DNA from: Chitinophaga pinensis
GTDB lineage: Bacteria > Bacteroidota > Bacteroidia > 2-12-FULL-35-15
Length of the DNA: 57,416 nt
Direction of reading: 5' to 3'
Assembly: GCA_945885475.1 (NCBI GenBank)
Contig: CAMCYR010000018.1
Location: 1-57,416, forward strand
Below the pieces are notes generated by a model that was not told the origin of the DNA, did not search any database, and was given only the letters and a program-made list of their open reading frames with translations. The translations under genes and the position numbers were made by a program. Positions within the stretch are counted from its first letter, which is position 1. Each line of letters begins with the position of its first letter. This document shows positions 1 through 57,416 of the stretch, one piece after another.

Positions 1-827
1 ACGCGATGCCGTGTAGCCTGTGTGGAGCGATCGTTTGTTCTTGAACTTTTGTTTCTTTTCTTTTCAAGAGAAAAGAAAAAGAGAAAATAAAAAAACTCCT
101 TTCTCCTTTCTCCTTTCTCCTTTTTGCTTGATCAAAAAGTAGCAAAAAATCAAGGCTTACGAAAAAATCACAAAAAATCTACACCGTTTCGCTCTGACTC
201 TGTGAACTCGTCTAAGTGATTTTATTTATCCATAGATATCGAATAGACTCAGACAGCACAGACTCTTGCTATAGCCCGCGCTTGCTTAACGGCTTGATTT
301 GTTATGTGGTTTTTTCTGATGCCGGTTGGGAGTTAGCAAAAATGATTTGAAATTTAAATTATCTTTTCTCCTTTTTGCTTGATCAAAAAGTAGCAAAAAA
401 TCAAGGCTTACGAAAAAATCACAAAAAATCTACACCGTTTCGCCCTGACTCTGTGAACACGTCTGGGTGGTTTTATTTATCCATAGATATCGAATAGACT
501 CAGACAGCACAGACTCTTGCTATAGCCCGCGCTTACTTAACGGCTTGATTTGTTATGTGGTTTTTTCTGATGCCGGTTCGAAGTACTTTACAATGGCTGT
601 CGCAAAAAAACTGAATAATCTTACGAAGTCGCGCGTGAGGACTGAACAAACGCGATGCCGTGTAGCCTGTGTGGAGCGATCGTTTGTTCTTGAACTTTTG
701 TTTCTTTTCTTTTCAAGAGAAAAGAAAAAGAGAAAAAGAGAAAAAGAGAAAAATAAATTTGTTGATATAGCGCTTGCTTAAGAGCTTGATTTGTTATGTG
801 GTTTTTTCTGATGCCGGGTGGGAGTCC
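1..827. repeat. Composite intergenic repeat cluster
   Basis: Gene-free stretch built from repeated blocks. Block A (1-86) recurs at 650-735; the window begins inside it. Block B (121-327, starting TTTTTGCTTGATCAAAAAG) recurs almost unchanged at 372-578, an offset of 251 bp. The tail of block B (ending TTTTTTCTGATGCCGG) occurs a third time at about 765-817, next to the exosortase gene end. Several short hairpins are visible: CTTTTTG/CAAAAAG in block B, and GAACAAACG with CGTTTGTTC plus a pyrimidine/purine stem (TTTCTTTTC/GAAAAGAAA) in block A. A 104-codon open frame at 467-781 runs through these blocks and ends in a Lys/Arg/Glu-rich low-complexity tail. I treat it as a by-product of the repeat, not a gene. 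Similar blocks are, from general knowledge, scattered in Bacteroidota genomes. Confidence 0.85.
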
Positions 828-830
828 GTT

Positions 831-1343
831 TTATACCTTCTCAGAAAATTTATTTACCCAATTCATCCATAATAAAAAGATAAATCCATAAATAATAATG
901 GTAAAGGTATAGGTATGATTAAACTCCGTCCAAGCTCTGGAATACGTATCCAGTATTGCTAAAACAACAACTCTTAAGACATTTATTAATTGAATGAGCA
1001 GAATTCCGAAAGGAATATAGACCAATTTATATTTAACTTTCCCTTTGAAAGCGATAATGAACCAGGAAAACAGAGCGAATAAAGCAATGCCATTGCAATT
1101 ATCACCGATCCATAATCCGGAAGCTCCATCAATTCCAATAAGCCGGTCTGCGCCTGTATAAACGGTATAGTTCAGTAATTCCAGGATCCATTTGCTGATT
1201 GAGATTGTGATATCGATAACAAAAAGATCGAGTGTTTGGTTTGGCTGCAGCCAAAGGTTGTATAATAGATACCAAAGGACGTATAAGGTAAAAACGAGTG
1301 CCAGAAACCGGACAACCGGATTTTTCAGAAAAGAAAAATTCAT
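831..1343 (-). CDS. Compact exosortase/archaeosortase-family transpeptidase (Xrt type)
   Basis: A 170-residue multi-pass membrane protein. The exosortase catalytic pattern is complete: Cys83 in GDNCNGIALF, Arg124 in NVLRVVVLA and His143 in EFNHTYTF, each at the edge of a hydrophobic segment. Exosortases are integral-membrane cysteine enzymes that cut C-terminal tripartite signals (short motif, transmembrane helix, basic tail) and are thought to transfer the protein to a surface anchor. The length fits the short Bacteroidota subfamilies (XrtF/XrtX-like) rather than the roughly 300-residue XrtA. I cannot assign the subfamily. It is the last gene of a minus-strand group, directly after the 79-residue peptide that carries a matching signal, and lies beside a divergent polysaccharide locus, the classic exosortase neighbourhood. 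Start: ATG at 1343, 26 bp after the peptide gene, with no Shine-Dalgarno sequence. Confidence 0.9.
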   Translation of the reverse strand: MNFSFLKNPVVRFLALVFTLYVLWYLLYNLWLQPNQTLDLFVIDITISISKWILELLNYTVYTGADRLIGIDGASGLWIGDNCNGIALFALFSWFIIAFKGKVKYKLVYIPFGILLIQLINVLRVVVLAILDTYSRAWTEFNHTYTFTIIIYGFIFLLWMNWVNKFSEKV

Positions 1344-1357
1344 GAAGGTTTATCAAT

Positions 1358-1385
1358 AAAGAATCCCGGTTAAGCGGGATTCTTT
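1358..1385. terminator. Hairpin between peptide gene and exosortase (attenuator/terminator)
   Basis: Perfect 11-bp stem AAAGAATCCCG (1358-1368) / CGGGATTCTTT (1375-1385) with a 6-nt loop. The stop codon of the 79-residue peptide gene (1370-1372) lies in the loop. Read on the minus strand, the direction of the operon, it is followed only by a weak U tract (UUUAUUGAUA), so it may be a partial terminator or an mRNA-stabilising 3' end. A better T run follows on the plus strand. Inference: it could lower exosortase expression relative to its substrate. Confidence 0.65.
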
Positions 1386-1609
1386 TTTAATGAGTTGTAT
1401 ATTTTTATCCCTCCGTATAGTACACCTGCCAGTAATAGAAGAACTAAATTACTATCTAAAGGTATTGGACATGGTGGGAACGGACCACCGCATGGTGCAG
1501 GTGTTCCACCTCCTGAACCACCCATGCCAATAGCAAACGTGCTAGAAATAAATGCTGGAGAAATAATAAATAATGATACAAATGCTATTTTAAAACCTAT
1601 ATTTTTCAT
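1370..1609 (-). CDS. Mini surface peptide with exosortase-type C-terminal sorting signal
   Basis: A 79-residue secreted peptide. Residues 1-26 form a signal peptide (Lys-rich start, hydrophobic core, STFA). Residues 27-48 are a Gly- then Pro/Cys-rich linker (GMGGSGGG, then Cys40 and Cys47). The C-terminus is a tripartite signal: PIPLD (48-52), a hydrophobic helix (about 53-70) containing a small-residue AGVLYGG patch, and a KK tail (75-76). This resembles the Bacteroidota PID-CTERM type of sorting signal, with Leu in place of Ile before the Asp. Because the exosortase gene follows 26 bp downstream, the peptide is very probably its dedicated substrate. After loss of both signals only about 25 residues would remain, so it may serve as an anchor, linker or glycan-carrying unit rather than an enzyme. 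The exact role is unknown. Confidence 0.8.
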   Translation of the reverse strand: MKNIGFKIAFVSLFIISPAFISSTFAIGMGGSGGGTPAPCGGPFPPCPIPLDSNLVLLLLAGVLYGGIKIYNSLKKNPA

Positions 1610-1659
1610 AACGTATTGCTTAAATTATTACAATATTAATAATAAAAAAATTAAATCTC

Positions 1660-4068
1660 TTATTTTTTAACAAACTTTTTTGTGATGTTTCCTTTCGCTG
1701 ATTCAATTTTGATGATATACATTCCGCTAAATCCTTCAGGTAAAGTAATGTTCACTGATTGATTGTTAGCATTTACAGAAGAAGAACCAACAACAGTTTG
1801 TCCCAAAACATTTACAACAGATATGGTTGTATAAGTTGTTTCGCTTAAGTTGAAGTTGATTACATTTCCTTGAGCAGTAGGAAGTACTTGCACCTGATTC
1901 GAAAAATCAGCACTTGCCGAAGGAGCAGACGCTACAGATTTACAATTTGCATCTTTGCTGAATAGCAATACAAAACGATCCGCATCGTCAGAAACATTTA
2001 TTGTAACCGGGTAGTTCACTTCAGCTGTAAGGTCAATTACTTGCCCTGTTAGGTTGTCCTGAAGTTTAATGCAGGTATACTCAGAAACAAAATCAAAACC
2101 GGAAGCAGAAAGGTTGAAATTTCCTGAAACGTTCACTTTTGTTTTTAATGGAATAGAGTAGTTATCGTTCGTTGAACTGAAATTATTGATATTGATCTTT
2201 TTACCTTCGATCATACAATACATTTCTGGCGTTGTTTTATTTAAACTTGCTCTGAAAGGAATATCTTTGTTATCAAGCCCATCTTTTGCATCCGAATTGG
2301 TTGTTACTTTGAAAATATGAGCAGCAACAGAATTTGTAGATGCTAACTTCAAACTGAAGTAGGAAGGTTTAACAGATCTAATGGAGCTGTTTGAACTTGT
2401 TGTTTTAGCTGATTCAGGAATTAATAATGTCATTGGTCCTGAATCACCATAAACCCAAAAGCCTTGAGTAGAACCAATTTCAACTCCACTAGCCGAAGTA
2501 AACCCATTCCAGTCAGCAATCGTGAAATCATACATTTCAAAATAATCGAACATTCCACTTGCTCCGGCACCGGAAGCAGTATAGACATCTGCCCATGAAA
2601 TACTTGATGCGAAAGGGTTTCCGACTAAGTTCCATCCCTGGACCGTATTTGATACACTCCCTGAAAGGTCAATGTCACCTTGGTTAGGAACTCCAATAGT
2701 AGTCATCGTTGTTGCAGGAAAATTTGTATATGAAAATCCACCAGATAAAAATACTTCGAATCCCTGACCGGCATTCAACGCTGTTCCTGATGAAGTTACC
2801 GAAACATACGTATCACCTGCTTCGTCATAAGTTGAAGCAGAAGCTTGTATAGAGGGAGGGCTGGATAAGTAGCTAATGGCAGGCAATTCATTGTCCCAAT
2901 CAGCAAACGTTGCAGATTGAACTGGAGAGGAGAAATCAGCAAATGACGTATCACGGGTTGTGATAAAACGTTGTATTGTAAAGTTTCCTGCAATGGCACC
3001 GGTGACTCCAATTGGAGCTATACGAGCTGTTTGAGTAGCAGTAGACTTCATCGTGAATGGTCTACCATTTGTATTAAATGTACCGCTGTTAACTGTTAAA
3101 ACTTCATCTAAAATATAGGTTCCTGTTGTAAGATTCACCCCGCTATTATTGCTCACCGCGATTCCTTTGAAGGTGGTAGTTCCAGCCGTGTTTGAAACAG
3201 TTTGTGCTGCCGTGCCATTGAATGTAACTGTTTTCCCTGCACTGGCAGTAAATGTCCCGCTATTGGTCCAGTTCCCACCAACACTAAGGTTGAAATTATT
3301 GGAGTTTAGTGTGTTACTTGAATTTATAGTCAAATTGTTAGCAATAACTGTATTTGAAGCTAATGTTTTAGTACCTGCAGTTGTTGCATTTAAGGTCAAA
3401 TTGAAAAAACTGGATGTTGTTGTTGTGGGAACATCACCGGCAGCGTAACCGATTCTTACCGTATTACCTGATGCATTCGCAGTAAATGTACCTGCAGACA
3501 TAAACCCTGCAGCTTTAATAGTCAGAGTTGCATTTGCTGCGTTTGTAAAGGACGAACCTGTTTTACCGGTAAAACTTTTCACAGTAAATGTTCCATTGTT
3601 CACAAACGTTTTGCCGGCACCCAAAATTAGGGCGCCATTTGTTTTATCAATGCTGGTACCAGCAGGAATAATAACATTGCTATTAAAGGAATAAGGTGCA
3701 GTAATACCTATTGTTCCTGAATTAGTTATTGTACATGTAACAGATGTAAATACGATACGAGCGGAACCCGTTTCGGTTCCCGTTACCGTATAATTACCCC
3801 TCACAGTTAGATTTGCCGACAAGGTAAGTGTCCCATTTACAACAAGATTTCTGCAAGTGTTTAAAGATGAATTTGCAATTACTGAATGGCCGACCGCTAT
3901 TGTTACATCATCAGATAATGCGGGTATTCCAACAGGAGTCCATGTTGCACTGTTGTTCCAGTTTGCCGGACCAACTCCTGCGGACGTGTATGAAATACCA
4001 AACGAACTTATCGCAAACCCTAACATCAGGATGCTGGTAAATAAAAATCTTTTTGTAGCTGTTTTCAT
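1660..4068 (-). CDS. Large secreted repeat protein with T9SS type A sorting domain
   Basis: About 802 residues from the preferred ATG at 4068. An upstream in-frame ATG at 4086 would add six residues (MLIEKD) before a good signal peptide, so I prefer the inner one. After the signal peptide comes a Thr/Ser/Asn/Gly-rich region with repeated beta-strand patterns: a W-N-x-SATW segment near the N-terminus, then many short NNGTFT/SGTF-like strands, suggesting a beta-helix or solenoid. A second part (about 360-560) has YLSSP..-type and NLVGNPFASSISW motifs common in Bacteroidota surface proteins. The last roughly 80 residues are a T9SS type A domain (VVNVLGQTVV ... LPEGFSGMYIIKIES ... KKFVKK). T9SS exports such proteins across the outer membrane and removes this domain. 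It is the first gene before the exosortase pair; whether they share one transcript is not certain, as only about 50 AT-rich bases separate it from the peptide gene. Confidence 0.85.
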   Translation of the reverse strand: MKTATKRFLFTSILMLGFAISSFGISYTSAGVGPANWNNSATWTPVGIPALSDDVTIAVGHSVIANSSLNTCRNLVVNGTLTLSANLTVRGNYTVTGTETGSARIVFTSVTCTITNSGTIGITAPYSFNSNVIIPAGTSIDKTNGALILGAGKTFVNNGTFTVKSFTGKTGSSFTNAANATLTIKAAGFMSAGTFTANASGNTVRIGYAAGDVPTTTTSSFFNLTLNATTAGTKTLASNTVIANNLTINSSNTLNSNNFNLSVGGNWTNSGTFTASAGKTVTFNGTAAQTVSNTAGTTTFKGIAVSNNSGVNLTTGTYILDEVLTVNSGTFNTNGRPFTMKSTATQTARIAPIGVTGAIAGNFTIQRFITTRDTSFADFSSPVQSATFADWDNELPAISYLSSPPSIQASASTYDEAGDTYVSVTSSGTALNAGQGFEVFLSGGFSYTNFPATTMTTIGVPNQGDIDLSGSVSNTVQGWNLVGNPFASSISWADVYTASGAGASGMFDYFEMYDFTIADWNGFTSASGVEIGSTQGFWVYGDSGPMTLLIPESAKTTSSNSSIRSVKPSYFSLKLASTNSVAAHIFKVTTNSDAKDGLDNKDIPFRASLNKTTPEMYCMIEGKKININNFSSTNDNYSIPLKTKVNVSGNFNLSASGFDFVSEYTCIKLQDNLTGQVIDLTAEVNYPVTINVSDDADRFVLLFSKDANCKSVASAPSASADFSNQVQVLPTAQGNVINFNLSETTYTTISVVNVLGQTVVGSSSVNANNQSVNITLPEGFSGMYIIKIESAKGNITKKFVKK

Positions 4069-4086
4069 ATCTTTCTCGATTAACAT

Positions 4087-4345
4087 GGTGTAAATTTATA
4101 AATTTTTTATTGAAAAAAAAAATTAATACGGTTTTTTCCCTGTTGTTGTATGTTTTTCTTTGAAACGCAGTTAAATAGATGAATAAAAAAAGAACTCAAT
4201 CTAATGGAAGTTTACTTTTTGCTCTAAGTTATTTTTAAAGATTTCCGTTTAATCTTTTGAATGCCTTTTGAGAGAGATAAAAACGCGATAAACAGAAAGT
4301 GAAGAGCCTTTTTTTCATATTAAAAAGAATTATATTAATAATTCT
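4087..4345. other. Divergent intergenic region
   Basis: An AT-rich gap between the minus-strand T9SS gene and the plus-strand polysaccharide locus, which must hold promoters in both directions. The plus-strand -7 element is listed separately. On the minus strand I see only a weak TAAATTTA at 4091-4098. No small gene or strong hairpin was found. Confidence 0.5.
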
Positions 4346-4353
4346 TATATTTG
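4346..4353 (+). promoter_or_regulatory. Bacteroidota -7 element before the polysaccharide locus
   Basis: TATATTTG matches the TAnnTTTG consensus and lies 25 bases before the TTG start of the Wzc-like gene. No clear TTTG -33 box is present 19 bases upstream (the region is T-rich), so this is a half-match. Confidence 0.55.
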
Positions 4354-4378
4354 TAAAATATTTCTAAACTAGCGCATC

Positions 4379-6742
4379 TTGAATAAGAAAAAGAGCAACA
4401 TTCTTGACTTAGATGATTTTCGGTCATTTTACAAAGTAATTTCCAAAAACTGGTATATTGTTTTAATTTTTGTAATCGGTGCATTTGTTTTGTCATATTT
4501 ATACACTTATAAGCTGCCGGATGTGTACGCTGCAAAATCACAAGTGTTGTTAAAAAACGAAGACACCTATGATTATCAGAATCAGATCTATAAAGGAATC
4601 GGATACTACCAATCTTATCAGGATAATGCCAATCAAATTCGGGTTCTTACCTCGAACGATCTTATTGGGGATGTCTTGAGTAAATTAAAGTTTGACGTAT
4701 CCTATTACATTGTTGGCCGCTTAAAAACAACAGAGGTTTATGAGGGCGTTCCCTTCGAGATCTCCGTAAAAATGCTCAATCAGAATTTATACGAAAAGGA
4801 AATCAAATTTAAGATCATTGATGAATTTAAATATGAACTTTCTTATACCAAATCAAAAGAGCTAGTTTCTAAAATATTTGCGTTTGACAAAGAAGTCATT
4901 GACCCTGATTTTTATATCACCGTTGCAAAAAATGCAGTGTTAAATAAGCGTACTATTAGCAGTTTAAAAAATATTGATTACCTCGTTAAAATACATACTG
5001 AGGCTTATTTGGTTGCAAAAATAAAATCAAGTCTGTCGGTTGAAAATATCGAGAATACAACTATTCTCGAACTAACCCTTGAAGATCAGATTCCTCTGCG
5101 AGCTGTAAAATTTCTTGATACTTTATCTGTAGCCTATATTAATTATACCTCAAAATCTCAAATTGCTATTAACAACAATACGTTGGATAACATAGACAAA
5201 CAGTTGAAAGAGATAACGGAGGTTTTAACTTCCATTGAGGATGATATGGAGAATTACCGTTCCAATAAAGCCATTTTGGATATAGACAAGCAGCAGGAAG
5301 ATTATTTTGAAAAATTGATTGAATATGACTCTCAAAAACGACAGGCTGAATTAGCGATTAAGTCGCTTGAAGCATTGCAGAAATATATCATTTCAGTAGG
5401 TGACATCACCGATGAAAAACTACTTCCTCCGTCTTTTTACATATCAGAGGGCGATGATTATTTAAGAACAGCATTGGGAAAGCTTTATGAGCTTCAGATG
5501 TTGAGGAATCAGAGACTGAACGGTTCCACCGCTAATAATAGAAATATTACAGAATTGGATCAGGAAATAGGATTATTAAAGAACAATATCCTCACCTACA
5601 TTAATAATTCAAAAACGGGATTAACGCAGCGTATTACGGATTTGAATTCACAGATTGGTAATTATACAGCCATAATTAAAACCGTTCCGCGCACCGAGAG
5701 GGATCTCTTAAATATTCAACGAAAATTGGATGTAAATCAAAAGATGTATTCGTTCTTGCTTGAAAAAAGAGCCAGCACAATGATCGCTCGTGCGGGTATT
5801 CTCCCTGAAACAAGCGTAATTGAAGCTGCTCATTCTGTAGGGATAGTGGCGCCCAATAAACGGAAGATATTATATTATTTCCTTGTAATTTCCAGTATTA
5901 TTAGTTTGGTTCTTGTTTTTATTAGAACGACTCTCTTTTCAACAATTGAGAATATAATGGAGTTGAAACGACTAACTTCTTTGCCTGTTTTAGGTGAAAT
6001 AATTTTTTATCCCACCGACACTGCTAACTATTTTATTGTTGATAAAGATTCAAAAGCACCCATTACTGAAAGTTTCAGGGCAATTCGGACCAATTTGGAA
6101 TATTTTGCAAGTGAAAATAAGTCAAAGGTTGTTTTGTTGACATCTTATCATCCCGGAGAAGGAAAAACATTTTGTTCTGTAAATCTTTCAACCATTTTGG
6201 CGAAAGCGGGAAAAAAAGTGCTTTTATTGGAACTCGATCTCCATAAACCAAAAGTTCAAAAAGCATTTAATATGGAGTCCCTCAACGGAGCAAGCAATGT
6301 GTTGATCGGTAAAAGCGACATCGCTTCAACGATACAGCAAACGGAAATTGAGAACTTGTCCGTGATGCTTTCCGGACCAACTCCTCCCAATGCTTCCGAA
6401 TTAATTGTAAGTAAATATTTAAAGCAGATCTTCGACTACGGCCGTGAGCATTTTGATTATGTTATTGTTGATACTCCTCCAGTTGGTTTGATTACAGACG
6501 CATTGGTGATGATGAAAAGCGCAGATGTAACTCTGTTTGTGATGAATACAAAGTTTGCGAAAAAACAAATAGTAACTATTTTTGAAGAAATTGTTCAAAC
6601 AAATAAATTACAGGATTTCGCATTGATTTTAAATGGCGTAAAACGTAAAAAATCAGGCTATTATTATAATTATGGTTACGGATATGGTTACGGCTATGGT
6701 TATGGAGATACCTATGGTTACGGTTCAAAAAAGAAAAACTAA
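4379..6742 (+). CDS. Wzc-like polysaccharide copolymerase / bacterial tyrosine kinase
   Basis: 787 residues from a TTG start at 4379; no in-frame ATG precedes the first membrane helix. The N-terminal Wzz-type chain-length domain has helix 1 at about 22-45, followed by a long periplasmic coiled-coil region, and helix 2 at about 495-520. The cytoplasmic BY-kinase part shows Walker A (HPGEGKT, about 589-596), Walker A' (LLLELDLHKPK, about 615-625) and Walker B (VIVDTPPVG, about 695-703). The C-terminus is an extreme Gly-Tyr tail with 11 tyrosines from about residue 760, followed by SKKKN. In this family, cycles of tail autophosphorylation control polymer length and export. It is the first gene of the surface-polysaccharide locus and is followed 29 bp later by the ABC exporter permease. 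Confidence 0.93.
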   Translation: MNKKKSNILDLDDFRSFYKVISKNWYIVLIFVIGAFVLSYLYTYKLPDVYAAKSQVLLKNEDTYDYQNQIYKGIGYYQSYQDNANQIRVLTSNDLIGDVLSKLKFDVSYYIVGRLKTTEVYEGVPFEISVKMLNQNLYEKEIKFKIIDEFKYELSYTKSKELVSKIFAFDKEVIDPDFYITVAKNAVLNKRTISSLKNIDYLVKIHTEAYLVAKIKSSLSVENIENTTILELTLEDQIPLRAVKFLDTLSVAYINYTSKSQIAINNNTLDNIDKQLKEITEVLTSIEDDMENYRSNKAILDIDKQQEDYFEKLIEYDSQKRQAELAIKSLEALQKYIISVGDITDEKLLPPSFYISEGDDYLRTALGKLYELQMLRNQRLNGSTANNRNITELDQEIGLLKNNILTYINNSKTGLTQRITDLNSQIGNYTAIIKTVPRTERDLLNIQRKLDVNQKMYSFLLEKRASTMIARAGILPETSVIEAAHSVGIVAPNKRKILYYFLVISSIISLVLVFIRTTLFSTIENIMELKRLTSLPVLGEIIFYPTDTANYFIVDKDSKAPITESFRAIRTNLEYFASENKSKVVLLTSYHPGEGKTFCSVNLSTILAKAGKKVLLLELDLHKPKVQKAFNMESLNGASNVLIGKSDIASTIQQTEIENLSVMLSGPTPPNASELIVSKYLKQIFDYGREHFDYVIVDTPPVGLITDALVMMKSADVTLFVMNTKFAKKQIVTIFEEIVQTNKLQDFALILNGVKRKKSGYYYNYGYGYGYGYGYGDTYGYGSKKKN

Positions 6743-6771
6743 TTTCACTTTCGTTGGAAGTTAAGTAGATT

Positions 6772-7626
6772 ATGGCAGAAATTGAAGATGAAAATTGGAC
6801 ATTGGTCGTTAAGCCAAAAACAAATTGGTTTGAGCTGAATTTAGCTGATTTGTGGAGCTATCGCGATTTAGTAATCCTTTTTGTTAAAAGAGATTTTGTA
6901 GCCGTCTACAAGCAGACTATTCTTGGTCCACTTTGGTATATTATTCAGCCCTTATTGACCACAATCACATTTACAATTATTTTTGGAAATATTGCCAAGA
7001 TTTCAACGGGAGGTGTACCATCCGTTTTGTTTTATCTTTCGGGAATAACAATGTGGAACTATTTTGCAGAATGTTTAAATAAGACATCGAATACTTTTAT
7101 TTCAAATGCAAGTATTTTCGGAAAAGTTTATTTTCCAAGATTGGCCGTACCTGTTTCCATTATTATCAGCAATTTAATCACCTTTTTTATTCAGCTATTA
7201 CTCTTCATACTTGTTTTGTTGTATTATGTGTTTACGTCTGATATTGTTCATATTAACAGCACAATGTTTTTACTTCCATTACTGGTTTTAATTATGGCAG
7301 GGATTGGTTTGGGAATGGGAATTATTATATCCTCTCTCACCACCAAATACCGAGATCTTCGTTTTTTGATCGCTTTTGGTGTGCAACTTCTTATGTATGC
7401 TACACCGGTAATCTACCCTATGTCTGCATTGTCGCCCAATCAAAAGTCAATACTTTTATTAAATCCTTTATCATCCATTGTTGAAACATTTCGATATGCA
7501 TTTACCGGGATTGGTGAATTCAATATATATTATCTGCTGTATAGTTTTGTTTTCATGATCGTAGTTTTGTTTTTAGGCGTGATCATGTTTAATAGAGTTG
7601 AAAAAACATTTATGGATTCGGTATAG
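6772..7626 (+). CDS. ABC-2 type polysaccharide exporter permease (Wzm/TagG-like)
   Basis: 284 residues with six predicted hydrophobic segments and the family's cytoplasmic N-terminal amphipathic part (DLWSYRDLVILFVKRDF) followed by YKQTILGPLWYIIQPLL. This is the typical entry of O-antigen/capsule export permeases. It would form a dimer with the ATPase encoded 53 bp downstream to move lipid-linked glycan across the inner membrane. A Wzm/Wzt exporter usually replaces the Wzx/Wzy route, yet a Wzc protein and an O-antigen ligase/polymerase-like protein are also encoded in this locus. Confidence 0.92.
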   Translation: MAEIEDENWTLVVKPKTNWFELNLADLWSYRDLVILFVKRDFVAVYKQTILGPLWYIIQPLLTTITFTIIFGNIAKISTGGVPSVLFYLSGITMWNYFAECLNKTSNTFISNASIFGKVYFPRLAVPVSIIISNLITFFIQLLLFILVLLYYVFTSDIVHINSTMFLLPLLVLIMAGIGLGMGIIISSLTTKYRDLRFLIAFGVQLLMYATPVIYPMSALSPNQKSILLLNPLSSIVETFRYAFTGIGEFNIYYLLYSFVFMIVVLFLGVIMFNRVEKTFMDSV

Positions 7627-7679
7627 TGATTCATAAATGAGTAGTATTTTTTTGAATCAAATTTTATCATCGATAAAAA

Positions 7680-8933
7680 ATGTCAAAGACGGTAATTAAG
7701 GTTGAAACTATTAGTAAGGAGTATAGATTAGGAGAAGTCGGTTCTGGAACTCTTTCTCGTGATATTAACGCTTGGTGGGCAAAAGTAAGAGGATACGAAA
7801 ATCCTAACTTAAGGATTTCTGATTTAGCGAGTACCACCGATTCTTCATCCGTTCACCATGCGTTGAAAAATGTATCCTTCACAGTGAATGAGGGTGATGT
7901 GCTTGGGATTATCGGAAAAAATGGCGCAGGAAAATCAACACTTTTAAAAATACTTTCAAGAGTAACGACTCCGACGAGCGGACAGTTCAAAGTGCGCGGG
8001 CGTATTGCAAGTCTATTAGAGGTTGGTACAGGTTTTCATCCTGACTTGACCGGTCGAGAGAATATTTATTTGAACGGAGCCATTTTAGGAATGAGAAAGT
8101 CTGAAATCGCAAGTAAGTTTGATGAAATTGTTTCCTTTTCAGGTGTTGAAAAATTTATTGATACGCCCGTAAAAAGATATTCTTCAGGAATGTACGTCAG
8201 ACTGGCATTCGCCGTAGCGGCTCATTTAGAGCCTGAAATATTAATTGTGGATGAAGTCTTGGCTGTGGGAGATATGGAGTTTCAAAAGAAATGTTTGGGT
8301 AAAATGAAAGATGTTTCGGAGCAAGGCAGAACTGTTCTATTTGTGAGTCATAACATGAATGCGATGCAGCAATTATGTACAAAGGGAATTCTGATTGACA
8401 AGGGTCAACTGGTGATGGAAGATAACATTGATCAAGTTGTAAATCAGTACATAGGTATTTCAAAGGTTGACACGTTATCTGCGGAAGGCTTTGCTAGAAG
8501 AGGAAATAAATCAGTTTTGTTTAAATCATTTTATCTTTCAGATTCAAAAGGCAATAAGATTGAGTCTGTGATCATGGGAGATGATCTGTATATAAATGTG
8601 GTTATTGAAAAAATGACTGAAATTAAAGGCCTTGATGTATCATTTACTCTCAGAAATTCAATGGGTGAAGCCATTTCCCATATCCAAAATATGGACAATG
8701 ATTTTATCATACCATCTGATGATCAATTGATTGCTCTGAGAATTAAAGTAGATAGTGTCTTATTTGTTCCAAATAGTTATTTCATTTCTGTTTGGGCAGG
8801 GTCTAATTCAGAAGCCTACGACTGCATTGATAATTGTATGAGTTTTGATATTCTGAATAATCCTGTTTTTAATAGAATGGTTTACCCTCACAACATAAAA
8901 GTGTTTTTGAGATCTCAATGGTCAAGGATTTAA
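7680..8933 (+). CDS. ABC exporter ATPase with C-terminal glycan-binding domain (Wzt-like)
   Basis: 417 residues. The nucleotide-binding domain holds Walker A (GKNGAGKS, about 79-86), the signature YSSGMYVRLAFA (about 166-177), Walker B with DEVLAVGD (about 190-198) and an H-loop in FVSHNMNAM. Residues about 255-417 form an extra beta-rich domain like the carbohydrate-recognition domain of Wzt, which reads the modified non-reducing end of the chain before export. That fits a locus rich in end-modifying genes. The extra residues near the N-terminus, between strand 1 and Walker A, are usual for this subfamily. The partner permease is directly upstream. Confidence 0.92.
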   Translation: MSKTVIKVETISKEYRLGEVGSGTLSRDINAWWAKVRGYENPNLRISDLASTTDSSSVHHALKNVSFTVNEGDVLGIIGKNGAGKSTLLKILSRVTTPTSGQFKVRGRIASLLEVGTGFHPDLTGRENIYLNGAILGMRKSEIASKFDEIVSFSGVEKFIDTPVKRYSSGMYVRLAFAVAAHLEPEILIVDEVLAVGDMEFQKKCLGKMKDVSEQGRTVLFVSHNMNAMQQLCTKGILIDKGQLVMEDNIDQVVNQYIGISKVDTLSAEGFARRGNKSVLFKSFYLSDSKGNKIESVIMGDDLYINVVIEKMTEIKGLDVSFTLRNSMGEAISHIQNMDNDFIIPSDDQLIALRIKVDSVLFVPNSYFISVWAGSNSEAYDCIDNCMSFDILNNPVFNRMVYPHNIKVFLRSQWSRI

Positions 8934-8956
8934 TCGTTTATTCCGTTCTTAAAGAC

Positions 8957-8987
8957 TTTGAAATTTATCAATTTAATTTTATATTTG
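8957..8987 (+). promoter_or_regulatory. Consensus Bacteroidota promoter before the fibre-protein genes
   Basis: TTTG at 8957-8960, exactly 19 bases, then TATATTTG at 8980-8987. This is a full match to the TTTG-N19-TAnnTTTG primary-sigma consensus. It lies about 65 bases before the T9SS gene at 9052, so the fibre genes probably have their own strong transcription start inside the polysaccharide locus. Confidence 0.8.
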
Positions 8988-9020
8988 TATTGATCAACCC
9001 GTCTATAATTTAGGAGCGGT

Positions 9021-9071
9021 ATGCTGCACATTATGAATATTTATTTTATCAATGACGATGTTGAAAATTAA
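9021..9071 (+). other. Possible 16-codon leader ORF with Shine-Dalgarno sequence
   Basis: ATG at 9021 opens a 16-codon frame (MLHIMNIYFINDDVEN) that ends at 9071, overlapping the start of the T9SS gene (9052/9058) in another frame. It is preceded by AGGAG (9012-9016) at ideal spacing, unusual in this phylum. It sits just downstream of the consensus promoter. It could couple or tune translation of the next gene, or be chance. Confidence 0.3.
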
Positions 9072-9555
9072 AACGCTACTTCTTTTCTTCTTTATTTTCC
9101 AAGGAATCTGTGTTTTTTCTCAAAGAATTGACAGATACGCTTTTGTTTCAGGTGCAAGTATGAATTCCGGATTTTTAGCTATAGAGTCCAGTATTGGTGA
9201 GCTTATGTCAAATACATTTGTAGCTTCCTCCTATATGCTTTCACAGGGTTTTGTTCAGAACGAATTGTTGATATTGAATATTAAAAATGAAGAGTCGTTT
9301 GACGCGAAAGTCTTTCCAAATCCTGTTTCTACCTCATTGTCGGTTGTATTGAATCAGCGTGTTTTTTTTGAACCAAATGTAGTAGTTTATGATTTAATGG
9401 GTAAAGCGCTTATTATACCTATAAATAATAGCCAATCTATTCAAGGTCCTGTTTACGAACTGGATTTTTCCGAACTCAAAGCGGGGGTTTATTTCGTTCG
9501 GATTTCATCTAAAACAATAACTTTTAACAAAGTAGTGAAAATTACTAAAGTTTGA
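9052..9555 (+). CDS. Small secreted protein with T9SS type A sorting domain
   Basis: 167 residues; starts at 9052 or two codons later at 9058. Signal peptide to about residue 24 (LLLFFFIFQGICVFSQ). A short mature part (about 25-75) has the pattern SGASMNSGFLAIESSIGE ... SQGFVQNEL, common in Bacteroidota proteins that consist of little more than a sorting domain. The T9SS type A domain runs from about residue 86 (VFPNPVSTSL ... VVYDLMGKAL ... LKAGVYFVRISS ... NKVVKI). The next gene, a fibre protein, starts 4 bp after its stop, so the two are almost surely co-translated. Possible role (inference): a surface base or partner for the fibre proteins, which lack a T9SS signal of their own. Confidence 0.88.
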   Translation: MTMLKIKTLLLFFFIFQGICVFSQRIDRYAFVSGASMNSGFLAIESSIGELMSNTFVASSYMLSQGFVQNELLILNIKNEESFDAKVFPNPVSTSLSVVLNQRVFFEPNVVVYDLMGKALIIPINNSQSIQGPVYELDFSELKAGVYFVRISSKTITFNKVVKITKV

Positions 9556-9558
9556 TAA

Positions 9559-11535
9559 ATGAATGCTTTTAAACAAATACAATTATTTTTATGCTTAACA
9601 GTTATGTTAGTTTGCATTCATAATTCTATTTCTTCTCAAAATGCTCCTCAAGGTTTTTTTTATCAAACCAATGTTAAAACGCTTACTGGTCTCAATCTTA
9701 TTAATGCTTCTGTTGGGATTCGTTTTTCGCTTTATTCCAATTCTCCATCTGGAGCCATGGTTTGGCAGGAAGATCATGCTTTGCTAACTGATGAAAATGG
9801 ATTAGCGACAACAGTAATTGGTTCAGGAGTTACAACCGGTGCTGGAACGTTGATTTATTTCAATCAAATAGAATGGTCACTTGGACTTTATTATTTAAAA
9901 GTTTCAATTGATATTTCAGGTGGAACTTCTTTTGTTGACTTTGGTAGTAGTCAGTTGTTTTCAGTTCCATATTCCTTATACTCAATGCAAACAAGTGCAA
10001 TGGAGAGTGTTAGTTTAGCCAATTTGTTAGATGTTGATACCTTGGGTAATTCGGTAGGTAAATTACTAAAATGGAATGGTAATTATTGGGCCCCTTCAAT
10101 TGACAATGATTCCGATACTATTCTGTATGCTTTTCAATCCAATCATTCTTCAGTAAGTGACACCGCTTTTTATACTTACGGTTCATTAGCATCGGATACT
10201 GTGTTTTTTGCATACAACACAGATAGTGCAAGTTATTCTCTTTTTTCTTCCAATTCAATTTATGCAGTTGATGCAAATTATGCAGATACCGCTTATTATG
10301 CATTTGAAAGTTCTCCATCAGCTTGGATACAAACTGGTAATGCTGTTTCTTCAAGTAATTATTTAGGTGTGAATGACAATACCGATCTGATTTTCAGAAC
10401 TAACAATCTTGCAAGAGCGAGATTGAAAAGCAATGGTGGTTTGGTTTTGGGTCAGCCTATTGGATCTGCTTCTTTTACAGTTTCAGGGAATGATGGAATT
10501 TTAGTTAGTGGTTCAATTGGAGCCTCATTTGCTCCTGTTAATGGTAGTGGTACTCGAATGCTTTGGTATCCTTCAAAAGCTTCTTTTAGAGCAGGTTCTG
10601 TAAGCTCAAGTCTTTGGGATGATTCTAATATTGGAAATTATTCTATTGCTGTTGGTTATGATACAAAAGCGCGATTGAGTTCTTTTGCTTCTGGATTTCA
10701 GTCGAAAGCATTAGACTATTCGATAGCCATTGGAAGAAAGTCAGAAGCAAATGCATCTAAAGCTTATCCTTATGGAAACAGTATCGCCTTGGGAGATAGC
10801 TGTGTTAGTAATGCACAACGATCCGTTGCCATTGGTTATGGAAACTTGAATGATTCTTCACTATTATCTAATATATCCTCTTCTGTATCTATTGGCTTCA
10901 TGAATAGAACACGAGCAAGTGTTACACTTTGTTTGGGCTCTTTTTGCAATTCGAATGTTGGCGCTAATTGGTCAACGGCCATCGGTTTTCATGCTACTAC
11001 AGCGCATATTGGCAGTTTTGTTTTTTCTGATGCATCTTCTTCTGCGTCTACTGTTTCCTCCGCAGCCAATCAGTTTTTAGTGAGGGCGAATGGAGGAATT
11101 GTTTTTTATACCGATTCTCTTAATACAATGTCTGTTACATTAGCTCCTGGAAGTGGAAGTTGGTCAACAGTTTCAGATAGAAATAAGAAAGAAAATTTTT
11201 CGGAGCTGAATTATCAAACTATTTTAGATGGAATAAATAAATTAAATATTAAAAGGTGGAATTATAAATCTCAGTCAGAGTCTATAAAGCATATTGGACC
11301 GATTGCTCAGAAATTTTATGAAACTTTTAAAGTAGGAGAAAGTAATACTAGTATTTCAACTTCAGATATCGATGGTGTTATACTTTCTGGAATAAAGGGA
11401 TTGAGCAATATAATTGAAAAATTAGATAATTTAAATGAAGTAGATCAGTTAAAACTAAAGATTGAAAAGATTAATTTTTCTACTGATTATACTGATCGAA
11501 TCAATAAAATAGAAGCTTTTTTAGATGCAAATTAA
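9559..11535 (+). CDS. Secreted fibre protein with YadA-head-like repeats and S74 chaperone (paralogue 1)
   Basis: 658 residues. A signal peptide (to about 26) precedes the Bacteroidota N-terminal domain beginning APQGFFYQTN and closing at SQLFSVPYSLYS (about 140). The middle holds DTAFYxY/DTVFFAYNTDSA repeats. Residues about 350-500 carry YadA-head-like motifs (GNYSIAVGYDTKA, YSIAIGRKSEA, RSVAIGYGNL). From S539 the sequence SDRNKKENF opens a peptidase S74 intramolecular chaperone of endosialidase/tail-fibre type, ending in a heptad-rich coiled coil. S74 domains trimerise fibres and cut themselves off near the Ser-Asp, using that Ser and a nearby Lys. No T9SS domain or outer-membrane anchor is visible. 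A paralogue follows 16 bp downstream. Confidence 0.87.
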   Translation: MNAFKQIQLFLCLTVMLVCIHNSISSQNAPQGFFYQTNVKTLTGLNLINASVGIRFSLYSNSPSGAMVWQEDHALLTDENGLATTVIGSGVTTGAGTLIYFNQIEWSLGLYYLKVSIDISGGTSFVDFGSSQLFSVPYSLYSMQTSAMESVSLANLLDVDTLGNSVGKLLKWNGNYWAPSIDNDSDTILYAFQSNHSSVSDTAFYTYGSLASDTVFFAYNTDSASYSLFSSNSIYAVDANYADTAYYAFESSPSAWIQTGNAVSSSNYLGVNDNTDLIFRTNNLARARLKSNGGLVLGQPIGSASFTVSGNDGILVSGSIGASFAPVNGSGTRMLWYPSKASFRAGSVSSSLWDDSNIGNYSIAVGYDTKARLSSFASGFQSKALDYSIAIGRKSEANASKAYPYGNSIALGDSCVSNAQRSVAIGYGNLNDSSLLSNISSSVSIGFMNRTRASVTLCLGSFCNSNVGANWSTAIGFHATTAHIGSFVFSDASSSASTVSSAANQFLVRANGGIVFYTDSLNTMSVTLAPGSGSWSTVSDRNKKENFSELNYQTILDGINKLNIKRWNYKSQSESIKHIGPIAQKFYETFKVGESNTSISTSDIDGVILSGIKGLSNIIEKLDNLNEVDQLKLKIEKINFSTDYTDRINKIEAFLDAN

Positions 11536-11551
11536 TTTTATATAACATTAA

Positions 11552-13546
11552 ATGGAAAATAAATTTCATAAAAAATATAATTTGGGATTGTTTCTTTTAC
11601 TCACCTTTTTTTCATTGGTATGTATTGGACAAACGGTGCCTCAAGGGATCAATTACCAGGGCTTGGCTAGAAACTCATCTGGTAACTTCATGATCAGCCA
11701 ACCAATCAGCCTTAAAATTGGTATTTATTCTTCCTCAATAACTGGTCCTTTGCAATGGGAAGAGGAACATTCTATTTCTACAAATCAATTGGGTATTTTT
11801 TATTGTGTTATTGGACAAGGAACTTCAACTACAGCCGGTGTTGCCACCTCCTTTTCTTCTATTAATTGGGGTGCAGCAGACCATTTCATAAAGATTGCGA
11901 TGGATGAAAGTGGTGGTAGTTCTTTTGTCGCGATTGATACAATTCAATTTTGGTCTGTGCCTTATGCATTGCACTCTGGTTCTTCCTCTAACATTTCCCA
12001 GCCCTTAAGATTAAGTCAGTTATCGGATGTTGACACATTGGGCATTAGCAACGGTTTGGTTTTGAAATGGGATGGAGCTCAATGGAAACCATCAAATGAC
12101 AACGATTCTGATACTGCTCAGTTTGCATTTAATTCTTCTTTTTCTAACTCATCTGATACAGCTTTTTATGCACTTAACGTATTATCTTCAACAGATACGA
12201 TAGGCTTTTCTTATAATTCTGACTCTGCAGCGTATTCTTCTAATTCGGGAATAGCAACAAATTCTCAAAATTCAAATTATTGTGACACTGCAACGTATGC
12301 ATTAAACAGTGGGAGTTCTTTTTTATATTGGAATTTGACCGGTAATAGTGGAACAAACTCCTTAAGCAATTTTATTGGAACAATCGATAATGTAGATTTT
12401 ATTCTCAAAACGAATAGTTTGGAAAGAATGAGAATAACCTCAGGTGGCAAAGTTGGAATTGGAACTGCCAATCCAAGTGCTTCTCTTCATGTTTTAGGAA
12501 ATGATGGTCTGGTGGCAGAAGGTACTTTTGGTTCGGGTACTCTTGCAGCAACCGGTGCTGGAACACGAATGCTTTGGTACCCTAAAAAGGCTGCTTTTAG
12601 AGTGGGTGGAGTTTCTTCTACGCAATGGGATGATGCTAATATCGGAAATTATTCATTTGCTTCTGGATATAACAATATCGGTTCTGGGGCATATTCAACT
12701 GTTTTAGGAAGTAGTTCAAGAGCAAGTGGAATGTATTCAATAGCTGCTTGTGAAAACTCTATTGCTACTGGTATTAGTTCAATTGCCATGGGTAGTGGTT
12801 GTATTGCTACGGGCCCATATTCAGTTGCACTTGGGCGTGGTAGTCTTGCTTCAGATTCGAGTGCAATCGCAATGGGCTATCATCCAAATGCTTCGGGTAA
12901 GTATTCACTTGCTTTCGGCAATTACACGGATGCTTCGGGAGCTTATTCCATTGTGTTTGGGTATCATGCAGATGCAAATTTCAAAAAAGGTAGTTTTGTT
13001 TATGCTGATGGTTCTTCTGTAAGCCCAACAATGAGTACTGCCGATAATCAATTTATGGTCAGAGCTTCTGGTGGATTTGTTTTTTATTCTAATACAGCGC
13101 TTACTGCAGGTGTTACCTTACCTGCAGGAGGTGGAAGTTGGTCCAGTGTTTCAGATAAGCACAAAAAGGAAAATTTTAAGAAAGTAGATGCTTCTGATAT
13201 ATTAGAAAAAATTAATAATTTGGAGATCAGTTCTTGGAACTATAAAACTCAAGCGGCATCAATTCGCCATATAGGACCTATGGCGCAAGATTTTTACAAA
13301 TTGTTTCAACTTGGAGAAAATGAAACTACCATTTCGACAATTGATATAGATGGCGTGAGTTTGTTAGCTATTCAGGAATTGTCAAAAAAATCAGTAATTC
13401 TGAAAGAGAGATCAGATGAGTTGGAGAAATTGAAGGCACAAGTGTTGAAATTAGAGGGTGAAAAAGTAGCATTGGAGAAGCGACTACAAGGAATAGAGAA
13501 TAAGTTAGAAAAAAGGTACTCTAGTCTCGCACTAAAGAACGACTAG
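11552..13546 (+). CDS. Secreted fibre protein with YadA-head-like repeats and S74 chaperone (paralogue 2)
   Basis: 664 residues with the same plan as its upstream neighbour: a signal peptide ending near CIGQ, an N-terminal domain (VPQGINYQGLARNSSG ... FWSVPYALHSG), and a segment of DSDTAQFAFNSS/SSDTAFYA repeats. Next comes a LERMRITSGGKVGIGTANPS motif typical of fibre shafts. At about 365-480 there are regular head repeats (GAYSTVLGSSSRASG, GMYSIAACENSIATG, ISSIAMGSGCIATG). The S74 chaperone starts at S534 (SDKHKKENF) and is followed by a long Leu/Glu/Lys coiled coil (about 610-655). Head repeats are cleaner and the shaft motif better kept than in paralogue 1, so the pair probably arose by duplication and then diverged. 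Predicted trimeric surface adhesin or fibre. Confidence 0.87.
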   Translation: MENKFHKKYNLGLFLLLTFFSLVCIGQTVPQGINYQGLARNSSGNFMISQPISLKIGIYSSSITGPLQWEEEHSISTNQLGIFYCVIGQGTSTTAGVATSFSSINWGAADHFIKIAMDESGGSSFVAIDTIQFWSVPYALHSGSSSNISQPLRLSQLSDVDTLGISNGLVLKWDGAQWKPSNDNDSDTAQFAFNSSFSNSSDTAFYALNVLSSTDTIGFSYNSDSAAYSSNSGIATNSQNSNYCDTATYALNSGSSFLYWNLTGNSGTNSLSNFIGTIDNVDFILKTNSLERMRITSGGKVGIGTANPSASLHVLGNDGLVAEGTFGSGTLAATGAGTRMLWYPKKAAFRVGGVSSTQWDDANIGNYSFASGYNNIGSGAYSTVLGSSSRASGMYSIAACENSIATGISSIAMGSGCIATGPYSVALGRGSLASDSSAIAMGYHPNASGKYSLAFGNYTDASGAYSIVFGYHADANFKKGSFVYADGSSVSPTMSTADNQFMVRASGGFVFYSNTALTAGVTLPAGGGSWSSVSDKHKKENFKKVDASDILEKINNLEISSWNYKTQAASIRHIGPMAQDFYKLFQLGENETTISTIDIDGVSLLAIQELSKKSVILKERSDELEKLKAQVLKLEGEKVALEKRLQGIENKLEKRYSSLALKND

Positions 13547-13579
13547 AATTGTAAATAGATAAGAAGGTTATTAGACAGT

Positions 13580-14821
13580 ATGCATAGTGAAAAAAAAAAT
13601 CTTTGCTTATTTACAACCGCTTATCCTTATGGCAAGCAGGTTGAAACATTTATAGATTCAGAATTGGATACTATGGGTACCTTGTTTGAAAAAGTATATA
13701 TTTTCCCATCTTTTTTTGATGATGCATATGTAAGACCTCTTCCAAGTAATTTTGAAATAGTTAGACTTGACCAAAATTGGGGGCATCACAGCAAAAGAAT
13801 ATTTTATTCCAACATTTTTTTGATTTTCAAAATACTTTTTTTTGAATTTTTGTTTACTAAAGTGAAAACACAATTTTTTCGCAACCTTTTCAAATACAAA
13901 AACACCCTTGTTCATAGTATATTTATATCCGAATCATTGGCTAATTTTGTTGATGAAAAAGAAATAAGTAATCCTTTATATTATTCTTATTGGTTGAACG
14001 AATGGACTATTACGCTTGGTATCTTAAAAGAAAAAAATAAGATTTCTCATTTTATTTCAAGAGCTCACGGTTTTGATATATATGAAGAACGAAGGGCAGA
14101 CAAGGTTATTCCTTTTCGTTATTTGCAATTGAAAATGGTTGATTGTGTTTTTTCGGTTTCCCAAAGGGGTTGTAATTACTTGAAGGGATTGAACTTATTC
14201 CCGCAAAAAATCACCTGTAGCTACCTTGGAGTTTCTGATAGAGGCATAAATCCATTTGACGAATCTCAAATATTTACAATTGTATCTTGTTCAAATTTAA
14301 TGCCGCTGAAACGTGTTCACTTAATTATCGAAATTCTGAGAAAAATTAAATTTCCGGTTAGTTGGGTTCATTTTGGCGATGGGGACGGGAATTTATTGGA
14401 GGAATTTAAAGCGAATGCGAGTATTCTTCCTGAGAATATAAAATATAATTTTATGGGACATGTTCCCAATTCTGATGTGCTTGATTTTTACAAAAAAACG
14501 AGTGTTAATTTGTTTGTTCTATTAAGTGAGTCAGAAGGTTTGCCAATGTCATTAATTGAAGCAAGTAGTTTTGGAATACCGCTGCTAGCGACCGATGTGG
14601 GAGGTGTTTCTGAAATTGTGAATGAACGTACAGGTATATTGGTGCCCCCAAAAATAGATATTGAGGACGTGGTGTTAAAAATTGATGATTTTAGAAAAGG
14701 AAGATATAATACGAACGAATTTAGGCAAGGGGTAAAATTATTCTGGGCAGAAAATTTCAATGATAGTGATAATTATAATAATTTTTATAATCGTTGTTTT
14801 GAAGCGGTTAAAGCTAATTGA
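13580..14821 (+). CDS. GT-B glycosyltransferase, family 4 type
   Basis: 413 residues. The C-terminal Rossmann half has the retaining GT4 signature E319-G-L-P-M-S-L-I-E327 (E-x7-E), followed by GIPLLATDVGGVSEIV and a GILVPP loop. The N-terminal half is divergent (ENLCLFTTAYPYG-like start). It would transfer a sugar from a nucleotide donor to the growing lipid-linked chain in the cytoplasm; donor and acceptor cannot be read from sequence. It is the first of a closely packed glycosyltransferase block, starting 34 bp after the fibre gene, so transcripts from the 8957 promoter could run on into this block. Confidence 0.9.
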   Translation: MHSEKKNLCLFTTAYPYGKQVETFIDSELDTMGTLFEKVYIFPSFFDDAYVRPLPSNFEIVRLDQNWGHHSKRIFYSNIFLIFKILFFEFLFTKVKTQFFRNLFKYKNTLVHSIFISESLANFVDEKEISNPLYYSYWLNEWTITLGILKEKNKISHFISRAHGFDIYEERRADKVIPFRYLQLKMVDCVFSVSQRGCNYLKGLNLFPQKITCSYLGVSDRGINPFDESQIFTIVSCSNLMPLKRVHLIIEILRKIKFPVSWVHFGDGDGNLLEEFKANASILPENIKYNFMGHVPNSDVLDFYKKTSVNLFVLLSESEGLPMSLIEASSFGIPLLATDVGGVSEIVNERTGILVPPKIDIEDVVLKIDDFRKGRYNTNEFRQGVKLFWAENFNDSDNYNNFYNRCFEAVKAN

Positions 14822-14830
14822 ACTAATTTT

Positions 14831-15502
14831 ATGAGACTTTTTTTTAAAATACTTTATAAGAAATGGTGCGACTTTAAACTAAAAATGCATTTGGAATTTA
14901 GGTATCCTTATAAATTGAATTATTCGAAGATAAAATCTATTGTTCCGGTCAAACTTAAAGTAAAGCAAGGAGTAACTATTGAAAAAAATGTTTTGATTTT
15001 GAAACACTTGAGGGAACTGGGGAGTAATGTTTATATTGGAGATCATACTTATATTGGATTATGTAAAAAGATTGGAAGTTATTCAAGTATTTCTTTTAAT
15101 GTAAAAATTGGTTTGCGGAATCATCCATTAGAATATGTTTCCACAAGTCCAGTTTTTTATGGTGCTGCAAGAGGTTGGTTGAAAGAAAATACACTTCCTA
15201 TTACTGATGAAATGCTGGTTGAAATTGGAAATGATGTGCTTATTTCAGCCAATGTAATTATTTTAGAGGGCGTAAAAGTAGGTGATGGTGCGGTTATCGC
15301 TGCCGGTGCGGTTGTAAGCAAAGATGTTGAGCCATACGCAATTGTAGGTGGAGTGCCTGCTAAGCTTATTCGGTACCGATTTGATGAAGCTACGCGTAAA
15401 GAATTAAGTGCCAGCAAATGGTGGGATAGAAGTGAAACCGAATTAAAAGAATTAGTTGATGTAGCTAACAATCCAAAACTTTTTGTGGAGCGACTTCAGT
15501 AA
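14831..15502 (+). CDS. Hexapeptide-repeat O-acetyltransferase (xenobiotic/CatB-like)
   Basis: 223 residues. A left-handed beta-helix is visible as imperfect hexapeptides ([12 protein letters not shown] ... [33 protein letters not shown]), ending with [15 protein letters not shown], the usual end of acetyl-CoA-dependent acetyltransferases. A likely catalytic His lies in [10 protein letters not shown] (about residue 98). Likely role: acetylation of a sugar of the surface polysaccharide. Starts 10 bp after the preceding glycosyltransferase stop. Confidence 0.88.
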
Positions 15503-15522
15503 ATGCATGGTAAGTTAGAATT

Positions 15523-16680
15523 ATGATTAGAAAGGTTTATTTTCCTGGTCTAAATGGTGTAAGATTTATAGCAGCTTTTTTAGTGGTTATTGATCATGTT
15601 GAATTATTTAAAAGTTATTTTAATTTACGAACGCTTTGGTCTGATACACTTAGCTCTCGTTTTGGTCAATTTGGTGTTATCATTTTCTTTGTTCTAAGTG
15701 GATTTTTAATTACCTATTTATTGCTTGCGGAAAAAGAGTACAAAGGTATTCATGTAAAAAACTTTTACATTAGACGGATACTTCGAATTTGGCCTCTTTA
15801 TTTTATCATTTTGATACTAGGCTTTTTTGTTTTTCCACAGATTAATCTCCTTGATGTTCCAAATTATCAAAATGTCGGAACTAATTTTGTTGAGAAACTT
15901 TTGCTTTTTATATTCTTCCTGGCAAATGTTGCTTTTGTTTTTTTCCCAGGAGTAGCTTATGCAAATGTTTTATGGTCAGTAGCTGTTGAAGAGCAGTTTT
16001 ATTTAATTTGGCCAAATATCATTAAATATTGTAGGAGTATTTTTAAAGCACTTTTTATTGCTTTGTTTATTTATATGTTTATCAAGGCTTGTTTCTTCTT
16101 AAATATATTTGATTTTGATGATTTTTGGGCATCAAAAATTTATAAGTTGATAGATCGAACTCGTTTTTCAGCGATGATTATTGGTGGATTTGGAGCATTT
16201 TTACTCTACAATTCATGGAATAAAGTTTTACAATTTATCTACTTTCCAATAATCCAAGTAACTTCCATTTTGGGCTTGATTGGTCTTGTTTTTTTTAGAA
16301 ACAACACTCCATTATATAGATTTTTTGAAAATGAGGTATTTTCAGTTTTAGTTGCTATTTTAATCGTTAATATCGCTAGTAATGCGAACTCAATATTGAA
16401 ATTGGAAAACCGTTATTTGGATTTCTTGGGAAAAATATCCTTTGGCTTTTATGTTTATCATTCTGTAATTGCCGTTATTTGCATTAAAGTGTTTATTAAA
16501 TTTTATCCCGAGACTACATTTTTATATATGATTTGGAGTATTTGTCTAATTCTTTTAGTGTCCTTACTTACTATTTTAGTTTCTTACTTATCTTATAAGT
16601 TTATTGAGGAAAAATTATTAAAACGAAAGTATATGTTTTCTAATATTGAAAGTGGTGATATGGTAAAAAAAAAGGAATAA
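15523..16680 (+). CDS. Membrane acyltransferase, acyltransferase-3/OafA family
   Basis: 385 residues, about ten hydrophobic helices. The family motif R14-x10-H25 (in GVRFIAAFLVVIDHVEL) is present, as are FFVLSGFLITYLL and RRILRIWPLYF. Members move acyl groups, usually acetyl, onto extracytoplasmic sugars. Together with the preceding soluble acetyltransferase it suggests a heavily O-acylated polymer. No C-terminal SGNH domain is attached. The coding sequence is strikingly AT-rich. Confidence 0.9.
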   Translation: MIRKVYFPGLNGVRFIAAFLVVIDHVELFKSYFNLRTLWSDTLSSRFGQFGVIIFFVLSGFLITYLLLAEKEYKGIHVKNFYIRRILRIWPLYFIILILGFFVFPQINLLDVPNYQNVGTNFVEKLLLFIFFLANVAFVFFPGVAYANVLWSVAVEEQFYLIWPNIIKYCRSIFKALFIALFIYMFIKACFFLNIFDFDDFWASKIYKLIDRTRFSAMIIGGFGAFLLYNSWNKVLQFIYFPIIQVTSILGLIGLVFFRNNTPLYRFFENEVFSVLVAILIVNIASNANSILKLENRYLDFLGKISFGFYVYHSVIAVICIKVFIKFYPETTFLYMIWSICLILLVSLLTILVSYLSYKFIEEKLLKRKYMFSNIESGDMVKKKE

Positions 16681-16765
16681 ACAAGCTTACGGAAGGTTTG
16701 TAAAATTTCCTACAGAGATTTTTAATTTTAATAATTGATTTTTAAAAATAACCATGGATTAAAAG

Positions 16766-17545
16766 ATGAAATATTTTTTTATAACTACATTAACTCCAAG
16801 AGAGCTTCTAACCCCATTAAGAAGTGCATTGTTTGAATTGTATTTGAAATCTTTAAAAAATCAAACACACAAGGACTGGGAAGTATTGTTAGTTGGTGAA
16901 GAAGACAAGCGCGAAGGAAATTTTATTTATTTGAAATCTTCATCCAAAAGTAAATCAGATAAGTTGAAGGTTGCTCATCACTATTTGTTGGAAATACAAA
17001 ACAAACCCGATTTTATCATTCGGTTTGATGACGATGACATTATTTCACCGTCTGTTTTGCAAAAAGCTTCGGAAATTGATTTCGATTGTTATGCTGATTC
17101 TTTCCATTCTTTTTATGATATTACCAGTGGTAAAACGAGTCAGCAAAAGCGAAATTGGCTACCGAATACCGTTATTCATAAATTTGAATATGCTATGGCA
17201 GAGTATGGCGAAGAAAAAATACCTCTTTTTATGCATGACCATAGCCAAGCATGGCATGTTTATTATTCTTCAAAAAAAATAGTATATGCTCCCAAATTAC
17301 ATCCGATTTATTTGAGAATTATTTCACCAACTACTATTACAAGTAAGATGGATGTCTTAAAGCTTAATAATGTCAGTGAATTTAATAAAAGTGCTTATTC
17401 TGTATATTTAAAAAGTTTTGGAAATTGGAGAAAATTTGATACTCCAGATTTTAAGCAGTATTTTGATCCCTTAGTAAAGGTCTGGGAGTCTTTTTCAAAT
17501 AGTAAAATTCTACTTAAGAAGAATTTTTTAGATTTTTTTAGATAG
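16766..17545 (+). CDS. GT-A glycosyltransferase, putative rhamnosyltransferase-like
   Basis: 259 residues. It opens with FFITTLTPREL rather than the classical VSVIIP of GT2 enzymes, has NQTHKDWEVLLVGEE and an acidic metal-binding cluster in FIIRFDDDDIISPSVL (about residue 90), and a His/Trp segment (HDHSQAWHVYY) later. The layout resembles putative rhamnosyltransferase families, but the donor sugar cannot be inferred. It is preceded by an 85-bp gap with no clear promoter and followed by another glycosyltransferase after 2 bp. Confidence 0.75.
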   Translation: MKYFFITTLTPRELLTPLRSALFELYLKSLKNQTHKDWEVLLVGEEDKREGNFIYLKSSSKSKSDKLKVAHHYLLEIQNKPDFIIRFDDDDIISPSVLQKASEIDFDCYADSFHSFYDITSGKTSQQKRNWLPNTVIHKFEYAMAEYGEEKIPLFMHDHSQAWHVYYSSKKIVYAPKLHPIYLRIISPTTITSKMDVLKLNNVSEFNKSAYSVYLKSFGNWRKFDTPDFKQYFDPLVKVWESFSNSKILLKKNFLDFFR

Positions 17546-17547
17546 CT

Positions 17548-18462
17548 ATGTTAGTTTCAGTAATTATTCCTTGTTACAATGTTGAGGCGTTTGTTGAAGA
17601 ATGCCTTGATTCTGTTTTAAATCAAAGTTATTCTGAGATCGAAATTATTTGTATAGACAATAACTCAACTGATAATACACTCAGGATCATTTCAAAGTAT
17701 GCGTTTGATTTCCCCAATAAAATAATTGTATTATCTGAAGGTCAAAAGGGTGCGTCCTTTGCAAGAAATCTTGGGCTGTATCATGCAAAAGGGAAATGGA
17801 TTCAGTTTTTGGATGCAGATGATTTATTGAGCCCTGAAAAAATTGCACATCAAGTAACTTACTCACTACAAAATGAACAAGCAGGTTTTATTGCAGCTTC
17901 ATTTTTCAAACAACGGATTGGTGGTAACATTGAAGAATTTATTCTTGAGAAAACGGATCCATTCAAAGCACTTTTTGTTACAAAACTTGGTAATACCTGC
18001 GCAAATCTCTTTCTGACATCCTCGGTAAGAGATATTGGTGGCTGGAATACGGATTTGAAAAGTTCTCAAGAAACAGATCTTATGTTCAGATTGTTACAAA
18101 ACAAAACAGTCGTTTTGTTTGATAATTTACCTTTTACCACAATAAGAGAAAGGGAATCTGGCCAAATTTCGCAATCCGATCCGAATAAAAATTGGATACA
18201 ATATATTGAGCTCCGCTTTGCGATTTTGGTCTATTTGAAAAATAATTGCAGCGACTATTTTGAAATAGAAAAAGGATTTTATTATCAAAAATTATTTCTT
18301 CAGCTCAAAAAGATGGCTTCTTTTGATTTGAAAAGAGCACATAATCTTTATGATACATATTTTGAAAAGGATTACTCCCCTTTCAAATCGAATATATTGA
18401 ACATCTTTTTTAAACTAATTGGATTTAAAGCCTTCATGATGATGAATAATTTAAGGCGATAA
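17548..18462 (+). CDS. Family 2 glycosyltransferase
   Basis: 304 residues. Canonical GT2 features: VSVIIPCYNVEAFVEECLDSVL at the start, an IDNNSTDNTL loop, and a metal-binding IQFLDADD (about 86-93). An ED-like motif is in SSQETDLMFRLL. Inverting transferase predicted to add one sugar to the polysaccharide repeat on the cytoplasmic side. It ends before a 146-bp gap that holds an internal promoter. Confidence 0.9.
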   Translation: MLVSVIIPCYNVEAFVEECLDSVLNQSYSEIEIICIDNNSTDNTLRIISKYAFDFPNKIIVLSEGQKGASFARNLGLYHAKGKWIQFLDADDLLSPEKIAHQVTYSLQNEQAGFIAASFFKQRIGGNIEEFILEKTDPFKALFVTKLGNTCANLFLTSSVRDIGGWNTDLKSSQETDLMFRLLQNKTVVLFDNLPFTTIRERESGQISQSDPNKNWIQYIELRFAILVYLKNNCSDYFEIEKGFYYQKLFLQLKKMASFDLKRAHNLYDTYFEKDYSPFKSNILNIFFKLIGFKAFMMMNNLRR

Positions 18463-18504
18463 TTTTACTGCTTTCTATTTAGCTAAATTCCAATTAATGG
18501 TTAA

Positions 18505-18536
18505 GTTGTCATATAAGCCTTTTTTGATTAAATTTG
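18505..18536 (+). promoter_or_regulatory. Internal promoter in the glycosyltransferase block
   Basis: TAAATTTG at 18529-18536 matches TAnnTTTG; GTTG at 18505-18508 lies 20 bases upstream and approximates the -33 TTTG. The gene it would serve starts with GTG at 18609. It suggests that the second half of the block can be transcribed separately. Confidence 0.55.
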
Positions 18537-18608
18537 TATATTCTGCTAATGAAATCAAATTCGATTTATTAGTTTTAAATTATAGAATGGGATTGTAAAT
18601 TTAAAATA

Positions 18609-19508
18609 GTGCAACAATTGGTTTCCGTTATTATTCCTTGTCATAATTCAACCTTAACTATACAAAGAGCTATAACTAGTGTTTTAGTTCAAACCTATCA
18701 TAATATTGAGCTTGTCATCGTAGATGATGCTTCAGTAGATTTCGAAATACTTTCAGAAATTGTAATTAAATTTAATGATAATAGGATAAAGCTTTTTCGT
18801 CACGAAATCAATAAAAATGGTTCAGCGGCAAGAAATACAGGCATTATAAATGCCAAAGGAGATTATATAGCTTTTCTTGATTCGGATGATGAATGGTTTC
18901 CAGAGCATTTGGAAAAGTCAATTGTTCAATTCAAGAAGGTAAACTCTGAAAATTATATTGTTTATTGTAAAAATTTAGTCAAAACTACAAACAACGATGA
19001 TTTGATTATGCCCGCTGTGGGGATTGGTTTATCGGAAAAAGTAAGTAATTACTTGTTTTGTAACAATGGATACATGTCCACACCTTCTTTGTTTGGGTCC
19101 GCTGCAACCTTCAAAAAAAATTTATTCGATGAAACGCTAATAAGACACCAAGATTACGACTTGCTTTTACGGTTGGATGCTGGTGGATTTCGCTTTTCAT
19201 TAGCGGATCACATTGGCGTAATTGTGCATTGGGAAAATAATGATACAGTAAAGAAGGGTGGTACACCTCAATTTTCTCTCGATTTTGTAAGAAAAAACAA
19301 AGGGTTTTTTACTGCAAAGTCATATACGTGTTTTGTACTTAAAAATGTTGTTTTCCCTATTTTTATTAAAAAGGAAAGGATGAAAGGTTTGAAAATATTT
19401 TTAAGCGATTGCAATCCTTTTTATGTAAGCCTTAAAAATTGGGTTTTTTGTTTTGACTATTTTTTTTGGGGGCGGCTCAACTGGGTAAAATTATTTGTAG
19501 GGAAATGA
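18609..19508 (+). CDS. Family 2 glycosyltransferase (GTG start)
   Basis: 299 residues from a GTG at 18609; the reading begins QQLVSVIIPCHNSTLT, so the true N-terminus cannot be much later. GT2 signatures are the IVDDASVDF loop and AFLDSDDEWFP (about 88-98). A second acidic site is in RHQDYDLLLRL. The hydrophobic end (VFCFDYFFW) may touch the membrane. The stop overlaps the start of the next gene in an ATGA junction, showing translational coupling. Confidence 0.88.
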   Translation: MQQLVSVIIPCHNSTLTIQRAITSVLVQTYHNIELVIVDDASVDFEILSEIVIKFNDNRIKLFRHEINKNGSAARNTGIINAKGDYIAFLDSDDEWFPEHLEKSIVQFKKVNSENYIVYCKNLVKTTNNDDLIMPAVGIGLSEKVSNYLFCNNGYMSTPSLFGSAATFKKNLFDETLIRHQDYDLLLRLDAGGFRFSLADHIGVIVHWENNDTVKKGGTPQFSLDFVRKNKGFFTAKSYTCFVLKNVVFPIFIKKERMKGLKIFLSDCNPFYVSLKNWVFCFDYFFWGRLNWVKLFVGK

Positions 19509-20629
19509 AAATAATTAACAATAATCCTGAAGCCTATCCTGAGAAAAGAAACATTACTCTTTTTGGAAAAGATTCGATTAAATATATTGAAGATTTTTTT
19601 TGTTATGCAAATAAACTTAAACATAAGTTAACAGGAAAAGGAAACAATCTTTTTTATAAAGGTTTTTTTTATTCGATAACAGATCAAAAAACTCCATGCC
19701 ATTTTTTTAATTGCATTAACTTAGGTAAGAATTCTTGGGTAGTTACTTTTGAAACAACCCTTCCGCGTTTAGGATTGGCGAGCGGTTTTTGGTATAAACG
19801 TGGAGTAAAGCAGCTGGTGAAACCCAATTGCAAAAAAATAATCGCTCTTTCACAATGTTCGTTTGATAGGCAAGTTGACTATCTTCAAAAAAATTTTCCT
19901 CATTTGCTAAACTCAATAAAGGAAAAAATGGTAGTTATGCATCCACCTCAGAAAATGCTTATCCAATCATATGAAGAGAAAAAAATTTCGAACAAGGAAG
20001 TAGTTTTTACGATTGTCGGCTCTGATTTTTTTAGAAAGGGAGGACGTGAAGTACTTTCGGCTTTTGAAGCGTTAATCCCCCAGTTTCCTAATTTGAAGCT
20101 CAATATTATTAGTGATTTGGTTTATGGAGATTATGCCTCAAAGACAACAATTGAGGACTATCATTTTGCAAAAAAAACAATTGAAGACCATCACAAGAAT
20201 ATCTTTTGCTATAATGGATTATCAAATAGTAGGGTATTGGAAATATTGCAAAAATCGCATGTTGGATTGTTACCCTCTTGGGGAGATACTTATGGATATT
20301 CTGTTATAGAGGCGCAATCAGCAGGATGTCCCGTTATAACAACCAACATTCGAGCATTTCCAGAAATAAACAACAATGCAATAGGCTGGATTATTGATGT
20401 TCCCTTGAATCAAGACAAAGACGCTGATGTGGATACTTTGGAAAAAAGGGCTAAATTTAGAACTGTTTTAGAGAACGGATTGGTTAAAATAATTTCAGAT
20501 ATTATGAACGGAACAAGTTCTATAAAAGAAAAAGGTTGTTTAGCGTTGGAAAGAATTAAGAGTGACCATTCCCCCGAAGACCATAAGGCTAAACTGATAG
20601 ATATTTATAATAAACATTTTAAAAGTTGA
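19505..20629 (+). CDS. GT-B glycosyltransferase, family 4 type
   Basis: 374 residues using the ATG at 19505 that overlaps the upstream stop (ATGA). An earlier in-frame start at 19466 would place 13 extra residues inside the upstream gene and is less likely. The C-terminal half has a GT4-like nucleotide-binding region: FTIVGSDFFRKGG, then LLPSWGDTYGYSVIEAQSAG followed by CPVITTNI. Asp replaces the first Glu of the E-x7-E signature, a known variation. Probable retaining sugar transferase of the polysaccharide pathway. Confidence 0.85.
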   Translation: MKIINNNPEAYPEKRNITLFGKDSIKYIEDFFCYANKLKHKLTGKGNNLFYKGFFYSITDQKTPCHFFNCINLGKNSWVVTFETTLPRLGLASGFWYKRGVKQLVKPNCKKIIALSQCSFDRQVDYLQKNFPHLLNSIKEKMVVMHPPQKMLIQSYEEKKISNKEVVFTIVGSDFFRKGGREVLSAFEALIPQFPNLKLNIISDLVYGDYASKTTIEDYHFAKKTIEDHHKNIFCYNGLSNSRVLEILQKSHVGLLPSWGDTYGYSVIEAQSAGCPVITTNIRAFPEINNNAIGWIIDVPLNQDKDADVDTLEKRAKFRTVLENGLVKIISDIMNGTSSIKEKGCLALERIKSDHSPEDHKAKLIDIYNKHFKS

Positions 20630-20633
20630 ACCG

Positions 20634-21515
20634 ATGAAGTTAACTTTTCACGAAGGAAAAAATTTTGGTGACGCTTTAAATCCCTTAATTTTCCATCATT
20701 TTTTAGGCGAATCATTTTTTGACAACGATTCTTCAGTACAGTTTCTTGGAATAGGTTCCATTTTGGGGCTAAAAAAAAGTGCTGGAAAGAAAATTGTTTT
20801 TTCCTCTGGTTATGCTGCTGGAGATGATAGTTCATACGGTGCAGCTCCTATAATTGATAATAATTATGATATAGTTTGTGTTAGAGGTCCTAAAACGGCT
20901 AAGGCGTTAAATTTATCCCCAGATAAAGCCGTTACCGATGGAGCAGTATTATTGCCATGCTTTTATTTTCCTGAAGTCAAATTCCCAAAGTATAAGTATT
21001 CATTAATATTACATCATAAAAGCCTTGATTTTTACAATGAATGGTCATCATTGTGCGAAGAAATAGGTATTCATTTGATTGATGTTCGAAAGGATATAAA
21101 TCTAGTGCTTTCCGAGATTGTGAGCTCCGAGAAAGTATTTTGTGAGGCAATGCATGGAGCAATTGTTGCAGATTCCTATCGCATTCCATGGTTAGCTGTT
21201 AATTTTTATCCGCATATTAATTTCTTTAAATGGCAGGATTGGTGTGAGTCTTTATTAATGAATTACAATCCTCAAAACTGTTATCATTATTTACATGATG
21301 TTGAGTTTTTAGAAATGGTCATTAAGAAAAAAACACATTTACCAAGTTTCCTTTCTAAACCATTGGCAAAATACTTTTTATCCTCTCGAATTAGAAAAAA
21401 TCAAAAGTTTCTGAATGCTTTGAAATTGCAGAACGGTAATTTATCTAATGAACTTGTCCTGCAAGAAAAACAAGGTATATTAGTAGAAAAAATTGAAAAA
21501 TTAAAAGCTAAATGA
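20634..21515 (+). CDS. Polysaccharide pyruvyltransferase family protein
   Basis: 293 residues. Conserved features of the CsaB/ExoV-type fold: NFGDALNPLIFHHFLG near the N-terminus, a GIGSIL strand, CVRGPKTAKAL (donor-binding Arg-Gly-Pro) and an FCEAMHGAIVADSYRIPW segment with the catalytic-region His. Members add ketal-linked pyruvate from phosphoenolpyruvate to sugars and so give the polymer negative charge. Overlaps the next gene by ATGA at 21512-21515. Confidence 0.9.
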   Translation: MKLTFHEGKNFGDALNPLIFHHFLGESFFDNDSSVQFLGIGSILGLKKSAGKKIVFSSGYAAGDDSSYGAAPIIDNNYDIVCVRGPKTAKALNLSPDKAVTDGAVLLPCFYFPEVKFPKYKYSLILHHKSLDFYNEWSSLCEEIGIHLIDVRKDINLVLSEIVSSEKVFCEAMHGAIVADSYRIPWLAVNFYPHINFFKWQDWCESLLMNYNPQNCYHYLHDVEFLEMVIKKKTHLPSFLSKPLAKYFLSSRIRKNQKFLNALKLQNGNLSNELVLQEKQGILVEKIEKLKAK

Positions 21516-22669
21516 AAATAGGAATTATTTCTTCTATGGCTTCAATGCCCTGGGGTGGTAGTGAAGAACTTTGGTTTTCATTAGGGAAAGTTGCTCTGAA
21601 AGAAAAGATAGAAGTTTCTGTTTGCGTTTTTGATTGGGATGAAGTACCTGATAAAATTACAAAAATTGAAAAGCTGGGCGCTAAAGTTTATTTTCGATCA
21701 CGAATAAGCTTTTCTGATATAAGAGGAAAGATAAAAGGTAAATTAACACAGCTTTTTGCAGCTGAAAAACAGTTGCATCAGTTTGTTAAAAAGGAAAACC
21801 CTGATTTTTTATTTGTTAGCACTGGGGCATTTTGTGATTTAGAAATTGATTCTTTGAGAGCATTTTTATTAAAAGTGAATATCCCATTTTATATTGTTGT
21901 TCATTCTAATAATGATACTTATAGCTTGAATTACAGCAAAATTAGTGCAGTTCGAGATGTCTCAGAGAAAGCAAAAAAAATATTTTTTGTTGCAGATAAA
22001 CTCAGGCAACAAGCAGAACGCCAAATTGCATTTAATTTTAAAAACAGTGATATTGTGCATAATCCTATAAATATGGATGTGTTCGGGGTTATTGATTACC
22101 TCGAGTCGGATATCATTCAAATGGCTTGTGTAGGAACAATACAGTTTGCCGTTAAAGGGCAATCGTTATTGTTGCAAATTTTGAATTCGGAAAAATGGAG
22201 GAATAGAAAATGGGTACTTAACATTTTTGGAACGGGAGTTGACCTAGCCTTGTGCAAAGAGCTAATTGAATTTTTTGGGCTGTCCGACAAGGTATTTATC
22301 AAAGGGCACGTAAAAGATATTAGAACAGATATTTGGTCTAAAAATCATATACTTTTAATGCCTTCTTTTATAGAAGGAATGCCTCTGGCCATGATGGAAG
22401 CAATGTTGTGTGGACGAACACTTGTAGCTACAGATGTGGGAGGCGTTAGGGAAATTGTTGAAGATGAATTAACGGGCTTTATTTCTCAGGGGGCCACCTA
22501 TTATTCTTTTGAAAATGCACTTGAAAGAGCGTGGCAGAAAAAAGTTGATTGGGCAAAAATGGGCGAAAATGCATTTAACAAAGCAATGAATATTTATAAA
22601 ACAGATCCTATTCCTAAACTACTTCACAGTATGTTGAATGATTTAAAAGATTCAAATAAAAGCGATTAA
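21512..22669 (+). CDS. GT-B glycosyltransferase, family 4 type
   Basis: 385 residues. Starts MKIGIISSMASMPWGGSEE, a typical GT4 N-terminal glycine loop. The C-terminal signature EGMPLAMMEAMLCGRTLVA keeps the E-x7-E pair and is followed by TDVGGVREIVED. Translationally coupled to the pyruvyltransferase (ATGA overlap). Donor unknown. Confidence 0.9.
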   Translation: MKIGIISSMASMPWGGSEELWFSLGKVALKEKIEVSVCVFDWDEVPDKITKIEKLGAKVYFRSRISFSDIRGKIKGKLTQLFAAEKQLHQFVKKENPDFLFVSTGAFCDLEIDSLRAFLLKVNIPFYIVVHSNNDTYSLNYSKISAVRDVSEKAKKIFFVADKLRQQAERQIAFNFKNSDIVHNPINMDVFGVIDYLESDIIQMACVGTIQFAVKGQSLLLQILNSEKWRNRKWVLNIFGTGVDLALCKELIEFFGLSDKVFIKGHVKDIRTDIWSKNHILLMPSFIEGMPLAMMEAMLCGRTLVATDVGGVREIVEDELTGFISQGATYYSFENALERAWQKKVDWAKMGENAFNKAMNIYKTDPIPKLLHSMLNDLKDSNKSD

Positions 22670-22679
22670 ATTTTATTCA

Positions 22680-23549
22680 ATGATTGATATAATTGTCCCT
22701 ACATATAATCGATATGATGATGTTGTAAAATTTATTGAAGAAATAAATAAACAAACCTATCAGCATTTCCAGGTTGTATTTATAGATGATAATGGAAGTG
22801 TAGATATTGAGACAATCATATCAAAAGAAGGTCATAGATTCAAGTACATAAAGTTGGATGAAAATAGAGGACAGGCGTATGCAAGAAATCATGCAGCGAA
22901 ACAATCTACGGCCGATTTTTTGTTTTTCCTAGATGATGATGCGTGGTTTATGAACGATACAGCTCTAGAGAATTTTGTTTCAGAAGCTGATACATATGAA
23001 TGCGATGGTTGGATGTTTGATGTTAAGGAACCCAACAAAGAGTTGTTAAGTTTGCGGATAAAAAAAAATAATGGCGATGCCATCGGTGAATTTGTGGCAT
23101 GCGCATGTGCTTTTAGGAGAAAATCGTTTGAAGAAATTGGGGGTTTTTTGCCGTTTTTTCATTCATATGGTGAAGAAACAGAAGTTGTTATGAGACTGAT
23201 TTTGCAAGGCAAAAAAATGATTTTTTTGCCACTTATTCAAGTGTTTCATAATTATGAACCTGGCGCTCGTTCTCGTGAATGGATGAATCGATTTTTATTT
23301 AATTCAATGCGAAACGATATTTATATTGTGTTGTTACATTATCCTTTGTTTCTAATTCCAGTTTATTCTCTTTTGAAATATTTTTCGCGACTAATTTGGA
23401 TATTAAAAGTCGCTGAAAATAAGTTTGATGCTTTTCGTAAAACAACAGCAGGATTATTTTATTCAATTCGCTCGTATCATAAAATAGGAAAGTATAGATC
23501 GACTTTAACTTTGAAGCAGTTCAATTATTGGTTAAGTATTAGATGGTAA
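22680..23549 (+). CDS. Family 2 glycosyltransferase with C-terminal membrane part
   Basis: 289 residues. IDIIVPTYNRYDDV and VVFIDDNGSVD open the GT2 domain; the metal site is FLFFLDDDAWF (about 80-90). An acidic EETEVVMRL (about 166) and a hydrophobic hairpin (YIVLLHYPLFLIPVYSLL, about 216-233) follow, as in rhamnosyl/galactosyl transferases that sit on the membrane. It is the last gene of the tightly packed glycosyltransferase block; a 93-bp gap separates it from the DUF4956 gene. Confidence 0.88.
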   Translation: MIDIIVPTYNRYDDVVKFIEEINKQTYQHFQVVFIDDNGSVDIETIISKEGHRFKYIKLDENRGQAYARNHAAKQSTADFLFFLDDDAWFMNDTALENFVSEADTYECDGWMFDVKEPNKELLSLRIKKNNGDAIGEFVACACAFRRKSFEEIGGFLPFFHSYGEETEVVMRLILQGKKMIFLPLIQVFHNYEPGARSREWMNRFLFNSMRNDIYIVLLHYPLFLIPVYSLLKYFSRLIWILKVAENKFDAFRKTTAGLFYSIRSYHKIGKYRSTLTLKQFNYWLSIRW

Positions 23550-23610
23550 AATGAGAATTGTTTATTAATGTATAGGAAAAGTATTTCTATTAACCATTGG
23601 GAAAAATGCT

Positions 23611-23618
23611 TAATTTTG
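23611..23618 (+). promoter_or_regulatory. Probable -7 element before the DUF4956/VTC/CotH block
   Basis: TAATTTTG matches TAnnTTTG and lies 24 bases before the ATG at 23643. No convincing TTTG is found 19 bases upstream, so confidence is limited. It would separate the DUF4956-VTC-CotH genes from the glycosyltransferase block. Confidence 0.45.
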
Positions 23619-23642
23619 TGAAAAAATATTAATTAGCTGCAA

Positions 23643-24326
23643 ATGAGTGATTTGAAAACGTTTTTAGTCGACAACCTTTCTGGCTTTTCACCTAAAGCCA
23701 TTCCTGGTTTTATATTCAGTTTTATAGTTTGTACAGTCCTTGCATTTATTTTAGGAAAATTTTATGTGCGTTACGGGAATGCCTTGTCGAACCGTAAGTC
23801 TTTCGCAAAGAACTTTATTGTCCTAGCAATCACTACCATGTTCATTATTTCTGTCGTGAAATCTTCCCTCGCATTGTCATTAGGTTTAGTGGGTGCCTTG
23901 TCTATTGTTCGTTTCCGTGCAGCTATTAAAGAACCGGAAGAGTTGACTTATTTGTTTTTAACCATTGCGATCGGTTTGGGTTGTGGTGCAAACCTCACCC
24001 TATTGACAGTTATCGCCTTTTTCGGTTTTATTGCTGTTATCTGGTTTGTAAACCGCTACCAAAAGAATGCCGAAGGTCAGAATTTGTACCTGACCATCAG
24101 CTCGAATCAACCACAGATAGTCGACTTGAAAATCATTGTTGAATTATTAAAGAAGTACTGCTCAGGCATTAAGTTAAAACGTACCGATGAAACGGCATCT
24201 GCCATGGAAGCATCCTTCTTTGTTGAATTTGATGATTTTGAAAAATTAGAGTTAGCGAAGGCGGAACTTAAAAACATGCACCCTTCCGTTTCCATCAGTT
24301 TTATGGATAATACCCGTGATTTTTAA
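23643..24326 (+). CDS. DUF4956 membrane protein
   Basis: 227 residues. Three to four membrane helices (about 22-40, 57-75, 76-90 and 104-132) are followed by a soluble alpha/beta domain of about 90 residues (LYLTISSNQPQIVDLKIIVELL ... VSISFMDN). The family hallmark GLVGALSIVRFRAA at 81-94 is intact, followed by IKEPEEL. Its biochemical role is not established. The family commonly lies next to VTC-domain and CotH genes, as here, which suggests it helps make, move or regulate polyphosphate or another phosphoryl donor at the membrane. The VTC gene follows 26 bp downstream. Confidence 0.92.
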   Translation: MSDLKTFLVDNLSGFSPKAIPGFIFSFIVCTVLAFILGKFYVRYGNALSNRKSFAKNFIVLAITTMFIISVVKSSLALSLGLVGALSIVRFRAAIKEPEELTYLFLTIAIGLGCGANLTLLTVIAFFGFIAVIWFVNRYQKNAEGQNLYLTISSNQPQIVDLKIIVELLKKYCSGIKLKRTDETASAMEASFFVEFDDFEKLELAKAELKNMHPSVSISFMDNTRDF

Positions 24327-24352
24327 ACGATCCATTTTATTCAAAAATAAAG

Positions 24353-25042
24353 ATGTCCTTAATTCAGTCGGAACCCTTGCGCTACGAGCGTAAATTTTTG
24401 ATCACCGATTATTCTCAAGCAGATGTGGCACAGCTGATCAAATTTCATCCGGCTTGTTTCACCGAGATCTTTCACAAGCGTACAATCAATAATATCTATT
24501 TCGATACTTTGGGAATGACCAATTATTTCGATAATGTAGAAGGCGAAAAAAATCGCATCAAGGTCAGGATGCGTTGGTACGGTAATCTTTTTGGAAACAT
24601 TCAATCACCCACGTTGGAGTATAAAATTAAAAAAGGATTGCTTGGAAACAAAGTATCTTATGTATTGAATCCCTTTGTGCTCGATACTGATTTTGATAAA
24701 AACCAGATCTCTCAGGCCTTAGATCGTGATTCGATTCCATTGTCTGTGAAAGAAGAAGTACTGTCACTGAAACCGACTTTACTGAACTCATACATCCGTA
24801 GCTATTATTTATCAGCGGACAAAAAATTCAGGATCACCATCGATCATCAGTTAACCTATTATAAAATTGCGTATTCAGGAAATACCTTTTTAAATAAAAA
24901 AACTGATTTTAATGCGACTGTACTGGAATTAAAATACGATTCAGTTTATGAAGAGGAAGCGAAAGAGGTAGGAAGTGCATTTCCTTTTATGCTGACGAAG
25001 AATTCGAAATATTTACAAGGATTAGAACGAGTATTTCTTTAG
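24353..25042 (+). CDS. VTC-domain polyphosphate polymerase family protein
   Basis: 229 residues, the size of a lone VTC tunnel domain. Tunnel-lining basic and acidic residues are all in place: RYERKF (10-15), YFDT (49-52), R68/K70/R72/R74 in NRIKVRMRW, EYKIKK (89-94), YIRSYY (147-152), ELKYD (192-196) and KNSKYLQGLE (216-225). In yeast Vtc4 this domain makes inorganic polyphosphate from ATP; bacterial relatives are annotated by homology. No SPX or membrane segment is attached, so membrane linkage could come from the DUF4956 partner encoded just upstream. CotH kinase 1 follows 26 bp downstream. Confidence 0.92.
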   Translation: MSLIQSEPLRYERKFLITDYSQADVAQLIKFHPACFTEIFHKRTINNIYFDTLGMTNYFDNVEGEKNRIKVRMRWYGNLFGNIQSPTLEYKIKKGLLGNKVSYVLNPFVLDTDFDKNQISQALDRDSIPLSVKEEVLSLKPTLLNSYIRSYYLSADKKFRITIDHQLTYYKIAYSGNTFLNKKTDFNATVLELKYDSVYEEEAKEVGSAFPFMLTKNSKYLQGLERVFL

Positions 25043-25068
25043 AATACGGTCAGACTCCCCTCAAAACA

Positions 25069-26793
25069 ATGAAGACAATCTTAAAAACCAAACCAAAGCA
25101 TTCTTTGCCGATCAAATTGGCAATGGCTTTTGTGTTTCTGATTGCCACAGCAGCATTTTTTTTTAGTGTTAAGTATTCCGGAAATAATAAAAATGATGTT
25201 CGTGCATTGAATCTGGATCTTTCAATTCTAATACCGGAATCGGCATCTCCGGGCGGCTTTTATCCGAAAGCATTTCCTGTTTCTTTGCAAGCCCCCGCAA
25301 CATTTAAAATATATTATACCCTAGATGGTTCAGAACCTTCTTTAAATTCTGAGCGGTATTCCGAGCCTTTAGTAATTCATGACCGTTCGGATGAGTCTGC
25401 TGTTTTAGCGGTTATCCCAACGTCTCCCCGCTGGAAACCTCCAGTAGGAGATTTATTCAAAGGTACCGTTCTGCGTGCGATATGTGTAAATGAAGCTGAT
25501 CAATCCAAAAGCCGGGAGCTGATCAGTACTTTTTTTATCAAAGAAAAAAAATATTCTATTCCTGTGATTGCCCTTACGCTGAATACTTCCGATTTTTTCG
25601 GATATAAAAACGGTATTTATGTCATGGGAAAAAATTATGAAGACAAACGGGATTATCTGCGAAAAAATCTGCCTTTGAATTTAAGCTGGTGGGAATACCC
25701 ATCTAATTATCTGAAAAGAGGTAGCAATGCTGAGCGACCTGCTCACATTGAGTTTTATGAAAGTAATGGAACATTGGCTTTTGAAAACAATGTAGGCGTT
25801 CGGATCAATGGGAATGCGACAAGAGGCTTCAGTCAAAAGTCTCTTCGGATCTGTTTCGATCAAAAATACGGAACGCCAGAACTGAAGTACCCCTTATTTC
25901 CGGAATGTAAAACGCAGACCTTTAGGAATTTTGTTTTAAGAAATTCGGGCAACGACTGGAATAAAACCATGTTCCGAGATGCCTTTATGCAATCCTTGAT
26001 GGAACCGTATCTCGACGTTCAGGCTTACCGCCCTTCCCTTGTTTTTCTGAATGGTGAATATTGGGGCATTCATAATATCCGGGAGCGATCGGATGAATAT
26101 TATTTGGCAGCAAAATATGCTATACCGTTAGATAGTCTTATTATTTTGGAGTTTGGCGGTGATGTTTTTTATGGTAAAAAACAAGACAATTCAGAATTTA
26201 AAGAATTGTTGGACTATATCCGGATCAATGACATGACTCAAGCTCATAATTATCAGTACATTGTGAATAAAATAGATGTCAATTCTTTTATGGATTTTAT
26301 TATTTCAAATGTGTATTTTTGTAATAGTGACTGGCCCAATAACAATGTGAAGTTTTGGCGTTTTCGGGTAGCTGAAAGTGGGGGAGATTCGCTTGGAGCA
26401 AGAGATGGTCGTTGGCGTTGGATGTTGTACGATACCGATTGGGGCTTCGGATATACCGGTCCCGATGCGATTCAGTTGAATCTGCTTGAAAAGGCAAAGA
26501 AGTATGGCAGTGTCGGCGCTCTTTTCAGCGGTTTATTGAAAAATAAGGAATTTGTTGAGCTTTTCAGGACCCGGTTTCAGTTTCATTTGAAAAATACATT
26601 TGAACAGAAAGCCCTTATTGCGAAAATTGACCGGTTTGAATCGGTGTTGGCTCCTGAAATACAGGAACACATTGACCGCTGGAGGGAGATCGGATCATGC
26701 AGCAATTGGGAAAAGCAGGTGCAGGAATTGCGTGTTTTTGCAAGAGATCGACCTGACATTCAGTTGAAACAATTGGATGATTTTTTAAAATAA
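25069..26793 (+). CDS. CotH-type protein kinase with chitobiase-like N-terminal domain
   Basis: 574 residues. One membrane helix (about 15-34) anchors it facing the periplasm or surface. Residues about 58-104 are a chitobiase/beta-hexosaminidase C-terminal-like module (PGGFYPKAFPVSL ... IYYTLDGSEPSLNS). The CotH domain follows (about 160-560): VGVRINGNATRGFSQKSLRI, GIHNIRERSDEYYL, a catalytic-loop-like NSDWPNNN with D421, and the metal-binding YDTDWGFG with D455/D457. In spore CotH these positions are needed for Ser phosphorylation of coat proteins using ATP. Extracytoplasmic members raise the question of the phosphate donor, and the linked VTC and DUF4956 genes make this notable. Confidence 0.9.
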   Translation: MKTILKTKPKHSLPIKLAMAFVFLIATAAFFFSVKYSGNNKNDVRALNLDLSILIPESASPGGFYPKAFPVSLQAPATFKIYYTLDGSEPSLNSERYSEPLVIHDRSDESAVLAVIPTSPRWKPPVGDLFKGTVLRAICVNEADQSKSRELISTFFIKEKKYSIPVIALTLNTSDFFGYKNGIYVMGKNYEDKRDYLRKNLPLNLSWWEYPSNYLKRGSNAERPAHIEFYESNGTLAFENNVGVRINGNATRGFSQKSLRICFDQKYGTPELKYPLFPECKTQTFRNFVLRNSGNDWNKTMFRDAFMQSLMEPYLDVQAYRPSLVFLNGEYWGIHNIRERSDEYYLAAKYAIPLDSLIILEFGGDVFYGKKQDNSEFKELLDYIRINDMTQAHNYQYIVNKIDVNSFMDFIISNVYFCNSDWPNNNVKFWRFRVAESGGDSLGARDGRWRWMLYDTDWGFGYTGPDAIQLNLLEKAKKYGSVGALFSGLLKNKEFVELFRTRFQFHLKNTFEQKALIAKIDRFESVLAPEIQEHIDRWREIGSCSNWEKQVQELRVFARDRPDIQLKQLDDFLK

Positions 26794-26866
26794 AAAAAGA
26801 ATTCACACAAGATAAACGATCCTTTTTTTGATGTCAGATATTAGCGCATATTAATATATAGAGAAA

Positions 26867-28219
26867 TTGCTTCAGTATTGTAAAGAAAATATTCAATTAT
26901 TTTTGATCCTGCCGATCTGGCTGATTGTTGGAATATATGGCGGTCCTCTAATTTATGGGGTTTTGCCTATTACGATGTTCCTGATGCAACGGAAGGACAT
27001 GTATGAGGAATTGTTGTTAGGTTATTTATTTATTCTCATCTTATCTGATAGTCAAGAAGGCGCCTTGTATTTTGCCAAGGAGGTTAAAAACATTTATATT
27101 TCGCTACTCGCAGTTTTTATATTCATTGACAGAAAGGATTTTCAGCCATTCAATGATCTCTATAAAATTTTTATTCCCTTTTTTGTGATCTCCCTCATCA
27201 CCATTTCATTCAGTACAGGTGATTCCTTCTTTCTGACGGGTGTTCAGAAAACAATTTCCTTCCTGCTTTCCTTTATTGTGATTCCGAATATTGTAATTAA
27301 ACTATACCGCGAGAATGGTATTCAGTTTTTAAGACGATTTGTACTATTTATTTTTACGGTATTGGTGATCGGTTTTTTGCTAAAATACATTCTGCCTGAA
27401 ACCGCTTTGCTGCTTGGAGAAAGATACCGAGGGATCTTTGGCGGACCGAATGGTTTGGGTGTTTTTTGTTTGCTTTCCTTCATTGCTTTTTTTGTGATCA
27501 ACAATTTTTTTCCGGAGCTGTTCACCAAGAATGAACGCATCTTGATAGTTGGCATCATTCTACTTTCCGTATTTTATTCTGGATCCCGTAACGCGCTTAT
27601 TTCGGTATTGATATTTTATATTTTTCAACGATTTTTTAGTCTTTCTCCCTTTTTAGGATTTATCTTATTTTTAGTAGCGCTATTTATTACAGATTTGATC
27701 AGCAGTAATGCCACTGCAATAGTTTTGTCATTAGGTCTAGGGGATTATTTTAGAACAAACACCATTGAAGAAGGTAGTGGAAGATACATTGCCTGGGCAT
27801 TTGCCTGGAACCAGATCCAAAATAATTTCTTTATAGGAAAAGGCTTTGCCTACAATGAATTTTACATGCGGCATCATTACGGTGAGTTGCTGAAGTTAAA
27901 TCATCAAGGCGGAATCCATAACTCTTTTTTAACCTTTTGGATGGATCAGGGCTTGGTTGGACTTTTAATTTATTTATATTCATATATATTAATGTTTATC
28001 AAGGCAGCAAAGAAATCAAAGTTCGCCTTCCCGATCATGTTTGCCATTTCTTTTTCCGCCTTTTTTGAATCTTGGTTAGTCGGCTCCCTAAGTCCTTTCG
28101 CTTTTATGGGAATGTTTGTTTTTACAATTATTACAAGTGAAGAAATTATTCCGCAAAGGGACGAAACAGACGCAAGGGTTCAAGAGGACGAAACACAAGC
28201 ACAAATAGCTGTTGTTTAA
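26867..28219 (+). CDS. O-antigen ligase / polymerase family membrane protein (Wzy/WaaL-like)
   Basis: 450 residues from a TTG at 26867; the next in-frame ATG lies after the first helix. About eleven hydrophobic helices, with a large loop before GIHNSFLTFWMDQGLVGLLIYLY-type sequence, the hallmark of the Wzy_C ligase/polymerase family with its functional His. The C-terminal tail is hydrophilic (RDETDARVQEDETQAQ). It would polymerise repeat units or ligate glycan to an acceptor in the periplasm. It sits between two CotH genes, so its acceptor might be a protein (inference). Confidence 0.87.
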   Translation: MLQYCKENIQLFLILPIWLIVGIYGGPLIYGVLPITMFLMQRKDMYEELLLGYLFILILSDSQEGALYFAKEVKNIYISLLAVFIFIDRKDFQPFNDLYKIFIPFFVISLITISFSTGDSFFLTGVQKTISFLLSFIVIPNIVIKLYRENGIQFLRRFVLFIFTVLVIGFLLKYILPETALLLGERYRGIFGGPNGLGVFCLLSFIAFFVINNFFPELFTKNERILIVGIILLSVFYSGSRNALISVLIFYIFQRFFSLSPFLGFILFLVALFITDLISSNATAIVLSLGLGDYFRTNTIEEGSGRYIAWAFAWNQIQNNFFIGKGFAYNEFYMRHHYGELLKLNHQGGIHNSFLTFWMDQGLVGLLIYLYSYILMFIKAAKKSKFAFPIMFAISFSAFFESWLVGSLSPFAFMGMFVFTIITSEEIIPQRDETDARVQEDETQAQIAVV

Positions 28220-28221
28220 AA

Positions 28222-30816
28222 ATGGAAATAGGAAAAAATAAAAACACATCCCTTCTCAAATCGGTTTTAAAGAATTCCGGTTTTAAAAAAATAGTAGCCG
28301 GTATACTACTTGTGTTATTGTTTATAGCTGCCTTCAAAGGTTCTGCTTTCATAAAGACGAAGGGCTATTCCGGACTGTGGGATTTTGTGGGTACCGTTTC
28401 CTCCAACTATTGGAAAGGCATGGATGCAAATCCTGAATCGATCTCCATCGAAATAAAAGACAAAGACATCAATATACTTGAGAAAAACAGACAACAGGCA
28501 ATTGAACGCGGATTGATCATCAACGATCTGGATGGCGAATATGTTCCGGCAACATTGGAATACAAAGGAAAAAAAATAAAAATTAAGTTACGCCTGAAAG
28601 GGCACATGACCGATCACATTGAAACCGATAACAAATGGTCGTTCAGGATCAAAGTAAAAGGCAATGATAATTTTATGGGGATGAAACGATTTTCCATCCA
28701 GCAACCCGGTACCCGCGGATACATTTATGAGTGGATCTATCACGAATTAATGAAGCGGGAAGATGTCATCGCTTTGCGGTATACATTTATCAATGTTTCT
28801 GTAAATGGTAAGGACTGGGGAATATATGCGATGGAAGAAAATTTCGATAAGGAATTGATCGAAAATAATCAACGGAAGCAAGGTCCTGTTATCCGCTTAA
28901 ATCCCGATCAATATTGGGTCAAACGCTTCAGTGACCATAAAAGAGACTACTTGACCTCCGAATTCGCTTCGTATTACTCTTCTAATTTTGAAGCGTATCA
29001 GGAAGATAAAATATTAGAGGATACAATCCAGAAAAATTATTACCTCAAAGGAATTGCTTTAGCTGAAGGTTTCAGGAACAGGAGATTGTCGGTTGCGCAG
29101 GTTTTTGATATTGACCGTTTGGCGAAATTTCATGCCATCATCGATTTGGTTGGCGGACAGCACAGCATCGATTGGAGTGATATTAAATATTATTACAATC
29201 CCGTTTCAGCAAGATTGGAGCCGGTTGCCTATGAAAGTTTCAGTAATTTTTCCATTCAGGGTATTACCGGAAATTATCGTTATGTTTCTATTGACAGCAA
29301 TGGTTCCTATGAAGACTGGCATACCGCTATTTTTAGTGATCCATTATTTTTTAGTGCCTACATTAAAAATTTAGAACGCATTTCTCAAACAAGCTATCTC
29401 GATGCTTTTTTTACTGCTGCTGAAAAAGACCTGGATGCAAATTTGAAAATTTTATACAAAGAATATCCGTATAAAAAATTTGAAACCAAATCGTATTATC
29501 GGAATCAGAACATGATCAACAAGATCCTGGAAGGTTCAAAAGCAGTTCATGCTTATTTCAAAGGTTTTTCATCAGGAGTGGTTTCGCTTCAGCTTGGAAA
29601 TATGGAATCGTTGCCACTCAGCATTCAATCTCTTGCTATCGGAAAGAACACATTCTTCTGTCAGCAGCCAACGATACTTGCTTCAAAAAAAGCGGATGAA
29701 AACATTGAATACCGTGATGTAAAATTTACGATACCTTCAACTTTTTCTTGGAACGATTCCTTACTATCTGAACTAAAAATTCAGTTTTCGGTATTGGGAG
29801 CTTCTAAAATACGGCAAGATCAGGTATATCCATTTCCGCGTACAGATTCTGAATTTATAGTGGAAGTACTCAAAAATAAAAAAAGCACGATCGCTGATTT
29901 TCCTTTTTTAAAGGTTGACGAACAAAATAAGCGTATTTATATACAGGCAGGTAATCATGTTGTAAATTCCGACCTGATCGTTCCTGCCGGCTATAAACTG
30001 CTTGCCAATGCCGGTGTTTCACTTGATTTTAAAAACAGTTCAAAGCTGGTTTCTTATTCAGCGTTGCTCTTTACCGGCACAGAAGATTTACCTGTGATCA
30101 TTCAATCGACCGATTCCAGCTCTCAAGGTATTCAGCTGATCAGTGCTCCGCGGTCTGGATTCAAATTTGTCGCTTTTAAAAATATTCCGGAGATAAATGA
30201 CTTGCAGTGGTCCAGATCGGGCGGACTGACATTTTATGAATCAGCTGTTGATTTTGTTTCTTGTTTTTTTTATAACAGTAAGGCGGAAGATGCGGTCAAT
30301 CTCATCCGCTCTGAATTTACGTTTGAAGGTTGTTTGTTTAAGAATATGAAAGATGACGGATTGGATGTTGATTTTTCTGAAGGAAAAATAACGAATTGCG
30401 CTTTCGAACAATGTGGTGAAAATGCGATCGATCTGACCATGAGTAAGGTAAATATTAAGTCCGTTTTTGTTGACGGTGCAGGGAATAAAGCATTCAACAT
30501 TAAAGCGGGATCTTACGTTGCGGGAAGCGATCTGAAAATAGAAAATGCAAACATCGCACTTTCTGCAGAAGACCATTCTTTCATTGATCTGGAAAATATA
30601 AAAATAATGGATACGGAAACCGGAGTGGTCGCCTACAAGAATAAACCAGGTGCTGGTCATCCTGAAATTAATTTGACAAATTGCAGCTTTTCAATTGTTA
30701 AAACAAAATATCTCAAAGAAAAAAAATCAAGCATCATTTCCAACGGAACAGTGATCAAAGAGGAAGTTAAGGATGTTGAAGCAATTATTAAAAATGATAA
30801 AAAGAAACATAAGTAA
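28222..30816 (+). CDS. CotH-like protein with C-terminal right-handed beta-helix
   Basis: 864 residues. One membrane helix (about 23-42), then a CotH-like domain: KIKLRLKGHMTDHIE, WSFRIKVKG, the hallmark GTRGYIYEWIYHELM and WGIYAMEENFDKELIEN, ending near 345. The catalytic-loop equivalent is SIDWSDIKYYYNP (315-327, D317). Where canonical CotH has a metal-binding D-x-D this protein reads PVAYESFS (334-341), so the second Asp site is absent or replaced by Glu338. Residues about 600-840 are a parallel beta-helix (SAVDFVSCFFYNS, FEGCLFKNMKDDGLDVDF, NCAFEQCGENAIDL), usually a carbohydrate-binding or -cleaving fold. Either a divergent kinase or a pseudokinase with a glycan-binding arm. Confidence 0.87.
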   Translation: MEIGKNKNTSLLKSVLKNSGFKKIVAGILLVLLFIAAFKGSAFIKTKGYSGLWDFVGTVSSNYWKGMDANPESISIEIKDKDINILEKNRQQAIERGLIINDLDGEYVPATLEYKGKKIKIKLRLKGHMTDHIETDNKWSFRIKVKGNDNFMGMKRFSIQQPGTRGYIYEWIYHELMKREDVIALRYTFINVSVNGKDWGIYAMEENFDKELIENNQRKQGPVIRLNPDQYWVKRFSDHKRDYLTSEFASYYSSNFEAYQEDKILEDTIQKNYYLKGIALAEGFRNRRLSVAQVFDIDRLAKFHAIIDLVGGQHSIDWSDIKYYYNPVSARLEPVAYESFSNFSIQGITGNYRYVSIDSNGSYEDWHTAIFSDPLFFSAYIKNLERISQTSYLDAFFTAAEKDLDANLKILYKEYPYKKFETKSYYRNQNMINKILEGSKAVHAYFKGFSSGVVSLQLGNMESLPLSIQSLAIGKNTFFCQQPTILASKKADENIEYRDVKFTIPSTFSWNDSLLSELKIQFSVLGASKIRQDQVYPFPRTDSEFIVEVLKNKKSTIADFPFLKVDEQNKRIYIQAGNHVVNSDLIVPAGYKLLANAGVSLDFKNSSKLVSYSALLFTGTEDLPVIIQSTDSSSQGIQLISAPRSGFKFVAFKNIPEINDLQWSRSGGLTFYESAVDFVSCFFYNSKAEDAVNLIRSEFTFEGCLFKNMKDDGLDVDFSEGKITNCAFEQCGENAIDLTMSKVNIKSVFVDGAGNKAFNIKAGSYVAGSDLKIENANIALSAEDHSFIDLENIKIMDTETGVVAYKNKPGAGHPEINLTNCSFSIVKTKYLKEKKSSIISNGTVIKEEVKDVEAIIKNDKKKHK

Positions 30817-31858
30817 ATTTTTTGTTTTTTCTGTTTGTTTGTTTCTGCTGCTGAATAAGCTTTCCGGACAAACGGTTTCGCCATTTAACAAATTGCCGCT
30901 TGCTGATACTTCAGGAAATTATTCTTTTATTGTCAGCGGTCATTTTCATGGCGAATCATCCAATCTATCCACCTTTCCTGCTTCCACTTTATTAGCGGGC
31001 ATTGATACGCTGAACAGTATTCGTCCATCGTTTATGATCAGTTTAGGAGATATGTTCATTGATTTGAATGAGACTTATGTTTCTAATTACAAAAAAAGTT
31101 TGTTCAGTAAATTGAATATGCCAATTTTTAATGCTGTTGGCAATCATGATCTTTCAAATAATAATTTTTACGAAAAAGTATATGGTAAAACGTATTACTC
31201 TTTTTCTGCCGGATCAGAATTATACATTGTTTTAAATACGGAAATAAATGACGGCAGCATTAAAAATGAGCAGTTAGAATTTTTAAAGAAGGCATTAGAG
31301 GAAGCGCAATCCGAAAAAGTTAAAAATATTTTTATTTTTTCTCACCGTCCTGTTTGGGCTGAAAACAATAGCACCTACGAAGGACTTTTTAAAGGGAATT
31401 CAAGAACCTTAATTGGTGAAAATAATTTTGAAGAGGATATAAAACCCTTATTATTGAATTTCCCGTCGTATAAACAATTGTATTGGATTTCCGGATCCTT
31501 GGCAAATGGACCAGTTTCATTTTTTTACAACAAAGAGCCAGATTCGAAGATCCTGTTCATGCAAACTGCTATTCGTGATCTGCCAAGAGATGCGGTACTT
31601 CAGATTGATGTGAAGAACGGAACTGTTTCTTTAAAAGGAATTTCTTTGACAGGTCAATCTCTTCAACCTATAGAAACCTATAATTTAGAGTATTGGAAGC
31701 AACGCATTGATGTGGAAGAACCGTTTAATTATCGTTTATTGCCCCTGTTAACAATGCAAATGCTGCTGCATCATTATTTTTGGATAGGTTTTGTTTCCTC
31801 TATATTACTTCTTTTACTATTCAGTTTTTTATATAACAGATGGAAAAAAAGAGGATAG
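30794..31858 (+). CDS. Membrane-anchored calcineurin-like metallophosphoesterase (degenerate metal site)
   Basis: 354 residues from ATG 30794, overlapping the CotH-like gene by 23 bp. A start at 30773 would add seven residues in front of a good signal peptide. Motifs: SGHFHG (48-53) where D-x-H is expected, GDMFID (85-90), GNHD (116-119), SHRP (183-186), and SGSLANG (233-239) at the usual G-H-x-H place. Thus the central metal motifs are kept and the first and last are altered. A C-terminal helix (about 328-347) plus RWKKRG would hold it in a membrane. Activity may be reduced or shifted; removal of phosphate added by the neighbouring CotH proteins is an attractive guess. Confidence 0.83.
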   Translation: MIKRNISKFFVFSVCLFLLLNKLSGQTVSPFNKLPLADTSGNYSFIVSGHFHGESSNLSTFPASTLLAGIDTLNSIRPSFMISLGDMFIDLNETYVSNYKKSLFSKLNMPIFNAVGNHDLSNNNFYEKVYGKTYYSFSAGSELYIVLNTEINDGSIKNEQLEFLKKALEEAQSEKVKNIFIFSHRPVWAENNSTYEGLFKGNSRTLIGENNFEEDIKPLLLNFPSYKQLYWISGSLANGPVSFFYNKEPDSKILFMQTAIRDLPRDAVLQIDVKNGTVSLKGISLTGQSLQPIETYNLEYWKQRIDVEEPFNYRLLPLLTMQMLLHHYFWIGFVSSILLLLLFSFLYNRWKKRG

Positions 31859-32892
31859 TTTTTTTATATACGGAGATCGCCACTTATTTTTTGGCCTGTA
31901 TCGAAAAATTAGCTCAACAGCCCAATGTTGACATTACTGTTATCCGTTGGCCCGTAAATCAAGAAGCTCCTTTTGATTTTTTATTTTCTGAACAGATTTC
32001 ATTTTACGATCGGGGAGATTTTAGATCAAACGAAAAACTACTTGAATTCGTTTCGCAATTAAATCCTTCGATACTCTATTGCAGTGGCTGGATCGATAAA
32101 GGCTATTTGTCTGTTTGCAAGCAATTCAGATCTAAAATTCCTGTGATTGTTGGTTTTGATAATCAATGGACCGGTAGCCTGAAGCAACAGATTGCACGGG
32201 TCCTGAGCCCTTTTAAAATTTTAAATCATTTTTCCCATTGCTGGGTTCCGGGAGATCTGCAGGAAGTGTATGCAGGGAAGCTCGGATTTAAAAAAGAACA
32301 GATTTTGACCGGATTCTATAGCTGTGATTTCGGCTTTTTTTATGAGCAGTATCTTGCCAATAAAGATGCGAAACGAATCTCCTTTCCCAAACGATTTATT
32401 TATGTCGGTCGGTATTACGAGTTCAAAGGAATCCGTAATTTATGGAATGCATTTATTGAGTTACAAGAAGAGTTTCCAAATGAATGGGAATTGTGGTGCT
32501 TAGGAACAGGAGATATACAGCCAGTCGTTCATCCGAAGATCAAACATTTCGGTTTTGTTCAGCCTGCAGTTCTGAACCATTATATGAAAAATACCGGGGT
32601 GTTTGTGTTGCCTAGTTTTTTTGAACCCTGGGGCGTTGTTGTTCATGAATATGCTTCAGCTGGTTTTCCGCTTATTTGTTCTGATAAAGTAGGTGCATCT
32701 TCAACTTTTGTTGAAAATAATTATAATGGTTATATTTACAAATCAGATAGTGTTTTTGAATTAAAACAAACCATGTTGAAAATGATTCATTCAGATACTG
32801 TTACTTTAATTGAAATGGCAGACCGAAGTATTGAAAAAGCAAAACAAATTACTCCGGAAATCTGGGCAAAAAAATTAGTCTCATTGTTATGA
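31840..32892 (+). CDS. GT-B glycosyltransferase, family 4 type
   Basis: 350 residues. Overlaps the phosphoesterase gene by 19 bp. RFIYVGRYYEFKGIRNLW starts the nucleotide-binding half. The signature FEPWGVVVHEYASAGFPLI keeps E-x7-E (Glu in FEPWG and in HEY), followed by CSDKVGASSTFV. Coupled to the next gene by an ATGA overlap (32889-32892). Likely adds a sugar supplied by the adjacent epimerase/aminotransferase pair, though this cannot be proved from sequence. Confidence 0.88.
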   Translation: MEKKRIVFLYTEIATYFLACIEKLAQQPNVDITVIRWPVNQEAPFDFLFSEQISFYDRGDFRSNEKLLEFVSQLNPSILYCSGWIDKGYLSVCKQFRSKIPVIVGFDNQWTGSLKQQIARVLSPFKILNHFSHCWVPGDLQEVYAGKLGFKKEQILTGFYSCDFGFFYEQYLANKDAKRISFPKRFIYVGRYYEFKGIRNLWNAFIELQEEFPNEWELWCLGTGDIQPVVHPKIKHFGFVQPAVLNHYMKNTGVFVLPSFFEPWGVVVHEYASAGFPLICSDKVGASSTFVENNYNGYIYKSDSVFELKQTMLKMIHSDTVTLIEMADRSIEKAKQITPEIWAKKLVSLL

Positions 32893-33836
32893 ACAAAATA
32901 TTAGTTACAGGTGGCGCAGGTAATGTAGGAAGTGCCTTGGTTGAAAAACTCCTTCAATCACCGGATAATAACGTTGTTATCGTTGATAATTTGTCGACCG
33001 GATTTCTTTCAAAACTTCCCAAAGAAAAGAATGGGAAATGGGAATTTATTAAGTCCGATGTCAATAATTTCAATGTTATTTCCACGATCATGAGTTCCTA
33101 TAATTTTGATTATGTGTTTCATTTTGCCGCTGTAGTAGGAGTTCTTCGGACACAAGAAGCTCCATTGAGTGTTTTAGAGGATATAAAAGGAATCCGGAAT
33201 ATTTTGGATTGTTCAAAAAATACTGCTGTAAAACGCGTCTTCTTTTCTTCCTCTTCGGAAGTTTACGGAGAACCTGTTTCCCTGCCGCAGCATGAACACA
33301 CAACTCCTTTAAATTCGAGATTGCCTTATGCTGTTGTTAAAAATGTTGGTGAGGCCTACTGCCGGAGTTATAATCAGGAACATGATCTGAACTATTCCAT
33401 ATTCCGTTTTTTTAATACCTATGGTCCGAATCAGAGTACAGATTTTGTGGTTGCTCGTTTTTTAGCGGCAGCATTAAAAAATCAGGACATTACCATTTAT
33501 GGCGACGGCTCGCAAACTAGAACATTTACCTACGTTGACGATACCATTGACACGTGTTTAGGTTGTTTTTATAATAATCTGTATGTGAACGATGTCATTA
33601 ACATTGGCAGTGACCAACTATTTACGATCTTGGATCTCGCGAAGCTAATTATTTCAATTACGAACAGTAATTCTAAAATTATTCATTTGCCGCCATTGAA
33701 AGAGGGCGATATGACTCGCAGACAACCAGACAATTCAAATATGAAAATTGTATTGGATCGTCCTTTGATCTCTTTAGAAGAAGGAATAAAAAAAATGATC
33801 GCTTCAAAATATTTTCTTTCATCTATCGGTTTGTAA
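32889..33836 (+). CDS. NAD-dependent sugar epimerase/dehydratase (extended SDR)
   Basis: 315 residues. The N-terminal Rossmann fingerprint TGGAGNVGSAL, the SSSSEVYGE segment and the catalytic LPYAVVK (Tyr-x3-Lys) are intact, as is the sugar-binding RTFTYVDDTID region. This type acts on nucleotide sugars (UDP-glucose 4-epimerase, UDP-glucuronate decarboxylase or 4,6-dehydratase like); the exact reaction is not clear. It ends directly before the WecE-like gene (TAA then ATG), so the two probably work in the same sugar pathway. Confidence 0.88.
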   Translation: MNKILVTGGAGNVGSALVEKLLQSPDNNVVIVDNLSTGFLSKLPKEKNGKWEFIKSDVNNFNVISTIMSSYNFDYVFHFAAVVGVLRTQEAPLSVLEDIKGIRNILDCSKNTAVKRVFFSSSSEVYGEPVSLPQHEHTTPLNSRLPYAVVKNVGEAYCRSYNQEHDLNYSIFRFFNTYGPNQSTDFVVARFLAAALKNQDITIYGDGSQTRTFTYVDDTIDTCLGCFYNNLYVNDVINIGSDQLFTILDLAKLIISITNSNSKIIHLPPLKEGDMTRRQPDNSNMKIVLDRPLISLEEGIKKMIASKYFLSSIGL

Positions 33837-34982
33837 ATGATCCCTTTTAATAAACCATATTATTCAGGAAACGAGAAACGCTACATTGTGAAAGCGATGG
33901 AAACAAAGATCCTTACCGGTGATATGTCTATGATTCGTGACTGCGAATCTTTTCTTGAGAAAAAGTATCGTTTTCCAAAAGTATTTCTGACCAATTCATG
34001 TACGATGGCTTTGGAAATGTCCGCTTTAATTGCGGACATACAGCCCGGCGATGAAGTGATTATGCCTTCCTATACCTATGTTTCAACGGCCAATGCATTT
34101 GCTTTAAGAGGTGCCAAAATTGTGTTTGTTGACAGCAAAAACGATCATCCCAATATGGATGAAGGGCAGATCGAAAAGTTAATTACTCCTAATACAAAAG
34201 CAATTGTTGCTGTTCATTATGCCGGTGTTTCCTGCGATTTTTCAATCCTGCGATCACTTGCAAAAAAATATAATTTATTGATTATTGAAGATGCCGCTCA
34301 AGGTATCAATTCTTTCTATAATGAATTGTCTATAGGAACAATTGGTGATATCGCTTGTTTTTCTTTTCATGAAACAAAAAATATTCATTGCGGAGAAGGT
34401 GGCTTCATCGTGTTGAATAATCCTCGTTTGATTACCAAGGCAGAGACAGTAAGAAATAAAGGAACAAACAGATCGGCTTTTGTAAGAGGAGAAGTTGCAA
34501 AATACGAATGGGTCGGTCTCGGTTTTTCCTCCATGCCATCTGCTATTGCTGCCGCTTTTTTATATGCTCAGTTAGAACAGATTGAAAAGGTTCAAAAAAG
34601 AAGGTTGAATCTCTGGAATACCTATTACAAAAAATTAAAAGTACTTCAGGAAAAGGGGCAGATCCGATTGCCTTCGATTCCTGAATATGCTTCTAATAAC
34701 GCACATATTTTTTATTTTGTTTGCAATTCTGCTAATGAGCGAAACGACTTGATCAGATTTTTGAAAACAAATGCAATACAGGCTGTTTTTCATTATCAAT
34801 CCTTGCATGCGAGTCCGTTTTACAAATTAAAACACGATGGCAGAAGCTTGGATAATGCTGACAGATACAGTGCATGTTTGGTTCGGTTGCCTTTGTTTTT
34901 TGAGCTTACAAAGACAGAACAGGATTATATTTGCGAGAAAGTGATTGAGTTTTATAGTAATCTGCCAATTCTGGTGGACTGA
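33837..34982 (+). CDS. wecE: dTDP-4-amino-4,6-dideoxygalactose transaminase (WecE/RffA-like)
   Basis: 381 residues, DegT/DnrJ/EryC1/StrS aminotransferase fold. The sequence follows E. coli WecE closely along its length: MIPFNKPYYSGNE start, TNSCTMALEMSALI, IQPGDEVIMPSYTYVSTANA, VHYAGVSCDF, IIEDAAQGINS and the PLP-lysine motif SFHETKN, then RNKGTNRSAFVRGEV. WecE makes dTDP-fucosamine by PLP- and glutamate-dependent amination. Thus the polymer probably contains a 4-amino-4,6-dideoxy sugar. The matching RmlA/RmlB genes are not in the window. An 0.8-kb repeat array follows. Confidence 0.88.
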   Translation: MIPFNKPYYSGNEKRYIVKAMETKILTGDMSMIRDCESFLEKKYRFPKVFLTNSCTMALEMSALIADIQPGDEVIMPSYTYVSTANAFALRGAKIVFVDSKNDHPNMDEGQIEKLITPNTKAIVAVHYAGVSCDFSILRSLAKKYNLLIIEDAAQGINSFYNELSIGTIGDIACFSFHETKNIHCGEGGFIVLNNPRLITKAETVRNKGTNRSAFVRGEVAKYEWVGLGFSSMPSAIAAAFLYAQLEQIEKVQKRRLNLWNTYYKKLKVLQEKGQIRLPSIPEYASNNAHIFYFVCNSANERNDLIRFLKTNAIQAVFHYQSLHASPFYKLKHDGRSLDNADRYSACLVRLPLFFELTKTEQDYICEKVIEFYSNLPILVD

Positions 34983-35002
34983 AATGAAAAATCAACCCCT
35001 AA

Positions 35003-35768
35003 GTCTCTATGTGGTAAAAACCATTAAAATGTATTTCATTTTACCACATAGAAATATAGATCATTGAATTGAATTGATTTATTTGTCGAAGAATAATGGC
35101 ATAGAAAATATATTTTTACATAGACATATCATTTTTTTAATTCCTAAAGGAATATTAATAAATTTCAATTGCTAAAATATCTTTAAAACTGGACAAAAGA
35201 CGTTTGTTAATGAGTATTTGAGTAAGCTTACAAGAAAAGAGTAACCCTATGTTTCTATGTGGTAAAAACCATTAAAATGTATTTCATTTTACCACATAGA
35301 AATATAGTTCATTGAATTGAATTGATTTATTTGTGGAAGAATAATGGCATAGAAAATATATTTTTACATAGACATATCAGTTTTTTTAATTCCTAAAGGA
35401 ATATTAATAAATTTTAATTGCTCAAATATCTTTAAAAATGGACAAAAGACATTTGTTAATGAATATTTCAGTAAGCTTCCTGAAAAATAGAAACCCTATG
35501 TTTCTATGTGGTAAAAACCATTAAAATGTATTTCATTTTACCACATAGAAATATAGATCATTGAATTGAATTATTTTTGTTGGAATTGACTATTTCAGTA
35601 AACTACTTGAAAATTGAAACCCTATGTCTCTATGTGGTAAAAACCATTAAAATGTATTTCATTTTACCACATAGAAATATAGATCATTGAATTGTATTAT
35701 TTTTGTTGGAATTGACTATTTCAGTAAACTACTTGAAAAGAGTAACCCTATGTCTCTATGCGGTAAAA
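35003..35768. repeat. Tandem palindrome array between wecE and asnB
   Basis: Fills the 814-bp gap between the two genes; no coding region is present. Each unit contains a perfect inverted repeat CTATGTGGTAAAA / TTTTACCACATAG separated by the same 19-base loop. Palindrome positions: 35007-35051, 35255-35299, 35504-35548 and 35630-35674; a fifth, left arm only (CTATGCGGTAAAA), is at 35756-35768. In copies 2 and 3 flanking TTT/AAA extend the stem to 16 bp. Unit lengths are 248 and 249 bp (two long units) then 126 and 126 bp (two short units). The short units lack the middle part, including ATTCCTAAAGGAAT, but share both ends, ACCCTATG and ATATAGATCATTGAATTG. It looks like a palindromic element spread by tandem duplication. 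Not a CRISPR. Confidence 0.92.
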
Positions 35769-35796
35769 ACCATTTTAAATTGAACCCCAATATAGT

Positions 35797-37692
35797 ATGT
35801 GTGGAATAAACGGGATTTTAGGTTTGTCTGATACAACGCTCGCAAAACAAAAAGTGCAGGCGATGAATACAGCTATGAAACACCGTGGCCCTGATGATGA
35901 CGGATTGTTTGCTGAAGATGAAATTGTATTGGGACACAGACGACTTTCGATCATCGATCTTTCCTCTGCTGGTCATCAACCGATGCAGTCCCATGACGGA
36001 AGATTTAAGATCGTTTATAATGGTGAATTATATAATTATAAGGAATTAAGGTTTGAACTTAAAAGAGTAGTGTCAGGTTCTGGCGAGCAAGCTTATTTTT
36101 TTCAAACCAATACAGATACGGAGGTTATCATTGCTGCATATGCCAGATGGGGCGAAGAATGTGTAAATCATTTTAACGGAATGTTTGCATTCGCTATCTG
36201 GGATTCTCTGAAAAAAGAACTTTTTATTGCACGTGATCGCTTAGGGATAAAACCGCTCTATTATTTATATACCAACAATGTTCTGGCATTTTCTTCTGAG
36301 ATTCGTTCTTTATTGGCAAGTGAATTGATTCCGAAAAAATTGGATGAAAATAATTTAGTGGATTACCTTCGCTATCAGATCGTGCATGCGCCCAACACAA
36401 TTGTAAAAGGTGTGAAGATGCTGATGCCTGGACATTGTATTAAAGCGGTTAACGATAAGATCACTCTTCATAACTATTGGAATATTACAAAAAACATCAG
36501 TAACGCTTCCGATGGAAAATCCTATACGGAAGTATGTAAAGATGTAAATTCCTTATTAACAAAAGCTGTTGAAAGGCGACTCATCGCGGATGTTCCTTTT
36601 GGAGCGTTCCTCTCAGGTGGTATCGATTCAAGCGCTATTGTAGGGTTGATGAGCAAAGTGTCAACAGAAAAGGTTAAAACATTTTCTGTAACATTTGATG
36701 AAAGTGAATTTTCTGAATCGAAATACGCGCAACTGATTGCGAAGAAATTCAATACCGATCACCACGAAATAAAATTGAACCCATCCGACTTTTTGAAAGA
36801 ATTACCCAATGCTTTAAAAGCGATGGACCACCCCAGTGGTGACGGTCCCAATACATATATCGTTTCAAAAGCAACGAAAGAAGCGGGTATCACAATGGCA
36901 TTGTCCGGTTTAGGCGGTGACGAGCTATTTGCAGGATACGATGTTTTTAAACGTTCATTGGAATTAAATAAAAAAGCCTGGTTGAATGCCTTTCCTCGAT
37001 TTATGAGGGGTGCAGGAGGAAGCCTTTTGACAAAAGCAAAACCCGGTATCGCATCGGAGAAAATCGCAGAATTATTAAAGCAGGAATCTATTAATCTAAA
37101 ATCATTTTACCCATTATCGCGACAAGTGCTGATGGATAAAGATCTTTCAGGGATCATCAATCACAAGGAATTGGCACACAACCGTGTTTCTGAAATTATT
37201 GACGAGGCGAATTTTTCATCTGTTAAATCGAAAATTTCACAAGTTTCAATAGCAGAAATCTCTACCTATATGCAAAATGTTTTGTTAGGTGATGCCGATC
37301 AGATGAGCATGGCACTAGCCTTGGAGATCCGCGTTCCCTTTGTTGATTATACTTTGGTTGAATACGTCTTGGGCGTCCCCGATAAATACAAAAATCCTAC
37401 TACACCAAAAAAATTATTGATCGATTCACTTGGTGATCTGCTGCCATCTGAAATTGTAAACAGACCCAAAATGGGTTTCACATTCCCCTGGAAAGATTGG
37501 ATGAAGGGTGAATTAAAAGATTTTTGTTTTCAGAAAATGATCTCTTTGTCGAAACGCAACTTGTTTAATGAAAATGGTGTAATGAAACTATGGACTGATT
37601 TCTTATCGGATAATCCAAAGGTTACGTGGTCGCGCATCTGGTATTTGGTTGTTTTAGAGAATTGGCTTCAGGAGAATAAAATTGAAGACTGA
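35797..37692 (+). CDS. asnB: Glutamine-hydrolysing asparagine synthase-like amidotransferase
   Basis: 631 residues. MCGINGILG gives the N-terminal nucleophile Cys2 of class II glutamine amidotransferases; KHRGPDDDG and a complete GATase domain follow. The synthetase domain has the pyrophosphatase loop FLSGGIDSSAI (about 270-280) and LSGLGGDELFAGYD. This family makes asparagine or amidates other carboxylates. Copies inside polysaccharide loci, as here between wecE and glycosyltransferases, may amidate a uronic acid or peptide group instead (inference). The upstream repeat array ends 28 bp before its ATG, and no clear promoter was found. The stop overlaps the next start (TGATG). Confidence 0.92.
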   Translation: MCGINGILGLSDTTLAKQKVQAMNTAMKHRGPDDDGLFAEDEIVLGHRRLSIIDLSSAGHQPMQSHDGRFKIVYNGELYNYKELRFELKRVVSGSGEQAYFFQTNTDTEVIIAAYARWGEECVNHFNGMFAFAIWDSLKKELFIARDRLGIKPLYYLYTNNVLAFSSEIRSLLASELIPKKLDENNLVDYLRYQIVHAPNTIVKGVKMLMPGHCIKAVNDKITLHNYWNITKNISNASDGKSYTEVCKDVNSLLTKAVERRLIADVPFGAFLSGGIDSSAIVGLMSKVSTEKVKTFSVTFDESEFSESKYAQLIAKKFNTDHHEIKLNPSDFLKELPNALKAMDHPSGDGPNTYIVSKATKEAGITMALSGLGGDELFAGYDVFKRSLELNKKAWLNAFPRFMRGAGGSLLTKAKPGIASEKIAELLKQESINLKSFYPLSRQVLMDKDLSGIINHKELAHNRVSEIIDEANFSSVKSKISQVSIAEISTYMQNVLLGDADQMSMALALEIRVPFVDYTLVEYVLGVPDKYKNPTTPKKLLIDSLGDLLPSEIVNRPKMGFTFPWKDWMKGELKDFCFQKMISLSKRNLFNENGVMKLWTDFLSDNPKVTWSRIWYLVVLENWLQENKIED

Positions 37693-38837
37693 TGGAGAAG
37701 AAGAAAATCATCATTTTTATTGATTGGTATCTTCCCGGATACAAGGCAGGTGGACCTATTCAGTCGATCTCTAATCTGGTTGATCATCTGAAAGATGAAT
37801 TTGATTTTTATATTGTTACTCGCGATACGGATTATTGCGAATCAATTCCCTATCCGAATATAATCAGTAATCAATGGAATGTATCTGAGGATGGAGTGAA
37901 CGTTTTTTATTTTTCACAAAATAATTTAACAAGATCCAATATAAGGAAATTGCTTCGTCAGACTGCATTTGATAGCGTATACCTAAACGGAATCTTTTCA
38001 CTATATTTTACACTTCTTCCTTTGTATTATCTGCGCACGTACAAGCACAAAAAAGTGGTGATCGCTGCAAGAGGGATGCTTGCGGAAAGTGCATTGGGAG
38101 TAAAAAAAATTAAAAAACGTTTTTTTTTACGTGCTGTAAAAACATTGAACTTGTTTGATCAGGTGATTTTTCATGCCTCTACAGAAAATGAAAAAGTAGA
38201 CATCCGAAAGGTATTAGGGAATTCAATGGAGATAGAAATAGCAGGGAATCTTCCGCAACGAAACGTGTCAGAAAAAAATTCCGAAAAAATAAAAACAGCC
38301 GGCACCTTGAAATTAGTTAGCGTTGCTAGAATTGCTCCCGAAAAAAATCTCTTATTTGCTCTGCAAATATTAAAGCATGTAAAAGAGAGTGTGTCCTTCG
38401 ATTTTTATGGACCGGTATATAATACCGAATATTGGGAAGCATGCAAAGTGGAAATGAAGCAGCTTCCTCCGAATGTTTTGGTGAGCTATAGAGGTAGCCT
38501 GGAAAGCAATAAGGTATTGTCACACCTGGAAAAATACCACATGCTATTTATGCCTACCCGCGGAGAAAATTTTGGTCACATCATCTTGCAATCACTTTCT
38601 GTTGGCTGCCCGGTGATCATCAGTGATCAGACTCCTTGGAAGAATCTGAAGAAGGAAAATGTCGGTTGGGACCTTTCTTTACAAGATCTTTCTGCATTCG
38701 CAAGTGCAATCGACAAAGCAGCAGTCATGGATCAACAGGAGTATGCCCAAATGTCGAATGCAGCATACGACTTTGCTAAAAAGTATATGAATGATCCTGA
38801 AATTGTAAAACAAAACAGACATTTGTTTAATGTTTAA
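37692..38837 (+). CDS. GT-B glycosyltransferase, family 4 type
   Basis: 381 residues. IIIFIDWYLPGYKAGGPIQS is the glycine-rich N-terminal start of GT4 enzymes; LVSVARIAPEKNLLFAL opens the second half, and the signature is GENFGHIILQSLSVGCPVI, where E...Q replaces the usual E-x7-E pair. TDQ-like SDQTPWKNL follows. Translationally coupled to asnB. Donor unknown. Confidence 0.88.
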   Translation: MEKKKIIIFIDWYLPGYKAGGPIQSISNLVDHLKDEFDFYIVTRDTDYCESIPYPNIISNQWNVSEDGVNVFYFSQNNLTRSNIRKLLRQTAFDSVYLNGIFSLYFTLLPLYYLRTYKHKKVVIAARGMLAESALGVKKIKKRFFLRAVKTLNLFDQVIFHASTENEKVDIRKVLGNSMEIEIAGNLPQRNVSEKNSEKIKTAGTLKLVSVARIAPEKNLLFALQILKHVKESVSFDFYGPVYNTEYWEACKVEMKQLPPNVLVSYRGSLESNKVLSHLEKYHMLFMPTRGENFGHIILQSLSVGCPVIISDQTPWKNLKKENVGWDLSLQDLSAFASAIDKAAVMDQQEYAQMSNAAYDFAKKYMNDPEIVKQNRHLFNV

Positions 38838-38849
38838 TACATTTGTGAT

Positions 38850-39398
38850 ATGGATAGTACTGATTTATCAAAATTCAATAATACATTTTACAAGCCGGGT
38901 GGGAATATGCTGACCAGGTTTCTCTGGTATTTCACAAATGTTATTTGGTTCAATTCTGCTTTTCCTGTCAGTTTTATAAAAGTTTTTTTATTGCGTTTAT
39001 ATGGCGCGAAGATCGGTTCCGGTGTGGTGATCAAGCCACGGGTTTCTATTAAATATCCCTGGAAATTAGCTGTTGGAAATAACGTTTGGATAGGAGAGCA
39101 GGTCTGGATCGATAATCTAGCTCAGGTAACGATCGGAGATAATGTCTGTATCTCACAAGGAGCAATGCTGCTCTGTGGTAATCACAATTACAAAAAACAA
39201 GCATTTGATCTGGTTCTTGGAGAAATTGTTCTGGAAGAGGGCGTATGGATCGGTGCTAAAGCAATTGTTTGTCCCAGTGTTACCTGTCGTTCCCATGCGG
39301 TACTTGCTGTAAATTCCGTTGCCACTTCAAATCTGGAATCCTATAAAATATATCAGGGAAATCCTGCTTCACCAGTCAGAGACAGAATTATTCAATAA
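38850..39398 (+). CDS. Hexapeptide acetyltransferase, WcaF-like
   Basis: 182 residues. Resembles colanic-acid acetyltransferase WcaF: a hydrophobic N-terminal segment (FLWYFTNVIWFNSAFPV), LYGAKIGSGVVIKPRVSIKYPW, a hexapeptide helix, and a CGNHNYKKQAFDL segment with the catalytic-type His. It ends YKIYQGNPASPVRDR. Probably acetylates the polymer or its lipid-linked unit. The stop codon overlaps the next start (TAATG). Confidence 0.88.
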   Translation: MDSTDLSKFNNTFYKPGGNMLTRFLWYFTNVIWFNSAFPVSFIKVFLLRLYGAKIGSGVVIKPRVSIKYPWKLAVGNNVWIGEQVWIDNLAQVTIGDNVCISQGAMLLCGNHNYKKQAFDLVLGEIVLEEGVWIGAKAIVCPSVTCRSHAVLAVNSVATSNLESYKIYQGNPASPVRDRIIQ

Positions 39399-40150
39399 TG
39401 CTAAAAGTCTCTATCATAACCGTTTGTTTTAATAGTTCAGAAACAATTGAGCGTACGATACAGTCCGTTATTGCGCAGGACTATCCTGAAATCGAATACA
39501 TCATTGTGGATGGAAGATCTTCAGATTCAACTTTGCAGATCGTTGATCGTTATCGCGCGTCTATTTCAAAAATAATATCAGAAAAGGACGATGGGATCTA
39601 CGATGCTATCAACAAAGGAATTGCTGCGGCAACAGGTGATATCATTGCGATAATTCATGCCGATGATTTTTATGCCGACGGGCAGGTGATTTCATCTGTC
39701 GTCAATTGTTTTGTTCAAAAGAATGTAGATACTGTTTATGGCGATCTTCAGTATGTTGACCGGTCGGACACAGATAAAGTAACACGAAACTGGATCTCCG
39801 GAAAGTATCAGAAACAAAATTTCCTGAAAGGCTGGATGCCACCGCATCCTTCATTTTTCGTTAAAAGAGATTGTTATTCTAAATTTGGAGTATTTAATAC
39901 CACACTGCGTTCAGCTGCTGATTACGAAATGATGCTCCGTCTTTTATATAAACATAATTGTTCGGTTGAATACATTCCACATGTATTGGTTAAAATGAGA
40001 GTCGGAGGAAAGAGTAATGTTTCCATCATGAACAGAATCAAAGCAAACCGAGAAGATAAAAAGGCCTGGGAAATAAACGGTTTACAAGCCGGAATGTTCA
40101 CCTTTATCCGTAAGCCATTATCGAAATTAGGACAGTTCTTGAAAAAATAA
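39398..40150 (+). CDS. Family 2 glycosyltransferase
   Basis: 250 residues. VSIITVCFNSSETIERTIQSV start, IIVDGRSSDSTLQI loop, an EKDDGIYDAINKGI segment and the metal site IIHADDFYADG (about 86-96). LRSAADYEMMLRLL gives the C-terminal acidic site. This subgroup (WcaA-like) is typical of colanic-acid-type loci. It is the last gene of the surface-polysaccharide region and is followed by repeats and a terminator. Confidence 0.9.
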   Translation: MLKVSIITVCFNSSETIERTIQSVIAQDYPEIEYIIVDGRSSDSTLQIVDRYRASISKIISEKDDGIYDAINKGIAAATGDIIAIIHADDFYADGQVISSVVNCFVQKNVDTVYGDLQYVDRSDTDKVTRNWISGKYQKQNFLKGWMPPHPSFFVKRDCYSKFGVFNTTLRSAADYEMMLRLLYKHNCSVEYIPHVLVKMRVGGKSNVSIMNRIKANREDKKAWEINGLQAGMFTFIRKPLSKLGQFLKK

Positions 40151-40163
40151 AATCAACTGTGCT

Positions 40164-40246
40164 GTCAGTTCGAGCGGAGTCGAGAACGAGAGTAATATAG
40201 GAAAGAAAAATGCTTGTCGCCAGTCAGTTCGAGCGGAGTCGAGAAC
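40164..40246. repeat. Two copies of a 24-bp intergenic repeat
   Basis: GTCAGTTCGAGCGGAGTCGA followed by GAAC occurs at 40164-40187 and identically at 40223-40246, in the gap after the last polysaccharide gene. Short repeats of this kind (also GTCATTTCGACC-like, seen once at 48311) are, from general knowledge, common between genes in Bacteroidota. Confidence 0.8.
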
Positions 40247-40298
40247 CAGCACTTATTGCTTTTTTCTATAGAAAATATCAGTTTGTATTGTTGCAAAA

Positions 40299-40328
40299 AA
40301 AAATCCTCTGTATTAACAGAGGATTTTT
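40299..40328. terminator. Bidirectional terminator
   Basis: AAAAATCCTCTGT (40299-40311), loop ATTA, ACAGAGGATTTTT (40316-40328). The A and T runs make it active in both directions, between the converging polysaccharide genes (plus) and the DUF6089 gene (minus), whose stop codon is only four bases beyond. Confidence 0.9.
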
Positions 40329-40331
40329 ACA

Positions 40332-41240
40332 TTAGAACTTAGCACGTATCTTACGTTTCTTGTATTTCTTTTTCTTGAAAATACTTCCATATTTAGAACG
40401 ATAGAAAGAACTCTTTCCTCGTATAACATAGCTGTAATTAACTGAAGTAGTAAGATAAGAGTCGTTATGGGAAGGATCACCACGTTTTTTCCCCGTAATG
40501 TAATTGTCTCTGCTTGCAACATCTGGGTCGTTTCCTAATTCATCTCTTCTGTTAGAAAGCGCTTGTGCTTCTGCACTTGTTAATGCAGAAGGATCCGCAT
40601 AAACAGTACTTACATCATCCAAGTAATCTGTAAAGGTTGTTCTCCAATTAAATTCCCATCCGATACGGTGTTGTTTGTCGATAGTAAAGTATAAACCAAT
40701 TCCTAAAGGAACAGCTGCCCCAATTGTTGAATACTTTACTCCTTCCGTCTGAAGCGGTTGAAGTGCGGTCCACTCACCGTTATAATATGTTTTCGGATTG
40801 TGATAGAATGCTGCAACACCAACAAAAGCATACATTTTGAAATCATTTCTATATTGGTAGGTACGACCTAAATCAGGAATATCCACAAAATAAAATTGAC
40901 CGGTAAGTTCCAATTCTATGATATCGTTTCTGAAAGATAAATTGCGACCAGCTCTTCCGCGGTTCGTAGAAAGGTAATCAGCACCAGCAATACGGTTCCA
41001 GTTCAATCCTAACTTCCCTGAAATGATTGGATTGAACTTGTATCGTGCAAATCCACCAACGGTAAATTGGGTTTTTGATAATTTAATATCAGATATAAAA
41101 TCTTTTCTTGTATCAGATTTCCCGCCAATCTCTCCCAAATAGTTGGATGCTCCGGCATGAACACCGAAATCCCAGAGGTACTGGCTATAACTTGTTGAAG
41201 AGAGAAAAGAAATGATTGAAATGATAATTATTTTTCGCAT
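40332..41240 (-). CDS. DUF6089-type outer-membrane beta-barrel protein
   Basis: 302 residues. Signal peptide ending near SYSQ, then YLWDFGVHAGASNYLGEIGG, the hallmark of DUF6089 proteins in Bacteroidota. Alternating strands (FTVGGFARYKFNPIISGKLG, YAFVGVAAFYHNP, AAVPLGIGLYFTID) suggest a small beta-barrel. The C-terminal tail is very basic (KKKKYKKRKIRAKF). The function is not known; it often accompanies cell-envelope genes. Transcribed alone from a -7 element at 41245-41252 on the minus strand. Confidence 0.85.
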   Translation of the reverse strand: MRKIIIISIISFLSSTSYSQYLWDFGVHAGASNYLGEIGGKSDTRKDFISDIKLSKTQFTVGGFARYKFNPIISGKLGLNWNRIAGADYLSTNRGRAGRNLSFRNDIIELELTGQFYFVDIPDLGRTYQYRNDFKMYAFVGVAAFYHNPKTYYNGEWTALQPLQTEGVKYSTIGAAVPLGIGLYFTIDKQHRIGWEFNWRTTFTDYLDDVSTVYADPSALTSAEAQALSNRRDELGNDPDVASRDNYITGKKRGDPSHNDSYLTTSVNYSYVIRGKSSFYRSKYGSIFKKKKYKKRKIRAKF

Positions 41241-41244
41241 ACTA

Positions 41245-41252
41245 CAAATATA
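41245..41252 (-). promoter_or_regulatory. -7 element of the DUF6089 gene
   Basis: On the minus strand TATATTTG, a full TAnnTTTG match, ends five bases before the ATG at 41240, so the transcript would be nearly leaderless. A TTTG lies 25 bases upstream rather than 19. Spacing is poor, so this is a tentative call. Confidence 0.45.
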
Positions 41253-41333
41253 TAAAAAATTATGAATAAAAAAATGGCAAATGATATTTATTTACCTTCG
41301 TAACTTCAATACAAAAATATAAAACTAAATCAC

Positions 41334-42278
41334 ATGTACAACAGAATAACGCAACTTTTCAATATAAAATACCCGGTGATCCAGGCCGGAATGATTTGGT
41401 GCAGTGGTTGGGAACTTGCTTCAGCGGTTAGTAATGCTGGTGGATTGGGTGTTATCGGCAGCGGCAGCATGTACCCGGATGTGTTACGGCAGCAAATTCA
41501 AAAGTGTAAAAAAGCGACTCCATTCCCTTTTGCTGTGAATGTCCCGATGTTATACCCCGATATAGAAAAACATATGGATGTTATTATCTCTGAAGGGGTA
41601 AAGATCGTTTTTACTTCTGCTGGAAATCCTAAAACCTGGACCCAAACGCTGAAAGAAAAGGGAATAATTGTTGTGCATGTGGTGTCGAATGCTAAATTTG
41701 CCAAAAAGGCAGAAGAAGCGGGAGTTGATGCAATCGTTGCTGAAGGTTTTGAGGCTGGTGGACACAATGGAAGGGAAGAAACAACAACTCTTTGTCTTAT
41801 TCCGATTATTAAACAAACAGTCGCCATCCCCCTTATAGCTGCCGGTGGAATAGCGACAGGTAGAGCAATGCTAGCAACAATGGCGCTGGGGGCTGATGGT
41901 GTTCAGATTGGTAGCCGCTTTGTTGCTTCGGTAGAATCTTCTGCCGACATTCACTTTAAAAATAGTGTCGTTGCGGCCAACGAGGGGGATACAAAATTGA
42001 TGATGAAACAACTCACTCCTGTCCGATTGTTGAAAAACCCGTTTTTTGATTCTGTTGAGGAAGCGGAAAATAGATGTGCTTCTGTGGAAGAATTAACGCA
42101 ATTACTCGGGCGGGGTCGCGCAAAAAAAGGTATGTTTGAGGGCGATCTGGAGAATGGTGAACTGGAGATCGGACAAGTTGCTGCCATCATTAATGAAATA
42201 AAACCGGCACATGAAATTGTTGCTGAAATAATTGCTGAATACAATAACGCTAAATCCGAATTGTTAAATGGATTTTAG
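41334..42278 (+). CDS. NAD(P)H-dependent flavin oxidoreductase, nitronate monooxygenase family
   Basis: 314 residues, TIM barrel binding FMN. FNIKYPVIQAGMIWCSGWELASAVSNAGG is represented at the start, VAEGFEAGGHNG is the FMN/substrate segment with the family His, and PLIAAGGIATGRAMLA with GADGVQIGSRF forms the phosphate-binding part. Members oxidise nitronates or, as FabK, reduce enoyl-ACP; the SSADIHFKNSVV region does not decide between them. A TACCTTCG element at 41293-41300 is a near-match to the -7 box. The M16 peptidase gene follows after 36 bp. Confidence 0.88.
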   Translation: MYNRITQLFNIKYPVIQAGMIWCSGWELASAVSNAGGLGVIGSGSMYPDVLRQQIQKCKKATPFPFAVNVPMLYPDIEKHMDVIISEGVKIVFTSAGNPKTWTQTLKEKGIIVVHVVSNAKFAKKAEEAGVDAIVAEGFEAGGHNGREETTTLCLIPIIKQTVAIPLIAAGGIATGRAMLATMALGADGVQIGSRFVASVESSADIHFKNSVVAANEGDTKLMMKQLTPVRLLKNPFFDSVEEAENRCASVEELTQLLGRGRAKKGMFEGDLENGELEIGQVAAIINEIKPAHEIVAEIIAEYNNAKSELLNGF

Positions 42279-42314
42279 CTGTTAAACAAAAAAAATAGAA
42301 TCTAAAAAGTACCT

Positions 42315-43553
42315 ATGATAAAATACGAAAAATTCGAACTAGAAAATGGTCTAAAAGTTATTGTTCATCAGGATAAATCGACTCCGATCGCCTGTATCAA
42401 TATTCTTTATAATGTGGGTGCACGGGATGAACATCCTGACCAAACCGGCTTTGCTCACCTTTTTGAACATTTAATGTTCGGAGGTTCTGTAAATATCCCC
42501 AATTATGATGAACCTTTGCAGCGTGTTGGAGGAGAAAATAATGCTTTCACAACAAATGATATTACAAACTATTATCTGACGCTGCCTTCCGAGAATCTAG
42601 AAACAGGTTTCTGGCTGGAAAGTGATCGGATGCTTAGTTTAGCGTTCTCTGATAAAAGCTTGGAAGTTCAGCGCAGTGTGGTGATCGAAGAGTTCAAACA
42701 ACGCTACTTAAATCAGCCTTATGGCGATGTTTGGCTGCTGATGCGCCCGATGATCTATAAAGTTCATCCGTATCAATGGGATACCATCGGAAAAGAAATT
42801 TCCCACATCGAAAATGCACAAATGCAGGATGTGAAAAATTTCTTTAAAAAATTCTATTGTCCGAATAATGCCATTATGGTTGTTGCCGGCAATGTGGAAT
42901 TTGAAGAGGTGAAAGCGCTGACCGAAAAATGGTTTGCACCGATACCTAAAGGTCCGGATAATAAACGCAATTTGCCGGTGGAGCCCCCGCAAACAGAAGC
43001 GCGTAGCTTGGTTGTAGAACGTGATGTGCCTGCTGCAGCTATTTATAAAGCATACCACATGTGTTCCCGTTACGATAAGGAATATTATGCTACCGATTTG
43101 ATCTCGGATATTCTTTCTAGAGGAAATTCTTCCCGCCTACACAATTCCCTGATTAAAGAGAAAAAAATGTTCAGTGATCTCCACGCTTATGTAATGGGCG
43201 ATTTTGATAAAGGGCTTTTTATTGTTTCTGGCAAACTTTCTAGCGGCGTTACCATGGCTGAAGCAGATAAAGCAATTGATGAGGAGTTAGAAAAAATGAA
43301 ATTGCAATTGGTAACCGTTGATGAATTGCAGAAGGTGAAAAACAAAATGGAATCTTCTCATGTATTCGGTGAAATTGAAGTCTTGAATAAAGCTACAAAT
43401 TTAGCTGTTTCCGAACTTTTAGGTGATGCAAATATGGTAAACATGGAAGTGGAAAAATATTTGTCTGTTACTGCCGAACAGATCAGAGAGCAGGCGAATA
43501 GTATTTTTAGAGCAGAAAATTGTTCCACATTGTATTATAATATTAAAAAATAA
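42315..43553 (+). CDS. M16 family zinc peptidase (catalytic subunit)
   Basis: 412 residues. Inverted zinc motif H48-L-F-E51-H52 (HxxEH) in GFAHLFEHLMFGG, with the third ligand at E125/E126 (SVVIEEFKQRY) about 74 residues later. No signal peptide is visible. These enzymes act on small peptides in a clamshell formed by two homologous halves. Here the second half is the next gene, which lacks the zinc motif, so the two should form a heterodimer. Confidence 0.92.
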   Translation: MIKYEKFELENGLKVIVHQDKSTPIACINILYNVGARDEHPDQTGFAHLFEHLMFGGSVNIPNYDEPLQRVGGENNAFTTNDITNYYLTLPSENLETGFWLESDRMLSLAFSDKSLEVQRSVVIEEFKQRYLNQPYGDVWLLMRPMIYKVHPYQWDTIGKEISHIENAQMQDVKNFFKKFYCPNNAIMVVAGNVEFEEVKALTEKWFAPIPKGPDNKRNLPVEPPQTEARSLVVERDVPAAAIYKAYHMCSRYDKEYYATDLISDILSRGNSSRLHNSLIKEKKMFSDLHAYVMGDFDKGLFIVSGKLSSGVTMAEADKAIDEELEKMKLQLVTVDELQKVKNKMESSHVFGEIEVLNKATNLAVSELLGDANMVNMEVEKYLSVTAEQIREQANSIFRAENCSTLYYNIKK

Positions 43554-43605
43554 TAAAATCATCACTGTCTTGCCTATTCAGGTTTCGATAGTAAAATAAA
43601 AAAGT

Positions 43606-44892
43606 ATGCAAACAATCGACAGAACAGTTTCTCCGGCTTTTAAAACAGTTGAAAAAATAGAAATGATCCAAGCAACCGAAAAAAAGTTGCGCAATAACAT
43701 TCCTGTTTATTCCATAAATGCCGGTTCGCAGGAGTTAATAAAAGTAGAATTCTTTTTTTCTGCCGGAATGTTTCAGCAGACAAAACCACTGCAGGCGGCT
43801 ACCGTCAATGCGATGCTTGAGGAAGGGACATTAAAAATGACTGCCGCACAAATAGCAGACGCAGTAGATTATTATGGTGCTTTTTTAGAAGTTGGTGTAT
43901 CGCAGGATCATGCGTCAGTTGTTCTTTATACGCTGAACAAACATTTAAAATCAACCTTGTCCGTTGTAGAAGATGTGATCAAGAATGCGACGTTCCCGGA
44001 AGATGAATTGGATACTCACCTGACAAATAAAAAACAAAAATTCCATGTAAATAATCAAAAAGTGGCAACTGTTGCGCGTAAGCGTTTCACCGAATTGATT
44101 TTTGGTGAAAAACATCCTTACGGTATAAATGTTCAGGAGGCTGATTTTGAAAAAATAAAGAGAACGGATTTGATTGATTTTTACCGTTCATTTTATTGTT
44201 CTGGCAATTGTAAAATTGTATTGGCCGGTAAAATTAATGACGATGTTTTTTCTTTGCTGGATGAGCATTTTGGCGATAACGACTGGTCATCAGTAAATAG
44301 TTTGAAAAAAAATACAGTCGAGATTATTTCCTGCAAAGAAAGAGAGCAGCTGATTTTCAAAGAAGATGCTTTGCAATCTGCCATTCGTATCGGTAAGGTG
44401 CTCTTTAATAAAACGCATCCGGATTTTCAATCCTTACAAATTTTAAATACGGTGTATGGCGGTTATTTTGGTTCGCGCTTGATGTCAAATATCCGTGAAG
44501 ATAAAGGCTATACTTATGGTATTGGCTCCGGCATTGCTTCACTTCAAAACTCCGGTTATTTCTTTATCTCCACTGAAGTAGGAGTAGACGTTTGTAAAAA
44601 TGCGATCAATGAAATCTATTTAGAAATGGATCGTCTCCGTAATGAACTTATTCCCGCTGATGAATTGCAATTGGTTAAAAATTATCTTTTAGGTACTTTC
44701 TTGCGCTCTGTTGATGGTCCGTTTGCAATGGCCGACCGTTTTAAAGGGATTCTTGAATACAATCTTGGATACGATTATTTTGATAAATACATTGCAACTA
44801 TTAAAGGTATTTCAGCATCTCAGCTTCGTGATTTGGCCAATACTTATTTTGATAAAGAGAGCATGATCGAGTTGGTTGTAGGCAAAAAATAA
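43606..44892 (+). CDS. M16 family peptidase-like partner without zinc motif
   Basis: 428 residues. Same fold as the upstream gene, but NAMLEEGT stands where HxxEH would be, so it should not cut by itself. The C-terminal half keeps the substrate-binding family motif YGGYFGSRLMSNIREDKGYTYGIGSG. Such R/Y-type subunits close the chamber of the catalytic subunit. Separated from it by 52 bp and probably co-transcribed. Confidence 0.92.
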   Translation: MQTIDRTVSPAFKTVEKIEMIQATEKKLRNNIPVYSINAGSQELIKVEFFFSAGMFQQTKPLQAATVNAMLEEGTLKMTAAQIADAVDYYGAFLEVGVSQDHASVVLYTLNKHLKSTLSVVEDVIKNATFPEDELDTHLTNKKQKFHVNNQKVATVARKRFTELIFGEKHPYGINVQEADFEKIKRTDLIDFYRSFYCSGNCKIVLAGKINDDVFSLLDEHFGDNDWSSVNSLKKNTVEIISCKEREQLIFKEDALQSAIRIGKVLFNKTHPDFQSLQILNTVYGGYFGSRLMSNIREDKGYTYGIGSGIASLQNSGYFFISTEVGVDVCKNAINEIYLEMDRLRNELIPADELQLVKNYLLGTFLRSVDGPFAMADRFKGILEYNLGYDYFDKYIATIKGISASQLRDLANTYFDKESMIELVVGKK

Positions 44893-44941
44893 TAGACGGA
44901 GCAGATAGAATTGCTTAAATTTGAAGTTATTACCTTTACAA

Positions 44942-47900
44942 ATGATAAAGAAATTTGCCTTTCTGATTTTTTTCATCGCTTTTTTTTCCTCCAAAACAAA
45001 TGCGTCTCATTTGATGGGTGGCGAAATCACCTGGGATTGCGTTGGTGGTGGTCAATATGTTTTTTCGATGAAATTGTACCGCGATTGCAATGGAATAGCT
45101 CCTTCTGCGATTGTTTCACTCTCCGTTTTTAATCATCCTACTGTTTCCAGTATTCCTCTGAATCTTATAGCTCAATCAGATATTTCTCCGGGATGCAATG
45201 CTGCTGGTCCCGGGATTTCCTGTTTTGGTGCGGAATCTCAGCCGGGTTGGCCCATTAGTGCAAGTCCTGTTTTTGGTGCAGTTCAGGAATCCATTTTTCA
45301 ATCCGCTCCCATTACCCTTCCCGGAACTCCTTCTGCCTTAGGTTGGATCTTTACCTACGATGATTGCTGCAGGAATAGTTCTGTCACGAATTTACAAACG
45401 CCGGTTGCTTACGGCTTCACATTGCGTGCTGTTATGTACGCATACAGCGGACAAAATGCGAATCCATGCTTTGATTCTTCTCCACGTTTTTTGGAAAGTC
45501 CGAGCACCGTTATTTGTGTCGGTTATCCTTATACCTATAATCACAACGCATCTGATCCGGAGTTGGACTCCTTATCCTATTCCTGGGCAGCTCCTCTAGA
45601 TGATTTTAATCCTGTTTACAATCCTCCTATAGATCCTATTTCGATTCCTTTTGCTCCCGGATATTCTGCCGGTAGCCCTTTGCCGGGAATCTTGCAAAAT
45701 CCCTTGAATGTTCCCGCAACAATTAATCCCGCAACAGGAGAAATTTCTTTTACTTCTTACACGCAGGGAAATTTTGTGACGGTCGTAAAAGTGGAAGCAT
45801 GGAAATGCGGACAATTGGTTGCGGAGATCTATCGCGAAATACAAATCGTACTTTTACCTTGTGCCGCCAATAATGCCCCTGTCGTTATAAATACAACTTA
45901 TCAAGATACGGTGCTGGCTGGAACAGTAATTAATTTTACTCTTTCGGGAACTGATACGGATCTTCTGTCGGATGGGATAACTCCGCAAACTGTAACGATC
46001 TCGGCAACAGGTACGCAATTCGGAACAGGATTTACAAGCAGTGTTGCTGGTTGCTTAAATCCTCCCTGCGCAACACTTAGTCCTGCATCTCCCGTTTCCG
46101 GATCGGTGAACGCTTCAACCACGTTCAACTGGCAGACAAGCTGTAATCATATTTCCAGTAATTCGGCTTGCAACACACAAGCGAATACCTACACCTTTGT
46201 TTTTAAAAGTAAGGATGATTTTTGTCCTGCCCCGGCCGAAAGAATTACGACAGTTTCCATAACCGTTCTCGCACTTTCTATTGTGGAGTCTCCTCAGCCA
46301 CGGTGTGCTGCTGTTCTGCCGAACGGAGATGTAACACTTACCTGGTCAACTCCGCTGGACACCGGTGGAACATTTAATAGTTATTTTATATATACTTCCG
46401 CAGCTGCATCCGGACCTTTTACAGTGTTGGATAGTATTTTCGTATACGGACAAACCACTTATACACATGTCGGTGCAAACGGAAATGCCGCTCCGATTTA
46501 TTATTACATCCAAACACGATCAGGTTGCGGCGGACAGATTTATTCGCAGCCAAAAGATACTATTGCATCCATTCATCTGAATGTAATTAATCCTGCAAAT
46601 GGAACAGCCGTGTTATCTTGGAACCCAATTGCCAGTCCGAATATTGTTTCTTCTTCAGGACTATATTCTATTTATCAGGAGTTTCCTGCAGGTATCTGGA
46701 CGTCTGTCGGTACAACAGTGGGCTTGAGTTTTATAGATACCATCATGGTCTGCAATCAAACTGTAAATTACCGTGTAGAAATTGCGGATGCTACCGGCTG
46801 CATCTCTGTTTCTTCGATTGATGGCGGTTTGTTCCAGAATCTCATCGTTCCCTCAACTCCAGTGCTTGATACGCTGAGCGTTGATAATAGCAATAATGCA
46901 TTTATGAATTGGAATGTGAATCCTTCTGTAGACTTGGAAGCATATATTGTATACCGCTTTGATGGCACAGCCTGGATTGCTGTTGATACGGTATACGGAA
47001 TCACTTCTATTAGTTATAATTATTTATTATCGGACGCTGGTCTTGCTTCTGAGCAATACCGCTTGGCTGCATTCGATACCTGCGGAAATATAAGTCCGCT
47101 TGGTACAGTTTTAAGTACCATACATTTAACTGCTGTTGCTGATATTTGCAGCAGAAGCGTGGATTTAAACTGGACGGCTTATTCATCAATCGGAACAGGA
47201 TTGGCAGGCTACAGGATCTACCGTTCCTCGGTTGGGATAACAGGGCCTTTTACGCTGGAGGGAACCGTTGCTCCCGGAGTCCTCACATTTACCTCTTCGG
47301 GCTTGGCTGCAAGTACTTCCTATTATTATAAGATCGAGGCATTTGATGCATCCGGCACACGAACGGTTTCTTCGAATCGCATCAGCTTTTATTCTGCTGT
47401 ACCAATTCCTCCGTCTTTTTCTTATCTCCGCAAAGTAAGTGTCGTGGATCCTGATCGTGTGGATGTTACCTGCCATGTGGATATTGCCGCTTCTACATTA
47501 AATTATAAGATCATGCGCTCGCTAGATAATGTTCCTGCAAATTATGTTCAGGTAGGAACGGCTCCTGTCACCGCTTCTTCGCCAGTACTTTTTTCCGACT
47601 TCAATGTATCGACTGATAAAAATAGTTATTATTATAAGATCATCAATGTGGACAGCTGCGGATACGATGGGCTAGAAACAAGTATCGGCAGAACGATCTT
47701 GCTTACCGCAATCAGTAGCAGTCCGGATATGCTCAACTATTTATCATGGAATGATTATGAAGATTGGCTTGGGAATGTAATGTCTTACAATATATACAGG
47801 GGAGTTGACGGTGTTTTTGATCCTACACCGATTGCAAATGTTCCGTTCACCGGCACGGGATTCAACACGTATACCGATGATATTTCGATGCTGCTTCAGG

Positions 47901-48277
47901 GCAAGGGTATTTTTGATTATTACGTTGAAGCGTTGGAAGGTATGGGAAATCCTTATGGATTCTCTGATAATAGTGCTTCAAATATAGCGGAGGCCTACCA
48001 GGATCCGATTGTATTTATTCCAAACGCATTCAAACCTTCCGGATTCAATAGTGTGTTTGTTCCAGTTACAACGTATGTTGATATTACAGCGTATCAATTT
48101 GATGTATTCAACCGTTGGGGACTAAAAGTTTTTTCAACAACCAATATAGATCAGGGTTGGGATGGAACAAACGGAGGTGTAAAGCAAGAGTTAGGCGTGT
48201 ATGTTTATCTTGTAAGGTTCAGAAACTCAAAAGGAGAATACCTTGAATTTAAAGGTTCTGTTACTTTGTTGAGATGA
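44942..48277 (+). CDS. Large FN3-repeat surface protein with gliding-type T9SS type B sorting domain
   Basis: 1111 residues from the preferred ATG at 44942. A TTG at 44921 would give seven extra residues but overlaps a TAAATTTG -7 element at 44916-44923, so the ATG is better. Signal peptide (FAFLIFFIAFFSSKTNA) then SHLMGGEITWDCVGGGQYVF, the standard opening of gliding-associated giants. Several fibronectin-III-like modules follow from about residue 430 (VTLTWSTPLDTGG, YRIYRSSVG, YYYKIEAFDASG). The C-terminal about 85 residues, FIPNAFKPSGFNSVF ... FDVFNRWGLKVFST ... WDGTNGG ... GVYVYLVRF, are the type B sorting domain, which is not always removed after export. Likely adhesin or structural surface protein. 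Confidence 0.9.
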   Translation: MIKKFAFLIFFIAFFSSKTNASHLMGGEITWDCVGGGQYVFSMKLYRDCNGIAPSAIVSLSVFNHPTVSSIPLNLIAQSDISPGCNAAGPGISCFGAESQPGWPISASPVFGAVQESIFQSAPITLPGTPSALGWIFTYDDCCRNSSVTNLQTPVAYGFTLRAVMYAYSGQNANPCFDSSPRFLESPSTVICVGYPYTYNHNASDPELDSLSYSWAAPLDDFNPVYNPPIDPISIPFAPGYSAGSPLPGILQNPLNVPATINPATGEISFTSYTQGNFVTVVKVEAWKCGQLVAEIYREIQIVLLPCAANNAPVVINTTYQDTVLAGTVINFTLSGTDTDLLSDGITPQTVTISATGTQFGTGFTSSVAGCLNPPCATLSPASPVSGSVNASTTFNWQTSCNHISSNSACNTQANTYTFVFKSKDDFCPAPAERITTVSITVLALSIVESPQPRCAAVLPNGDVTLTWSTPLDTGGTFNSYFIYTSAAASGPFTVLDSIFVYGQTTYTHVGANGNAAPIYYYIQTRSGCGGQIYSQPKDTIASIHLNVINPANGTAVLSWNPIASPNIVSSSGLYSIYQEFPAGIWTSVGTTVGLSFIDTIMVCNQTVNYRVEIADATGCISVSSIDGGLFQNLIVPSTPVLDTLSVDNSNNAFMNWNVNPSVDLEAYIVYRFDGTAWIAVDTVYGITSISYNYLLSDAGLASEQYRLAAFDTCGNISPLGTVLSTIHLTAVADICSRSVDLNWTAYSSIGTGLAGYRIYRSSVGITGPFTLEGTVAPGVLTFTSSGLAASTSYYYKIEAFDASGTRTVSSNRISFYSAVPIPPSFSYLRKVSVVDPDRVDVTCHVDIAASTLNYKIMRSLDNVPANYVQVGTAPVTASSPVLFSDFNVSTDKNSYYYKIINVDSCGYDGLETSIGRTILLTAISSSPDMLNYLSWNDYEDWLGNVMSYNIYRGVDGVFDPTPIANVPFTGTGFNTYTDDISMLLQGKGIFDYYVEALEGMGNPYGFSDNSASNIAEAYQDPIVFIPNAFKPSGFNSVFVPVTTYVDITAYQFDVFNRWGLKVFSTTNIDQGWDGTNGGVKQELGVYVYLVRFRNSKGEYLEFKGSVTLLR

Positions 48278-48310
48278 TGAATTAAACTGAACTTGCTTAG
48301 GCCATGATAT

Positions 48311-48330
48311 GTCATTTCGACCAACGTGGA
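48311..48330. repeat. GTCATTTCGACC-type intergenic repeat
   Basis: GTCATTTCGACCAACGTGGA, a single copy of a short element of the kind often found between Bacteroidota genes; it lies just upstream of the T9SS gene relic. Confidence 0.5.
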
Positions 48331-48352
48331 TAGATTCAAATTGGATTACTCA

Positions 48353-48460
48353 ATGATCTGTCCAATTGATGTTTCCGCTCTAGCGCAGGGAACCTATATT
48401 TTAAGGATAACCGATTCTCAAAAATCACAATCTAAGTCGCTTTTCAGTATTGTTAAATAA
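48353..48460 (+). pseudogene. Relic of a T9SS type A sorting domain
   Basis: A 35-codon frame reads MICPIDVSALAQGTYILRIT then DSQKSQSKSLFSIVK and a stop. This matches the last third of a type A sorting domain (the IDVSALAxGTYILRI strand, then a Lys-terminated end). Nothing upstream in frame resembles the rest of such a gene; the frame runs into an intergenic repeat and a stop at 48305. It is best explained as the 3' remnant of a deleted secreted-protein gene beside the surviving type B gene. Confidence 0.75.
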
Positions 48461-48522
48461 ACATTTTTAAATGATTATTTAATTGAAAGGGTGCCGGAAT
48501 TCCGAGTCTCTTTTAATGTCGT

Positions 48523-48555
48523 GTTGCGTTTGCAATCAAAAAAAGTGTATCTTTG
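48523..48555 (+). promoter_or_regulatory. Promoter of guaB
   Basis: TATCTTTG at 48548-48555 fits TAnnTTTG. GTTG at 48523-48526 lies 21 bases upstream, and TTTG at 48529-48532 is an alternative at 15. The ATG is 43 bases downstream. Confidence 0.6.
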
Positions 48556-48598
48556 CGGGAATTTTAACCATAGATTTTAAAATTCAAACCCCGTTCAT

Positions 48599-50068
48599 AT
48601 GCCATTAGATTCAAGCAAATTTGTAGGAGAAGGCTTAACCTATGATGATGTACTTTTAGTACCTGCTTATTCAGAAGTTCTTCCACGCGAAGTAAGTACA
48701 GTTTCTTATTTTACAAAAAAAATCAAACTGAATACTCCAATTGTTTCGGCTGCGATGGACACCGTTACCGAGTTTCAACTGGCTATTGCAATAGCACAGG
48801 AGGGCGGAATCGGAGTGTTGCATAAAAATATGAGTATCGAAGAGCAGGCTGCTCAGGTACGCAAGGTAAAGCGTTCTGAAAGTGGCATGATCATGGATCC
48901 TGTAACGCTATTAGAAACAGCCACCGTGAAAGATGCTCTTACAATTATGAAGGAGAATAAGATCGGTGGTATTCCTGTTATCAACGATAAAAGAGATTTG
49001 ATCGGAATTGTTACAAACCGCGATTTGCGTTTCGAAAAGAACCACAAACGACCGGTAAAGGAAGTAATGACCAGCAAAAATATGATCGTAGCCAAAGAAG
49101 GGACCGATCTTAAAAAAGCGGAGCAAATCCTGCAACATCATAAAATTGAAAAACTTCCTGTAGTTGACAAAAAAGGAAAGTTGATCGGATTAATTACTTA
49201 CCGTGATATTATAAAAGTAAAAGTTCATCCGAATGCGAATAAGGACGATCTTGGTCGTTTACGCGTTGCTGCTGCCGTTGGTGTTACAGCCGATGTGATC
49301 GAACGAGTAGAAGCTTTGGTAAGGTCGGGAGTGGATGCTGTTGTATTGGATACAGCACACGGACATTCAAAAGGGGTGATTGAAGCCTTGAAAAAGATCA
49401 AAAAAACATATCCTAAATTACAAGTGGTTGTTGGTAATATAGCCACTCAGGAAGCTGCGTTAGCTTTGGTTGCTGCAGGTGCTGATGCCATAAAAGTAGG
49501 TATCGGTCCGGGTTCAATTTGTACCACCCGTATTATTGCCGGTGTTGGTGTTCCGCAGCTGACCGCTGTTATGGAAGTTGCAAAAGCATTAAAAGGAAAA
49601 GGTGTGCCCTTGATTGCAGATGGTGGAATTCGTTTCACGGGAGATATTGTAAAGGCTTTAGCAGCAGGTGCAAGTTCGGTGATGATGGGTTCGATGTTTG
49701 CAGGAGTAGAGGAGTCTCCAGGGGAAACAATAATATTTGAAGGTCGTAAGTTTAAATCTTATCGTGGAATGGGATCTATTGAAGCGATGCAAAAAGGATC
49801 AAAAGACCGTTATTTTCAGGATGCGGAAGATGATATTAAAAAATTGGTTCCGGAAGGAATTTCTGGTCGTGTTCCTGTGAAAGGAAGTCTGGCTGAGGTG
49901 GTATATCAGTTCGTTGGTGGTTTAAGGGCGGGAATGGGCTATTGTGGAGCCAAAACAATGGCTGAATTGCAAAAGGCAAAGTTCATTCGGATTACAAATT
50001 CAGGTATTCGTGAAAGCCATCCGCACGGTGTTTCCATTACGCGTGAAGCGCCGAATTACAGCAGATAA
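48599..50068 (+). CDS. guaB: Inosine-5'-monophosphate dehydrogenase
   Basis: 489 residues, full length. It oxidises IMP to XMP with NAD+, the committed step of GMP synthesis, in the cytosol. The TIM barrel begins [15 protein letters not shown]; two CBS domains occupy about 95-210 ([16 protein letters not shown] ... [16 protein letters not shown]). The active-site loop [13 protein letters not shown] holds the nucleophile Cys308, and the mobile-flap region [11 protein letters not shown] and the [11 protein letters not shown] segment are intact. Stands alone between its own promoter and terminator. Confidence 0.98.
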
Positions 50069-50100
50069 TAAGAACCATTTCAGCTTAACAAAATTTAACA

Positions 50101-50130
50101 ACAGTGCCAGGTAGATTTGGCACTGTTTTT
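50101..50130 (+). terminator. Terminator after guaB
   Basis: ACAGTGCCA (50101-50109) pairs perfectly with TGGCACTGT (50118-50126) across an 8-base loop, followed by a T run. Confidence 0.9.
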
Positions 50131-50132
50131 AT

Positions 50133-50162
50133 TTTGATACATCGCATAAATAACTACATTTG
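50133..50162 (+). promoter_or_regulatory. Promoter of the first isomerase gene
   Basis: TTTG at 50133-50136, 18 bases, then TACATTTG at 50155-50162. A near-perfect match to the Bacteroidota consensus. The ATG follows at 50191. Confidence 0.75.
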
Positions 50163-50190
50163 TTACCCAAAATAAAAAAATCTTTATCCT

Positions 50191-52188
50191 ATGAATAGAA
50201 GTCTTTTAATCAAGTCGTTGGTAATGCCGGTGGCACTTTTAACAATTAATTCTGCAACAGCTCAAACGAAGAAGCCCCTTGCAGCGACAGAGACCGTAAA
50301 AACAGATGCAGTGCTGATGACTATTGGCAGCTCAAAGGTTACCGTTTCTGAATTTGAAAATGTTTATCATAAGAACAATACGAAAGAAGGAACAATGGAT
50401 ACGAAATCCTTGAACGACTATGTTGAACTGTTCGTGAACTTTAAATTAAAAGTAAAAGAAGCAGAAGAATTGGGTCTGGATACCGCTAAATCATTTAAAG
50501 AGGAATTGGCAGGATACCGTAAACAGCTTGCCCAGCCTTATCTGACAGATAAAGATGTAAATGAAAAATTGCTGAAAGAAACGTATGACCGTATGCAGGA
50601 GGATATTCACGCTTCTCATATTTTGGTGAAGGTTTCAGACAATGCTTTACCTAAAGATACCTTAGAAGCTTACAACAAAATCTTGAAAATTCGTGCCCGG
50701 ATCCTAAAGGGGGAAGATTTTAATAAAGTAGCTTCCGAAAAAGGAATTTCAGATGATCCGTCTGCAAAAGATAATGGTGGTGATTTGGGTTTCTTTACTG
50801 CATTGCAGATGGTTTATCCTTTTGAATCAGCAGCATACAGCACGAAAGTGGGTGATGTTTCAATGCCGATACGTACACGCTACGGTTACCACATTATCAA
50901 AGTAACTGAAAGAAGAAAAGCACAGGGAGAAGTAATGGTTGCTCATATTATGGTAAAAACCACTCCTAATATGTCAAAAGAAGATTCATTAAATACGTAT
51001 ACAAAAATAACAGAGATCTACTCAAAATTAAAAGCTGGTTCTAAGTTTGAAGATCTTGCTCAGGAGTTTTCTGATGATAAATCATCTGCTAAAAAAGGCG
51101 GGGAATTGCCTTGGTTCGGAACAGGAAAAATGCCGATAGAATTTGAAAAAGTAGCTTTTTCAATGGCTAATAAAGGAGATTTCAGTCAGCCAATGCGTTC
51201 TAAATACGGATGGCATGTGATCAAGTTGATCGATAAAAGAGGTTTGGCTACTTTTGAAGATATGAAAAATGAGTTGAAAGCAAAAGTGACGAAAGATTCC
51301 CGTTCTCAAGCAGGTCGTGCTTCATTGATCGCGAAAGTGAAGGCTGAATATAAATTCAAAGAAAATCCGAAATTAGTTGATGACTTCATAAAAGTGATGG
51401 ACTCTTCATTATTCGAGGGGCGCTGGGATATCGCTAAAGCAAAAGCATTGAACAAACCAATGTTTAACTTAAATGAAAAAGTATACTCACAAGTTGAATT
51501 TGCAAACTATATTTCTTCTCACCAAAGTAAACGTCCGAAAACGGATGTAAAAATTGTATTGAATCAGTTCTATAAGCAATTTGTTGAAGAAACTGCTGTT
51601 GCATACGAGGAAGCAAGATTAGATCAGAAATATCCTGAATTCAAAGCATTGATGCAGGAGTACAGAGATGGCATCTTATTGTTTGAATTAACAGACCAAA
51701 AAGTATGGAGCAAAGCAGTGAAAGATTCTACAGGTTCTAAAGCATATTACGAAAAGAACAAAACAAATTTTATGTGGGATGAACGTGCTGAAGCTTCTGT
51801 TTATACTTGTGCAAATGAAAAAGTTGCGGCTCAGGTTCGTGGTTTGATGAAAAAGAAAAAATCAGAGAAAGATATTCTTGCTGCAGCGAACAAAGATTCT
51901 CAATTGAATTTACAAGTTGAAACACGTGTTTTCAGTAAAGGTGAAAATGAATTTGTAGATAAGAACTGGAATCCGGGAACTTCTGCAGACATCAAATCTG
52001 AGAAAGATAAAAAAACAATTATTATAGTGACTGCTAAATTATTGATGCCCGAACCAAAATCATATTTGGATTCAAAAGGTATGGTAACTGCTGACTATCA
52101 AAATTATTTAGAAAAAGAATGGATCGCTTCGTTAAAAGCTAAATATTCTGTTACAGTCGATAAGGCTGTACTTTCTACAATTAAGTAA
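50191..52188 (+). CDS. Periplasmic peptidyl-prolyl isomerase with two parvulin domains
   Basis: 665 residues. Signal peptide ending near ATAQ. After an N-terminal helical chaperone part (SKVTVSEFENVYHKNNT) come two PpiC/parvulin domains: about 140-240 (IHASHILVKVS ... GGDLGFFTALQMVYPFE ... RYGYHIIKVTERR) and about 248-350 (VMVAHIMVKT ... GGELPWFGTGKM ... KYGWHVIKLIDKR). A long C-terminal region of about 300 residues has no motif I recognise. Expected to fold or escort outer-membrane and secreted proteins. A terminator follows, so the two downstream isomerase-type genes probably use another start. Confidence 0.9.
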   Translation: MNRSLLIKSLVMPVALLTINSATAQTKKPLAATETVKTDAVLMTIGSSKVTVSEFENVYHKNNTKEGTMDTKSLNDYVELFVNFKLKVKEAEELGLDTAKSFKEELAGYRKQLAQPYLTDKDVNEKLLKETYDRMQEDIHASHILVKVSDNALPKDTLEAYNKILKIRARILKGEDFNKVASEKGISDDPSAKDNGGDLGFFTALQMVYPFESAAYSTKVGDVSMPIRTRYGYHIIKVTERRKAQGEVMVAHIMVKTTPNMSKEDSLNTYTKITEIYSKLKAGSKFEDLAQEFSDDKSSAKKGGELPWFGTGKMPIEFEKVAFSMANKGDFSQPMRSKYGWHVIKLIDKRGLATFEDMKNELKAKVTKDSRSQAGRASLIAKVKAEYKFKENPKLVDDFIKVMDSSLFEGRWDIAKAKALNKPMFNLNEKVYSQVEFANYISSHQSKRPKTDVKIVLNQFYKQFVEETAVAYEEARLDQKYPEFKALMQEYRDGILLFELTDQKVWSKAVKDSTGSKAYYEKNKTNFMWDERAEASVYTCANEKVAAQVRGLMKKKKSEKDILAAANKDSQLNLQVETRVFSKGENEFVDKNWNPGTSADIKSEKDKKTIIIVTAKLLMPEPKSYLDSKGMVTADYQNYLEKEWIASLKAKYSVTVDKAVLSTIK

Positions 52189-52208
52189 GATTGTTATTTT
52201 CACTTAAT

Positions 52209-52245
52209 AAGTTTATGGTGTTAATGACGCCATAAACTTTTTTAG
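52209..52245 (+). terminator. Terminator after the two-parvulin gene
   Basis: AAGTTTATGGTG (52209-52220) pairs with CGCCATAAACTT (52228-52239), with one G-U pair and a 7-base loop, followed by T residues. Confidence 0.85.
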
Positions 52246-52315
52246 TTTTTATGGGATCTATTTTATCTGCTGCTGCTATTTAACAATGGAATATTAATTT
52301 TAAACAAACAATGAT

Positions 52316-53185
52316 TTGAAACATAAGATCCTATTTTTATTTAGTCTTCTGCTGATCTGTTCATGCAATACTGCATCCGAAAAGGACAGTAACCGCATTG
52401 CAATCGCAAAGGCAGATAATGAATATTTGTATAAGGATGATATTATGGATATTGTTCCTCAAGGTATCCCAACAAAAGATAGTGCTGATCTGATCAGGAA
52501 GTATATTGACAACTGGATAAGGGAATCGCTGGTGAAACAGAAAGCGGAGAGTAACCTTACCGATGAGCAAAAAGATGTAGAGAAACAATTACGCGATTAT
52601 AGGAATTCGCTTATTACATATACTTACGAGAAAGAGTTAGTAAAGCAAAAATTAGATACGGTCGTTGCTGATTCTGAAATTGAAGAGTATTATAATAATA
52701 ATCAGTCCGATTTTGAGTTAAAGGATAATATCATTAAAGTGGTATATGTAAAAGTGGATAAAAAGGCACCTGGAATTGAGAAATTAAAAAAATGGTATAA
52801 GTCTGATAATTTGAAGGATCGCGAGCAGTTAGCAAGCTATTGCCATCAATTTGCAAGCAATTTTTATCTGGATGATTCATCGTGGTTGTTGTTTGACGAT
52901 TTATTGAAAGAAATTCCTATCCAAACCTATAATAAAGAGTTATTTTTGCAAAACAATCGCTTTGTTGAAGTAAGTGATTCTTTGAATGATTATTTTGTGA
53001 ATATCAAAGGATTCAAGATTAGAAATAGTTTGTCTCCTTTGGGATTCGAAAAAGATAATATTAAAAACATCATTTTAAATAAACGTAAGTTGCAGCTTAT
53101 CTCTAAAATGAAGGAAGATGTATACAATGATGCAGCTAACAATAAAAAAATAGAAATATATTCTGATGAAAAATATAAAAAATAA
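52316..53185 (+). CDS. SurA-N-like lipoprotein without a recognisable parvulin active site
   Basis: 289 residues from a TTG at 52316; an ATG five bases earlier in another frame stops at once. The N-terminus KHKILFLFSLLLICSCNTASE is a lipoprotein signal with lipobox Cys. A helical region (LIRKYIDNWIRESLVKQKAE, then DYRNSLITYTYEKELVKQKL) is typical of the SurA/PpiC chaperone arm. The zone where a parvulin domain should be (FELKDNIIKVVYVKVDKKAP ... SSWLLFDDLLKEIP) keeps its outline but not the G-G-x-L-G/H signatures. Likely a chaperone rather than an isomerase. Overlaps the next gene by 20 bp. Confidence 0.8.
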   Translation: MKHKILFLFSLLLICSCNTASEKDSNRIAIAKADNEYLYKDDIMDIVPQGIPTKDSADLIRKYIDNWIRESLVKQKAESNLTDEQKDVEKQLRDYRNSLITYTYEKELVKQKLDTVVADSEIEEYYNNNQSDFELKDNIIKVVYVKVDKKAPGIEKLKKWYKSDNLKDREQLASYCHQFASNFYLDDSSWLLFDDLLKEIPIQTYNKELFLQNNRFVEVSDSLNDYFVNIKGFKIRNSLSPLGFEKDNIKNIILNKRKLQLISKMKEDVYNDAANNKKIEIYSDEKYKK

Positions 53186-54524
53186 ATTGTTGTTTGCTGG
53201 ACTTTATCTTTTAATTATACCTGCAGCAAACGCACAGGAGAAAGTGATCGACAAAATTGCTGCTGTGGTGGGGAATAACTATGTTTTGCAATCAGATGTG
53301 GAAACACAGTACCAGCAAATGCTTGCAGCTCAAGAGCCGGTGAACGAAAAAACACGCTGCAAAATAATGGAGGAATTGTTATACCAGAAACTATTGCTTG
53401 CTCAGGCTCAGAAAGATAGTTTGGATGTTACAGAAGGTCAACTTGAACAGGAGCTCGAGAGAAGAATGAAATATTATTTGCAACAATTTGGCTCTGAAGA
53501 GAAGTTTGTTGCATTTTATGGTAAATCGGTTGAGGATTATAAGTTAGAGCTGAAAGATGATGTACGTGACTTATTGCTTGAGCAACAGATGCAAGGCAAG
53601 GTTACTGGAGATCTTTCCGTTACTCCAAATGAAGTAAAGGAATATTTTAAAGCTATTCCCGAAGACTCTATCCCATTTATCAATGCTGAAATTGAAGTCG
53701 GACAAATTGTTAAAAAGCCGGTCGTTTCTGCAGCTGCAAAAAAAGAAGCCAAAGAAAAAATTGAAGGCATCAGACAGCGGATTTTAAAAGGTGAGACCAA
53801 CATCTCTGCTATGGCAGCCTTGTATTCAATGGATCCTGGATCTGCAAACAAAGGCGGATTGTATGAACACATTCAACGCGGACAGTTTGTTCCGGAATGG
53901 GATGCTTGGGCATTTAAATTGAAACCGATGGAACTGAGTGAAGTATTTGAAACTGTTTATGGTTATTTTATCATTCAGTTAATTGCCCGCAGAGGTGATG
54001 AAGTGGATGCAAGAAGTTTATTGATCGCTCCGGCAGTTGATGCGCAGGATATGGTGACAGCAAAATTATCACTAGATACAACGTATACGCGATTGCTTGC
54101 CGATACGATCACCTTTTCAGATATGGCTGCAAGATATTCAGATGATGAAGACAGTAAGAACAGTGGTGGCTTGATCATTAATCCTTATACAGGTTCAACA
54201 CGTTTTCAAATGGATGAAATTGGCCAGTTGGATCAGAGTATTGCTTTCGCGATCGATAAATTAAAAATTGGAGAGTACACCAAGCCGATGCCTATGACCA
54301 CAGGCGATGGCAAGCAAGCATATCGTATTTTGTATTTAAAAATCAGGACATTACCTCACCGTGCAAATCTTGCCGATGATTATCAGAGTATTCAGGGTGC
54401 AGCGCTTTCTAAAAAGCAGCAGGAAGCTATCAAAACTTGGATAAAGAAAAAATCGGCAGACACCTATGTGCATCTTTCCGATGATTATAAAGATTGTACT
54501 TTCAACAATAAGTGGATAAATTAG
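53166..54524 (+). CDS. SurA-like periplasmic chaperone/isomerase
   Basis: 452 residues. Signal peptide ending near ANAQ; EKVIDKIAAVVGNNYVLQSDVE is the SurA N-terminal start. Two parvulin domains: about 172-275 (AEIEVGQIVKKP ... MYSMDPGS-like GSANKGGLYEH ... YGYFIIQLIARRG) and about 278-400 (DARSLLIAPAV ... YSDDEDSKNSGGLI ... YRILYLKIRT). Expected role in outer-membrane protein assembly. Coupled by overlap with the preceding lipoprotein gene; MoxR ATPase follows after 44 bp. Confidence 0.9.
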   Translation: MKNIKNKLLFAGLYLLIIPAANAQEKVIDKIAAVVGNNYVLQSDVETQYQQMLAAQEPVNEKTRCKIMEELLYQKLLLAQAQKDSLDVTEGQLEQELERRMKYYLQQFGSEEKFVAFYGKSVEDYKLELKDDVRDLLLEQQMQGKVTGDLSVTPNEVKEYFKAIPEDSIPFINAEIEVGQIVKKPVVSAAAKKEAKEKIEGIRQRILKGETNISAMAALYSMDPGSANKGGLYEHIQRGQFVPEWDAWAFKLKPMELSEVFETVYGYFIIQLIARRGDEVDARSLLIAPAVDAQDMVTAKLSLDTTYTRLLADTITFSDMAARYSDDEDSKNSGGLIINPYTGSTRFQMDEIGQLDQSIAFAIDKLKIGEYTKPMPMTTGDGKQAYRILYLKIRTLPHRANLADDYQSIQGAALSKKQQEAIKTWIKKKSADTYVHLSDDYKDCTFNNKWIN

Positions 54525-54568
54525 TAAGCGTTCAGTTATAATTTTAAAAATTCGTAATTCGCAGAAAT

Positions 54569-55531
54569 ATGTATAAATCAGACGTAGAAGCCGCAGATGC
54601 TTTTGTATCAAAATACAAAGAGCTGAGTACTGAAATCGCTAAGGTGATTATTGGTCAGGATGAAGTAGTGAAGGATGTTTTGATTTCGATTTTCAGTAAG
54701 GGACATTGTTTGCTGATCGGAGTGCCCGGATTAGCAAAAACACTTTTGGTAAATACGATTGCTGATGTATTGGGCTTGAGTTATAATCGGATCCAGTTTA
54801 CTCCTGACTTGATGCCTTCGGATATTATTGGTTCCGAAATATTAGGTGACGACCGTCATTTTAAATTTATAAAAGGTCCATTGTTTGCGAATATTGTGCT
54901 GGCAGATGAGATCAACCGAACACCACCTAAAACACAGGCAGCGTTGCTTGAAGCAATGCAGGAGCGGAGCATCACAACAGGAGGGAAGCGATACGAATTA
55001 GGAAACCCTTTTTTTGTTTTAGCAACTCAGAATCCGATCGAACAGGAGGGAACCTATCCTTTGCCGGAAGCTCAGTTGGATCGTTTTATGTTTAATGTTT
55101 GGTTAGATTATCCAAAATTAGAAGATGAATTTTTGGTAGTAAAGAATACTACTTCCAGCAAAAAGGTCGAATTAAAAAAAGTGCTTTCAGCTGAAGAAAT
55201 CCTTTATTTTCAGGAATTAGTGCGCAGGATACCTATCGCAGACAATGTATTGGAATATGCTGTTAAATTGGCTTCTAAAACCAGACCGAATACAGAACAT
55301 GCTGCGGAAATTGCAAGTAAATATTTATCTTGGGGAGCAGGACCCAGAGCATCACAATTTTTAGTGATCGGAGCAAAGTGCCATGCATTGATAAAAGGGA
55401 AATACTCTCCGGATATTGAAGATGTTAAAGCAGTTGCAACAGCAATTTTACGCCATCGAATTGTTCGTAATTATAAAGCCGAAGCTGAAGGGGTAAGTGT
55501 AGATAAGATCATTTTAGAGTTAATGAAATAA
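54569..55531 (+). CDS. MoxR family AAA+ ATPase
   Basis: 320 residues. Walker A GVPGLAKT (about 51-58), Walker B IVLADEINRTPP, sensor/arginine-finger region EGTYPLPEAQLDRFMFN, and the lid domain to the end. MoxR ATPases act as chaperones, often with VWA-domain and DUF58 proteins. Those partner genes would be expected next but are not found here, since a terminator follows directly and the next genes are on the other strand. Confidence 0.95.
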   Translation: MYKSDVEAADAFVSKYKELSTEIAKVIIGQDEVVKDVLISIFSKGHCLLIGVPGLAKTLLVNTIADVLGLSYNRIQFTPDLMPSDIIGSEILGDDRHFKFIKGPLFANIVLADEINRTPPKTQAALLEAMQERSITTGGKRYELGNPFFVLATQNPIEQEGTYPLPEAQLDRFMFNVWLDYPKLEDEFLVVKNTTSSKKVELKKVLSAEEILYFQELVRRIPIADNVLEYAVKLASKTRPNTEHAAEIASKYLSWGAGPRASQFLVIGAKCHALIKGKYSPDIEDVKAVATAILRHRIVRNYKAEAEGVSVDKIILELMK

Positions 55532-55554
55532 AAAATAGATCTATTTTTTATACA

Positions 55555-55586
55555 AAGTCTTGCAATTTGTTGCAGGGCTTTTTTTT
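55555..55586 (+). terminator. Terminator after the MoxR gene
   Basis: AAGTCTTGCAA (55555-55565) pairs with TTGCAGGGCTT (55570-55580) through 11 pairs, two of them G-U, with loop TTTG, followed by a run of T. The next 200 bases up to 55792 hold no gene or structure that I can support. Confidence 0.88.
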
Positions 55587-55792
55587 ATTTACAAAATTTC
55601 GTGATTTAAAAATGATGATTTTTGAGAATTCAAAATCCAAGGCATTTCAGTAAATAATTAGATAACTTTAAGAGCGGTTACATTGCCGGTTACTCCTCAA
55701 TTGATAATAGCGGGTGACTACTACTGCTGATAAAAAGTACTCTTATTAAGTAAATGAAAGCACTTATAACTAAGGAATTTTATTTCGACTGA

Positions 55793-55936
55793 TTATTCAA
55801 TCAGTTTCGCTTCCGGATATTTCTCTTTCCAGGCTTTCAGCGCACCTTCTGTTCTGACAGTAATCGTTGTTCTATAGTCTAACTGTAATTTGAATTTCGG
55901 GCGGTTATCGATGATTTCTTTTTTTATTTTACTCAT
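55793..55936 (-). CDS. Small hypothetical protein, 47 residues
   Basis: ATG at 55936 to TAA at 55793. Reads MSKIKKEIIDNRPKFKLQLD then YRTTITVRTEGALKAWKEKY and PEAKLIE. Basic N-terminus, then a strand-like segment (FKLQLDYRTTITV) and a short helix (TEGALKAWKEKYPEA). The composition is that of a real soluble protein, not of repeat or low-complexity sequence. I do not recognise the family. It lies downstream of clpB on the same strand; an inverted repeat lies just before it. Confidence 0.6.
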   Translation of the reverse strand: MSKIKKEIIDNRPKFKLQLDYRTTITVRTEGALKAWKEKYPEAKLIE

Positions 55937-55966
55937 AGTTGTATGTTTATTTTTGTTCGTAATTCC

Positions 55967-56001
55967 TGTGTAACTGATCGTATTTTTCTATTCGTTACAC
56001 A
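55967..56001. promoter_or_regulatory. Inverted repeat TGTGTAAC-N19-GTTACACA
   Basis: Perfect 8-bp arms at 55967-55974 and 55994-56001 around a 19-base spacer, in the gap between clpB and the 47-residue ORF. There is no T run, so it is not a standard terminator. It may be an operator for the small gene, or a weak hairpin at the clpB 3' end. Confidence 0.45.
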
Positions 56002-56060
56002 ATTATAACATATAGATGAAGCGATTTGTTCTATGCTTAACACATTTTAACAGATTAAAA

Positions 56061-57416
56061 TTATTTTAATTTCGTTTTGCTTTCATTTTGGTCGGATTGA
56101 ACAGCGTTTCTGAAGACAAAGTCATTATTGAAAACGTCCAAAACAATTTGGGAATCTTTTACAACTTTCGCTGCTAGTATCTGTTTCGATAATTCGTTTA
56201 GTACACGCTTTTGTATCACACGCTTTACCGGTCTTGCACCAAATTGAGGATCAAATCCAAGTTGTGCTAACCAATCAATGGCTTCCGGAGTAGCAGTCAA
56301 ATATATATCGTTTTCCTCCAGCATTTTTGAAATACCTTTAAATTGAATTTCTACAATTTGCTGAACATTCTCGCGGTTAAGCGGAGTAAACATTATTATT
56401 TCATCGATTCGATTTAAAAATTCGGGACGGACCGACTTTTTAAGTAGTTCAAATACTTCAACTTTTGTTTTCGCAATAATTTCATCCTTATTGCCTTCAG
56501 TCATTTTCTCGAATTGCTCTTGAATTAAGTGAGAACCTATATTCGATGTCATGATAATGATTGTATTTTTAAAATTTACAACTCGGCCTTTGTTGTCTGT
56601 TAACCTGCCATCATCCAATACCTGAAGCAATATGTTAAAAACATCAGGATGGGCTTTTTCAATTTCATCTAATAATACTACGCTGTATGGTTTCCTTCGG
56701 ACAGCTTCCGTCAATTGTCCTCCTTCTTCGTATCCGACATATCCCGGAGGCGCTCCCACTAGACGACTTACAGAATGTCTTTCCTGATATTCACTCATAT
56801 CAATACGTGTCATGCTATTTTCGTTATTGAACAAAAAATCAGCCAATGCTTTTGCAAGTTCAGTTTTTCCGACACCTGTTGTACCAAGGAAAATGAAAGA
56901 ACCAATCGGTCTTTTGGTATCCTGCAATCCTGCCCGGCTTCTTCTAACAGCATCACTGATTGCTTCAATAGCCTCTTCTTGTCCAACAACACGTTTGTGA
57001 AGTTCGTCTTCTAAGTGCAGTAGTTTTTCGCGTTCGCTTTGCAGCATGCGCGAAACGGGGATACCGGTCCAAACGGCAATTACTTCAGCAATATCTTCAG
57101 AGCCAACTTCCTCTTTTATCATTTGAGAGCCGCTTTGCTGGAGCTCAGCTAATTTATTTTCAAACCCTTTTAATTCAGTCTCAGACTCTTTAATTTTTCC
57201 GTAGCGGATTTCAGCAACCTTGCCATAATCACCATTCCGTTCAGCTTGCTCGGCTTCAAATTTGAAATTTTCAATTTTTTCTTTCACCTTTTGAATACCC
57301 TCAACCACAAGTTTTTCCCCTTGCCACTTTGCGCGCAGATCGCTTCTTAGGTCGGATAGTTCAGCAATTTCTTTATGTAATTCTTCCAGCTTTTTCTGAT
57401 CATTTTCTCTTTTGAT
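56061..57416 (-). CDS. clpB: ATP-dependent disaggregase ClpB, 3' part
   Basis: The gene enters from the right edge; 451 codons are visible and the N-terminal half is outside the window. The reading frame continues to base 57416 without a start, so an apparent GTG start at 57308 is internal. The sequence begins in the M-domain coiled coil (LRAKWQGEKLV ... FKFEAEQAERNGDYGKVAEIRYG) and continues through VAVWTGIPVSRM. Second AAA+ module: Walker A GTTGVGKTELAKAL, VGAPPGYVGYEEGGQLTE pore loop, Walker B VVLLDEIEKAH, sensor region FLNRIDEIIMF and FGARPVKRVIQK. ClpB with DnaK rescues aggregated proteins in the cytosol. Confidence 0.97.
   Translation of the reverse strand: MKRENDQKKLEELHKEIAELSDLRSDLRAKWQGEKLVVEGIQKVKEKIENFKFEAEQAERNGDYGKVAEIRYGKIKESETELKGFENKLAELQQSGSQMIKEEVGSEDIAEVIAVWTGIPVSRMLQSEREKLLHLEDELHKRVVGQEEAIEAISDAVRRSRAGLQDTKRPIGSFIFLGTTGVGKTELAKALADFLFNNENSMTRIDMSEYQERHSVSRLVGAPPGYVGYEEGGQLTEAVRRKPYSVVLLDEIEKAHPDVFNILLQVLDDGRLTDNKGRVVNFKNTIIIMTSNIGSHLIQEQFEKMTEGNKDEIIAKTKVEVFELLKKSVRPEFLNRIDEIIMFTPLNRENVQQIVEIQFKGISKMLEENDIYLTATPEAIDWLAQLGFDPQFGARPVKRVIQKRVLNELSKQILAAKVVKDSQIVLDVFNNDFVFRNAVQSDQNESKTKLK

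Follow-up and report, generated by a model that had tools for sequence, protein, structure and literature searches.

Genes for DUF4956, a VTC-type polyphosphate polymerase and CotH proteins are already known to occur together. Pel loci of streptococci, clostridia and bifidobacteria carry the accessory genes cotH, PPP (VTC), DUF4956 and DUF4832, with no function tested in that paper (PMC7112168), and in the Clostridium perfringens NELoc-2 locus (CP4_0460-0465) VTC lies beside CotH and membrane proteins annotated as tubulin/FtsZ-like, with no tested function (PMC2879425). In yeast, the synthesis of polyphosphate (polyP) is coupled to its translocation via basic TM1 residues, and Vtc4 has been inactivated by mutation of R264, R266 and E426 (PMC9911596).

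The locus described here resembles the Pel loci in that DUF4956, a VTC-type polymerase and CotH are linked to an exopolysaccharide locus, but it also has a Wzy ligase, a beta-helix CotH2 and a phosphoesterase, none of which is named in the available part of that source. With NELoc-2 it shares the position of VTC next to CotH, the annotated membrane proteins there being possible counterparts of DUF4956, although NELoc-2 is a Gram-positive locus for which neither a ligase nor a CotH2 is named. The yeast complex (Vtc1/3/4) likewise combines a TTM polymerase, whose tunnel residues are the same, with a membrane partner that has conserved basic residues, but it has a Vtc1-type TM part (15 helices per complex) and SPX domains; DUF4956 has a ferredoxin-like domain and no detected sequence relation to the yeast TM part. 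DltB/DltD-type extracytoplasmic acyl transfer provides an analogy only, with a cytosolic donor, passage through the membrane and transfer outside, given that its chemistry is different and its proteins are unrelated.

The literature searched, which took in subscription journals sparsely and no preprints, held no paper on the joint function of DUF4956, VTC and CotH, no report of the extended block, of the widespread beta-helix CotH2 core or of the degeneration of DUF4956, and no biochemistry for any bacterial block member.

Organization of the block and its genomic setting

The window, i.e., the whole stretch of 57,416 nucleotides that was analysed, lies on contig C18 of a Bacteroidota genome of 3.06 Mb. 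The six-gene block found at 23643-31858 is real and beyond chance, with DUF4956, VTC, CotH1, Wzy_C, CotH2 with its Beta_helix, and Metallophos abutting one another (Table 1) at intergenic spacings, counted into the following GT4 gene, of 26, 26, 73, 2, -44 and -19 nt. An earlier note on this DNA had described these six genes as almost gapless, and Pfam matches and spacings placed all of them as described; its outline of the block has been amended in two respects, as it left out the GT4 gene and labelled as a phosphoesterase a protein whose metal site is non-canonical. The GT4 gene overlaps the phosphoesterase gene, which it also follows in most of the loci defined below as type I, and the Wzy_C protein has eight hydrophobic segments over the threshold, in line with a multi-TM O-antigen ligase/polymerase.

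Table 1. Features of the block and of its neighbouring GT4 gene, in nucleotide positions of the window
Feature	Position	Strand	Evidence
DUF4956 membrane protein, 227 aa	23643..24326	+	Pfam PF16316 4e-17
DUF4956 basic motif, residues 81-96, GLVGALSIVRFRAAIK, end of helix 3	23883..23930	+	
VTC-domain polyphosphate polymerase, 229 aa, soluble, predicted cytosolic	24353..25042	+	PF09359 2.7e-27
CotH1: N-terminal anchor, CHB_HEX_C/Fn3_assoc, canonical CotH kinase domain	25069..26793	+	PF08757 5e-49 (residues 244-563)
O-antigen ligase/polymerase family membrane protein (Wzy_C)	26867..28219	+	PF04932 2e-12
CotH2: N-terminal anchor, divergent CotH kinase domain, right-handed Beta_helix	28222..30816	+	Pfam 1e-8 (CotH), 2e-10 (Beta_helix)
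CotH2 kinase-like domain, residues 70-438, altered active site (D317, D320, E333)	28429..29535	+	
CotH2 beta-helix, residues 548-851, polysaccharide epimerase/lyase-like	29863..30774	+	
Metallophosphoesterase-fold protein, predicted exported, C-terminal membrane anchor	30773..31858	+	PF00149 1.7e-5
GT4 glycosyltransferase, conserved last block member	31840..32892	+	Pfam; same place in most type I loci

The surroundings of the block form a surface-polysaccharide locus, which encodes a Wzz/tyrosine-kinase-type protein, an ABC exporter with a Wzt C-terminal domain, many glycosyltransferases, acyl- and pyruvyl-transferase families and an asparagine synthase. This locus also encodes two neighbouring proteins that combine YadA-head repeats with a Peptidase_S74 (endosialidase chaperone) domain (window 9559-13546).

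Conservation and architectures

The order DUF4956-VTC-CotH1-Wzy-CotH2-phosphoesterase-GT4 is identical in two genomes of the same genus and in one of another family, and the block of a fourth relative lacks only the ligase, GT4 and the beta-helix. Many uncultured bacteria have the block, and some archaea have a shortened version of it. The block genes are under purifying selection, with omega values of 0.06-0.20 against the nearest relative (L060), a comparison in which omega was taken where dS was below saturation.

An alignment of CotH2 was scanned against 84,980 species, which yielded 139 relatives and 79 loci that were kept. Three neighbourhood architectures were recognised among these loci, counted as non-redundant rows, with 17 further rows being incomplete or lacking a VTC call. 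Type I (18 loci) has the order of the window, with VTC kept beside CotH1 and/or the ligase, so that the linkage of the VTC part to the ligase part, on which the earlier note had made its proposal depend, proves to be conserved in these loci. Type II (26) is a three-gene core, mostly DUF4956-CotH2-VTC, found in KSB1, Omnitrophota, Planctomycetota, Chloroflexota, Nitrospirota, Pseudomonadota, Saprospiraceae and Pacearchaeota/Woesearchaeota, and type III (22), found in Flavobacteriales and relatives, has CotH1-Wzy-CotH2-phosphoesterase in a locus without VTC. In the CotH2 tree, types I and III group together among the type II sequences, in a clade with an SH-aLRT support of 100. A single change suffices to account for the presence of VTC in the locus.

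VTC and its linkage to DUF4956 and CotH

The block VTC aligns with yeast Vtc4 (3g3q) at 1.9e-12, and the equivalents of Vtc4 K200, R264, R266, K294, R361, R373, E426, K428, S457 and K458 are identical in all 54 block VTCs; when K281 is included, the basic residues of the TTM tunnel and the catalytic Glu are identical in 53 or 54 of 54, and all are present in the window VTC. As every tunnel and catalytic residue checked is kept, VTC should make polyphosphate. None of 55 VTCs has an N-terminal anchor, and that of the window has no membrane helix. The genome also encodes PPK1, and polyP could therefore have other sources; by the same token the ordinary storage of polyP would not depend on VTC, which is consistent with a dedicated role without proving it.

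A sample of 149 genomes of the class was surveyed for the linkage of these genes; VTC occurs in 69 of them, DUF4956 in 81 and CotH in 85. All 69 VTC genomes have DUF4956, which adjoins 71 of the 76 VTC genes (at most 1 kb apart, same strand), and CotH is present in 68 of the 69 genomes with VTC as against 17 of the 80 without it (Fisher 7e-25, uncorrected for phylogeny, which overstates independence because the genomes are related). The coupling of VTC and DUF4956 as one unit is well supported.

Another 20 VTC-DUF4956 pairs, taken without selection and having the commoner VTC-first order, were examined as well. A strong CotH match (>100 bits) lies within ~8 kb of 11 of them, and 12 are flanked by a conserved gene, a representative of which matches the outer-membrane-type family DUF2490. 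The genome of the window itself has a second VTC-DUF4956 pair (L044, G000:C7:14000-33900) with two CotH proteins. These CotHs carry lamin-tail domains and, in addition, tails for type IX secretion, owing to which they are expected to work outside.

The CotH proteins and the phosphoesterase-fold protein

N-terminal anchors were predicted in 43 of 47 CotH1 and 88 of 91 CotH2 proteins, with a positive-inside bias in 37 and 81 respectively. This predicted topology would place both proteins facing the periplasm, in support of the orientation that had been proposed from their N-terminal membrane helices.

The Bacillus spore-coat protein BsCotH is a Ser/Thr kinase, of which D228Q is an inactive variant (PMC7821199). 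CotH1 shares its catalytic residues, given that D421, D455 and D457 align with D228 and the DxD motif and that N426 is also kept, and CotH2 shares its fold, but the block CotHs differ from it in being membrane-anchored and predicted extracytoplasmic, and CotH2 also in its changed active site and in the beta-helix, similar to that of AlgG, that it carries. The expectation that CotH1 would lose its catalytic residues once VTC is lost from the locus proved wrong, as these residues are kept in type III.

A sequence search of the PDB returned no CotH match for CotH1 and a single one, 5jd9 (E 0.059), for CotH2. The fold of CotH2 is settled beyond this weak match by structure comparison, as residues 70-438 of its AlphaFold model (mean pLDDT 89.5) superpose on 5jd9 with Z 26.7 and an rmsd of 3.2 over 317 residues; its alignment with CotH1 reaches an hhalign probability of 96.9. 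The beta-helix that had been noticed on this second CotH-like protein is confirmed by the model (residues 548-851), being closest to AlgG, an alginate epimerase of the periplasm (Z 27.5), and also matching polysaccharide lyases.

The active site of CotH2 is altered, as the first D of the DxD motif is E or D and the second is absent, and the D228 position falls on D317 or on H314/S315, depending on the alignment method. Residues 320 and 333 are mostly N and D in type II, as in canonical CotH, and D and E in types I and III. In the phosphoesterase-fold protein, the GD, GNHD and H motifs of calcineurin-like metal sites are kept out of the full set of five (DxH, GD, GNHD, H, GHxH); throughout the block family the motif I Asp is replaced (D to H, GHFHG/GHFYG) and the motif V His is lost (SGS instead). 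A C-terminal anchor was predicted in 38 of 46 of these proteins and an N-terminal hydrophobic segment in 30 of 46, which would leave the catalytic part outside. The membrane phosphoesterase proposed earlier stands as a membrane-anchored protein with its fold predicted outside, while the trimming of phosphate ascribed to it is weakened by the family-wide loss of canonical metal ligands.

Given these losses, together with the missing second D of CotH2 and its uncertain D228 position, CotH2 and the phosphoesterase-fold protein might be non-catalytic scaffolds that bind a phosphorylated glycan and organise the ligase, which would leave CotH1 as the sole phosphorylating enzyme. We regard this as very unlikely, since the type II core has no CotH besides CotH2, which there mostly has N320 and D333 as in canonical CotH, and since K138, R142 and E205/E206 of CotH2 are at least 96% conserved.

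DUF4956 and a putative transmembrane phosphorylation module

The AlphaFold model of DUF4956 (pLDDT 78) has five helices, predicted to span the membrane, at residues 19-44, 51-71, 74-90, 98-115 and 119-143, followed by a C-terminal ferredoxin/ACT-like domain (146-222, beta-alpha-beta-beta-alpha-beta) that matches ACT/S6-like folds at Z ~10. In the basic motif (Table 1), G81, L82, V83, G84, A85, S87, I88, R90 and R92 are invariant among 50 sequences. No channel homologue was recognised by the structure search, the matches of which cover the soluble domain only, and the profile match of the membrane part to MgtC (hhalign probability 5%, 17% identity over 117 columns, with only three MgtC sequences) is too weak for a kinship to be claimed. 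Two long open reading frames checked as natural fusions, L165 (424 aa) and L149 (491 aa), hold just one of the two domains. By analogy, the conserved basic motif and the adjacency to VTC suggest that DUF4956 may work like a Vtc1-type polyP channel.

Taken as a whole, the block may constitute one transmembrane phosphorylation module, a scheme that we hold tentatively, at slightly less than an even chance. VTC, with its complete active site, would make polyphosphate from ATP in the cytosol, held at the membrane by the ferredoxin-like cytosolic domain of DUF4956, and the polyanion would be taken up at the conserved basic RFR..K motif of the latter, for which the basic residues in TM1 of the yeast channel offer an analogy. 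On the far side of the inner membrane, the anchored CotH1 and CotH2 would phosphorylate a glycan or glycoprotein of the cell surface while the adjacent Wzy_C protein polymerises or ligates it, and the phosphoesterase-fold protein could be, at a guess, an accessory or binding factor on the phosphorylated glycan.

ATP is scarce outside the cytoplasm, and for this reason polyP that has been exported, or a compound derived from it, would be the likeliest high-energy donor there, which is the weakest step of the scheme. We infer both the passage of polyP through DUF4956 and its use as phosphoryl donor; in its broadest form, in which VTC-DUF4956 exports polyP as an ATP-independent extracytoplasmic donor for CotH kinases acting on surface glycans across bacteria and archaea, the proposal is doubtful. 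The earlier model, in which polyP exported by VTC and DUF4956 feeds CotH kinases and a phosphoesterase trims the product, is supported in part: it keeps its VTC/DUF4956 coupling, its predicted CotH topology and its link to the ligase, and the role given to the phosphoesterase is weakened.

If true, the module would supply a phosphate donor, through a cytosolic polyP polymerase and a membrane coupler, to CotH-family extracytoplasmic kinases that have no obvious one. It would also give a joint role to DUF4956, a family of unknown function, to bacterial VTC and to CotH proteins, and suggest how cells phosphorylate targets outside the cytoplasm.

Co-loss in type III loci and possible alternative roles for polyphosphate

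In one Flavobacteriales branch, the disappearance of VTC from the locus coincides with that of two parts of DUF4956, its basic motif and its cytosolic domain, while CotH1, the ligase, CotH2 and the phosphoesterase stay. The basic motif is gone in all type III loci, where DUF4956 has shrunk to ~134 residues, and the remnant still has its N-terminal segment and hydrophobic frame, immediately upstream of CotH1 (L095, L101, L103 and others). Given that the frame is kept beside CotH1 after the loss of VTC and of these parts, DUF4956 looks like a two-sided coupler, with one face towards VTC/polyP and the other towards the CotH side. The co-loss is a correlation of n=1, as it represents one evolutionary event, and it leads to concrete, testable predictions on the role of each part.

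The persistence of the four genes without VTC in the locus implies that local polyP is not always needed, an argument tempered by second VTC genes. All 23 type III genomes searched have a VTC elsewhere, which rules out that they are devoid of the enzyme, and this second VTC may supply polyP in trans.

The same persistence is hard to reconcile with a role of exported polyP as the surface product itself, i.e., a polyP coat or a polyP-decorated glycan that the CotHs prime or anchor through glycan phosphorylation that is not fed by polyP. The same genes and topology would serve this role, the ligase and the glycan-type beta-helix domain suit anchoring, and VTC is fully conserved, yet we consider it unlikely. 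On the other hand, the CotHs could draw on ATP or on nucleotides that have been released into the periplasm, with VTC-DUF4956 as a separate phosphate-store or regulatory unit merely co-inherited with envelope loci. The kinase activity of BsCotH, the intact active-site residues of type III CotH1 without a local VTC and the presence of PPK1 are consistent with this, but the recurrence of the DUF4956-CotH2-VTC core in distant phyla and archaea and the co-occurrence of CotH with VTC in the class genomes make it rather unlikely.

Additional genes within related loci

Several related loci have further genes within or beside the block. Same-genus loci (L040:11725-14324, L041:6481-9067, also L065, L067 and L076) encode, in the interval from Wzy to CotH2, an MBOAT O-acyltransferase and an SGNH protein that weakly resembles DltD, which looks like the insertion of a unit for extracytoplasmic acylation into the block. 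A GDSL/SGNH-like protein (weak Pfam match) occupies the same interval in L042:13421-14161, L079:8922-9860 and L107:5567-6490. An extra CYTH-domain (triphosphate tunnel) protein lies between DUF4956 and CotH2 in type II loci of Saprospiraceae (L129:8509-9408, L132, L133, L135, L137 and L138). Finally, a protein of the type I phosphodiesterase/nucleotide pyrophosphatase family is encoded just upstream of the DUF4956 remnant in several Crocinitomix type III loci (L104:5128-6600).
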